Source: Chthoniobacter sp. (GTDB lineage: Bacteria; Verrucomicrobiota; Verrucomicrobiia; Chthoniobacterales; Chthoniobacteraceae). Taken from it: a stretch of DNA of 38,082 nucleotides. The stretch is from contig JAQGOK010000058.1 of assembly GCA_028293645.1 (NCBI GenBank), positions 1 to 38,082 of the forward strand, read 5' to 3'. Shown in pieces: positions 1-38,082 of the stretch (its first letter is position 1; each line of letters begins with the position of its first letter). The notes beneath the pieces were generated by a model. The model worked only from the letters and a program-made list of their open reading frames with translations. It was not told where the DNA came from and made no database searches. Position numbers and translations under genes: made by a program.

Positions 1-1
1 T

Positions 2-109
2 AACGGGAATTCCGGCTTTCCTGCCTTGGACTGTTTCATTATCGACCGCGAGCATACTCCTGAAACTGTTACAGCTTTGGTCGCTGATTTCGAGGGAACC
101 CTCCTTTAG
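2..109 (+). CDS. 3' end of an unidentified gene (partial)
   Basis: An open frame enters from the left window edge and runs 35 codons to a TAG at 107-109. The visible tail has a mixed, soluble-looking composition and ends in DFEGTLL. It is too short to assign to a family. It is read on the plus strand, the same direction as the small ORFs and the toxin-antitoxin pair that follow. Whether it is truly coding depends on the sequence to the left, which is not visible. Confidence 0.35.
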   Translation, partial: NGNSGFPALDCFIIDREHTPETVTALVADFEGTLL

Positions 110-118
110 GCGCAGCGA

Positions 119-262
119 ATGCCCGAACCGAACGACTTTCTGAAGGGCGGCTGTGGTGTCATCGGTATCCTCATCGTCGCTCCCCTGGTTATCGCGTTGT
201 TGTTCGGTGCTGCCGGTGCAGGAGGTGGTGGCGTCTTGGGCATTCTCGTAGTGCTCGAATGA
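119..262 (+). CDS. possible small membrane protein (47 aa)
   Basis: This short ORF begins with ATG 10 nt after the preceding stop codon. It encodes a short polar head (MPEPNDFLKGG) followed by one long hydrophobic, glycine-rich stretch from about residue 12 to 45, which is enough for one membrane span. The stop codon overlaps the ATG of the next small ORF as ATGA at 259-262. The hydrophobic pattern and tight spacing support a real single-pass miniprotein, but no family is recognised. An open frame on the opposite strand at 106-288 covers the same DNA and is Pro/Asn/Thr-rich, so it looks like a shadow. Confidence 0.35.
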   Translation: MPEPNDFLKGGCGVIGILIVAPLVIALLFGAAGAGGGGVLGILVVLE

Positions 263-420
263 TTGGTGTCATACGTCTTGGACGACAAATGGCTGAATCG
301 CCTAAGCCCTCAAGTTCGTCGCAATGCAGGGTTGATTGCGTCGATCAAATGCTCGCAAAGTCAGTCGCTCTTCCTAAACTGATTCTGAGTCTCCGCATTC
401 GAGTGACACTTCATCCATGA
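259..420 (+). CDS. possible small ORF (53 aa) bridging to the antitoxin gene
   Basis: This frame starts inside the ATGA at 259-262 and stops inside the ATGA at 417-420, where the antitoxin gene begins. It therefore has 4-nt overlaps at both ends, as in translationally coupled genes. The product is Ser/Lys/Arg-rich with a moderately hydrophobic end and has no recognisable domain. The composition is not persuasive, so the overlaps are the main support. It could equally be untranslated leader of the toxin-antitoxin operon. The leader also contains a 6-bp inverted repeat (CGCAAT 320-325, ATTGCG 335-340). Confidence 0.2.
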   Translation: MIGVIRLGRQMAESPKPSSSSQCRVDCVDQMLAKSVALPKLILSLRIRVTLHP

Positions 421-602
421 GCACCAAGCAAATTATCCAAGACCTGCTTCAAAAGCTGCCCGAAGACGTGTCGCTCCACGATGTTGCTCAAGAGATAGAA
501 TTCGTTGCCGCGGTGCGTCAGGGCGTTGCCGAGATCGACCGCGGCGAACGCATTTCGATCGAGGAGATCGAGCGCGAGTTGCCCTCATGGGTTATCAGGT
601 AG
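417..602 (+). CDS. putative type II antitoxin (61 aa)
   Basis: This is a small acidic protein with helix-forming segments and a C-terminal stretch rich in Glu and Ile (ISIEEIERELPSW), as in short antitoxins paired with RelE/ParE toxins. In such modules the antitoxin wraps the toxin with its flexible C-terminus and represses its own promoter through the N-terminal part. The coding region overlaps the downstream toxin ORF by 16 nt (587-602), a typical module layout. It belongs to the loosely conserved group of short bacterial addiction-module proteins, and no clear ribbon-helix-helix or AbrB signature is visible. Assignment rests mostly on size, charge and position. Confidence 0.75.
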   Translation: MSTKQIIQDLLQKLPEDVSLHDVAQEIEFVAAVRQGVAEIDRGERISIEEIERELPSWVIR

Positions 603-892
603 CGCTTTCACCGAGTGCCCAGCGTGACCTCCGTTCAATCGTTCGTTACATCTCGGTGGACTCACCAGATCGCGCAGTGCGGTTCGGTCAGTTTCTCGTC
701 AGCAGCATCAAGCGGCTCGCCGAACTTCCCGAGATGGGTCGCGTCGTTCGAGAGTTCGAAAACCCGAGCATTCGGGAGATTGTTGTTCGCTCGTATCGAG
801 TCATCTATCGGGTCGATCATGGCGATTGTCGTGTGGACGTCCTCCGCTTTTGGCACGGCGCACGCGGAATCCCCAGAATTGAAGATGAGTGA
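587..892 (+). CDS. RelE/ParE family toxin
   Basis: The 101-residue product has the classic opening of the RelE/ParE superfamily: a first beta strand (YQVALSPSA), then QRDLRSIVRYI. The middle carries RLAELPEMGR and the C-terminal half has the family pattern IREIVVRSYRVIYRV followed by DVLRFWHGAR. RelE-type members cleave mRNA on the ribosome and ParE-type members poison DNA gyrase. The sequence resembles the ParE/YoeB-like plasmid-stabilisation branch, but the target cannot be told from it. The start codon lies inside the antitoxin gene, giving translational coupling. Full length for the family, with no disruption seen. Confidence 0.9.
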   Translation: MGYQVALSPSAQRDLRSIVRYISVDSPDRAVRFGQFLVSSIKRLAELPEMGRVVREFENPSIREIVVRSYRVIYRVDHGDCRVDVLRFWHGARGIPRIEDE

Positions 893-1000
893 TCATGCGT
901 CGCTGCGAAGTGCTCGGTGCGTGTCGAAGTGGGTATGAGCAGCAGGGATATGGGCCATGACCACGCAGGGAGTGCTCAGTCACTCGCCAAACCGAGATCG

Positions 1001-1888
1001 ATGAACCGACGCACCTTTTTGGGAATCACCGCCAGCGCGTTGGCGGCTTTTCCATTGGTTGAAGTGGCGCGAGCCCAAGTCGGAAAGCGCCAGCTCAAGA
1101 AGGCAATCAATCTGGCGATGTGCAAAGACGGTGCATCGACGTTGGAAAAGTTCCAGATCATCAAAGCCGCCGGATTCGACGGAGTGGAATTGAACCGGCC
1201 GGACGCAGTGCCGCTCGACGAAGTGTTGCGCGCAAAGGAGGCGAGTGGCCTGGAAATCGCCGGCGTCACTTGCACCACGCATTGGGGCAAGCCGTTGAGC
1301 CACCAGGACCCGAAAGAGCGCGAGCAGGGATTCAACGGCCTCAAGCTCGCGCTCCAGGAAGCGGGTGAACTCGGTTGCCGGCGCGTCTTGCTCGTGCCCG
1401 GCGTCGTCAACAAGGACGTGCCTTACGATGTGTGTTGGGAACGATCCGTCGAGGCGGTCAAGCGTGCCGTGCCTTTCGCAAAGGAAGCGAATTGCCACAT
1501 TGCGATCGAGAACGTCTGGAACCAATTCATCATGAGCCCGCTGGAAGCGGTGCGTTATGTCGAGGCGGTCGGGAGCGAGTGGGTCGGCTGGCACTTCGAC
1601 ATCGGCAACGTGGTCACCTACGGCTGGCCGGAGCAGTGGGTGCGGATCCTCGGCCCACGCATCCTGAATGTGCACATCAAGGATTTCAGCCGGAAGAAGC
1701 GCGACACCGAGGGACTCGGCAAAGGCTTCAACATCGAACTCGGCGAAGGCGATGTGAGCTGGCCCGCGGTGATGAAGGCGCTCGATGAGATCGGCTACCA
1801 AGGCTACGGCATTGCCGAAGTATCCGGCGGCGATACGGCGCGCGTGAAGTTCCTGTCGGAGCGAATGAGCCAGCTGTTCGCCGGCTAG
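1001..1888 (+). CDS. Tat-exported sugar phosphate isomerase/epimerase-like TIM-barrel protein
   Basis: The 295-residue product belongs to the xylose-isomerase-like TIM-barrel superfamily. Hallmarks are AGFDGVELN early in the barrel, a central IAIENVWN with the acidic metal-binding residue, VGWHFDIGN, LNVHIKDF and GYQGYGIAEVSGGD. These strands supply the Glu/Asp/His metal ligands used in ketose-aldose epimerisation. The start at 1001 is chosen because it gives a compact Tat signal, NRRTFLG plus a hydrophobic stretch ending near VARA. The frame stays open upstream to a GTG at 917 and an ATG at 935. Tat export implies folding in the cytoplasm with a bound metal before transport. Many secreted PVC sugar-processing proteins have this design. 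The substrate is unknown. Confidence 0.88.
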   Translation: MNRRTFLGITASALAAFPLVEVARAQVGKRQLKKAINLAMCKDGASTLEKFQIIKAAGFDGVELNRPDAVPLDEVLRAKEASGLEIAGVTCTTHWGKPLSHQDPKEREQGFNGLKLALQEAGELGCRRVLLVPGVVNKDVPYDVCWERSVEAVKRAVPFAKEANCHIAIENVWNQFIMSPLEAVRYVEAVGSEWVGWHFDIGNVVTYGWPEQWVRILGPRILNVHIKDFSRKKRDTEGLGKGFNIELGEGDVSWPAVMKALDEIGYQGYGIAEVSGGDTARVKFLSERMSQLFAG

Positions 1889-1894
1889 TTCGAC

Positions 1895-3337
1895 TCAGGG
1901 ATTCGCCTTGAGCACGACGAACGTGCGTTTGCCCGCACGCTCGAGGTTCAGCAGGACGCCTCGCTGATCCCGCTGGGTGACGTTCGCAGTCATCGCCTTC
2001 ACCGCGGCTGCTGCGTTCCCGACAGGCTTGGTATCGACGGCGGTGATCAAATCGCCCGCCTGGATTTCGACTTTCGATGCGGGGGAATCCGGCACGATCT
2101 CGACCACCACAGCCCCGCGGATTGCCTCCGAATCCTTCAGCTTCAAGCCGAGCGGTTCGCCGTTACCTAGCGCCTTCACCGGCGGCGTGGCCGGATTGAC
2201 GACCTTCGTGATTTCGGATGGGAGCTCACCGGTGGCGACGGGGATTTCGATCATTGTGCCGTTGCGCCAGACGGTGAGCCGCAGCGTCTGGCCGATCTTC
2301 TTTTTCAGGATTTCCTTCTGCAACTCGCGCGAACTCGTGACTGCCGCGCCATCGACGGCGGTGATCACATCGGCCGCGCGCAAGTCACTCCGATACGCAG
2401 GGGCGTCGATCTCGATCGTGTCCACCACGACGCCTTTGCTAACGCCTGCCACGTGCTCGCGCAGCGACGGGTCTTTGCCGAGCGTCTCGATGCGAATCCC
2501 TAAGTAGGGACGCTGGACCCTGCCTTGCGCGATCAAGATCCCGGAGATCTCCTGCAACATGCTGGACGGGATCGCGAACGCGAGCCCGCGGCCGATGCCG
2601 TTGATCAGCGTGTTCATTCCGACGACCTTGCCTTCGACGTCGAAAAGCGGGCCGCCGCTGTTGCCCGGATTGATGAACGCGTCGGTCTGAATGTAATCCT
2701 CGTAGATGATCGAGCGTGACGTGGGCCCGAGCAGATCCGTGCGGCCCTTTCCGCTCACCCAGCCTGCGGAAAAGCTGTAGTCCTGATTGAATGGCGCACC
2801 GATCGCGCAGACGAGCTGTCCAATCCGCAGCGTGTCGCTGTCCCCAAACTCCACGACCGGCAAATTCTTCGCGTCGATCTGCAACACGGCGATGTCGGTT
2901 TTGTCGTCCGTGCCCAGCACTTTGGCGGGGAATGAACGGCCATCCTTGAGGCGAACGCTGAGCTTTTCGGCATCCGCGATCACGTGATTGTTGGTCAGGA
3001 TCAAGCCGTCCGCGCGCATGATAAACCCGGAGCCCTCGCTGCGGCTCGGCAACCGCCAGGTCGGCGAAGACTCGGGCGCTTTCGGCAGGTCGCGCGGCGT
3101 CTCGCCGTCTTTGAAGAAGAACTCGAAGCTCTTCGCGTTCTCGCGGTCGTTTTCCTCGCCCGGTTTGCTCGCTTCGATGACCACCACCGTAGGCGCGACC
3201 CTTTCGTAGATCTGCACGAAGCCATCGTCGATCGCCTTCAGAAGGCTCAGCGATGCCGTGCCCTTTCCGTCCGCAGCTCCCAAGGCGGAATTGAGGACGA
3301 CGATGCCAAGAAGAGTGGAGAAGATGGGACGCAGCAT
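1895..3337 (-). CDS. HtrA/Deg-type serine protease with two PDZ domains
   Basis: The 480-residue product has a signal peptide, a trypsin-like domain and two PDZ domains (about 275-370 and 395-478). The triad is visible as His118 (TNNHVIADA), Asp148 (DKTDIAVLQI) and Ser227 (NPGNSGGPL). HtrA/Deg enzymes degrade or refold damaged envelope proteins in the periplasm. The frame continues upstream to 3475, but starting at 3337 places a normal signal peptide (MLRPIFSTLL onward, Ala-rich cleavage region) at the N-terminus and leaves 147 bp for promoters shared with the divergent M16 peptidase gene. The residues between the signal and the protease domain are charged, with a Phe-rich patch (FEFFF). It converges with the epimerase gene, 6 nt apart. 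Confidence 0.93.
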   Translation of the reverse strand: MLRPIFSTLLGIVVLNSALGAADGKGTASLSLLKAIDDGFVQIYERVAPTVVVIEASKPGEENDRENAKSFEFFFKDGETPRDLPKAPESSPTWRLPSRSEGSGFIMRADGLILTNNHVIADAEKLSVRLKDGRSFPAKVLGTDDKTDIAVLQIDAKNLPVVEFGDSDTLRIGQLVCAIGAPFNQDYSFSAGWVSGKGRTDLLGPTSRSIIYEDYIQTDAFINPGNSGGPLFDVEGKVVGMNTLINGIGRGLAFAIPSSMLQEISGILIAQGRVQRPYLGIRIETLGKDPSLREHVAGVSKGVVVDTIEIDAPAYRSDLRAADVITAVDGAAVTSSRELQKEILKKKIGQTLRLTVWRNGTMIEIPVATGELPSEITKVVNPATPPVKALGNGEPLGLKLKDSEAIRGAVVVEIVPDSPASKVEIQAGDLITAVDTKPVGNAAAAVKAMTANVTQRDQRGVLLNLERAGKRTFVVLKANP

Positions 3338-3417
3338 GCGGGACGACCCTGTCGGGCGAAGCATCATGCCGCGTCTGGAGTCCTTTGCAAACTTGGAGCA
3401 GGGCATCAGCTCCACGC

Positions 3418-3440
3418 CCGACTCTCGCAGTAGGTCGGGA
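3418..3440. promoter_or_regulatory. inverted repeat in the htrA-like/M16 divergent intergenic region
   Basis: CCCGAC (3418-3423) and GTCGGG (3435-3440) form a perfect 6-bp inverted repeat with an 11-nt spacer. A second short inverted repeat, GGAGC/GCTCC, lies just upstream around 3396-3414. Both sit between the divergently transcribed protease genes, where an operator or shared regulatory site would be expected. No clear sigma-70 promoter was identified, so the regulatory role is inferred from position only. Confidence 0.2.
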
Positions 3441-3484
3441 GAGCTGGAACTCGACGCCGCTTTTCGGCTCGGCATACTCGCGGC

Positions 3485-6256
<2,772 letters not shown>

Positions 6257-6281
6257 TCGTACGGCCGTGTTTTACGGAGCC

Positions 6282-7382
6282 ATGAAACTCCCCCACGTTC
6301 TGCTCGCTGCGCTTCTGTGCTCGGGCTCGACGTTCGCCGACGAGACCAGCCCTGTGGTCGTTGAGCAACGCCTGGTTGTTTCAGGGCAGGGGTTCTTTCC
6401 TGTCGCGCGACAGCTCCGCGATCAAAGGCTTGCGGTGGTCCTGCGCGGAGGCGCGAGCCACGTCGGCATCAAGGGCCGGCTCGATATCGTCTTCTCCGCG
6501 GATTCGGGGAAGAGCTGGACTGCTCCGGCAGTCGTGGTGGATTCGCCGCTGGATGACCGCAATCCGGCGTTTGGTGAGACGAAGGACGGAGCGCTGGTGG
6601 TGGCGTTCTGGAGAGCTGCCAAGCATACGTTCGGCGACTACAACCTCGATGACGCTGCACACGCCGTGAGCACCTGGGTGACGCGCTCGGAGGATGGTGG
6701 AAAAACCTGGTCGGAGGCGTCAGAGATCGATGTCCGCGAGCTCGGTTACGGCAGCCCGTTTGGGAAAATGCTCACGCTCCGGGACGGGACCATGTTGATG
6801 AACATCTACGGTCATGGACTGCGTCCGCCCGGTGAGCAGCTTCCTTCGAAGGAAGATCACAGCTATCTCTACCGCTCGGAGGACGGCGGGAAAACGTGGA
6901 AACGTTTCGCGACGATCGGCCGCGGATTCAATGAAACCGGTCTCCTGCGGCTCGCTGACGGAACGTTGCTGGCCGCGATGCGCTCAGCGGGCGACAAGGC
7001 GAACGTTTCCACGACGCGCAGTACGGACGGTGGGCAAACGTGGAGCAAGCCTGAGTCGGTGAGCCCGCCGGGAGCGCATCCGGCAGACCTTGCTCTGCTG
7101 GAGGATGGGCGCGCGCTGCTCGTCACGGGATTCCGCAATACCCCGTTCGGAGTTCGGGCGGTCGCTGGTGATGCCAGCGGCCATTTTGATTGGAGCAGCT
7201 CCTTCGCCGTGGTCACTGATTCCACGAATGTGGACACCGGCTACCCGAGCAGCGTGGTCCTTACCGGCGGGCGGGTCGCCACCTTCTACTACGCAGTCGG
7301 AAGCCATTCACAGTCGGAGTGGGGGGTGCATTGTGGAGTCGCTGAGTTTCAGCTCGGCGGAGTGGAAAGTCCGGCCAGGTAG
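6282..7382 (+). CDS. secreted sialidase-like (Asp-box/BNR) protein
   Basis: The 366-residue product has an N-terminal signal peptide and four Asp boxes (S-x-D-x-G-x-x-W) at about residues 72-79, 136-143, 199-206 and 247-254. This pattern marks six-bladed sialidase-type propellers. Sialidases remove terminal sialic acids, but many PVC proteins with this fold act on other glycans or are non-catalytic. Expected sialidase residues such as the RIP/RLP arginine motif are not obvious, so enzymatic specificity is left open. The start at 6282 follows an ACGGAG ribosome-binding site and yields a clean signal peptide; the frame stays open back to 6228, inside the M16 gene. It lies 25 nt after the M16 stop and may be co-transcribed. 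Confidence 0.88.
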   Translation: MKLPHVLLAALLCSGSTFADETSPVVVEQRLVVSGQGFFPVARQLRDQRLAVVLRGGASHVGIKGRLDIVFSADSGKSWTAPAVVVDSPLDDRNPAFGETKDGALVVAFWRAAKHTFGDYNLDDAAHAVSTWVTRSEDGGKTWSEASEIDVRELGYGSPFGKMLTLRDGTMLMNIYGHGLRPPGEQLPSKEDHSYLYRSEDGGKTWKRFATIGRGFNETGLLRLADGTLLAAMRSAGDKANVSTTRSTDGGQTWSKPESVSPPGAHPADLALLEDGRALLVTGFRNTPFGVRAVAGDASGHFDWSSSFAVVTDSTNVDTGYPSSVVLTGGRVATFYYAVGSHSQSEWGVHCGVAEFQLGGVESPAR

Positions 7383-7470
7383 GCGAGTAGCGCCGGTGAT
7401 CGCCCGCGTTCTCCCGAAGCAAGCGATCCCCTTTACATTGCGAGGACGGTAGGCAGCCTCTGGGCTCCTG

Positions 7471-8400
7471 ATGGCAAACGAGAACATCGAAGCAGTTCCT
7501 CAACCGCGGTCGAACGCTTCGCTCGGGCTGGTGAGCGGAACGCTCGCGTTCGTCTCGTGGGGGTTGGTGCCCCTTTATTGGAAGCTGCTGCAAACTGTCC
7601 CGGCGCTCGAGATCCTCTGCCACCGCCTGATCTGGTCCCTCGCGTTCAGCGCGGTGCTCCTCGCGATTCAACGACGGTGGGAAGAGGTGTGGGTCGCGTT
7701 TCGCTCTGCCCGACAGCTGGCGCTCGCGGCCGCCAGCGGCGCGGCCATCTGCTTCAACTGGTTCATCTTCATCTGGGCCGTAAACTCGGGCCATATTGTC
7801 GAAACCAGCCTCGGCTATTTCATGATCCCGTTGGTCAATGTGCTGCTTGGAGCAGCGCTCTTCGGCGAGCGGCTGCGCCGAATGCAGTGGATCGCCGTGG
7901 CTCTCGCCGCGGTCGGCGTGCTGAGCCTCACTCTTGGCTACGGAGCGTTCCCGTGGATCGGCATCGTGCTCTGCGGCAGCTTTGCGCTCTATGGCGTGCT
8001 GCGAAAGGTTTCCCGCGCCGATTCGCTGCCGGGTCTCTTTCTGGAAAGCGCTGCGGTGGCACCGTTTGCGTTGGGCTACATCGCTTATCTCGCGATCGCT
8101 GGCGTGAGTTCCTTTTCGCCAACGTTTCCTGCGCAGTCGCTGCTGCTCGCCGGCGGTGGCGTGGTCACGGCGCTGCCGCTCCTCTGGTTTGCGCATGCCG
8201 CGCGCACTATCCCGCTCTCGACTCTTGGCCTTATCCAATACCTGTCGCCGACGCTTACGTTCCTGATCGGGACGTTGCTCTACGACGAGCCGTTCACCCG
8301 AGCGCACCTGTTTACTTTCGTCTGCATCTGGCTCGGCCTCGCGCTCTTCACCGCTGACGCGCGTTGGCAGGCAGCGAAACGGCTGCGGATGCCCAAATGA
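7471..8400 (+). CDS. rarD: RarD-type EamA/DMT permease
   Basis: This is a 309-residue inner-membrane protein with about ten hydrophobic segments in two EamA repeats. The first repeat contains WGLVPLYWKLL and EILCHRLIWSL, a signature of the RarD subgroup. Later come SLGYFMIPLVNVLLG and the second-repeat LGLIQYLSPTLTFLIG. RarD is named for the chloramphenicol-sensitive phenotype, but its natural substrate is not settled; the family exports small metabolites. The gene stands 88 nt downstream of the sialidase-like gene and converges on the TolC-like gene 10 nt away, with no obvious terminator between them. Confidence 0.92.
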   Translation: MANENIEAVPQPRSNASLGLVSGTLAFVSWGLVPLYWKLLQTVPALEILCHRLIWSLAFSAVLLAIQRRWEEVWVAFRSARQLALAAASGAAICFNWFIFIWAVNSGHIVETSLGYFMIPLVNVLLGAALFGERLRRMQWIAVALAAVGVLSLTLGYGAFPWIGIVLCGSFALYGVLRKVSRADSLPGLFLESAAVAPFALGYIAYLAIAGVSSFSPTFPAQSLLLAGGGVVTALPLLWFAHAARTIPLSTLGLIQYLSPTLTFLIGTLLYDEPFTRAHLFTFVCIWLGLALFTADARWQAAKRLRMPK

Positions 8401-8410
8401 GGTGGAGGAT

Positions 8411-10384
8411 CTAGCGAGCCCGCGCGGGAGCCTGGCGGGAAGGTGGCTCCGGTGAAAGCGGGCGCGGCCGGGTGCCACGCGATGGGGCGGTAAGAACGGG
8501 AGCGAGAGGCTCGGACGTGGTCGGCGGGAAGCGGCGAATCGCGCGGGCTGAGCTGTTGGGACCCGCTGGCACTGCCGCCGCGCCGGGACGGGGAGCCGGA
8601 GGTGAGCTGGAGCGCCGGGGCGCGGGAGTCGGCGCGGTGCCTGGTGGAGAGGTGCTGTCCGGAGGACCGACCGGCGCGGTGCTCGGAGGTTTCACCATCG
8701 CTGGCGCCACCGTGCGGGTGACGAACGGTGCGGACGCCGGTTCGTCGTCAAAGTAGATGCCGGTGCGGTCGAGGATCGTGCCGGTCGCGAGCCAGAGCTG
8801 AGTCACGCTTTTGTTTAACTCGGCGAGCGCGGCGAGTTCGCGGCTCTTCGCTTCGTAGAGCTTCCGCTGCGTCTCGATGATGTCGAAGCTGGAGATCTGA
8901 CCTTCCTCGAGGCGCTTGTAGGCGATGCGCACCGCCTCGTCGTTCAACTCGCGAGTCGCGCGCGCCGTGTCCACGCGCTGCTGGTTCGTCAGAATGCGGC
9001 TGATGACCGTATCGACGTCCACACCGAGATTGAGCTCGGTTTGCTTAATCCGCAGGACGGCCTGCTGCTTGAGGCCTTTGACGAGATTGAGCTGCGCGCG
9101 CGGTTGAACGTTGCCCAACGGAATCTGGAAGTTGAGCCCTGCGCTCCATTCGGGCGTGTGTCCTGAGATCGCATCCTGCGCGCTGCTGCCGAAGCTGTTG
9201 TTGAGACCGTTGACGCCATAAGTGCCGACGAGATCGACCTGGGGCCACAGCTGATTCCTTGCGAACCGTAGCCGCACGTCCTGCACGTCTGCCTCGTGGC
9301 GCGCGATCTGGTAGTCGTAGCGCTTCCCAAAAGCGACCCGGAGGAAATCGGGGCGATCGATCTTCGGGACCGGCAGCTGCGGGGCGGTAGTCGGGATGAA
9401 GATGCGCGTATCTTCGGTGCGAAACTCGTCGAGAATCAGGCGCTTCAACGCGAACTGCCGTTCGAGCAGGAAACCCTTCGACATAACGAGCGACTCCCGG
9501 TCCGTGCTGACCGCGACTTCGGCCTGGCGCACGTCGATCGGAGACATGAAGCCGAGCTCCAGGCGGCGCCGGTTTTGGGCGAGCAGCTTCTCACCGGCCG
9601 CGATGGCGTCCTGCTTCACCTCGATGTCGCGCAAGGCGTAAAGCATGTCGTAATAGGTGCCCATCACGGCCTGGACCGAGGTGGCGACACGCTGCTTCCA
9701 GGTGAGGATCTGCGTCTTCTTGTTCAGCCGCGCGATGCGGAGTTCCGCAAGGTTTGCGGCCGGACCGAAGTTCTTCAGCAACGGCTGAATGACCGTCACC
9801 GTCGCGGAAGTGAAATACTCGGGCAAAACCTGCCGGGTATCACCGGAGAAAGTGTTGCGCAGGCGATTGGCTTCCAGGGAGAAACCGTAGCGGGTGCCCA
9901 GCGGGGTGCGGCCTTGCAGCGTGGAGGAAGAGCGATCGTTCTCCTGATTGAAAACCACGCCGTCGATCCCGGCGGTGCTCTGCTCGCGGGAGATCGGCGG
10001 CCGGCCATTTGCAAGGTTGACCGCATCGACAAAATCCTGCTGCGAGCGGATCGCCTCCTCCTGGCGCAAAGCGTCGCTGGTGCGGAGATCATTCGCATTC
10101 TCGGGACGCCGGACCGACTCATGCGAAGTGTTGATCGCGAAGACGGGATCGAAGACGCCCGCCGCACTCCGGCGCCGTGCTTCCTCGACTGAGATGCCGA
10201 CGCGCTCGAACTTCGCGTCGAGGTTGTTTTTCAAGGCCATCTCGATCGCCTCCTGGAGAGCGAGCGTCTGGGAACTCGAGCCTTCTCCGAAGAAATCCTG
10301 CGTTGTGGCGGGTCCGTCACCTGCCCACGCGCTGGAGAGAGAAACAAGGAGGCAGGCGAGCGCCAGCCGGCGGGGGATCAGCAT
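8411..10384 (-). CDS. TolC-family outer-membrane channel with proline-rich C-terminal tail
   Basis: The 657-residue product begins with a signal peptide ending near SSAWA. It continues with two outer-membrane efflux (OEP) repeats rich in long amphipathic helices, such as LALQEAIEMALKNN near the N-terminus and RIAYKRLEEGQISSFDI in the second repeat. TolC-type trimers form the channel through the outer membrane for tripartite exporters. The last 113 residues (545-657) are unusual. They follow the normal end of the OEP fold and contain about 30 prolines, many Ala and Ser, and scattered Arg. The gene is last of a three-gene operon, 3 nt after the M50/HlyD fusion, so it is probably the dedicated outer channel of that exporter. 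Confidence 0.92.
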   Translation of the reverse strand: MLIPRRLALACLLVSLSSAWAGDGPATTQDFFGEGSSSQTLALQEAIEMALKNNLDAKFERVGISVEEARRRSAAGVFDPVFAINTSHESVRRPENANDLRTSDALRQEEAIRSQQDFVDAVNLANGRPPISREQSTAGIDGVVFNQENDRSSSTLQGRTPLGTRYGFSLEANRLRNTFSGDTRQVLPEYFTSATVTVIQPLLKNFGPAANLAELRIARLNKKTQILTWKQRVATSVQAVMGTYYDMLYALRDIEVKQDAIAAGEKLLAQNRRRLELGFMSPIDVRQAEVAVSTDRESLVMSKGFLLERQFALKRLILDEFRTEDTRIFIPTTAPQLPVPKIDRPDFLRVAFGKRYDYQIARHEADVQDVRLRFARNQLWPQVDLVGTYGVNGLNNSFGSSAQDAISGHTPEWSAGLNFQIPLGNVQPRAQLNLVKGLKQQAVLRIKQTELNLGVDVDTVISRILTNQQRVDTARATRELNDEAVRIAYKRLEEGQISSFDIIETQRKLYEAKSRELAALAELNKSVTQLWLATGTILDRTGIYFDDEPASAPFVTRTVAPAMVKPPSTAPVGPPDSTSPPGTAPTPAPRRSSSPPAPRPGAAAVPAGPNSSARAIRRFPPTTSEPLAPVLTAPSRGTRPRPLSPEPPSRQAPARAR

Positions 10385-10387
10385 CGG

Positions 10388-12604
10388 TCAGAAACGGTAA
10401 TCCAGACTGACGAGGTCCAAAAGCGACTGCAAGACCATCTTCCCGAACGGGCGTTTGCCCGCGGAGATGACCGCGCGGCCGGTCATGCCCTGCCGGAGCA
10501 ACGCATCCGAATTCTGCACTTCGATCTGAGCGGCGAAGGTCCGTTCGACGGGCACCTCATGGCCCTCTTTGTCCACGAAGGTGCTCACGTCGCCGGAGCG
10601 CTTGGCGGAAAATGCCGCCGGCATGTTCTTGCCGAGCGGCACGAGCGGCGCACCGGCGATCTTGCCGTGAAAGGTCTGCCCGGGGTAGGCGTTCGCCTTC
10701 AGCTCCACGCGCTGGCCGGGAGCGACGTAGCGCACCTGTTTCTCGTTCAGCGGGATCATGATCCGCATGGGATCGAGCGTGGTCAGTTCGCAGAAGAGGT
10801 CGCCGTTGCGAAGGAGCTGCCCCCGCTTTTTCTCCAGCTCCCGGGTGAGCACGATCCCGTCCTGGGAGGCTTTAAGTTCCAGAGCAGCGACGTTGCGTTT
10901 CGCTTCTTCGAACTCGGCGGCGTAGCGGGTCCGCATGTTTTCGAGTTGTTGCTGCTCGGCCGGTTTTTCGAGCCCGAGCGCGCGCTGCAACTGCGCCTCG
11001 GTCGCACGCAGACGCTGCTCGGTGGTGAGCAGCTTCGACTGTAATTCGCGCATGCTGAGTCGAGCCAGCACCTGACCTTTTTTGACGCGATCGCCTTCGC
11101 GAATGAGCACTTCCTCCACGAAACCGGACACCTCGGGACGAATCTGCTCGGGCTCGGCGAGCTCGACGGCACAGACGCGTTTGATGGTGAGCTCGATCGG
11201 CACGAAGCAGAATCCCAAAAAAGCGGCGAGCGGAATGCCAAAGACGCCGCCGATGCGCCGCCAGCGGCCGCCTGGCTTCAGATCAGCACGAGTGAGTTCG
11301 AGTTTTTGCACAAAGTGAACCATGGGCACGCCGACCCAGCCGATTCCGGCAAGCCAGGCAAACCAATCGGAAAGCCCCTCCAGCCCGAGCGGCTCAAGGT
11401 GAGGCTTCATGAAAATGATCAGCTGGTAAATGATCCAGTAGCCGTAGATCCACGAGAGGACCGCGTAGGTATAGAACAGCCAAAAACGTTTCCGCGGCAG
11501 CGGCAGGCGCGAAAGCATCGCCTCCTTGCCGGTCCCAAAGAGCAGCTTGGTGATCTGATGCTGGATGAGTGCGCGCGACTTCCCCTGCAAGTTGGGAACC
11601 TCGATCAGGTCGGTCAGAATGTAGTAGCCGTCGAACCGCATGAGCGGGTTCGCGTTGAAGAGGATCGTCGAGATGCTCGCGATCAGGATGATGTTGAACA
11701 GGAAGTCCTTGAACCAGCCAGGTTGCACGACGGCCCAGAGAAAGACGGCCAGCGCCGCGAAGATAAGCTCTACGAAGATGCCCGCCGCACTGACCAGCAT
11801 GCGGTGCTTGCGGTTCGGCATGACCCACGAGTCGGTGACGTTCACGAAGAAATACGGCGTGAACACGAGCGACATAAACCCGACCTCGTGAACCTCCCCT
11901 CCGAAGTGTTTGCAGGTGAGACCGTGCCCCAGTTCGTGCACGCTTTTGAGGATGATCGTCGTCACCCACATCAACGCGAGGTTCTCCCAATGGAAGATGT
12001 CGGCAAATGCCTGATCGAGCCCTTCTGCGTTCTTTAAGAAGACAACGACCGCCGCCGCAACGAGGGCGATCGAGATCCACATGGCGGTTTTGGTCCAGAT
12101 CCACCAAAACGGTTTCGCCATCTTGCCGAAGATAACGTCGGGGTCGAAAAGCGACTTTCGAAAGAAGAACAGCTTGTTCGTGAATGCGTAGATCCCGCCC
12201 GACTTCGCTTTCGCCTTCTTCTGCGCCTCAAACCGTGCCTTCAGTCGCATCCCCTGAACGCTCAGGAACTGCAGCATCGCGAGGTCGTTCGCGAAGCGGA
12301 GCACCCGCTCATTAACCTCCTCGGGCGTGTATTCCAGCGGCACGTGAGGGAAGCGCTTTTGGTAAGCCTCGCGCACCTGGCCAAACGTGCGCGCGCCGTC
12401 GAAAAGCGTGGCGAGGTAATAATCCTCGCTCGTCATCCGGAAGTACTGCAGCGAGATCGGATCTTTGACGACGTAGTAAGTGCGGCCTTCGTATTGCTGC
12501 TGCGTGATGAGCAGATCTTTACGGAGCGGCGGCATGACCACCTGCTCCTGCTGAGGAGGAGGCGCCGGAGCGATGGGCTCCGGCTGAACGGCGACGGCAG
12601 ACAT
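10388..12604 (-). CDS. PqqD-like/M50 intramembrane protease/HlyD adaptor fusion
   Basis: This 738-residue protein combines three parts. Residues 1-25 are Pro/Gln-rich. Residues about 28-120 resemble a PqqD-type peptide-binding fold (YYVVKDPISLQYFRMTSEDYY). Residues about 160-475 form a multi-span M50 (site-2-protease-like) zinc protease with HELGH at 223-227 and NPLMRFDG at 319-326 giving the third ligand. Residues about 476-738 are a HlyD-like adaptor: a biotinyl-lipoyl half motif (VSGFVEEVLIREGDRVKKG), a coiled coil around 517-580, and a beta-barrel. Related proteins are annotated as putative peptide zinc metalloproteases or efflux adaptors. It sits between a separate HlyD-type adaptor gene (12 nt upstream) and a TolC-like gene. 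A role in processing and exporting a peptide or protein is inferred; the substrate is unknown. Confidence 0.9.
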   Translation of the reverse strand: MSAVAVQPEPIAPAPPPQQEQVVMPPLRKDLLITQQQYEGRTYYVVKDPISLQYFRMTSEDYYLATLFDGARTFGQVREAYQKRFPHVPLEYTPEEVNERVLRFANDLAMLQFLSVQGMRLKARFEAQKKAKAKSGGIYAFTNKLFFFRKSLFDPDVIFGKMAKPFWWIWTKTAMWISIALVAAAVVVFLKNAEGLDQAFADIFHWENLALMWVTTIILKSVHELGHGLTCKHFGGEVHEVGFMSLVFTPYFFVNVTDSWVMPNRKHRMLVSAAGIFVELIFAALAVFLWAVVQPGWFKDFLFNIILIASISTILFNANPLMRFDGYYILTDLIEVPNLQGKSRALIQHQITKLLFGTGKEAMLSRLPLPRKRFWLFYTYAVLSWIYGYWIIYQLIIFMKPHLEPLGLEGLSDWFAWLAGIGWVGVPMVHFVQKLELTRADLKPGGRWRRIGGVFGIPLAAFLGFCFVPIELTIKRVCAVELAEPEQIRPEVSGFVEEVLIREGDRVKKGQVLARLSMRELQSKLLTTEQRLRATEAQLQRALGLEKPAEQQQLENMRTRYAAEFEEAKRNVAALELKASQDGIVLTRELEKKRGQLLRNGDLFCELTTLDPMRIMIPLNEKQVRYVAPGQRVELKANAYPGQTFHGKIAGAPLVPLGKNMPAAFSAKRSGDVSTFVDKEGHEVPVERTFAAQIEVQNSDALLRQGMTGRAVISAGKRPFGKMVLQSLLDLVSLDYRF

Positions 12605-12616
12605 CGAGGCGAGCCT

Positions 12617-13348
12617 CTACCGCGCGGCGCTCAGCTTTGCAAAGTCCGCGGTGCCACGCATGCCAGCCTTGATCTTGTGATCCTGGTTTTCCATCAGCAG
12701 TTTTACCCGAAAGAGGCCACTGCCGGCATCAATACGAGGATCGATGAAAGCGACCGTGCCGGTGAACCGCTCCGGCCCGATGACAGGGAAGCGGACGCCG
12801 ATCTCGGTGTCCTGCCTCATCGCCGCCATCAGCTTTGGGTCGAGGTAAAATTGCACGTAAACCTGATCGATATTGACGATGTCCATCAGCTTCTCGACGC
12901 GATCGACCGCTTCACCCGCCTCCTTGTACTTCTTCACCACGATCCCGGCCAGGGGAGCGCGAATGGTCTTTTCCTTAAGACGGACTTCCGCCTGCCGGAG
13001 TTGAATTTGCGCGAGCTTCAGCTCGGTTTGGCGCTCCAGCGCAACTTCCTTGCTCCCGATCTTCTCGTTGAAAAGCTTCTGTGCGCCCTCTGCGGTAAAC
13101 CGGCGCTGCTCGACGACCTGCTGAGCCTGTTGCACTTCGAGTTCCTCTTTCTCGCGACGCAATTCCAGGATGACCTGGTCCGCTTTGACCGCGTCGCCTT
13201 CCTCCACGAGAACATGCTCAATGACCTCCTGCAAAACGGGCGAGCTGACACTGACCTGTTTGATTGGCAGCACCAACCCCTGAACATCTTCGGCGCGCGT
13301 GAACGTGAGCCAGGCGAAGAAGAAGTAAACGAAGAGAACAGGTTTCAT
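12617..13348 (-). CDS. HlyD/RND-type periplasmic adaptor protein
   Basis: The 243-residue product has a signal peptide (MKPVLFVYFFFAWLTF) and a short barrel-sandwich adaptor layout. The first lipoyl half is near VSVSSPVLQEVIEHVLVEEG. A Glu/Gln-rich helical hairpin follows at about 60-125, then the second lipoyl half IRAPLAGIVVKKYKEAGE and a beta-barrel ending in GMRGTADF. Such adaptors bridge an inner-membrane transporter to a TolC channel. Its first 20 possible upstream codons (from 13408) are ignored because the signal peptide begins at 13348. It is the first gene of the minus-strand export operon. The fold is short for a full-length RND or HlyD adaptor. Confidence 0.88.
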   Translation of the reverse strand: MKPVLFVYFFFAWLTFTRAEDVQGLVLPIKQVSVSSPVLQEVIEHVLVEEGDAVKADQVILELRREKEELEVQQAQQVVEQRRFTAEGAQKLFNEKIGSKEVALERQTELKLAQIQLRQAEVRLKEKTIRAPLAGIVVKKYKEAGEAVDRVEKLMDIVNIDQVYVQFYLDPKLMAAMRQDTEIGVRFPVIGPERFTGTVAFIDPRIDAGSGLFRVKLLMENQDHKIKAGMRGTADFAKLSAAR

Positions 13349-13367
13349 GGCGCGTGAAGTGATTACA

Positions 13368-13394
13368 AGTTTATCAGAACGGCTTCTGTAGCAA
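13368..13394 (-). promoter_or_regulatory. candidate promoter of the export operon
   Basis: On the minus strand, TTGCTA (13389-13394) is followed after 15 nt by an extended -10-like TGnTAAACT, with TAAACT at 13368-13373. This lies about 20 nt upstream of the adaptor start at 13348. The spacer is short for sigma-70, and the evidence is only sequence similarity and position. Confidence 0.22.
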
Positions 13395-13512
13395 GTGTTT
13401 TGTGGCAAAGGCGGAGGTCACACGGCGTTTGAGCAGTTCGATGCAACGGTTCGGCCGGAGCGAAGCACTGTGGTCTGGAGGAGGGGAGCCACATTCACCC
13501 GGCGAAAGAGAG

Positions 13513-13585
13513 TGCACCGCCTTGGAATCGAACCAAGAACCTAGTGATTAAGAGTCACTTGCTCTGCCAATTGAGCTAGCGGTGC
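13513..13585 (-). tRNA. tRNA-Lys (anticodon CUU)
   Basis: The reverse complement folds into a complete 73-nt cloverleaf. The acceptor stem is GCACCGC/GCGGTGC, the D arm GCTC...GAGC, and the anticodon stem AGTGA/TCACT with loop CTCTTAA, giving anticodon CTT. The T arm is CTTGG TTCGATT CCAAG and the discriminator base is A. The 3' CCA is not encoded, because the genomic bases after the discriminator read CTC. It decodes AAG lysine codons. It lies between the export operon and the TIGR02597-like gene. Confidence 0.97.
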
Positions 13586-13602
13586 GCGTAAAAGCGGTGC
13601 GC

Positions 13603-13630
13603 ACTCTAACGCGACTCAAGAGGTGCTCAA
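13603..13630 (-). promoter_or_regulatory. candidate sigma-70 promoter of tRNA-Lys
   Basis: On the minus strand, TTGAGC (13625-13630) and TAGAGT (13603-13608) are spaced by 16 nt. Each matches four of the six consensus -35 and -10 bases. The -10 ends about 17 nt before the mature tRNA 5' end at 13585, a usual distance for a short tRNA leader. The remaining DNA up to 13829 holds no convincing gene; it contains an AT-rich patch around 13770-13800 that may hold the promoter of the plus-strand gene at 13830. Confidence 0.42.
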
Positions 13631-13829
13631 GCGTTATCTCCTGCTAATTCCGATCGGATCGTTCCTAGCCGGATGCCGCGCAAGTCGCGGAGCTGGGTTG
13701 AAAGAGCGGAGCAAGCGTCAGTCGATTCACGATTATCTTTAACGAGATCCACGCGCGACCTTCCGTGGTTGCTAAAAACCTTATCATATTTCACTTGCGC
13801 CCTAGGGGAAACCACATAAAAGACACGAT

Positions 13830-14936
13830 ATGAGTCCCTCCGCTCTTTGTTTTCGCGCCGTTGCGGGCGCAATTCTTTACGCCCTTGCCTCCAGTTCAGT
13901 CTCTGGTCAAAGCGCAACCACCGACCCAGTCGGATTTTACACTCTTCCAGCGACGGGTGGGGCCGACAACGTTCTTTCGGTTCCTCTCCATCGGGACGCG
14001 GTTTTTGTTGGAACCATTGCTTCCTTCACAGCGAATACCCTGAGCGTGGCTGCTGGCGCTGGGTCCCCCGGCTGGACGCCCAACCAGTTCACGTATGCCG
14101 CCGGGACGCAGCCCGAGACCTATCTCGCCGAGGTCACCAGCGGGAATTTGAGGGGAACTTTTTACAAGATCACGGCGAACGGAGCGAACGCTCTCACCCT
14201 GGATACGGAGGGTGATGATCTTACCAGCCACCCACTCGGTGCTCTTCAGGCGAACGACTCCGTTCGAGTTCGGCCGTACTGGAGGATTCGGGACATCTTT
14301 GAAGCTAACGGCACCCCGCTCATTGAGGCCCGGCCCGCTGGCTTTCGTGCGAAGGATGACATCATCATTCCGAGTTTCGGAAGCGGAGCGACTCAAACGC
14401 CCGCAACAATCATCCATTTCTTCAACGGCTGGAAGGCCTCGCGGACGGTTTCAACTGATGTTCGCGATTTCCCGCTACAGCCCAACACCTCCATTATCCT
14501 GCGGCGTCGCAATCCCAATCCGTTGAACTTGGTGAACTTGGGTAATGTGGCCATGACTCGCAACGTGAGTTATGTCCCCGGCGGTGATGGCGCGACCCCC
14601 AACGCAACGTATCTGGCCCTTGCGCACGCTGCTCCCGTTACGCTCGATGCTTCCGGCCTGTATAATCCGGCCAACCCCGCTGCCAGCGTAATCAAACCTT
14701 CGACGGCCGACCAGGAGGGTCTCCGCCAAGACGAGTTGCTGGAGTTTGACAACGCGGCACCGGGTTTCAACAAGGCGCCTTCGGCGATCTACTACTACAA
14801 GGCGGGGGAGGGCTGGAAGAACACGGGTGGTGCTCTCGTCGGTGCGACGAAGCTGCTGGAACCTGGAAAAGGGTACGTGATTCGGAAGCTGGCGAGCAAT
14901 CCGGGTGTCGACTGGGTCAAAGATCCAAACTACTAA
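13830..14936 (+). CDS. secreted protein resembling the TIGR02597 family
   Basis: The 368-residue product has a signal peptide ending near SVSGQS and a long beta-rich body. It begins with TDPVGFYTL, continues with a segment about dealing with positions and offsets (TFYKITANGANALTLDTEGDDL), and ends with KGYVIRK. This layout matches the uncharacterised TIGR02597 family, known to me mainly from Verrucomicrobia, where it is paralogous and often sits beside PEP-CTERM proteins. Its function is unknown. Here the next gene starts 3 nt after its stop and does encode a PEP-CTERM protein, so the two form an operon. It lacks a PEP-CTERM tail itself. The family assignment is from memory of its features and should be confirmed with the model. 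Confidence 0.8.
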   Translation: MSPSALCFRAVAGAILYALASSSVSGQSATTDPVGFYTLPATGGADNVLSVPLHRDAVFVGTIASFTANTLSVAAGAGSPGWTPNQFTYAAGTQPETYLAEVTSGNLRGTFYKITANGANALTLDTEGDDLTSHPLGALQANDSVRVRPYWRIRDIFEANGTPLIEARPAGFRAKDDIIIPSFGSGATQTPATIIHFFNGWKASRTVSTDVRDFPLQPNTSIILRRRNPNPLNLVNLGNVAMTRNVSYVPGGDGATPNATYLALAHAAPVTLDASGLYNPANPAASVIKPSTADQEGLRQDELLEFDNAAPGFNKAPSAIYYYKAGEGWKNTGGALVGATKLLEPGKGYVIRKLASNPGVDWVKDPNY

Positions 14937-14939
14937 GCG

Positions 14940-15644
14940 ATGAAGCCTGTTTCACGCTTCCCAAGTTGGGCATGCGCGGTTGCGATTTGCGCATTCAGCG
15001 GAACGGCGGCGAAAGCTGCCATCGTGGTTGAGATTGCTGCACAAGACCTGCAGACAGAACAGCTCGGCACATTGTTCCCGACAAACGCTCTCGTCCAGTT
15101 GGTGAACCTCGGAGCTGACGGTGCATTCAACCCGATTGCGCTGGGAGATGGCGGCAGCCAGTGGGTCAGCGGGGACGATACGCTTCTGAGCTTCAACATT
15201 GGCAGTTCTGAAGGGCACACCACCGATCGGTTCGATGTGGCTGAGGGAGCGGGACAAACGGGATTCCTCCTGCGAACCTTCGACTTCTCCGCGGTACCCA
15301 CCGGGACGAGGCTCGGCATCCGGTGGTTCCCGGCAATCGCCGCCACGGCGTTCGACGCCACCGGTAGTGCGCTGATGGCGGATCAGACTCGCTACGGACA
15401 GTTTACGAGGCAGGGTGCGCCTTTGAACGCGGAAGGGGACCCTACCGTGATCCCGTGGATTGTCCCGGCTAACGTCGTCGGGGTTACGCAAGCGTTTCGC
15501 TTCGATCCCCTCGTTACTGCCACGCAAGGTGGCGCCGATCCGAATTCTGCCGGGGTGGCTGGTCAGACGGTTATTCCAGAACCTTCTTCCGCGCTTTTGC
15601 TCGCGTTTGGTGCGCTCGGTATGCTCGCAAGGCGGAGGCGATAA
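14940..15644 (+). CDS. PEP-CTERM sorting-domain protein
   Basis: The 234-residue product has a signal peptide ending near AAKAA and a beta-rich, low-charge middle. Its C-terminus is a complete PEP-CTERM signal: PEPSSA, then a short hydrophobic helix (LLLAFGALGMLA) and a terminal RRRR cluster. PEP-CTERM proteins are exported and then processed by an exosortase (EpsH/XrtA type), usually in organisms that make exopolysaccharide. No exosortase gene is in this window. The gene begins 3 nt after the TIGR02597-like gene and ends 33 nt before a strong terminator. Confidence 0.92.
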   Translation: MKPVSRFPSWACAVAICAFSGTAAKAAIVVEIAAQDLQTEQLGTLFPTNALVQLVNLGADGAFNPIALGDGGSQWVSGDDTLLSFNIGSSEGHTTDRFDVAEGAGQTGFLLRTFDFSAVPTGTRLGIRWFPAIAATAFDATGSALMADQTRYGQFTRQGAPLNAEGDPTVIPWIVPANVVGVTQAFRFDPLVTATQGGADPNSAGVAGQTVIPEPSSALLLAFGALGMLARRRR

Positions 15645-15677
15645 GCCGCCAGGCGGAACTCCCAATGATACTTCTCG

Positions 15678-15712
15678 AAGAAGGCAAGCCGTGAGGCTTG
15701 CCTTCTTTTTTT
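15678..15712 (+). terminator. intrinsic terminator after the PEP-CTERM gene
   Basis: A perfect 13-bp stem (15678-15690 with 15695-15707) closes a GTGA tetraloop and runs directly into a T tract (about 7 T within 15706-15712). This is a textbook rho-independent terminator. It lies only 16 nt before the gspF start codon. Confidence 0.93.
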
Positions 15713-15728
15713 GCTCCTCTATCTGGTC

Positions 15729-17018
15729 ATGCCGCAATTCCGCTACACCGCACGGCAGTCTGACGGGAAGCTGGTGAATGGCGTTCTTGCCTGCACCGAT
15801 CGCTCCGCCGCAATCGTGGAGGTGGAAAAGCAAGGTGGGACTCCGATCAAAATTGAGCCGATCGCCGAGGGAGCGGGTAAGCCAGCGCTAAAACCGGAGC
15901 TGAGCAAAGCGCGGCAGAGCACGCCTCCGAGCAGCAGCGCAGCGATCTCCCCGGCTGCGGGAGCGGTCACCACGCTGGGCCACACTCAGCAGTATCTCTT
16001 CACAGAGCAGCTCGCGCATTTGCTGAGCGCCGGAATGACGCTCGATGAGGCTTTGGAGATTCTGGTTCGTCGGATGAAGCATCCCAAGCTGCAGAGTCTG
16101 TCGCAGTCGCTGCACCGCGCGTTGGTCGATGGAAGAAGCCTTTCGCAAGCGATGCGGGATTTCCCGCGGATCTTTACCCCTCTCTACGTGAACCTCGTCT
16201 CCGCTGGTGAGGCGAGCGGCGCACTGCCTGACATTCTCAAGCGGTTGGTGGCACATCTCGCGGATGTGAAATCCCTTCGCGATCGTGTGCAACAGGCGTT
16301 GATTTATCCCGCTGTCCTCGTCGTCGCCGGCATCGGCCTGATCGTCGTTTTCATGACGGTCATGGTGCCGAAGCTCACGGTTTTCTTCAAAGGCTCGGGG
16401 CAGCCTTTGCCCGCGGCGACTCGACTGCTCGTCTCGGCGAACTATGTTTTAACGCACTATTGGTGGCTTGGGATTCTCATCGGATTCGGACTCTTCAGTC
16501 TCTGGAAAGTGATGACCCGCACGCCGGAAGGCCGCCGTGCGTGGGATGCGTTCACCTGGCGCATTCCGGTCTATAGCCGGATTATCCGTTACCGCTTCTA
16601 TGCGCAGTTTGCCCGTACGTTGGGCACATTGATCGAAAATGGAGTCACGTTGCTTCGCGCTCTGGAGCTTTTGGAGGAGATCTCGGGAAATGAATACGTG
16701 AGGATCCGAATGGTCTCCGTCCGCACTGCAGTGGTGGATGGAGCGACGCTTTCCACCGCCCTCGGCGAACAAGGGATTTTTCCAGAGCTGTTTGTTGATA
16801 TGATGGCGGTAGGCGAGCAGTCCGGGCGCTTTGGCGGCACGATGCAGATGATCGCGGACGTCTATGAGCGTGAGCTCGATAAGCAAATCCAGATCGTCTC
16901 CACGTTGATCCCGCCAATGGTCATGGTCGTGATCGCGGCGGTGGTTGGGTTGGTGGTTTATGGAATCCTCAGTGCGGTTTTTGGCCTCACCTCGGGCTTG
17001 CGTGGAAATATAGGCTAG
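15729..17018 (+). CDS. gspF: type II secretion inner-membrane platform protein GspF
   Basis: The 429-residue product has two T2SSF repeats. The first (about 90-215) includes FTEQLAHLLSAGMTLDEALE and VSAGEASGALPDIL followed by a membrane span. The second (about 295-420) includes FARTLGTLIENGVTLLRALELL, VGEQSGRFG and a C-terminal span. GspF is the polytopic core of the inner-membrane platform and contacts the secretion ATPase. The N-terminal domain is followed by a Ser/Ala/Pro linker at about 50-80. The start at 15729 (ATG) matches the usual PxFxYxAxxxxG opening (MPQFRYTARQSDG); the frame extends back only to a TTG in the terminator tail. No Shine-Dalgarno sequence is visible. The related type IV pilus protein PilC is an alternative, but the neighbouring pseudopilins favour T2SS. 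Confidence 0.93.
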   Translation: MPQFRYTARQSDGKLVNGVLACTDRSAAIVEVEKQGGTPIKIEPIAEGAGKPALKPELSKARQSTPPSSSAAISPAAGAVTTLGHTQQYLFTEQLAHLLSAGMTLDEALEILVRRMKHPKLQSLSQSLHRALVDGRSLSQAMRDFPRIFTPLYVNLVSAGEASGALPDILKRLVAHLADVKSLRDRVQQALIYPAVLVVAGIGLIVVFMTVMVPKLTVFFKGSGQPLPAATRLLVSANYVLTHYWWLGILIGFGLFSLWKVMTRTPEGRRAWDAFTWRIPVYSRIIRYRFYAQFARTLGTLIENGVTLLRALELLEEISGNEYVRIRMVSVRTAVVDGATLSTALGEQGIFPELFVDMMAVGEQSGRFGGTMQMIADVYERELDKQIQIVSTLIPPMVMVVIAAVVGLVVYGILSAVFGLTSGLRGNIG

Positions 17019-17045
17019 CCTAGCACAGGCTCGTCTTTCATTCGG

Positions 17046-18083
17046 ATGCGCGATTCCTTTCTCCTTTGCTCCGGGCGCAATGCTGTTGCGGCTTTGGTGC
17101 TGCTGTTGTCTTCGCCGCCTTCAACCGTTCTCGCGCAGGAACTCCGGACCCACGCGACCCCCTTTTCCGTGTGGCTGGACTTCCATGCGCTTGTTACCCC
17201 GAAGCCACCGAAGGTGGCACTCCCAATTTGGCTGGAGTCGCTCCAAACCGAGGTAACGGAGACCGACGCCGGTCTTCCGGTGAGGACGACGTATCGGCTG
17301 CGCTTCCGTCCATTAGGCGATCTCAACCGTGACCTTCTCTTGCGCCTGTTTTTCGATGATGCCCCTGGTGCGGCGCCGATGATCACGGGTTGGGCGGAAA
17401 CCGGTGAGCAGCTCTTTGAACGCGGGCCGCTCGGTGCGGGCCTTGATCTTCCCACTTCTGAAGCCTTGGTCTTGCCGATGACCGGGGTCAGTTACATCGA
17501 CGTGACTGCCGGAGGCGACGGTTCGAAGTTGCGAGGTGTCTTCCTGACCTCATTACGAAAAGGCGAATCGTTCCATTCGCTCGATTTCGCTGCGAGCCCA
17601 CCGGTCGCGGACTCGTTCGACAATCTCCCGTCGGCTGCTCCCGAGCCGAACGACTCGTTCCTCTATGGCAGAGTGAAGGCGGTCATCGATTCCGGGATCG
17701 TGAAGCTCGCACCACGGGGAACCACCACGGCGGCTTGGGAATTCGACCTCGAGGGTCCGCCATTCCTCGCGGTGCTAAGCTTTGAAATCCTAAACGCCGA
17801 CCCGCTTTCACCGGTCGAGGTGATCGTGAATGAAAAGTCGCTCGGGGTTGCCGCAGCGCGGCTGCCAGATCTGGCCGACCCTGGATACCGCGGGGTGCTT
17901 CGGCCGTTGGATCGCGGCGTCCGCTTCCGTTACGCCGGCTGGCTGCAGTCCCAAAAATCGCTTCCGGGTTCCGCACTGAGAGCGGGTTTAAACAAGATCG
18001 TTTTACGACTGCCTGTTGACTCCGGGCCGGTAGCGGTCCGAGGGTTGGGCCTCCAACTGAAAAACGAGTGGCAAGCGCCTTAA
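17046..18083 (+). CDS. secreted protein of unknown function between gspF and gspG
   Basis: The 345-residue product has an N-terminal signal peptide (hydrophobic AALVLLLSS, cleavage near LAQ) and no further membrane span. The body looks beta-rich, with a C-terminal part of strands and conserved-looking aromatic residues (RYAGWLQSQKS, LPVDSGPVAVRGLGLQL). I recognise no domain. It sits 27 nt after gspF and 14 nt before gspG in the same orientation, so co-transcription is likely. That placement suggests either a lineage-specific T2SS accessory protein or a secreted client. Genes in standard gsp operons at this point are gspG directly, so this is an insertion relative to the canonical order. Confidence 0.82.
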   Translation: MRDSFLLCSGRNAVAALVLLLSSPPSTVLAQELRTHATPFSVWLDFHALVTPKPPKVALPIWLESLQTEVTETDAGLPVRTTYRLRFRPLGDLNRDLLLRLFFDDAPGAAPMITGWAETGEQLFERGPLGAGLDLPTSEALVLPMTGVSYIDVTAGGDGSKLRGVFLTSLRKGESFHSLDFAASPPVADSFDNLPSAAPEPNDSFLYGRVKAVIDSGIVKLAPRGTTTAAWEFDLEGPPFLAVLSFEILNADPLSPVEVIVNEKSLGVAAARLPDLADPGYRGVLRPLDRGVRFRYAGWLQSQKSLPGSALRAGLNKIVLRLPVDSGPVAVRGLGLQLKNEWQAP

Positions 18084-18097
18084 CCTAGTCTCCTCCC

Positions 18098-18532
18098 ATG
18101 AAACGCCTTCTTCGCCCAACCGCCGGTTTTACTCTCTTGGAAATCATGCTTGTCGTGCTGATCATTGGTCTGCTGATCGGCATGGCGATCAAGTTCACGG
18201 CGGGCCATTTAGGGGCCGCACAGGAGGTTCGGATGAGGGGGGACATCGAGCAGCTCCGATCGCATCTGCTGGTCTATCAATCCCAAAATGGCGTTCTGCC
18301 CACTACGGAACAGGGCCTGAAAGCATTGATCACGAAGCCGGATTCTGAACCGAAAGCCCGGAACTGGAAACCTTTGCTCGAGGAGCCGCTTCTCGACCCT
18401 TTCCAGCAGGAATACTTCTATGTGCAGCCTGGGAAGCACAATCCCAGCAGCTACGACATCTTTTCTGCAGGCCCCGATCGAATTCCCGAAACCGCAGACG
18501 ACTTCGGCAACTGGAAAAAGTCCGACCCCTAG
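18098..18532 (+). CDS. gspG: major pseudopilin GspG
   Basis: The 144-residue product has a prepilin leader cut before Phe in AG^FTLLEIMLV, with the conserved Glu at mature position 5. The globular part has the GspG pattern: a region around RSHLLVYQSQNGVLPTTEQGLKAL, then DPFQQEYFYVQPG, and a C-terminal calcium-loop-like SAGPDRIPETADDFGNW. GspG is the main subunit of the T2SS pseudopilus, processed by a GspO/PilD prepilin peptidase. No peptidase gene is in this window. It is the last gene of the plus-strand block and converges with the minus-strand gsp genes, 9 nt apart. Confidence 0.96.
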   Translation: MKRLLRPTAGFTLLEIMLVVLIIGLLIGMAIKFTAGHLGAAQEVRMRGDIEQLRSHLLVYQSQNGVLPTTEQGLKALITKPDSEPKARNWKPLLEEPLLDPFQQEYFYVQPGKHNPSSYDIFSAGPDRIPETADDFGNWKKSDP

Positions 18533-18541
18533 CTGCCCCTG

Positions 18542-19258
18542 CTACTGAGCAGGCGTGAGGGGAATCGAACGGATCCGGCGCCGACCTCCACTTTCGGTGG
18601 GGACCGTTGTGCCCGTGGCTCCCGTTGCCCGTTGCGGCTGCGCGCCCGGGATCGTCACGACGGAGCTTTGAGGGGCGGCAGCCCCATTCGGGCGAACCAC
18701 TCCGGGTCGCTGCGGTTGGATCAGATTCGCGTTTGCGGGCACCTTCCCCGCCGGCATCGGAACGTTCCCAGCGCCGAGCCGTGGTGACTGGCCGTTGGCG
18801 CGTGCCGAAGGCATGGTCGGTGATGGCTGCGATCCCGGCCCTGGCGCAACAAGGTTCGCCTCGTTGAAAAGCAGCTTCGCAAACTGGCCATCTTTCACGA
18901 TCGTCACGGTGCTTTTCCCGATGTTCGGAGACCATTCAACGCTCTGCAGCTTTACTCCGGTTTCGCGATCCTCCTCAGCTCCCCAGAGCGCAAACTGTAC
19001 GGATAGGTCACGCGCCCTGACGGTCACGAAGTCTTTACCCTCAAGGCGAGAAAGACTGCTCCAGTACCATCCGTCCGCGAAGTTCCTGTCCGGCGTGACC
19101 GGTGTGACCGCCGGCGTGGCGAGTGCGAAGGGCGAGCGCTCCACCATGCTTTCATAACGCGAAGCGGGATACGGCTCCGGGATGACGGCAGCCGAAGCGG
19201 CCCGACAAACGAAAGCAGTGCCGGCCAGGATAAGGAAAGGACGCGCGTGCGTGACCAT
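18542..19258 (-). CDS. secreted protein of unknown function at the end of the gsp minus block, possibly GspC/PilP-like
   Basis: The 238-residue product has a signal peptide or N-terminal anchor, then PYPASRYESMVERSPFALATP. The latter resembles the Y..(I/M)..RSPF opening seen in GspC/PilP-like inner-membrane or periplasmic proteins. A beta-rich domain follows around residues 60-135 (FADGWYWSSL to KLLFNEANLV). The last 100 residues are Pro/Ala/Gln/Asn-rich, low complexity and positively charged near the end (GGRRRIRSIP). It is placed after the GspM-like gene (41 nt gap), the position where gspN lies in some gsp operons. A role as a connector between platform and secretin is possible but rests on weak similarity and position. 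Confidence 0.8.
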   Translation of the reverse strand: MVTHARPFLILAGTAFVCRAASAAVIPEPYPASRYESMVERSPFALATPAVTPVTPDRNFADGWYWSSLSRLEGKDFVTVRARDLSVQFALWGAEEDRETGVKLQSVEWSPNIGKSTVTIVKDGQFAKLLFNEANLVAPGPGSQPSPTMPSARANGQSPRLGAGNVPMPAGKVPANANLIQPQRPGVVRPNGAAAPQSSVVTIPGAQPQRATGATGTTVPTESGGRRRIRSIPLTPAQ

Positions 19259-19299
19259 AGCTCAGGCTGCGTAGCAATTTGCCGGTGTCAAACCCGCCT

Positions 19300-19845
19300 T
19301 CATGGCGACTTCCTTACGGGAGCGAACCACTTGGCGACGCGGAAGTCGCCGTGCATCTGCGTGGGGTCAGCAGCGTCCACCTTGAGAGTGACACTTTCGA
19401 GAACGACGAACTTCTCCGGCCCCTGCAGCTCTCCCACAAATCCAAGGAGTCCCTTCCAGTTGCTTTTCGAACCGAAGGAAACTGACACCGAAGTGTAGGC
19501 GGGTCTATGCACGGCCGCACGCAGTGACAGAGTGTTTTTTTCGATCTCCACCGCGTGCCTGCCCGCGACTTCCTTCGTAGCTTCCATCAATTGAACCCCG
19601 GCTCCTTCTTCGCCTCCGGAGCGGGGTTGATGCGCGCCCAGCCAGGCTTCCCTCTCCTGCCACATCACGCGCTCGCTGAGCATCCGTTTCGTCGCCAGAA
19701 GCGCGCCATTATTCCGCGCCAGTTCACCTTTCAGCTGCGTCTGCTTTTTCAAAAAGTAGTCGATTACGAAGGCGTTGATAAACACGAACGCCACTCCGGC
19801 GACGATGCTCGCCAGCAGTTTCTCGCGGGTTGAAAGCGTGCTCAT
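19300..19845 (-). CDS. gspM: GspM/PilO-like inner-membrane assembly protein
   Basis: The 181-residue product has a short cytoplasmic head, one membrane span at about residues 10-32 (ASIVAGVAFVFINAFVIDYF), a Lys/Arg-rich coiled region, and a C-terminal alpha/beta domain of ferredoxin-like character (SVSVSFGSKSNWKGLLGFVGEL). This is the layout of GspM and PilO, which pair with GspL/PilN. It overlaps the GspL-like gene by 4 nt (19842-19845). The family is poorly conserved, so the name rests on topology plus operon order. Confidence 0.75.
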   Translation of the reverse strand: MSTLSTREKLLASIVAGVAFVFINAFVIDYFLKKQTQLKGELARNNGALLATKRMLSERVMWQEREAWLGAHQPRSGGEEGAGVQLMEATKEVAGRHAVEIEKNTLSLRAAVHRPAYTSVSVSFGSKSNWKGLLGFVGELQGPEKFVVLESVTLKVDAADPTQMHGDFRVAKWFAPVRKSP

Positions 19846-21059
19846 AAGCGGCCGAAGACACTGAACTTCGCATGCTCGTTGGGCAGCAGATCCGGTTCGC
19901 CCGAAGTAATCGTCCAGGCTTCCAATTCTTTCTCACCCTTCAATTTCTGGACGTACTCGATGGCTAGGATGGCGCTCGGTGCCTCACCGACGACTTTCCA
20001 TTGGGAGGGCGAGTGTTCGAACTCGGTGATCAAGACCTCGGCGGAAGGCAGATTCTTATGGATCTGATGCAGGATCTCGATCGTCGAGCGACTTGGATCA
20101 AAAGCCGGGCGAAGCTCGTTCCACCGGAGTTCGCTTTCCTGGATTGCCTTCAGCTGCGGCTGGGTGGCGGCGACCTGCATCGCGAGCTTCTGTGACTCGT
20201 TTTTCAGCCACGCGAGATACACGAAGGCGCCCGCAACGAGCAGGAGGTAAAGCACAGCGCCGAGCAGCAACCGCTGCTGCAAACGTTCGCCGCTCTTCAG
20301 GCGACGGGCATCCGCCTGCCACGCCGCGGGAACCAGATTGCCTGAAGGCTCGGGCAGCGTCACGTCCAGGGCGATCAACTGGACAGGAACCCCGAACTGC
20401 TCACGCAAGGGCTCAGTAAGCTGCGCAAAACTACGCTCCAGCTGCACACTCGCGAAGTTCGTGGGAACCCCATCGATTTCGGCCGACAGCAAGAGCTGCG
20501 GCAACTCCTCCGTCAGCGCCGCCGCGTCAATCCCGGAGAGCGTTTGCGCCCAGCTCAATTTCCCGCGCTCACAGATTGCCGCCACGAACTGGCCTTGCTC
20601 TGCGTAGATCGCCAGCACCGTTTGGTCCGCCGGGCAGACGGCCGCCACATGCATCGCAAACAGCGTGATCTTTTCCGGCAACCTTGCCTGCGCGAGCAGG
20701 GGACCGCACAGCTCATCGAGCTGCCCGCGATGCGCGGCGACGGCGAGCAGCGTTGACTCGTGTTCCGCGGATTCGATCACTTCAAAGTCGCTCGAAACTT
20801 CTTCGGTGGGATACGGCAGCGTCTTTTCAAACTGCAACGCCAGCATGCCCGCAAGTTCCTCGCGGTCAGTCGCGGGCAACTTGATCCGTTCGATCAAAGC
20901 GATCTGACACGGCAGCGCGAGCCGCACCGCCGTTTTCAAAGGCAGCGCTGCGGCGGCTTCGCCAAGGGTAGGGAAGTTCCGCGCGGCAGCGTTGCCGTGT
21001 CGGAGGCGCCAGCCCTCCGCATCAGGGCTGATCAGAGCGTCATTGGCCGAAGACTTCAT
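19842..21059 (-). CDS. gspL: GspL-like assembly protein (PilM-like/PilN-like fusion)
   Basis: The 405-residue product has an N-terminal cytoplasmic part (about 1-245) with the actin-like pattern of PilM/GspL (LKTAVRLALPCQIALIERIKLP, then LALQFEKTLPYP). One membrane span follows at about 262-285 (LLLGAVLYLLLVAGAFVYLAW), then a coiled coil and a periplasmic PilN-like domain (about 315-405). GspL links the GspE ATPase to GspF and GspM in the T2SS platform. It overlaps its neighbours by 4 nt on both sides, indicating tight translational coupling. Confidence 0.8.
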   Translation of the reverse strand: MKSSANDALISPDAEGWRLRHGNAAARNFPTLGEAAAALPLKTAVRLALPCQIALIERIKLPATDREELAGMLALQFEKTLPYPTEEVSSDFEVIESAEHESTLLAVAAHRGQLDELCGPLLAQARLPEKITLFAMHVAAVCPADQTVLAIYAEQGQFVAAICERGKLSWAQTLSGIDAAALTEELPQLLLSAEIDGVPTNFASVQLERSFAQLTEPLREQFGVPVQLIALDVTLPEPSGNLVPAAWQADARRLKSGERLQQRLLLGAVLYLLLVAGAFVYLAWLKNESQKLAMQVAATQPQLKAIQESELRWNELRPAFDPSRSTIEILHQIHKNLPSAEVLITEFEHSPSQWKVVGEAPSAILAIEYVQKLKGEKELEAWTITSGEPDLLPNEHAKFSVFGRL

Positions 21060-21970
21060 TCTTTCCAGGAGAGGATTTGGGGCTTTCGGACGACTACGTC
21101 CACCTGCTTATACACACTTCCCGAGTGACCTTCGCTGATGATGTGCAGCGTCGTGTCCTGGTGGGTGACGAGTCCGGCCCATGCCTGCTTTTGCTGTGGA
21201 TTAAATCCGAGGAAGCGCTCGACGTCCGCGAGCGACTTAAACTCGTTGTCGTCGGCGGTGCCATCGACTCCGTCGCGGCCGCGCCGGATTTGCAACAGAC
21301 GCGTGATCTGCGCTTCGCCCAGGCCCGGCACAAGGCGCAGGATCTCCGGGGTGGCCGCGGTGACGTCGATCGGCCCGAGGCTTTCCAGTGTGAGATCCTG
21401 CTCCCAGCCCGGCGTCCGCGTCAGCGCCTCAGCACCACGCACCTGAGCGATCTCTTCGATGCTCTCCAGCGGCGCGTTGCGCGGAGCGTAATCGGGCTCC
21501 GCCTCGACGCCATTCAATCGGTGCGCGTCACCATCGTCATCGACCCAATCGAGCAGGCAGTCCGCGAGAATCTCCCGTTCCTCGAAGTTCAGCCCACGCT
21601 GCTCGAGCCACTGTTTCAAGATTGTCAGCCGGCGCGGGTCGTCGCCCTGCTCGAGCAGCCAGCGCATGTTCAAGCGCCCGCCTTCGCTAATGATGCGCAC
21701 CTTGTAACCAAGCGCGCCGCTGAAGCTTTCTTCCAGCCCCGGCGTTCGTTGGCTGACCTTTGGGTGCCGCGCGATGGCAATGCCCGAATACGCCATGGCG
21801 CGCGCTTCGATCTCGCGGTTCGCCTGCCCGTGCAGAACGATGTCCTGCTGCACCCATTTCGCAAATGCGAACACTGCGGCCGAAAGCATCAACAACGCCC
21901 AAAGCACCAGCAGCAACGCGGAGCCGGCGCGGCGTTTTCCTGAGCCCAAAGGCATCGGATCGGTGATCAT
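21056..21970 (-). CDS. gspK: minor pseudopilin GspK
   Basis: The 304-residue product has a short basic leader and a hydrophobic segment, RRAGSALLLVLWALLML, with no Glu at mature position 5, as is typical for GspK. The large helical body contains LDWVDDDGDAHRLNGVEAE and the helix-hairpin-helix-like segment around LRLVPGLGEAQITRLLQIRRG, both usual in GspK. GspK caps the pseudopilus tip together with GspI and GspJ. The start overlaps the gspJ stop by 4 nt (21967-21970). Confidence 0.93.
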   Translation of the reverse strand: MITDPMPLGSGKRRAGSALLLVLWALLMLSAAVFAFAKWVQQDIVLHGQANREIEARAMAYSGIAIARHPKVSQRTPGLEESFSGALGYKVRIISEGGRLNMRWLLEQGDDPRRLTILKQWLEQRGLNFEEREILADCLLDWVDDDGDAHRLNGVEAEPDYAPRNAPLESIEEIAQVRGAEALTRTPGWEQDLTLESLGPIDVTAATPEILRLVPGLGEAQITRLLQIRRGRDGVDGTADDNEFKSLADVERFLGFNPQQKQAWAGLVTHQDTTLHIISEGHSGSVYKQVDVVVRKPQILSWKE

Positions 21971-22641
21971 CGGATGTTCGCGGAAGGGACCGGGAGGATG
22001 GCGTCATACGGGACGTCGTCCGCAGTTTTCCAGATCTTCACGTGCACGAAGCTCGGCCGTTGCGCCGGGTTCGTCCACTGCTGCAATTCCGTCTTCAGGC
22101 CGGGATCCCAATAACGAATCTCCATGGCCGCCACCGACGCAATCAACGGCAGCCAGTTGTAGCGCGTGGTGCCGCTTCCTTTTGAAAAGAAGTCCGCGTC
22201 CGATTTTTCTTCGGAGCTGACGAGCTCCCGACGCAGCCCGAGTTCCGTTACTGCCTTGTCATTTTCCGAAGGCTGCAACGCCAGCGTCACGCGATACTCG
22301 CCCGGCGCGGCGCCGGTCAGCACACCCTGACCGGCGCGGCAGAGCCAGGTCATTTCATCGCTCTGCAGATCGCGGAATTTATACGCTTTCCCGAGCAGCA
22401 GATTGCTGCCCTTCACCGGCAGATCGTTGAGCTGCGTTTGGATCAGCTTCGTGACGGCTTCGATTTCCTGCCGCTGCGAGGTGATCTCGGTCATCGCGTT
22501 GATCGCGGTCAGTGTCGTCGAGATGAAGCGGTAGAGCACCATCATCAGCAGCGCGATCACGAACGTCGCAGTCATCACCTCCAGCAACGTGAAGCCAGCC
22601 CGTCGCCGTCGCGGCGCGTCAGTTTTGCCGGCGATACACAT
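21967..22641 (-). CDS. gspJ: minor pseudopilin GspJ
   Basis: The 224-residue product has a 16-residue basic leader ending RRRRAG before FTLLEVM, with Glu at mature position 5, then a hydrophobic helix and a beta-rich C-terminal domain (EYRVTLALQPSE, MEIRYWDPGLKTELQQW). GspJ is part of the pseudopilus tip complex with GspI and GspK. The start at 22641 overlaps the gspI end by 23 nt, which fits the compact gsp order H-I-J-K. Confidence 0.92.
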   Translation of the reverse strand: MCIAGKTDAPRRRRAGFTLLEVMTATFVIALLMMVLYRFISTTLTAINAMTEITSQRQEIEAVTKLIQTQLNDLPVKGSNLLLGKAYKFRDLQSDEMTWLCRAGQGVLTGAAPGEYRVTLALQPSENDKAVTELGLRRELVSSEEKSDADFFSKGSGTTRYNWLPLIASVAAMEIRYWDPGLKTELQQWTNPAQRPSFVHVKIWKTADDVPYDAILPVPSANIR

Positions 22642-23032
22642 AGAAGTTCAGGTCTCGCGATTGATCCGTCCCTTCGCTTTTCCAGGAGACCTGGAGCGTC
22701 ACCGCCTCGATGCCGAGGACATCCTCATTCTTCTCGTTCTTCATTTGGAAGGGCGTGCGCTTTTGTTTCAGCTTCATCCCCTCAAAGGCGCCGCGCAGGA
22801 CCTCTTCGCGATCATTGCCGAGTGCAACCGCTTCCGCCTGGATCTCCGCCATGCGATTGGAGAGTGCCAGCCGCGCGCGCACGTCCTCCTGCTTCATCCG
22901 CACCGCGACGATGCAATTGTTCACGCATTGCCCGAGCGCGATGACCCCGATCGAGAAGATGCCCACCGCGAGCATTGCTTCCAGGAGCCAGAAGCCTGCT
23001 TCGCGAATATGCCGCCGCGCCAGCCGTTTCAT
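22619..23032 (-). CDS. gspI: minor pseudopilin GspI
   Basis: The 137-residue product has a basic leader (MKRLARRHIREAG) and an unusual N-helix start, FWLLEAMLAVGIF, that keeps Glu5 but has Trp where Thr is common. The body contains MAEIQAEAVALG and ends in LNFYVYRRQN. The frame is open for 300 codons back to 23518, but the pseudopilin begins at the ATG ending at 23032, which overlaps the gspH stop by 4 nt (23029-23032). Confidence 0.9.
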   Translation of the reverse strand: MKRLARRHIREAGFWLLEAMLAVGIFSIGVIALGQCVNNCIVAVRMKQEDVRARLALSNRMAEIQAEAVALGNDREEVLRGAFEGMKLKQKRTPFQMKNEKNEDVLGIEAVTLQVSWKSEGTDQSRDLNFYVYRRQN

Positions 23033-23502
23033 TTTACCTCCATGGCGATGAAGCGTCCCTGAGCCGTCAGCCCGCTGTATTCGACTGACCAGGTGCCGGC
23101 TGAGCCGCGGTAATGCACAACCACAGGCTCGCAAGTGCCGCTGCGCCAGAACGGCCATTCCCAGACCGGCTTCTTCACCAACGCTGCCGGCCGGTCGAGC
23201 GCCCATTCCGCGCCCTCTTCGAACGAGAAACGCGTCTTTTCCGGCTCGGACTCGTCGCGTGTTGTATCGGCGACGCGGAGATCGATGCCGGTCTCGTCCC
23301 AGACCATGGCGTAGGTACGGCGCTCGGTGACGGATCGGGTTTGCGCCTGGCGCACGAAATCGTCGAAATCCTCGAACGAGCGCTTCAGCTTTTGCTCCCG
23401 CAGCATCCCCGAGACGCTCGGTATCGCGATGGTGATCAGCAGCAGCCCGATGCACAGCGCGAGGAGAATCTCGAGCAGCGTGAAGCCGTGGGAGCGCGAC
23501 AT
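23029..23502 (-). CDS. gspH: minor pseudopilin GspH-like
   Basis: The 157-residue product begins MSRSHG^FTLLEILLALC, a standard prepilin signal with Glu5. It has a helix (REQKLKRSFEDFDDFVRQAQTRSV) and a beta-rich C-terminal region. Its length and position first in the H-I-J-K order suit GspH. The frame is open upstream to 23562, but the start at 23502 gives a short leader as in other pseudopilins. It lies 99 nt downstream of the DUF4424-like gene and may be transcribed with it. Confidence 0.87.
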   Translation of the reverse strand: MSRSHGFTLLEILLALCIGLLLITIAIPSVSGMLREQKLKRSFEDFDDFVRQAQTRSVTERRTYAMVWDETGIDLRVADTTRDESEPEKTRFSFEEGAEWALDRPAALVKKPVWEWPFWRSGTCEPVVVHYRGSAGTWSVEYSGLTAQGRFIAMEVK

Positions 23503-23601
23503 GCCCGGAAAATACCACGCGTTGCCACGACTGCGAAGCGAGCAGTTCGAGGGCAAAAACACGGCACTTGGACCGCTCGCGGAGCCAGCCGTTCAGGCAA
23601 G

Positions 23602-24468
23602 CTACTGAGCTGCCTTTGCCGTGGCGGGGCTGATCGTATAAAGCGTCAAACCGCGGCGGCCTTCATCGGTGCGCGGCTCGAAGTCGTCCCACACCAGTCG
23701 CATCTGCGTGGGCGAGAGCTTCTCCCAAGCGGCCCAGCTCGGGAAAACGAACGGCCCGCTCTCGCGATGCATCCGGTTCGTGCGGCGGCTCCCCTCCCAC
23801 GCGAGATCGTCCAGCGTCAACCCATCGCGCACCGTCACGGTTGCGACGAGCTGACCGATGTTGCCCTTCCACGCGCCGCCCGTCGCGGTGGTGTAATGAA
23901 ACAGATCCATGCCGAGGCTGTTCGCGCCGTTGGGAGCGCGATAGATGCGTTCGATGATCACGTCCTTGTCCGGCGGAAACGTCACTTCGCTAGTGTGCCA
24001 CGCCATTAGCGCGGCGTTCGGTCCGGGTTTGGTCGGCGAATAATAGCCGTCGCGGAGCTGCACCCAGCCGTATTGCAGCCGGGAAGGAACCGCCACTCCG
24101 TTGACCAGCGTGCGGAGATTCTCCAGGGGTCTGGCGACGTCGCTTTCATGAGCCGCTCGAACCGACTCTCCAGCTGCTTCGCGCCGGCCGGCCTCCGCCA
24201 TGGCCGCTCCGTTATCGGGAAAGCCGACAAGCTGCCGCGCCGGTTCGCCCTTCTTCGTGCTGCGGAACACGAACTTCGCCCGGACATCCGTTCCTTTCCG
24301 GCTGAAGCCGAAGTCGAGATCTTCGCGTACGAGCCGAATGACGCTTTCCGGTCCTTTGATGCCACCGATCGGCTCGGGGCCGGAACTGCCTTCGTTGAGC
24401 GCTGTGTCGTTGGCCAGCAAAGACGCCGCGGAGAGCAGGATCGACGCGGTGAAGGTGGGGAACTTCAT
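23602..24468 (-). CDS. secreted DUF4424-like protein of unknown function
   Basis: The 288-residue product has a signal peptide (MKFPTFTASILLSAASLLA) followed by NDTALNEG and LVREDLDFGFSRKGTDVRAKFVFR. That pattern resembles the start of DUF4424 proteins (an N-D-S/T opening, a modified-state segment and a beta-sandwich). The body has a segment around PNGANSLGMDLFHYTTATGGAWKG and ends without a membrane anchor. I recognise no catalytic motif. It lies between deoC (60 nt upstream) and the gsp block. The start at 24468 is the ATG; a GTG 9 nt earlier is possible. Confidence 0.82.
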   Translation of the reverse strand: MKFPTFTASILLSAASLLANDTALNEGSSGPEPIGGIKGPESVIRLVREDLDFGFSRKGTDVRAKFVFRSTKKGEPARQLVGFPDNGAAMAEAGRREAAGESVRAAHESDVARPLENLRTLVNGVAVPSRLQYGWVQLRDGYYSPTKPGPNAALMAWHTSEVTFPPDKDVIIERIYRAPNGANSLGMDLFHYTTATGGAWKGNIGQLVATVTVRDGLTLDDLAWEGSRRTNRMHRESGPFVFPSWAAWEKLSPTQMRLVWDDFEPRTDEGRRGLTLYTISPATAKAAQ

Positions 24469-24528
24469 GGCTGCCACTGCAGCTTTTCAGGTGACCCGCG
24501 GCGAGCAGATTCCGGCGCTTCGCGGGGG

Positions 24529-25428
24529 TTACGGAAGCGAAAAATAGTCCGCGCTTTGGTAGTTCCCATCGACCAGCTTCGCGATCTGCATCAGCACGTC
24601 ATTGGCGAGCGTGCTCGCCCCGAAACGAAAGAGTTCCGGTGTCAGCCAATCGTCACCGAGCGTTTCGGCGACCATCACCAGATAAGCCAGCGCTTCCTTC
24701 GCGGTCCGGATCCCGCCCGCCGGTTTCATTCCAATCTGGCGGCCAGTGTCGTAGTAGAATTCGCGAATCGCTTCCAGCATCACGAGCGTGACCGGCATCG
24801 TCGCGGCCGGGCTGACCTTGCCGGTCGAGGTCTTGATGAAGTCCGCCCCGGCTCGCATCGCGAGATCGCTCGCGAGTCGCACCTGATCGTAACTGCCGAG
24901 TTCGCCCGTTTCCAAAATCACCTTCAGATGCGCGGTGCCGCACGCTTCTTTGATTGCGCCGATCTCATCCGAAACGCGGGCGTATTCCCCCATGTGGAAG
25001 GCGCCGCGGTCGATCACCATATCGATCTCGTCCGCGCCCTCGCCCACCGCCATCCGCACGTCGTCCAGCTTCACGGCCAACGCGCTCTGACCGCTGGGAA
25101 AAGCCGTTGCAACGGATGCGACGTGCACGCCCGAGTCGCGGACGAAAAGCCGCGCCGACCGCACCAGGTTCGGATAAACGCAGACGGCCGCGCAACTCGG
25201 CACCCCGTAGCGAGCGTCCATCGGTTGAACCGCCTTGCGGCACAGATAAGCGACTTTGCCGGGCGTATCTTTCCCCTCAAGCGTGGTTAGATCCATCATC
25301 GAGATGGCCATCTTCAACCCCGCCAGCTTCGCGTCGGTCTTGATGCTGCGCTTGGTGAAGGACGCGGCGCGTTCCTCGACCATCACCTGATCGACCGGTG
25401 GGCTGGCCGGAAACGCTTTGAGCGTCAT
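24529..25428 (-). CDS. deoC: deoxyribose-phosphate aldolase
   Basis: The 299-residue TIM-barrel protein carries the DeoC hallmarks. These are PNLVRSARLF, VATAFPSG near residues 106-113, the acidic EIDMVID near 134-140, the Schiff-base Lys199 in FIKTSTGK, and Lys235 in GMKPAGGIR. The enzyme cleaves deoxyribose-5-phosphate to glyceraldehyde-3-phosphate and acetaldehyde in nucleoside breakdown. It is longer than the bacterial average (about 220-260), with an N-terminal extension. It is 3 nt downstream of a membrane protein gene and is placed in a mostly envelope-related run, with no other nucleoside genes nearby. Confidence 0.95.
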   Translation of the reverse strand: MTLKAFPASPPVDQVMVEERAASFTKRSIKTDAKLAGLKMAISMMDLTTLEGKDTPGKVAYLCRKAVQPMDARYGVPSCAAVCVYPNLVRSARLFVRDSGVHVASVATAFPSGQSALAVKLDDVRMAVGEGADEIDMVIDRGAFHMGEYARVSDEIGAIKEACGTAHLKVILETGELGSYDQVRLASDLAMRAGADFIKTSTGKVSPAATMPVTLVMLEAIREFYYDTGRQIGMKPAGGIRTAKEALAYLVMVAETLGDDWLTPELFRFGASTLANDVLMQIAKLVDGNYQSADYFSLP

Positions 25429-25431
25429 CTC

Positions 25432-26250
25432 TCAGGAGAACCGCACGAGATCACGCAGGAACTGAAGCCAGATGAAAAGCAACCCGCGCCACGAGTAACG
25501 CACCGCTCCAGCGGAATCCTTGCGGAGCACGCCGCTGGCGAGATTATGCGCGATCTGCGCGCGGAGATCCTTCTGGATTTCCTCCTGGATGCTCTCGGGT
25601 TCCAGCGCGGCGAGATCGTCGAGATGCACGCTGTTCAAGCTGAGGAAATGCTTATGGCTCTCGTAGATCTGCAGAAAAGTCTGTTCTCCACGAAGGCGGT
25701 TCACGCGCCATTGGGGCACGAGCTTGAGGCTATACGAAAACGGATAATTCCAGGTCGTCCAGATGCGCCCATCTTTCGCGCGGGAGGAAATACTCAGGTA
25801 ATAAAACGCGATGTCCTGCTGATCGACGAGGCAGACCGCCGCCTGGGTGCGATCCACTTCCTTGTAAAAAAGTCGGAAGAACTGCGCGTATTCATCCCAA
25901 TCCCAACCGGCGTCCACGACATGCTCGAACCCTTCACCTTCGATCTCCTCCGTCAGGTCGGACAAGACGGGGAACGATGAGCTGTTTGGCGGTGTTTTCT
26001 GCCGCAGGTTTTTCTCGAGCGGAAGGGTTAGCTTGCGAATGCGCGTGAGGATTTCCAGCCACGGCAGGAGGAACCAGCTGAGAGCGCAAAACACGCCGAC
26101 CTGCCAGACGCCGCTGAGCAGATATCCGGCGAAAAACGAGGTGCAGAGGATTCCGACCCCACCGAGCTTTTTTGCCAGCACATGGCGGAAGCTGCGCAGC
26201 GCGAGACTGAGCGTCGCGAGTCCGAGGATCAGCAGAATGTGGGGAATCAT
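25432..26250 (-). CDS. membrane protein of unknown function
   Basis: The 272-residue product has three hydrophobic stretches near the N-terminus (about 3-20, 33-50 and 52-66) and then a soluble domain with a C-terminal hydrophobic patch (RGLLFIWLQFLRDLVRF). The soluble part includes EGEGFEHVVDAGWDWDEYAQFF and YPFSYSLKLVPQW. No known domain is recognised. The gene is 3 nt upstream of deoC and 66 nt downstream of the glutaredoxin-like gene, suggesting one transcript. Confidence 0.82.
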   Translation of the reverse strand: MIPHILLILGLATLSLALRSFRHVLAKKLGGVGILCTSFFAGYLLSGVWQVGVFCALSWFLLPWLEILTRIRKLTLPLEKNLRQKTPPNSSSFPVLSDLTEEIEGEGFEHVVDAGWDWDEYAQFFRLFYKEVDRTQAAVCLVDQQDIAFYYLSISSRAKDGRIWTTWNYPFSYSLKLVPQWRVNRLRGEQTFLQIYESHKHFLSLNSVHLDDLAALEPESIQEEIQKDLRAQIAHNLASGVLRKDSAGAVRYSWRGLLFIWLQFLRDLVRFS

Positions 26251-26316
26251 CGGAATGGCGGACGGAAACGAGCCAGCGTGTAGGGGAGAATCGCGGCTGT
26301 GTCGAGGTTACCCACG

Positions 26317-26574
26317 TTAGGGAGCGATGCTGTGTTTCTTTAAAAACGGTTCCAGCTCATCTGGCCCGAAGTCCGGCAGAACCGCCCCGGTGCCGGTCAC
26401 CAATGTCGGGGTGTAACGTTGCGCGCTCAGGCGGACCATTTCATCCATCGACGCGCGGCTCTTTTCCACATCGATCAGGTCGTAGGTAAAGCCATGTCCA
26501 TCGAGCCATTCGCGAGCCATGACACACCACGGGCACCAGACCTTTACATAGAGCTTGAGAGAGTCGGACACCAT
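26317..26574 (-). CDS. glutaredoxin-family protein
   Basis: The 85-residue product has a glutaredoxin fold pattern: a first strand (LKLYVKVWCPWC), the CPWC redox motif at residues 14-17, YDLIDVEKS, and RYTPTLVTG with the cis-proline. It reduces disulfides or binds metal clusters in the cytoplasm; the CPWC version is not diagnostic. The start at 26574 is chosen over an upstream TTG (26610) because the fold begins directly after it. Confidence 0.88.
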   Translation of the reverse strand: MVSDSLKLYVKVWCPWCVMAREWLDGHGFTYDLIDVEKSRASMDEMVRLSAQRYTPTLVTGTGAVLPDFGPDELEPFLKKHSIAP

Positions 26575-26647
26575 CGACTCAGAGGTTACCCCCGAAAGAA
26601 AGACGGTCAAACCGGGGTCCCGAGGGTGTCGCCAAGGTTCCTGGCAT

Positions 26648-27043
26648 CTATTTGTCGGCGGGCTTCACCTGCTCGCGCCACTTCTTGGCTTTCCCGTCAA
26701 GGTAGTTGGCAACGTTCCGCCGGTAACTGGCGAGAATCTCGTCCGTGATGTCGCGCTCTTCGAGGATGCGCACATTAGCGGCTTCGGTCATGAAGTTGGT
26801 CCCTGCGAGTTGCAGCACTACCTTCGTCTGCTGCTCCTTGAACATGAGAACGGGGAACGAATCGCCCTTATCCATCATCCACCGTGCGCCATCGGCCAGC
26901 TCCACCGGAGTGTCCTGAGTTAGCACTCCGAAAAGGACAATCTTCTTCCCCGAAGCCGATGCTGTGGAGAGCGCCAGCAGGGTCGCCGCAAAGCAGATCA
27001 GCGCGGCGAGAGACGCAATGCGGATTGGCAAAAGGCGCGTCAC
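26648..27043 (-). CDS. small secreted protein of unknown function
   Basis: The frame encodes a signal peptide (hydrophobic ASLAALICFAATLLAL, cleavage near ASA) followed by about 100 residues rich in Lys and Val, including VLFGVLTQDTPVELADGARWMMDKGDSFPVLMF. No domain is recognised. The start is taken as the GTG at 27043, which follows a CGGAG 8 nt upstream and leaves a normal signal length. An ATG at 27112 would add 23 residues from a low-complexity, G-tract-rich region that looks non-coding. It heads the minus-strand run into the glutaredoxin-like gene 73 nt on. Confidence 0.75.
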   Translation of the reverse strand: MTRLLPIRIASLAALICFAATLLALSTASASGKKIVLFGVLTQDTPVELADGARWMMDKGDSFPVLMFKEQQTKVVLQLAGTNFMTEAANVRILEERDITDEILASYRRNVANYLDGKAKKWREQVKPADK

Positions 27044-27058
27044 CAGTCGGACTCCGAA

Positions 27059-27084
27059 GGGTGAGGGGTGAGGGGGCGGCAGGG
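27059..27084 (+). other. canonical G-quadruplex motif
   Basis: On the plus strand, runs of G at 27059-27061, 27065-27068, 27072-27076 and 27082-27084 are separated by loops TGA, TGA and CGGCA. This fits the standard G3+N1-7 four-run pattern. It lies just upstream of the likely start of the small secreted-protein gene (27043, minus) and about 260 bp upstream of the RRM gene on the other strand. Folding in vivo is not shown. Confidence 0.6.
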
Positions 27085-27252
27085 AGTGAGAGGTTGCATC
27101 GACGGGGCGCATTTACCAGCGCACCGCGGGCGGGTCAAGGCACGCGCTGTGAACTCGACCGGTGCGAGTTTTGCCTTTGCTTTCAATGGGATATGAGTAG
27201 TTTTCGACTCATCAAATAGCTCAAGCCGAGACCTCGGAGTTGGGGAGATTGT

Positions 27253-27329
27253 CAGTTGAAGTATTTCAGTGACGACTTGAAACCGATGACCGGGCACCGT
27301 CACCGAAGTTAAGCCGAGCAGTTCAACTG
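27253..27329 (+). promoter_or_regulatory. structured leader upstream of the RRM gene
   Basis: The 27120-27339 stretch is non-coding. It contains an 8-bp inverted repeat, CAGTTGAA (27253-27260) and TTCAACTG (27322-27329), separated by 61 nt. Smaller hairpins around ATGAGT/ACTCAT and CCGAG/CTCGG lie just upstream. The right arm of the long repeat ends 10 nt before the ATG at 27340, and no Shine-Dalgarno sequence is visible there. A structured leader that controls translation would fit an RNA-binding protein gene, but this is an inference from pairing alone. Confidence 0.3.
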
Positions 27330-27339
27330 ATTAATCCAA

Positions 27340-27792
27340 ATGGGTAATAAACTCTACGTGGGGAACCTCTCGTTCAACACCACGGAAACCGAACTCCAGG
27401 ATTTCTTCGGCACGGTGGGAGCCGTGAAAGAAGTGATGCTGATTCAGGATAAGTTCACCGGCAAATCGCGCGGCTTCGCATTCGTGACCATGGTCACGGA
27501 TCAGGATGCGCAGAACGCGGTGACGCAACTACACGGCAAGCCCTTCGAAGGGCGGCCGCTGACTGTTAATGAAGCGCGTCCGCGTGAAGAACGCGGCGGT
27601 GGCGGCGGTGGTGCTGGCGGCGGTGGCGGGGGATACCGGGGCGGCGGCGGTGGTGGCGGGTATGGTGGTGGTGGCGGCGGAACGGGCGGGGGAGGCGGTG
27701 GCTATGGCGGTCGTGGCGGTGGAGGTCCAGGTGGTGGCGGAGGCCGAGGTGGGGAACGCGGAGGTGGAGGTGGCGGAGAGCGCCGCTACTAA
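27340..27792 (+). CDS. glycine-rich RNA-binding protein (RRM)
   Basis: The 150-residue product has one complete RRM at about 1-80. RNP2 is LYVGNL (5-10) and RNP1 is KSRGFAFV (42-49). A tail follows from about residue 86 to the end, made almost only of Gly with some Arg and Tyr (RGG- and YGG-like units). Bacterial members of this type, best known from cyanobacteria, bind single-stranded RNA and can be cold-inducible. The tail DNA is a GGN repeat tract, prone to length change. The gene has its own terminator and a long leader, so it is probably a single-gene transcript. Confidence 0.95.
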   Translation: MGNKLYVGNLSFNTTETELQDFFGTVGAVKEVMLIQDKFTGKSRGFAFVTMVTDQDAQNAVTQLHGKPFEGRPLTVNEARPREERGGGGGGAGGGGGGYRGGGGGGGYGGGGGGTGGGGGGYGGRGGGGPGGGGGRGGERGGGGGGERRY

Positions 27793-27811
27793 AGCAGAAA
27801 GATTCCAAATG

Positions 27812-27847
27812 AAGCGCGGCTCAGGGAACTGGGCCGCGCTTTTTTTT
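27812..27847 (+). terminator. intrinsic terminator of the RRM gene
   Basis: A strong GC-rich stem, with arms at 27812-27824 and 27829-27841 around a GGAA loop and one G-T pair, is followed by an eight-T tract to 27847. It begins 20 nt after the RRM stop codon. Confidence 0.93.
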
Positions 27848-27934
27848 GCTCCTGAGGCTTTCCCAGCGATGGGCGCGACGCTGGGTTCTTTGGTTTTGCC
27901 TCTGTCAACCGGGTGAGGCTTACTGCGCGGCCGC

Positions 27935-28834
27935 ATGTTGGCCGCCGCGCTCACGACGATCTTCTTTTCGATCTCCGTGCTTTGCGGAGCGCGATCCGCG
28001 CAGGTGGTCGGCCCACAGGCTGCCAATCTCGGCCGCATTACGCTGGCTACGCTGCTGCTCGGAATTTGGGCACATGGTTACGGCGCCGGCTTGAGTGGAC
28101 CGTCCTTGAGCTGGTTCTTCCTCAGCGGAGTGATCGGCTTCGGCCTCGGGGATATGGCGCTCTTCGGCGCGTTGCCCCGCATCGGGCCACGGCTCGCCAT
28201 CCTTCTTACGCAATGCCTTGCGGCACCCATTGCAGCGTTCGCCGAATGGATCTGGCTCGGCACCACCTTGCGCGTGGTGGATCTGAGTTGCGCCGCGGTG
28301 ATTCTTGTCGGAGTTGCCGTCGCGATGGCGCCGGACGGCGGCCTGCCGATCGAGCGGCGGGTGTTTTGGATCGGTGTCCTTTTCGGAGTCGGTTCCGCGC
28401 TGGGCCAGGCACTCGGCGCAGTGGTCAGCCGCAAAGCAAACGACCTCGCGAGCGCAGCCCAGTTTGAAATCGATGGGGGCACGGCTGCATATCAACGCGC
28501 TTTGGGCGGGCTGATTCTCACCTGGCTCGCGGCTGCGGCTTTTTCCCTGCGGGGCCCCGCCGCAGATCGACCAGTGGTCAATTGGCGCCTCGGATTCCCG
28601 CTGATCGCGGCGAATGCGCTCGCGGGACCGACCATCGGAGTCGGCTGCTATCAATGGGCGCTCAAAACCACCCCCAGCGGTCTCGTGCTGCCGATCGTGG
28701 CCACGTCGCCTCTCATCACCATGCTCCTCGCCTGGTGGTTCCAAGGGATCCGGCCGACTCGACGCGTCGCTCTCGGGAGCGCCCTGGCCGTCGCCGGAGC
28801 CGTTGCGCTTGCTCGCGCACAAGCCGGAAAATAA
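27935..28834 (+). CDS. EamA/DMT-family permease
   Basis: The 299-residue protein has about ten hydrophobic segments in two EamA repeats: the first ends near VDLSCAAVILVGVAVAMA and the second near VALGSALAVAGAVALA. The sequence contains GCYQWALKTTPSGLVLPI, a usual second-repeat pattern. It is an inner-membrane metabolite exporter of unknown substrate. It is unlike the RarD at 7471 in its conserved segments, so the two are not recent duplicates. It follows the RRM terminator and may share a transcript with the thioredoxin gene 39 nt downstream. Confidence 0.9.
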   Translation: MLAAALTTIFFSISVLCGARSAQVVGPQAANLGRITLATLLLGIWAHGYGAGLSGPSLSWFFLSGVIGFGLGDMALFGALPRIGPRLAILLTQCLAAPIAAFAEWIWLGTTLRVVDLSCAAVILVGVAVAMAPDGGLPIERRVFWIGVLFGVGSALGQALGAVVSRKANDLASAAQFEIDGGTAAYQRALGGLILTWLAAAAFSLRGPAADRPVVNWRLGFPLIAANALAGPTIGVGCYQWALKTTPSGLVLPIVATSPLITMLLAWWFQGIRPTRRVALGSALAVAGAVALARAQAGK

Positions 28835-28873
28835 ATCTGAACGGCTCGCGAGCGGCGTGGTCTAGGTCGCTCT

Positions 28874-29323
28874 ATGAAACGGTTCCTCTCGAAACTCACA
28901 GCCGTGTTTACGGCAGCGGTGGTGACTTCCACGGCGGCGTTTGCCGCTGCTGGATGGGATGATGATTACGAAAAGGCAGTCGCAAAGGCCAAAGCCGAGA
29001 AGAAGATGGTGGTGCTCGATTTCACCGGGTCTGACTGGTGCGGATGGTGCATCAAGCTCGATAAGGAAGTCTTCTCCAAGAAGGAGTTTAAAGACTACGC
29101 GAAGGAAAACCTGGTGCTGGTTGAGGTCGATTTCCCGCAAGGAAAGCAGTTGTCGAAGAAGGTCAAGGAGCAGAACGATCGCCTGCAGAAGGAGCACGGT
29201 GTGCAGGGCTTCCCGACGATCGTGGTGCTGAATCCTGAAGGAACGAAGGTTGGGACCCTGGGCTACACCCCTGGCGGACCCGCCGCTTTCATCGCAAAGC
29301 TCGATGCGCTGAAAGGCAAATAA
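28874..29323 (+). CDS. secreted thioredoxin-like protein (WCGWC)
   Basis: The 149-residue product has a signal peptide (VFTAAVVTSTAAFA) and a thioredoxin fold with the redox site W55-C-G-W-C59 in DFTGSDWCGWCIKLD, then VQGFPTIVVLNPEG with the cis-proline. This matches secreted thioredoxin-7/DsbD-C-domain-like proteins common in PVC and Bacteroidota. It probably reduces or isomerises disulfides in the periplasm. Its charged Lys-rich helices are notable. Confidence 0.9.
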   Translation: MKRFLSKLTAVFTAAVVTSTAAFAAAGWDDDYEKAVAKAKAEKKMVVLDFTGSDWCGWCIKLDKEVFSKKEFKDYAKENLVLVEVDFPQGKQLSKKVKEQNDRLQKEHGVQGFPTIVVLNPEGTKVGTLGYTPGGPAAFIAKLDALKGK

Positions 29324-29376
29324 TTTTGGGCGCAGATCGGGCGCAGTAACCGAAACAGAGTCTCTGGGGAAAAGCG

Positions 29377-29415
29377 CAGAGGCCGCTCGGCAAGACTAAG
29401 CGGCCTCTGTTGCTG
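29377..29415. terminator. hairpin between convergent thioredoxin and proS genes
   Basis: CAGAGGCCGCT (29377-29387) pairs perfectly with AGCGGCCTCTG (29399-29409) around an 11-nt loop. The tract after it is only weakly T-rich on the plus strand (TTGCTG), so it may work as a bidirectional or factor-assisted terminator. It lies in the 148-nt gap where the plus-strand thioredoxin gene and minus-strand proS converge. Confidence 0.6.
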
Positions 29416-29471
29416 TACGGATCGAAACGTGGCTCGGCAGTTTCAAGGGACGGCGACTGATCGCGAGGCGC

Positions 29472-31001
29472 TTAGTAGGACTTCGCCCAAACGACGCGCC
29501 GCCGGCTTGGTTCACCGGTCAGGATGCACCGCCCGTCTTCCTCCGGCGCATCCAAAGGAATACAGCGGATCGTCACTTTGAGCTCCTCTTTGATCCGATC
29601 TTCCACTTCGCGCGTGCCGTTCCAGTGTGCGAGCGCGAAGCCGCCGTGGATCTCCGGCTTCTCCGGATTGGTCGCGGTGAAGAAGCGGTAAAACTCTTCC
29701 TTCGTGTCGATCTTCAACGTGTTCGCTTCCCGGTAGGCAATTGCGCGATCGAGCAGCGCCTGCTGGATCTCGGTGAGCGTCGTGGCCGCTTGAGCCACGA
29801 ATTCCGCGGTTGGGATGAAGGCCTTTTCCTTCGGTCCGCGATCCCGACGCGCCACAGCGACGCTGCCTTTTTCCAGGTCGCGAGGTCCGATCTCCACGCG
29901 AATCGGCACACCCTTCTTGATCCACTCCCAGCTCTTTTGCCCACCGCCGATGTCGCGCTTGTCCACTTCGACGCGGATCGGTTCGCCGGCATAGCTCTGC
30001 GCGCGCAAATCGCTCGCGAGCTGCTCCACCGCAGCGAGCACGGCTTCGCGCGTCTCCGGCTTCGGCGTGACCGGCAGGATCACGATCTGGGCGGGCGCGA
30101 CGCGTGGCGGCAGCACCATTCCGTCGTCGTCCGCATGAGCCATGATTAACGTGCCGACGAGGCGCGTGCTCACCCCCCAACTCGTCGTCCAGGCGTGCTC
30201 CTGCTGATTCTCGCGTGACAGAAATTGAATGCCGCTCGCCTTGGCGAAGTTCTGTCCGAGGAAGTGCGACGTCCCGGCTTGAATCGCTTTTCGATCCTGC
30301 ACCATCGCCTCGATGCAAAGTGTTTTCACCGCCCCGGGGAAGCGTTCGCCTTCGCTCTTTTCCCCAGTGAAGACCGGCAGAGCCAGATGCTCGCGAGCAA
30401 ACTTCTCGTAGATGCCGAGCATCAGATTCGTTTCCTCCAGCGCCTCCGCTGCGGTCTCGTGTGCGGTGTGGCCTTCCTGCCACAGAAACTCGGTGGTTCT
30501 CAGAAATACGCGCGGCCGCATTTCCCAGCGCACCACATTCGCCCACTGATTGATCAGGATCGGCAAGTCGCGCCACGACTGCACCCACTTCGCGTAGCTC
30601 GCGCCGATGATCGTCTCACTGGTGGGCCGGACGATCAGCGGCTCCGTCAGTTCGGCGGAAGGCGCAGGCCGCAAGCCGCCGCGCCCATCCGACTCCAGGC
30701 GGTGATGCGTCACCACTGCGCATTCCTTCGCGAAGCCTTCGACGTGCTCCGCTTCCTTGGCCAGATAGCTGAGCGGGATGAAGAGCGGGAAATAGGCGTT
30801 CTTGTGCCCCGTCGCCTTGAACATCCCGTCGAGCTGCCGCTGCATGGTCTCCCACAGACCGTAGCCCCAGGGCTTGATCACCATGCAGCCGCGCACCTCG
30901 GAGTTCTCGGCCATGTCCGCGGCCTTCACGACCTGCTGATACCATTCCGGAAAATCCTGGTCGCGGCGTGGCGTGATGGCGGTTTGAGCTGGCTGGGACA
31001 T
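29472..31001 (-). CDS. proS: prolyl-tRNA synthetase (archaeal/eukaryotic-like type)
   Basis: The 509-residue product is a class II aminoacyl-tRNA synthetase. It shows VRPTSETIIGASYAKWVQSW, the motif 2 region MRPRVFLRTTEFLWQEGHTAH, and motif 3 in TSWGVSTRLVG. The anticodon-binding domain follows (QIVILPVTP), then a C-terminal domain that ends with a Tyr (WAKSY). It lacks the large editing insertion of the E. coli-type enzyme, so it is the shorter type also found in archaea, eukaryotes and some bacteria. It charges tRNA-Pro. It lies 56 nt downstream of the M20 peptidase gene. Confidence 0.96.
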   Translation of the reverse strand: MSQPAQTAITPRRDQDFPEWYQQVVKAADMAENSEVRGCMVIKPWGYGLWETMQRQLDGMFKATGHKNAYFPLFIPLSYLAKEAEHVEGFAKECAVVTHHRLESDGRGGLRPAPSAELTEPLIVRPTSETIIGASYAKWVQSWRDLPILINQWANVVRWEMRPRVFLRTTEFLWQEGHTAHETAAEALEETNLMLGIYEKFAREHLALPVFTGEKSEGERFPGAVKTLCIEAMVQDRKAIQAGTSHFLGQNFAKASGIQFLSRENQQEHAWTTSWGVSTRLVGTLIMAHADDDGMVLPPRVAPAQIVILPVTPKPETREAVLAAVEQLASDLRAQSYAGEPIRVEVDKRDIGGGQKSWEWIKKGVPIRVEIGPRDLEKGSVAVARRDRGPKEKAFIPTAEFVAQAATTLTEIQQALLDRAIAYREANTLKIDTKEEFYRFFTATNPEKPEIHGGFALAHWNGTREVEDRIKEELKVTIRCIPLDAPEEDGRCILTGEPSRRRVVWAKSY

Positions 31002-31057
31002 GGGCGTGAAAAGGGGCGCCGAAGCTATGCGTGTTCGATTTGCCGCACAAGCAGCCG

Positions 31058-32176
31058 CTAAAGCTTCCCGAGGAAGCTGCTGAAGAACGCCGCGCCGCGC
31101 TCAAGCTCCTCGACGCGGATGAACTCATCCTTCGTATGCGCCTGCGCGATTGAACCGGGTCCAAGCGCGATTGCCGGCATGCCGCGTTCCGCGAAATAAC
31201 AGGCGTCGCAAAACCAAGGCGCGCCAACCAGCTTCGAACCGCACTCCTGCAACGTCGCGATTAGCGGATGCGTTGGGTCGGTGCGGAGCGGCGGCGCGGG
31301 CGTCGCGGAGAACTCGAGATCCGGGCAGACGCGGCGCAAGCGCGCGCCGATCTCCTCGACAATCGTCGTTCGGAAATGCGCGGGCACGAATCGCAGATCC
31401 ACCGAGGCCGTGCAGCGATCCGGGATGACGTTCGTCTTCGTGCCGCCGCGGATTGTGCCGATGCTTAGCGTCGAGCTGCCCAGCACGGCATCGGTCTGCT
31501 TCGCGAATTCCGGCGCGAGTTCGTCGCGGATGAATTGCAGGACGTGCAGCATCTTCCCGATCGCGTTCTCCCCGAGCTGCGGGCTGGCGGCATGGCCAGC
31601 CACGCCGTGCGTGGTCAAGTCGAGAAACGCCGAGCCTTTGTGCGTATGAACCACGTTCAACTCGGTGGGTTCGCCGGCGATCACAAAGTCGAACCGCTCT
31701 TGCGCGGCGAGCGCCTTGGAACCGTGTTGACTCGTCTCTTCGCTCATCAGTCCGGCGAACCAGATCTCGTGACTCAAACCCGGCAGCCGTTCGCGCGCGT
31801 CGCGCAAAGCCCACAGCATCGCGGCCATCGAGCCCTTCGTATCGCTGGCGCCGCGTCCCCAAATTCGGCCGTCCCGCAGTTCGCCCCCGAACGGATCGAT
31901 GCTCATCCCTTCCACGCCCACCGTATCCGTATGCGGTGCGAACAGCAGCTTCGGCTTGCCGCGCCGATCGCCCGGCCAGTGCGCAACCACGTTGGGCCGA
32001 TTCGGGAGCACTTCGCGAAGCTCAACCTGCGCACCAAGTCCCTCGAGAAACATGGCGAGCCACTCCGCGATCCGCTTCTCACCGGTATTCTCCAGGCTGT
32101 GACTTCCTTGCGGATTCACGCTCGGGATTCGGACCAGCGCCTGGGCGAGTTCGACAACGGAACGTGGTGAAATCAT
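31058..32176 (-). CDS. M20-family metallopeptidase (ArgE/DapE-like)
   Basis: The 372-residue product shows the M20 zinc site pattern: PHTDT with His82 and Asp84, GRGASDTKGSMAAM with Asp112, SEET with Glu146-Glu147, an acidic AGEPTELN, and a C-terminal AHTKDEF histidine. The dimerisation domain starts near HTHKGSAFLDLTTHGVAGHAA. M20 members deacylate amino acids or cleave dipeptides in the cytoplasm. ArgE/acetylornithine deacetylase or succinyl-diaminopimelate desuccinylase are the closest themes, but neither can be fixed here. The start at 32176 (MISPRSVVELAQ) is preferred over 32236. Confidence 0.9.
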   Translation of the reverse strand: MISPRSVVELAQALVRIPSVNPQGSHSLENTGEKRIAEWLAMFLEGLGAQVELREVLPNRPNVVAHWPGDRRGKPKLLFAPHTDTVGVEGMSIDPFGGELRDGRIWGRGASDTKGSMAAMLWALRDARERLPGLSHEIWFAGLMSEETSQHGSKALAAQERFDFVIAGEPTELNVVHTHKGSAFLDLTTHGVAGHAASPQLGENAIGKMLHVLQFIRDELAPEFAKQTDAVLGSSTLSIGTIRGGTKTNVIPDRCTASVDLRFVPAHFRTTIVEEIGARLRRVCPDLEFSATPAPPLRTDPTHPLIATLQECGSKLVGAPWFCDACYFAERGMPAIALGPGSIAQAHTKDEFIRVEELERGAAFFSSFLGKL

Positions 32177-32302
32177 GCGCCGATGAACCTTTCGCGTTTC
32201 CCGGTGCAAGACGAGCGCCTTCTCCGGCACGCCCATTGTCCGTCATTGAAGCGTGCAAACGCCGCGTGACCGCGCCTGTTGCATGGGCTTCATTCGGCGC
32301 CC

Positions 32303-33412
32303 ATGAAAGCTCTGCTGCCGGCTATTCTCCTCGCCCTGTCCACGCATTCGCATGGAACGGTCGATGATGCTCTGAAAGCGCTCACCGGCATTGACCGGGA
32401 AGGCCTCGGCAACGAAGCCGCGACGGTTGCCTGGCAGGAAGTCGTGCAGGCCGGGCCGTCGGCGCTGCCGGGAGTGCTCGGTGCTGCCGGGACGGGCAGT
32501 CCCGTCGCGGATAACTGGGTGCGGCTGGCGGGGGACGTCATCGTCGATCGCGCGCTGCAATCGAAGGAGCCGCTGCCGCTCGCGGAGATTGAGGCGTTCC
32601 TCCAGGACACCGCGCATCGCGAGCCAGCGCGGCTGCTTGCGTTCGATCTGCTCCAAAAGGCCGACCCGGCAAAGGCTGACGCGATCGAGCCGACGCTCAT
32701 CCACGATCCCGTGCAGACGTTGCGCCGCGGTGCGGTGCAGCGGCTCATCGACACGGCGAAAACGCAGGATGCGGAGCAGGCCAAAGCGACTTATCTCCGC
32801 GCGCTCGATGCCGTCCGCGATGAGGATCAAACCATGGTGATCGCGGGCGCGCTGCGCAAAAGCGGGGTCCCGGTCAACCTGTGGCGGCATTTCGGGTTTG
32901 TGATGAAGTGGCACGTCATCGGCCCGTTCGATAACACTGGCGCGAAAGGCTTCGACACCGCGTTTCCGCCCGAGAAAGAAATCAACCTCGACGCGACTTA
33001 CGACGGCAAGGAGCAGCCGGTGAAATGGCAGCCTTTCCAAAGCGCCGATCAACTCGGGAAGGTCGATTTGAACAAGCCGCTCGGGATGCTCAAGGAGTCC
33101 GTCGCTTACGCGGCCGCGAGCTTTGAAAGTCCCACGGAACGCGACGCGGAGCTCCGCCTCGGCACGAAGAACGCGTGGAAGGTCTGGCTCAATGGCGAGC
33201 TGTTGTTTGGCCGCGACGAGTACCATCGCGGCCAGCAGATGGATCAATACAAACTCAAGTGCCGCCTGAAGAAAGGCGCCAATACCGTGCTCGTGAAGTG
33301 CTGCCAGGATCAGCAGAAGGAGGAATGGACGGTCGAATGGGAGTTTCAGCTCCGAGTCTGCGACAGCGCGGGCACCGCGATCCTCGCCGCCGCGGCTCCA
33401 TCCTCCCACTAG
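32303..33412 (+). CDS. secreted protein of unknown function with a beta-rich C-terminal domain
   Basis: The 369-residue product has a signal peptide (MKALLPAILLALS) and a helical N-terminal half. The C-terminal half opens with WHVIGPFDNTGAKGFDTAFPPE and ends in AWKVWLNGELLFGRD and GANTVLVKCCQD. That last pattern is common in PVC secreted proteins where a jelly-roll domain follows a segment describing a shortfall or excess. I recognise no enzyme motif. It starts divergently from the M20 gene and is 17 nt upstream of the PQQ-type gene, so the two are likely co-transcribed. Confidence 0.82.
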   Translation: MKALLPAILLALSTHSHGTVDDALKALTGIDREGLGNEAATVAWQEVVQAGPSALPGVLGAAGTGSPVADNWVRLAGDVIVDRALQSKEPLPLAEIEAFLQDTAHREPARLLAFDLLQKADPAKADAIEPTLIHDPVQTLRRGAVQRLIDTAKTQDAEQAKATYLRALDAVRDEDQTMVIAGALRKSGVPVNLWRHFGFVMKWHVIGPFDNTGAKGFDTAFPPEKEINLDATYDGKEQPVKWQPFQSADQLGKVDLNKPLGMLKESVAYAAASFESPTERDAELRLGTKNAWKVWLNGELLFGRDEYHRGQQMDQYKLKCRLKKGANTVLVKCCQDQQKEEWTVEWEFQLRVCDSAGTAILAAAAPSSH

Positions 33413-33429
33413 TCCACGATTTGCACCCC

Positions 33430-34644
33430 ATGTTTTTCTCCCGTCTCTCCGCTGCCGTTCTGTCGCTTGCCATTCCCGCTGTAGCCGGAGACTGGCCGCA
33501 GTTCCGAGGTCCGGAAAGCACCGGAGTCGCAGCCGATGCGCAGATTCCAGCGAAGCTCAAGATCGACTGGAGCGCTTCGCTGCCCGGGCGCGGCCTGGCC
33601 AGCCCGATCGTGATGGGTGGCAGGATCTTCGTGACCTGTTCCAGCGGACCGAAGCAGGAACGGCTGCATCTCATCTGCTTCCAAGCCTCGGACGGAGCGA
33701 AGCTTTGGGAGCGCCAGCTTCAGGCGACGGGCCGCACGATGTCGCATCCCAAGACCTCTGTCGCGGCCTGCACTCCATGCAGCGATGGACGACGCGTTTT
33801 CGCGTTATGGAGTTCCAACGACCTCGCCGCCTTCGATCTCGATGGCAACCTGCTGTGGGTGCGCGGCCTCACCGCGGATTATCCGAATGCGAGCAACAGC
33901 CTCGGGATGGCTTCGTCGCCGATCGTGATCGGCGAAACCGTGATCGCGATGATCGAGAACGACAGCGAAAGCTATTCGCTGGGCCTCGACGCAAAGACCG
34001 GACGCAATCTCTGGAAACTCGAGCGGCCCAAGTCGGCGAACTGGACCAGTCCATTGCCATTCCGCGCCGACGCGAACGCAGCGCCCGTCGCCTTGCTGCA
34101 ATCTTCCAAAGGATTGCTCGCAGTGGATCCGGCGAGCGGCAGCCGGGTGTGGGAATACACCGGCGGCGCCTCGACGATGAGTTCGAGCGTGATCGGCGGC
34201 GGAGTGATCTACGCGGTTTCCAACGGCGTGACGGCGCTGGCGCCTCAGGCGAGCAACGCCGCTCCGACGCAGCTTTGGCGATCGAAGCAGATCAATCCCG
34301 CCACGATCAGCCCGCTGCTGCTCAACGGGCGTCTTTACAGCGTCAACGGTGCCGGAGTGATCACCAGCGCCGATGCAAAAACCGGCGACGCGGGTTGGAA
34401 ACTGCGCCTGACTGGACCGTTCAGCAGCTCACCGGTTGCCGCAGGTTCGCACCTTCTGGCGGTCAGCGAAAAAGGGTTGGTGCAAATCGTCGATGTCACC
34501 GCTCCCGAGGGCGCCGTGCTTAGCCAGCTCCAGCTCCCGCTGAAGGAAGAAGCGAAGGAACTCATCCTCTGCACACCTGCCCTCAGCGGTCCGCACACCT
34601 TCCTCCGCACCGACAGCACTCTCTGGCGCCTGGGCCCGGAGTGA
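33430..34644 (+). CDS. secreted PQQ-like beta-propeller protein
   Basis: The 404-residue product has a signal peptide and begins its mature part with DWPQFRGPESTGV, the usual opening of PVC PQQ-type propeller proteins. Repeats have the W-motif style: SDGAKLWERQL, LDGNLLWVRGL, KTGRNLWKLE, ASGSRVWEY, NAAPTQLWRS and KTGDAGWKLR. It is probably a periplasmic or exported scaffold. Similar folds occur in BamB and in quinoprotein dehydrogenases, but the residues that would bind PQQ are not evident. The frame extends upstream into the previous gene, and the start at 33430 is chosen for the signal peptide. Confidence 0.9.
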   Translation: MFFSRLSAAVLSLAIPAVAGDWPQFRGPESTGVAADAQIPAKLKIDWSASLPGRGLASPIVMGGRIFVTCSSGPKQERLHLICFQASDGAKLWERQLQATGRTMSHPKTSVAACTPCSDGRRVFALWSSNDLAAFDLDGNLLWVRGLTADYPNASNSLGMASSPIVIGETVIAMIENDSESYSLGLDAKTGRNLWKLERPKSANWTSPLPFRADANAAPVALLQSSKGLLAVDPASGSRVWEYTGGASTMSSSVIGGGVIYAVSNGVTALAPQASNAAPTQLWRSKQINPATISPLLLNGRLYSVNGAGVITSADAKTGDAGWKLRLTGPFSSSPVAAGSHLLAVSEKGLVQIVDVTAPEGAVLSQLQLPLKEEAKELILCTPALSGPHTFLRTDSTLWRLGPE

Positions 34645-34668
34645 CTCCTTTGCTTTAGCGCCTCTGTT

Positions 34669-37600
34669 CTACTGCGCTGGCGCAGCGGACTCCGCGGCGG
34701 GTTCGGGCGGAGTCGCTGGGATCGGAGCTGTCTCGATCGGCGCCTCGGCGATCGCGTTCCATTCGTAAACCGCGGCATCACCGGTCAGACCGGCGGGCGC
34801 CCGCAGGTCGATGCGCGGCTCGGTGCGCGGCGCCTCTCCACGCAAATGTTGCCAGACGAGTTCCGGAGTCAGCGGGGGATCGCACTCGATGAAGCGGAGC
34901 GAATGCTCGCCCGAACCGACGACGTGCAACGTGAACGGTTCTTCCAGAATATTTCCGCTGCCGCGCAACGTGAACGAAGCCCCGGCGGGTCGCAGATCGA
35001 TCTGCGCGAGTTCGATCCACACGTTGGTGTCGGCGAGCGGCGAGATGAGCACAGGTGGTAATCCCGAATGGTCCGAACGGTTCGCGAAGGTAACCCCGCC
35101 AGTGAGCGCCGGCCGCTCCAATGGTCCTGCGATTTGCACATCCGCAGTCATCGTCATCCCTTCGCCAAAGACTGGCATCGGCTCTGCCGTCCGGGCAGCG
35201 ACCTCGACCGTCCAGCGGCTCCAGGGTGGAGTCGGCACCGTAAAGAGCGGCGGCAAATCCAAAGGTCGCCCTTCCGTGATCACGGGGGCCAGGTCGGGCG
35301 TGCTCCAGCCGCTCGCGGCGAGCAAACTGGCGACTCCGCGTACGTTTCCGGTGCTCAATGGACCCTCGATTTCCAAGGCGAGCTGCGTCGCGCCGTTGAC
35401 CTCGTAAGCCGAGCCGGGGAACAGCTTCAGTTCCGTGCGATCGCTGCTCATCGCGAGCTTCAACGCGGGGTCGCGCAGGTTTGCAAAGTCGATCTGTCCG
35501 CTCGCGGAAACATCACCGCCTGGATGCGTGGCGGTGAGCTTTGCGATTTCAAGCGTCTGGCCGGAGAGCGTCCCTTCGCCATTCACGTCCGTGAGCAACA
35601 ATCCGCTCCAACCCAGCGGAATCCGTGCGTCAGCCAGCTTCAGTTCGCCTTTGCTCTGGATCGCACCACCAGGTCCTTCCGCCGAAATGCTGCCGCGCAC
35701 CACTCCTGTGATGGGGAAGTTCCAGCCGGTCAGCAACGACGCAGCGTGCAAGTCGAAGCCGTATGCGGTGAGCGTGACTTTGCCGACGATCTTCTCGTCG
35801 AGCAGTGTCGCGAGCGAGTTGTTCGGCCACGTCTTCCACAGATCCAGCGGCAGCAAGGCGTCGCCTTCGAGTTGCAGCGCATTGTCATGCATGAAGCGGA
35901 TCTTCTGCAGGCTCAGCGCACGGTTTCCGACCGACACATTCGCGGTGAAAGAGGAGCGATCGTCCGAAAGCGCGAAGCGGCTGAAGAGGATCGCTCCCGG
36001 TTGATACGTGCCTTCGAGGTCCGCGTTGATTGGATGAAGCAAGGCTGCGCTTGGCCCGAGCGGACGCACCTTGCCGAGCTTCGCGAGGAATTTGCCGGTG
36101 TGGCCTTTCGCTGAGCCTTCGCCGCTCCAATCGATCACCGCACCGCCGGCGAGTGGCTCCGGAATGATCGGCTTTTGCAGAAGCGCCGAATACTTCCCGA
36201 GTTCGGCGATGGAGCCGCGGAGTTCGCCCCAATATTGTTTGTCGCCGAGAATGTTGACCACGCCGCGGCCGCGGACGTAATCGCCGTCGTTGAAGAGCGA
36301 CAGATTCGAAAGCTGCAGCTCGTTGCCGTTGAGCTTCAGCGTCGCGTGCAGGTCTTCGACCGGGGCGTTGCGCCATTGCAGATCCGAGCCGCTGACGATG
36401 ATCTGCCCCGCGAAGGATTGATCCTTCCCGCGGACCGAGCCGTCGATCTTCGCCTTCCCAGCCGCGTATTTAAATTCCGGCAGCATCAACGCGGAGAGTT
36501 CCGTAAGGTTCTCGATCTGCGCGTTGATGTTCAGCGCGAACTCACTCTGCCACCACTGCTGGTCCGGCGCCGGCAGCGCGAAGTCGCCGTTCAGGTTCAG
36601 TGTGTTGTGTCCCTGACTCAGCGCGAGGACCGGAATCTGCACCCGTCCGTTGAGCAGCTTTGCTCCCAGGACCAGCGAGTCCCACTGCCGGGACTCCCAC
36701 TGAAAATTCGTGGCCTCCACACGCACCTCGACGGTTGCTTTCGTGAATTCTTTGGGCGGCCCGCGGAAACTGAATTTCCCGTCTTTGATGGTGCCGCCCG
36801 CGGCTTCCGAGAGGCCGAGAAACGAGGCAAGCCGGCCGATATTGACCTGGGAAAAAGTGCCGAAGGCTTCAAATGAAACGTCGCCATCCGACGCAAGCGT
36901 CTGCGTCTCGATGCGGATGCCGCCGCCGAACCCCGCCATCTGCATTTCGAACTTCAGCTCACCGCGCGCGAGCTTGTCGAACTCGGCGACCAGACTCTGG
37001 ATCTGCACGCCCGGCTCAAGCGTGACATTCGCCAGCCCCGCGGTGGTTCCGTCCAGTTTCGTCGTGGCGCTGATGTTGCGAAAAGTCCGGTTCAGCCACG
37101 GCTGACGGATGATCACCTGACCTGCGTTCAAAGTGCCGGGCTCAACCTCGCTCGCGCTGAAGGCGGCGTTTTGCAGGCGAACGAAATAACCGTCGCTTTC
37201 AAAAACGAAATCGACATTGCGGGCTGCGATCCGCTCCGGGCCTGGGAGCCCGCGATTGCGCGGGTGGGTCGAGTCGGAGATTGGCCTCCCTTCGCCGGAA
37301 CTCGACTGCGTCGGGACCTGGATTTTGCCGGTGACGCCATCCAGTTCCAATGCGCGAAACCAAGGCGTCGATCCGCGCGAAAGGAGCGCGCGCCAGTTGA
37401 ACACGGCCCGGGCTTCCTTGATCTCGACGCGCGTCAACGGACCGCTTGGGCTCTCGAAAATCCAGATGGAATTCTGCAGAACGATCGGTTCGTAAAGGCT
37501 GCCGGTGACGCTTGGAATTTGCGTCGAGACCCCGTGACGCCACGCTTCGAAACGCACTGCGTGTTTGGCGACGAAGCGGAAACAATGCGGCTCGAAAAGA

Positions 37601-37728
37601 GAGGCGATCGCCAGGGCCAGCAGCAGCAGAGTGACCCGGAAAATTGGAGCCCGCTTCGGTGCTGCGGCGGGCGCCGGGCGGCGGGTGCGACCGGCGGAGG
37701 CGGACGTGGTTTTCGAGGAAGAACTCAA
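34669..37728 (-). CDS. AsmA/TamB-like envelope protein (1019 aa)
   Basis: The 1019-residue product has a basic, Ala/Pro-rich N-terminus, one membrane anchor at about 28-46 (PIFRVTLLLLALAIASLFE), and then a very long body of repeating beta strands with regular alternation of hydrophobic residues, such as LQLEGDALLPLDL and GRLNMRW-free segments typical of AsmA-like superfamily repeats. Near the C-terminus is CDPPLTPELVWQHL, which resembles the TamB-type PPLS-x-x-E-V segment, followed by a Pro/Ala/Glu tail. Proteins of this superfamily form periplasm-spanning grooves that move lipids or help outer-membrane protein assembly. No TamA partner is visible. It converges with the PQQ-type gene 24 nt away. 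Confidence 0.85.
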   Translation of the reverse strand: MSSSSKTTSASAGRTRRPAPAAAPKRAPIFRVTLLLLALAIASLFEPHCFRFVAKHAVRFEAWRHGVSTQIPSVTGSLYEPIVLQNSIWIFESPSGPLTRVEIKEARAVFNWRALLSRGSTPWFRALELDGVTGKIQVPTQSSSGEGRPISDSTHPRNRGLPGPERIAARNVDFVFESDGYFVRLQNAAFSASEVEPGTLNAGQVIIRQPWLNRTFRNISATTKLDGTTAGLANVTLEPGVQIQSLVAEFDKLARGELKFEMQMAGFGGGIRIETQTLASDGDVSFEAFGTFSQVNIGRLASFLGLSEAAGGTIKDGKFSFRGPPKEFTKATVEVRVEATNFQWESRQWDSLVLGAKLLNGRVQIPVLALSQGHNTLNLNGDFALPAPDQQWWQSEFALNINAQIENLTELSALMLPEFKYAAGKAKIDGSVRGKDQSFAGQIIVSGSDLQWRNAPVEDLHATLKLNGNELQLSNLSLFNDGDYVRGRGVVNILGDKQYWGELRGSIAELGKYSALLQKPIIPEPLAGGAVIDWSGEGSAKGHTGKFLAKLGKVRPLGPSAALLHPINADLEGTYQPGAILFSRFALSDDRSSFTANVSVGNRALSLQKIRFMHDNALQLEGDALLPLDLWKTWPNNSLATLLDEKIVGKVTLTAYGFDLHAASLLTGWNFPITGVVRGSISAEGPGGAIQSKGELKLADARIPLGWSGLLLTDVNGEGTLSGQTLEIAKLTATHPGGDVSASGQIDFANLRDPALKLAMSSDRTELKLFPGSAYEVNGATQLALEIEGPLSTGNVRGVASLLAASGWSTPDLAPVITEGRPLDLPPLFTVPTPPWSRWTVEVAARTAEPMPVFGEGMTMTADVQIAGPLERPALTGGVTFANRSDHSGLPPVLISPLADTNVWIELAQIDLRPAGASFTLRGSGNILEEPFTLHVVGSGEHSLRFIECDPPLTPELVWQHLRGEAPRTEPRIDLRAPAGLTGDAAVYEWNAIAEAPIETAPIPATPPEPAAESAAPAQ

Positions 37729-37839
37729 GAGAGAAGGCGCGGACCGTAACGCTCTGATGCCGAAAAAGAAAGCTACGGATGGCCGGGCGCCTCCGTTGTT
37801 GAGATGAGCGAGCGCGACTACAGCGGGCGTGGGGCGGCT

Positions 37840-38082
37840 TCAGTCGCCGAAGAGCGAGAGCTGGTCGCTCGGGACTCGGAAGTGCGCCGCGGAAAGGCCG
37901 GTGCCGGCGAGGTTCATACCGACGCTGTTTCCGCCGAGTCCTGCTTTACGCTTCGCGAGGAGAAAGAGCGCTTTGATTTGCTCCGCAAGCGGACCTTCGC
38001 CGCGCAGGCGGCTGCCGAATTCGGCTTGGTAGAGCTTGCCGCCGCGCAGCTCGCGGATGCGACCGAGCACCTTTTGCTTGTG
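37840..38082 (-). CDS. C-terminus of a PA0069-like radical SAM protein (partial)
   Basis: Eighty residues are visible, and the frame continues beyond the right edge. The segment VLGRIRELRGGKLYQAEFG followed by RLRGEGPLAEQIKALF closely resembles the C-terminal region of PA0069/Rv2578c-type radical SAM proteins, as does the ending DQLSLFGD. The cysteine motif would be outside the window. The function of this family is not established. The 111 nt between its stop and the TamB-like start contain no evident gene. Confidence 0.75.
   Translation of the reverse strand, partial: HKQKVLGRIRELRGGKLYQAEFGSRLRGEGPLAEQIKALFLLAKRKAGLGGNSVGMNLAGTGLSAAHFRVPSDQLSLFGD

Follow-up and report, generated by a model that had tools for sequence, protein, structure and literature searches.

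We examined an operon that encodes a periplasmic adaptor, a membrane protease fused to a second adaptor and an outer-membrane channel, and no pump. The operon lies on the minus strand, at 8411-13348, of a 38,082-nucleotide stretch of Chthoniobacter sp. DNA that was analysed at its full length and is referred to here as the window. Its three genes, all on that strand, are tightly packed, with intergenic gaps of 12 and 3 nt. The first gene (12617..13348) encodes a small periplasmic HlyD/RND-type adaptor with an N-terminal signal peptide (MKPVLFVYFFFAWLTFTRA); its 243 amino acids are counted from the ATG at 13348, the ORF opening at a TTG at 13408, and it matches Pfam HlyD_D23 (3.1e-18) and NCBIfam RND_mfp (4.6e-37, above the cut-off). 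The second (10388..12604) encodes a 738-amino acid fusion of a PqqD-like domain, an M50 intramembrane protease and an HlyD adaptor, assigned from Pfam (Peptidase_M50, 3e-6; HlyD_D23, 9e-22), NCBIfam, a family alignment, AF2 and Foldseek. The third (8411..10384) encodes a TolC/OEP outer-membrane channel of 657 amino acids with a proline-rich C-terminal tail (Pfam OEP, 1.1e-38). Orthologs of the small adaptor occupy the same position in the loci of relatives, and a TolC/OEP ortholog lies immediately downstream of the fusion there. These coordinates, gaps and Pfam matches confirmed the three-gene layout that had been proposed in a sequence-only reading of the window. Its statement that the operon contains no ABC, RND or MFS transporter was upheld: none is encoded in the operon, and no pump is conserved beside the 12 orthologs either. 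A scan for the ABC signature returned only 8 genes across all loci, scattered and none of them in the 12-member ortholog group.

Elsewhere in the window, we noted a PEP-CTERM protein near the operon (14940-15644; Pfam 2.7e-5), which is part of another sorting system, a T2SS F-type protein at 15711-17018 and, separate from the latter, T2SS K-like and N-methylation-motif pseudopilin-like genes at 21056-22641.

Domains of the fusion protein

The N-terminal PqqD/RRE-like domain of the fusion spans residues 18-122 (12239..12553) and has a beta-beta-beta-alpha-alpha-alpha arrangement. When searched with Pfam PqqD, the single window protein gave a match that was not significant (E=0.24), and 16 of 50 family members matched at E up to 1, the best at 1e-4. 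In a search of PDB sequences with a 50-member profile of residues 18-122, PqqD (3g2b, 4.8e-5) was the best match, followed by TfuB1 (6jx3, 0.0067) and TbiB1 (5v1u, 0.012). The AF2 model of the domain alone had a pLDDT of 92.2, and its top seven PDB matches in Foldseek were PqqD 5sxy plus TbiB1 and TfuB1 with leader peptides, at a probability of 0.99-1.00 and a TM of 0.60-0.75, with weak E values (0.01-0.09). Because both the family profile and the modelled fold match PqqD and RRE-leader complexes, we take the domain to be homologous to the PqqD/RRE leader-binding fold; leader binding itself is predicted. The sequence-only reading had called this region PqqD-like and had suggested a profile alignment, which has now been run and agrees with the fold. 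The window domain has its fold and profile in common with the lasso-peptide B1 and PqqD leader-binding proteins (TbiB1, TfuB1 and PqqD) but, unlike them, forms one polypeptide with a membrane protease and an adaptor.

The zinc site of the protease proposed in that reading is intact. The zinc motif HELGH is located at residues 223-227 (11924..11938), and H223, E224 and H227 are invariant in 74 family members. In the second M50 motif, NANPLMRFDGYY (residues 317-328; 11621..11656), the 74-member comparison revealed that N317, D325, G326 and Y327 are invariant and that N319 and P320 are conserved at 99%. The third zinc ligand, D325, sits within NPLMRFDGYY, and the fusion therefore has both HExxH and the third ligand Asp that are used to recognise M50 site-2 proteases. 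The PqqD-like region and M50 core (residues 49-365) also align with the Daptide/YydH intramembrane metalloproteases (NF041824, NF058609; E=4e-45); however, the fusion scores 154.6 bits against the NF041824 cut-off of 300, its HlyD part lies outside the model, and its candidate cargo is mostly large. The remaining HlyD/MexA-like adaptor part (10448..11200), with an alpha-hairpin at residues 519-573, was assigned from AF2 and Foldseek, in which it matched MexA (1vf7, E 2e-13), AcrA and MacA. In the AF2 model of the whole fusion (50 sequences; pLDDT 87), the N-terminal beta-beta-beta-alpha-alpha-alpha domain is followed by a helical membrane part and the MexA/AcrA-like adaptor with its alpha-hairpin.

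The wider module and its clades

We searched 57 relatives of the window genome and 195 genomes of the phylum, read about 80 loci and obtained genome-wide counts by profile searches. In ten orthologous loci (L073, L074, L075, L076, L077, L078, L080, L081, L082 and L083), the gene order was GAF-HlyD, HlyD, M50 fusion, TolC. The system had been read as one of three genes; these three are present in the window, but the module has four components. In the window genome, a draft that is 79.6% complete, the GAF-HlyD ortholog (63% identical) is on another contig, C47, and in G010 it is also located away from the operon, on C27. In a subgroup of clade A (see below), a 613-amino acid protein with sigma-70 regions 2 and 4 is encoded between GAF-HlyD and HlyD (L091, 4285-6126).

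A tree of 74 fusions resolved three clades, A (23 rows, including the window), B (27 rows) and C (24 rows). A SecA_DEAD gene is adjacent in none of the 23 clade A loci and in 20 of the 27 clade B loci, and clade C is without SecA. With respect to a pump ATPase beside related operons, which the sequence-only reading had named as evidence against its proposal, the outcome is divided: there is none in the window clade, and SecA_DEAD adjoins the module in clade B. The window genome has a clade B locus too (L070; G000:C122, 2-15791), with GAF-HlyD, M50-HlyD and SecA_DEAD. This secondary SecA_DEAD gene is the only one found in the genome, and the housekeeping SecA presumably belongs to the 20% that the draft does not cover. 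The clade B SecA is dispensable for clade A, since the SecA-type module is missing from G012 and G024, both of which carry a clade A module. The C122 locus also contains a divergent giant gene with CARDB repeats, of which 3205 amino acids lie within the locus in a 5079-codon open frame with the N terminus FKLEALEQRELLSA.

Loci of this kind have been described. Kamneva et al. 2015 (PMC4452313) reported SecA_DEAD / Peptidase_M50-HlyD / GAF-HlyD / HlyD loci, with or without OEP, and proposed a role in secretion; the broader role was termed completely unknown, and neither a substrate nor a PqqD domain was given. The M50-HlyD, GAF-HlyD, HlyD and OEP genes are homologous to those studied here, an ABC transporter is lacking in both, and clade B matches the published loci in make-up, whereas the window clade has no SecA_DEAD at the locus. 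The window operon is a SecA-less variant of this published, uncharacterised module. The sequence-only reading had suggested that it could be an under-described export or maturation system; loci of the kind, with SecA, were already in print.

An N-terminal motif in candidate cargo

To look for cargo, we considered the large proteins encoded beside the modules. Those beside clade B modules have an N-terminal motif of the E.LE.R.LLSA type, and those beside clade C modules have F.LEDR[VI]LF (e.g. LEDRVLFE). Some large neighbours were unrelated genes (a tRNA synthetase, histidine kinases), and only proteins with the N-terminal motif were used. A 23-position motif profile retrieved a further variant, LExRIAPA, in clade A genomes, as well as pairs of 110-130-amino acid peptides with LESRELFAAAAVP (LESRELFAAA). 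The latter belong to f15/g33 loci (L087, L111, L112 and L113), in which two LESRELFAAAAVP peptides, a P-loop protein, a radical SAM/SPASM protein and a free PqqD (Pfam 5e-8) precede the module; in these RiPP-like loci the P-loop protein looks HprK-like by eye, and CP_ATPgrasp and Alpha-E proteins follow the module. The clade B motif resembles LEPR-XLL (NF012209), which was matched by 5 of 18 large clade B neighbours and by none of the six window-genome LExRIAPA proteins scanned; nor did these six match any other NCBIfam leader model.

Ten LExRIAPA matches (E up to 0.1) were obtained in the window genome, among them a protein with 11 Calx-beta repeats (L190) and one bearing a cyclophilin domain (L191), and none is encoded near the operon in the window. 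In L083, a 1596-amino acid IEVLESRIAPA protein is encoded directly upstream of GAF-HlyD/HlyD/M50/TolC, on the same strand and 93 nt away; in G007, a 1602-amino acid IEPLEARIAPA protein is encoded 120 nt upstream of a clade A GAF-HlyD gene, again on the same strand, and that gene runs off the contig end. A Sec-like hydrophobic stretch was seen in only 2 of 46 motif proteins versus 31 of 41 HlyD and 21 of 28 TolC proteins. Open frames that carry the motif run to between 13,800 and 22,500 codons in G073, G144, G238, G209, G070 and G010:C91. In clade C cargo candidates (L129, L139, L141, L143 and L147-L152), DUF4347 follows the LEDR motif, and the neighbouring OEP of L134 has Sel1 repeats. As a general mark of cargo, DUF4347 was rejected, being confined to clade C among the loci read, and a family search of the 57 relatives of the window genome, run with no positive control, gave no match.

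The sequence-only reading had suggested a peptide or membrane-bound substrate, possibly encoded by a conserved short ORF nearby. No short ORF recurs in the window ortholog group, and short precursor-like ORFs are found only in the f15/g33 loci. A class of candidate substrates with a common N-terminal motif was found, but most of its members are large proteins of surface type whose genes lie away from the operon. We conclude that the LExRIAPA-type sequence is probably a tag recognised by the export apparatus, which makes its bearers the predicted cargo set.

The association between module and motif is strong, both genome-wide and by position. Among 40 genomes of the family, 13 have a window-type M50, and all 13 encode LExRIAPA proteins (median 15). 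At least three such proteins were found in 12/13 module genomes compared with 1/27 genomes without the module (Fisher p=3e-8; here and below the test ignores relatedness, so the p-values overstate significance). Of the latter 27 genomes, 23 gave no match and two gave a single weak one, whereas G007 has two and G009 has 22. Genera of mixed composition partly offset the effect of relatedness, as does the adjacency described below: in g1, the window genome has 10 LExRIAPA proteins and four other genomes have 0, and in g6, six module genomes have 3-22 whereas four without the module have 0, 0, 0 and 22. Family genomes with only the SecA-type module (G002, G003, G011, G027 and G249) gave no LExRIAPA match. 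Across the 195 genomes of the phylum, the A3 (E.LE.R-type) motif was found in 20/23 genomes with A/B modules versus 0/172 others (p=2e-24), and the C motif, for which only matches with E below 1e-5 were taken, in 16/18 genomes with C modules versus 1/177 others (p=2e-20). At these thresholds, no genome showed cross-over of the two motifs between module classes, and the variant thus tracks the clade. The M50 gene has a motif gene no more than 10 kb away in 12 of 20 A/B genomes (0.25 expected) and 10 of 16 clade C genomes (0.22 expected), figures that are inflated by the fact that some seed motifs were drawn from these same loci. This origin of the seeds does not explain the absence of the motif from many module-free genomes.

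The exceptions are as follows. G146, G239 and G242 have a module and no A3 match, G123 and G147 have module C and no C motif, and G117 has the C motif and no module. G007 is only an apparent exception, as its clade A GAF-HlyD gene reaches the contig end. In G009 (96% complete), which encodes 22 LExRIAPA proteins, neither an M50 fusion nor GAF-HlyD was found; this reflects either an assembly gap or real loss of the module, and G009 is so far an exception.

A proposed export route and its alternatives

Overall, we consider it likely, with some reserve, that the operon encodes the central part of a system dedicated to exporting and maturing proteins with an N-terminal [IL]ExLExRIAPA leader. Within the fusion, the leader would be bound in the cytoplasm by the PqqD-like domain and then cut by the M50 domain at the inner membrane. 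A putative cut at the end of the motif would be in keeping with the small residues (APA, LSA, FAA) found there. The HlyD parts of the fusion, the free adaptor and GAF-HlyD (from C47 here) may form a mixed ring of up to three adaptors, from which the TolC-type channel would release the cargo to the surface or the outside. In clade B, the SecA-like ATPase would be the obvious motor, and clades A (the window) and C are without a dedicated one. The sequence-only interpretation is partly supported, and the pump-like role that it gave to the protease is conjectural.

The lack of such an ATPase at clade A and C loci is what gives some weight to the view that the fusion only binds and clips the leader, the cargo crossing the inner membrane by housekeeping Sec and being carried outward from the periplasm by HlyD and TolC. 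The module of G012 and G024, which occurs without a SecA-type module so that this SecA is dispensable, fits the same view. The scarcity of Sec-like hydrophobic stretches in the motif proteins (2/46) and the placing of a SecA-like ATPase inside the module itself in clade B argue against it, and we regard it as somewhat unlikely, if the strongest of the alternatives. That module and motif proteins are simply co-inherited with a surface-rich lifestyle, the motif serving another anchoring or sorting pathway, would account for the 22 motif proteins of G009, a genome in which the module was not detected. It would not be expected to place motif genes beside modules far above chance, to set giant genes in L083 and G007 immediately before the operon on its own strand, or to make motif variants follow the module clade with no cross-over, and it appears improbable to us.

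We give little credence to two further explanations. HlyD and OEP are efflux-pump families, and the operon could belong to an ordinary tripartite efflux system with its pump encoded elsewhere; however, no pump is conserved beside the 12 orthologs, and the PqqD-like and M50 domains, conserved throughout, have no place in efflux, which makes this very improbable. Marginally less probable again is that the fusion is a site-2 protease under regulation, with an anti-sigma-like membrane protein as its target and the HlyD part serving as the sensor. M50 family membership, the GAF domains of the partner protein and the sigma-70-type protein encoded in L091 between the GAF-HlyD and HlyD genes are compatible with such a protease, but the co-directional TolC gene 3 nt away, the three adaptors and the cargo association are not readily accommodated by it.

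The dedicated export route that we favour resembles type I secretion (HlyB-HlyD-TolC) in the HlyD-type adaptor and TolC-type channel of the window operon but differs from it in that the operon and its orthologs have no ABC transporter and the candidate signal is N-terminal. More tentatively, and with slightly less than even confidence, we suggest that the modules represent a Gram-negative secretion class with its own N-terminal leader, read by a PqqD/RRE-M50-adaptor fusion, with cargo as small as peptides of ~110 residues, which may be modified, and as large as proteins that are thousands of residues long (motif frames reach about 20,000 codons) and with no dedicated ATPase in clades A and C. 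The predicted cargo and leader, which come from co-occurrence, adjacency and matched motif variants, are likely new as far as the literature searched goes: no paper linking the motif to the module was found in that search, outside which preprints and most subscription papers lay, and none of the papers found names an export system for LExRIAPA proteins. The proposal connects the M50/HlyD loci of 2015 with the LEPR-XLL-type N terminus of very large bacterial proteins, both of them orphans. It predicts which proteins depend on which module, supplies a short, testable leader and offers a possible way in which giant surface proteins leave the bacteria that are rich in them. If true, leader recognition by PqqD/RRE domains would reach beyond small modified peptides and include large proteins.

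Follow-up and report, generated by a model that had tools for sequence, protein, structure and literature searches.

What is the product of a gene that stands between gspF and gspG in a type II secretion system (T2SS) locus: a part of the secretion machine, a protein that the machine exports, or neither? This question is raised by a 38,082-nucleotide contig of Chthoniobacter sp. (JAQGOK010000058.1), the whole of which is called the window here. We refer to the gene and its product as X. To our knowledge, work on T2SS mechanism rests almost wholly on Proteobacteria. Verrucomicrobiota are a major polymer-degrading phylum, and a conserved extra gene in their core operon suggests a T2SS subtype with a part of its own. 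In the literature within our coverage, which leaves out most subscription journals, we found no report of verrucomicrobial gspF and gspG with a further T2SS gene between them.

Position of X in the T2SS locus

X is an open reading frame (ORF) of 345 codons with an ATG start at 17046-18083 (+). It starts 27 nt after the end of gspF (17018) and ends 14 nt before the start of gspG (18098), which confirms the size and spacing given in the initial annotation. gspF (15729-17018 (+), ATG at 15729) encodes the inner-membrane platform protein and matched PF00482 (3.5e-54). gspG (18098-18532 (+)) encodes the major pseudopilin and matched PF08334 (8.5e-22) and N_methyl.

On the minus strand, three pseudopilin genes were named by operon order. 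These are the gspH-like ORF (23029-23562, assigned to G/H by our own profiles), the gspI-like gene (22619-23032, own profile, start codon estimated by hand) and the gspJ-like gene (21967-22641, own profile, 1e-46). They are followed by gspK (21056-21970 (-)), identified with PF21687 (1.5e-09), and by a gspL-like gene (19842-21059 (-)) found with our own profile; its PilM_2 match of 0.00014 was below the cut-off. The gspM-like gene (19300-19845 (-)) had no Pfam match and was recognized by our own profile and by position, from which it takes its name. The gspC-like gene (18542-19258 (-)), also without a Pfam match, was recognized from a structure model with an HR domain at residues of about 58-133.

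A terminator-like hairpin with a 14-pair stem and a T tail was found by pattern match at 15677-15708 (+), between a PEP-CTERM gene and gspF. Six terminator-like sites were found in the region against 4.5 expected, and the stem at 15677-15708 was by far the longest. Since this hairpin parts the upstream PEP-CTERM gene from gspF, F-X-G is probably a short transcription unit of its own. X had been described as tightly placed in a core T2SS transcript. It does lie within a T2SS unit, but not within a single long one: F-X-G on the plus strand converges on H-I-J-K-L-M-C on the minus strand, so X belongs to the short one of two T2SS transcription units.

X is a conserved gene with a signal peptide

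Near relatives carry intact homologues of X at 43-58% identity, so X is more than a chance ORF. By sequence search (E <= 0.01), X was found in 67 of 97 related genomes, with open frames in nearly all; within its own family, 34 of 40 genomes had it. In comparisons with five relatives, pN was 0.27-0.36 and pS was 0.67-0.72, with dS near saturation. These values show that X is under purifying selection.

The signal peptide claimed earlier is borne out by the N-terminus as read by eye, which runs from a basic to a hydrophobic stretch and then to LAQE, a signal-peptidase-I type. No lipobox, prepilin N-terminus or transmembrane anchor after the signal peptide was seen in the X sequence, and its sole cysteine sits in the signal sequence.

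Predicted fold of X

X of the window matched no family in Pfam or NCBIfam. To build an X alignment and profile, we used 56 members, namely the window protein and 55 of the 60 loci L031-L090; L050 and L082 (fragments), L076 and L089 (near-copies) and L083 were left out. At E <= 0.1, neither Pfam nor NCBIfam placed any of the 56 members in a Gsp family. A PDB sequence search with X returned a chance-level match alone (E 0.27).

The AlphaFold2 model of X (m5ee7814595a1, 56 sequences) had a pLDDT of 92.0 and a pTM of 0.86. It consists of two tandem jelly rolls, domain 1 at about 38-194 and domain 2 at about 200-343, and ends with a strand at 329-339 followed by a short tail. The earlier statement that X has no recognised domain therefore stands for sequence but not for structure. 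In the model, both jelly rolls are of the galactose-binding or carbohydrate-binding-module (CBM) type. Domain 2 had its best VIA match in BcsB, to the first of its jelly rolls (9fmt_D, Z 10.8, rmsd 2.6, 110 aligned, 18% identity), followed by CBM-type domains at Z 8-10. Domain 1 matched Ape1 (8gkd_A, Z 9.4) and the jelly rolls of Cry proteins. The VIA matches shown were jelly rolls, with no HR domain among them. We based the fold calls on single-domain VIA rows. The Foldseek rows had rmsd of 15-25 and low TM-scores, because both domains were aligned together. As predicted from a model, these Z values speak for fold and not for function.

Domain 2 is slightly more conserved than domain 1, with means of 1.96 and 1.75 bits per column, respectively. 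N262, G298, W299, G314 and N316 are invariant in the alignment; P274, L276, D278 and P279 are nearly so.

The closest known proteins of similar fold differ from X. BcsB, the periplasmic subunit of cellulose synthase, resembles domain 2 at the level of fold only, with no sequence match. Besides its jelly rolls, BcsB contains other domains and is anchored in the membrane at its C-terminus, whereas X consists of two jelly rolls only and has no such anchor. No bcsA was present among the window ORFs read. CBM6, CBM15, CBM29 and the CBMs of GH86, GH98 and XynJ, with Ape1 for domain 1, share the jelly-roll fold with X at Z 7.5-10.6. Unlike these, X of the window has no significant sequence family and no catalytic domain, and its sugar binding is putative.

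Jelly rolls of this kind occur most often in secreted enzymes that act on glycans, and such enzymes are ordinary clients of T2SS. X could thus be a dedicated client, a CBM-like protein that this T2SS carries out to act outside the cell or on its surface, with its gene kept in the operon for co-expression. The signal peptide without a membrane anchor, the confident globular model and the likeness of the tandem jelly rolls to CBM and glycan-enzyme domains agree with this. So do weak matches to Pfam PF14683 ‘CBM-like’ in 3 of the 56 members (best E 0.0017), none of which was the window protein. However, the strongest conserved residues, the five invariant ones, look structural. We consider a client, the main rival explanation, possible but on the doubtful side.

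The lack of any Pfam or NCBIfam match would also be expected of a divergent canonical subunit (GspC, GspN, a pilotin or a minor pseudopilin) missed by sequence searches, and pilotins are hard to recognise. Against this, X has no prepilin N-terminus, lipobox or transmembrane anchor, its fold is two jelly rolls, and the pseudopilin slots G to K are all filled by other genes. GspC is likewise accounted for. In the model of the gspC-like protein (m4d7a5a9f327c), the core (58-133) had a pLDDT of about 95. Its six best VIA rows were all HR domains of GspC or PilP, including 3oss_C (Z 7.4, rmsd 2.7, 65 aligned) and 6hcg_e (Z 6.6), and the next rows were at 3.9. The GspC alignment used 53 of 100 sequences, and Foldseek alone returned nothing for this model at E <= 0.001. 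As the HR fold is carried by this separate gene, X is most likely not a hidden GspC. We regard a divergent canonical subunit as very improbable.

Distribution of X and its neighbours

In a search with the 56-member profile, X was found in 62 of 236 genomes of the class, in one copy each. These 62 include 33 of the 40 genomes drawn from the order of the window. Outside the class, the phylum was sampled with 288 genomes; matches came from only five, and almost all of these were to domain 2 alone and in other proteins. In one locus of another class (L266:5736-8246 (-)), an ORF of 837 aa is made of two X-like units in tandem. It adjoins a short ORF that resembles a small sulfur-carrier protein by eye, and no T2SS genes lie beside it.

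We examined 160 X loci and dropped 22 near-duplicates, leaving 138 distinct loci. GspG was the next T2SS gene 3′ of X in 128 of the 131 distinct loci with at least 700 nt of room; L047, L125 and L126 were the exceptions. GspF was directly 5′ of X in 80 of the 116 loci with at least 1500 nt of room. Of the F-X-G order proposed for checking, the X-G part is thus kept across the class, in nearly all loci with enough room, and F stands upstream in a majority. In five families of the window's order, X heads the run X-G-H-I-J-K-L-M-C. In another order, L129 has the operon E-F-X-G-H-I-J-K-L-M-C, followed by an ORF with a Secretin_N match (D). Compared with the canonical Gsp operon, L129 likewise has E, F, G, H, I, J, K, L, M, C and D. 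X is the sole non-canonical gene; the other eleven are accounted for, and X has no counterpart in the T2SS families of Pfam or NCBIfam. In naming the L129 genes, we used Pfam for E, F, G, K and Secretin_N, and our own profiles with gene order for the remainder. The gspC-like gene was identified through the HR fold of the window's copy.

This arrangement bears on the client explanation. A single copy in each of the 62 X-positive genomes is unusual for a client, and so is a gene locked to gspG over many families, including in a complete operon from E to D.

The X of genus g14 lies apart from the G-H-I-J-K-L run but is retained in the genome (L047, L125 and L250 versus L249, L251 and L252). Chthoniobacter flavus Ellin428 (L055; G491:C43:97157) carries X beside T2SS genes. 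In this genome the T2SS genes are split: L-M-C and G-X-F share a contig with a GspK match that lies about 26 kb away.

X marks one type of T2SS

GspK was detected with PF21687 in 168 of the 236 class genomes, compared with 62 for X. PF21687 GspK was present in 55 of the 62 X-positive genomes. T2SS genes were examined in four of the remaining seven (G093, G247 and G287 were left out). In three X loci of these genomes (L066, L123 and L127), GspK was found with our own profiles, and in G005, GspG stands beside X. Within the order, the 2x2 table of X against GspK was 29, 4, 1 and 6 (Fisher p 3e-4, kinship ignored).

The GspK tree had 125 rows. X was linked to GspK or present in the same genome in 94 rows, seven of which were scored as having X elsewhere in the genome, and 31 rows were without X. 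The X label changed 3 times on this tree, compared with a mean of 28 after shuffling. X marks one GspK clade, that is, one T2SS subtype, and it may have a single origin on this tree. The window's own genome has two further GspK-bearing T2SS of other types without X, L247 (G000:C81) and L248 (G000:C123). In X-less T2SS loci, F was followed directly by G or H wherever F was in the stretch read. ORFs 5′ of G in loci without F were not X-like by eye. We therefore rejected a divergent X hidden in the X-less T2SS loci of the class that we read.

In a comparison of X with T2SS genes that included no housekeeping control, the distances of X tracked those of I, J, K, L and M (r 0.91-0.94, 81 loci), and these five genes correlated with one another to the same degree. 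With G, the correlation of X was only r 0.77 (81 loci). The highest partial correlation, 0.56, was between the known partners L and M, and the highest for X was 0.31, with L. Vertical descent alone could produce this co-divergence.

These data can be set against a third explanation, in which X acts in the envelope but not in secretion, perhaps by binding glycan or peptidoglycan, and owes its place in the operon to history. It would fit the unlinked X of g14, the double unit away from T2SS genes in another class and the existence of X-less T2SS. On the other hand, X and GspK co-occur within the order, and no X-positive genome was shown to be without a T2SS; the four examined among the seven lacking PF21687 do have T2SS genes. 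We judge an unrelated envelope job improbable.

Loss of X

Six of the 40 genomes of the window's own family lack X. Two of these, G011 and G013, retain adjacent orthologues of F and G, 59-61% (F) and 52-54% (G) identical to those of the window; the remaining four have no orthologous F and G. A second profile search of seven X-less genomes found none, and in G011 and G013 neither sequence nor profile search found X anywhere in the genome. The T2SS of G011 has D- and E-like ORFs (by eye), H-I-J-K-L-M and C. That of G013 has, within the stretch read, E- and D-like ORFs (by eye) and H to L. On the GspF tree, G011 and G013 are nested among X-positive genomes and apart from one another, and G013 belongs to the same genus group as four X-positive genomes.

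X has thus been lost at least twice in its own family. In G011 and G013, which lost it separately on the GspF tree, F and G are still there with all or most of the T2SS; X is therefore dispensable, an accessory and not a core component. Nor is X in every T2SS of its type: the F-G pairs of these two genomes lack it, as do 31 other rows of the GspK tree. At the outset, presence that varies among close relatives had been named as evidence against a T2SS component or client. What we found is in between: most relatives in the family have X, but these two keep F-G without it. Loss of X from a retained T2SS also agrees with a client.

The GspF branch of G013 (L282), which follows the loss of X, is 0.58 long compared with 0.14 in its sister, about four times longer. 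This perhaps reflects altered constraint on GspF.

Proposed role of X

The initial annotation had suggested a lineage-specific component or a dedicated client. In favour, X-G is kept in nearly all loci and X follows one T2SS clade; against it, X varies among close relatives. We see about an even chance that one verrucomicrobial T2SS subtype has in X a periplasmic accessory (an adaptor or scaffold) that is conserved in the lineage but dispensable. The helper role is favoured because the position of X is locked to the T2SS core in many families, X is single-copy and it is kept even when unlinked, as in g14. A dedicated client stays alive as an explanation because X is dispensable and its fold is typical of secreted glycan-active proteins.

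As a helper, X would be exported by Sec, its signal peptide would be cleaved, and the soluble protein would stay with the T2SS in the periplasm. The more conserved domain 2, with its P-D-L-x-D-P loop and G-W strand, may dock either on some part of the machine within the periplasm or on a glycan located there. Candidate docking parts are the pseudopilus, the GspL/M/C platform and the secretin entrance. Domain 1 could help to recruit or orient cargo, or it could steady the machine against the cell wall, in much the same way as GspB/OutB, an unrelated scaffold. The likeness of X to GspB/OutB is one of proposed role, a lineage-restricted periplasmic T2SS accessory. GspB is a protein with an HR domain and an anchor in the inner membrane (PMC9239104), whereas neither feature was seen in X.

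A more specific proposal is that X is a periplasmic subunit, so far undescribed, whose presence sets a T2SS subtype of Verrucomicrobiota apart. Its BcsB-like double jelly roll would form a collar or docking platform between the pseudopilus or GspL-M-C and the secretin. There it would load glycan-active enzymes or hold the machine on the cell wall, and it would be lost where the cargo changes. We think this rather unlikely to be correct. Put simply, X is an extra gene in the T2SS locus of many soil and freshwater Verrucomicrobiota, since lost by some relatives, and its product is probably a helper. As G011 and G013 are near relatives that serve as natural X-less controls, the choice between accessory and client is directly testable.

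Genes upstream of gspF

Directly 5′ of gspF in the window lie a gene for a TIGR02597-family protein (13830-14936 (+), 4.5e-55) and then a gene for a PEP-CTERM protein (14940-15644 (+)). We rejected X as a partner of the PEP-CTERM/exosortase system. None of the 12 genomes of genus g5 has an exosortase and 11 of them keep X, so X is independent of this system; the X-less G011 and G013, moreover, do have exosortase.

TIGR02597 was found upstream of gspF in eight distinct loci of the window's own family (the window, L052, L053, L056, L057, L058, L060 and L148), and all eight also hold a PEP-CTERM-like ORF. That such surface-protein genes do adjoin this T2SS in the family is a further point for X as a client. 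The TIGR02597 and PEP-CTERM proteins are themselves candidate T2SS clients or surface proteins. A similar TIGR02597/PEP-CTERM pair precedes gspG in L233, an X-less T2SS of another order.
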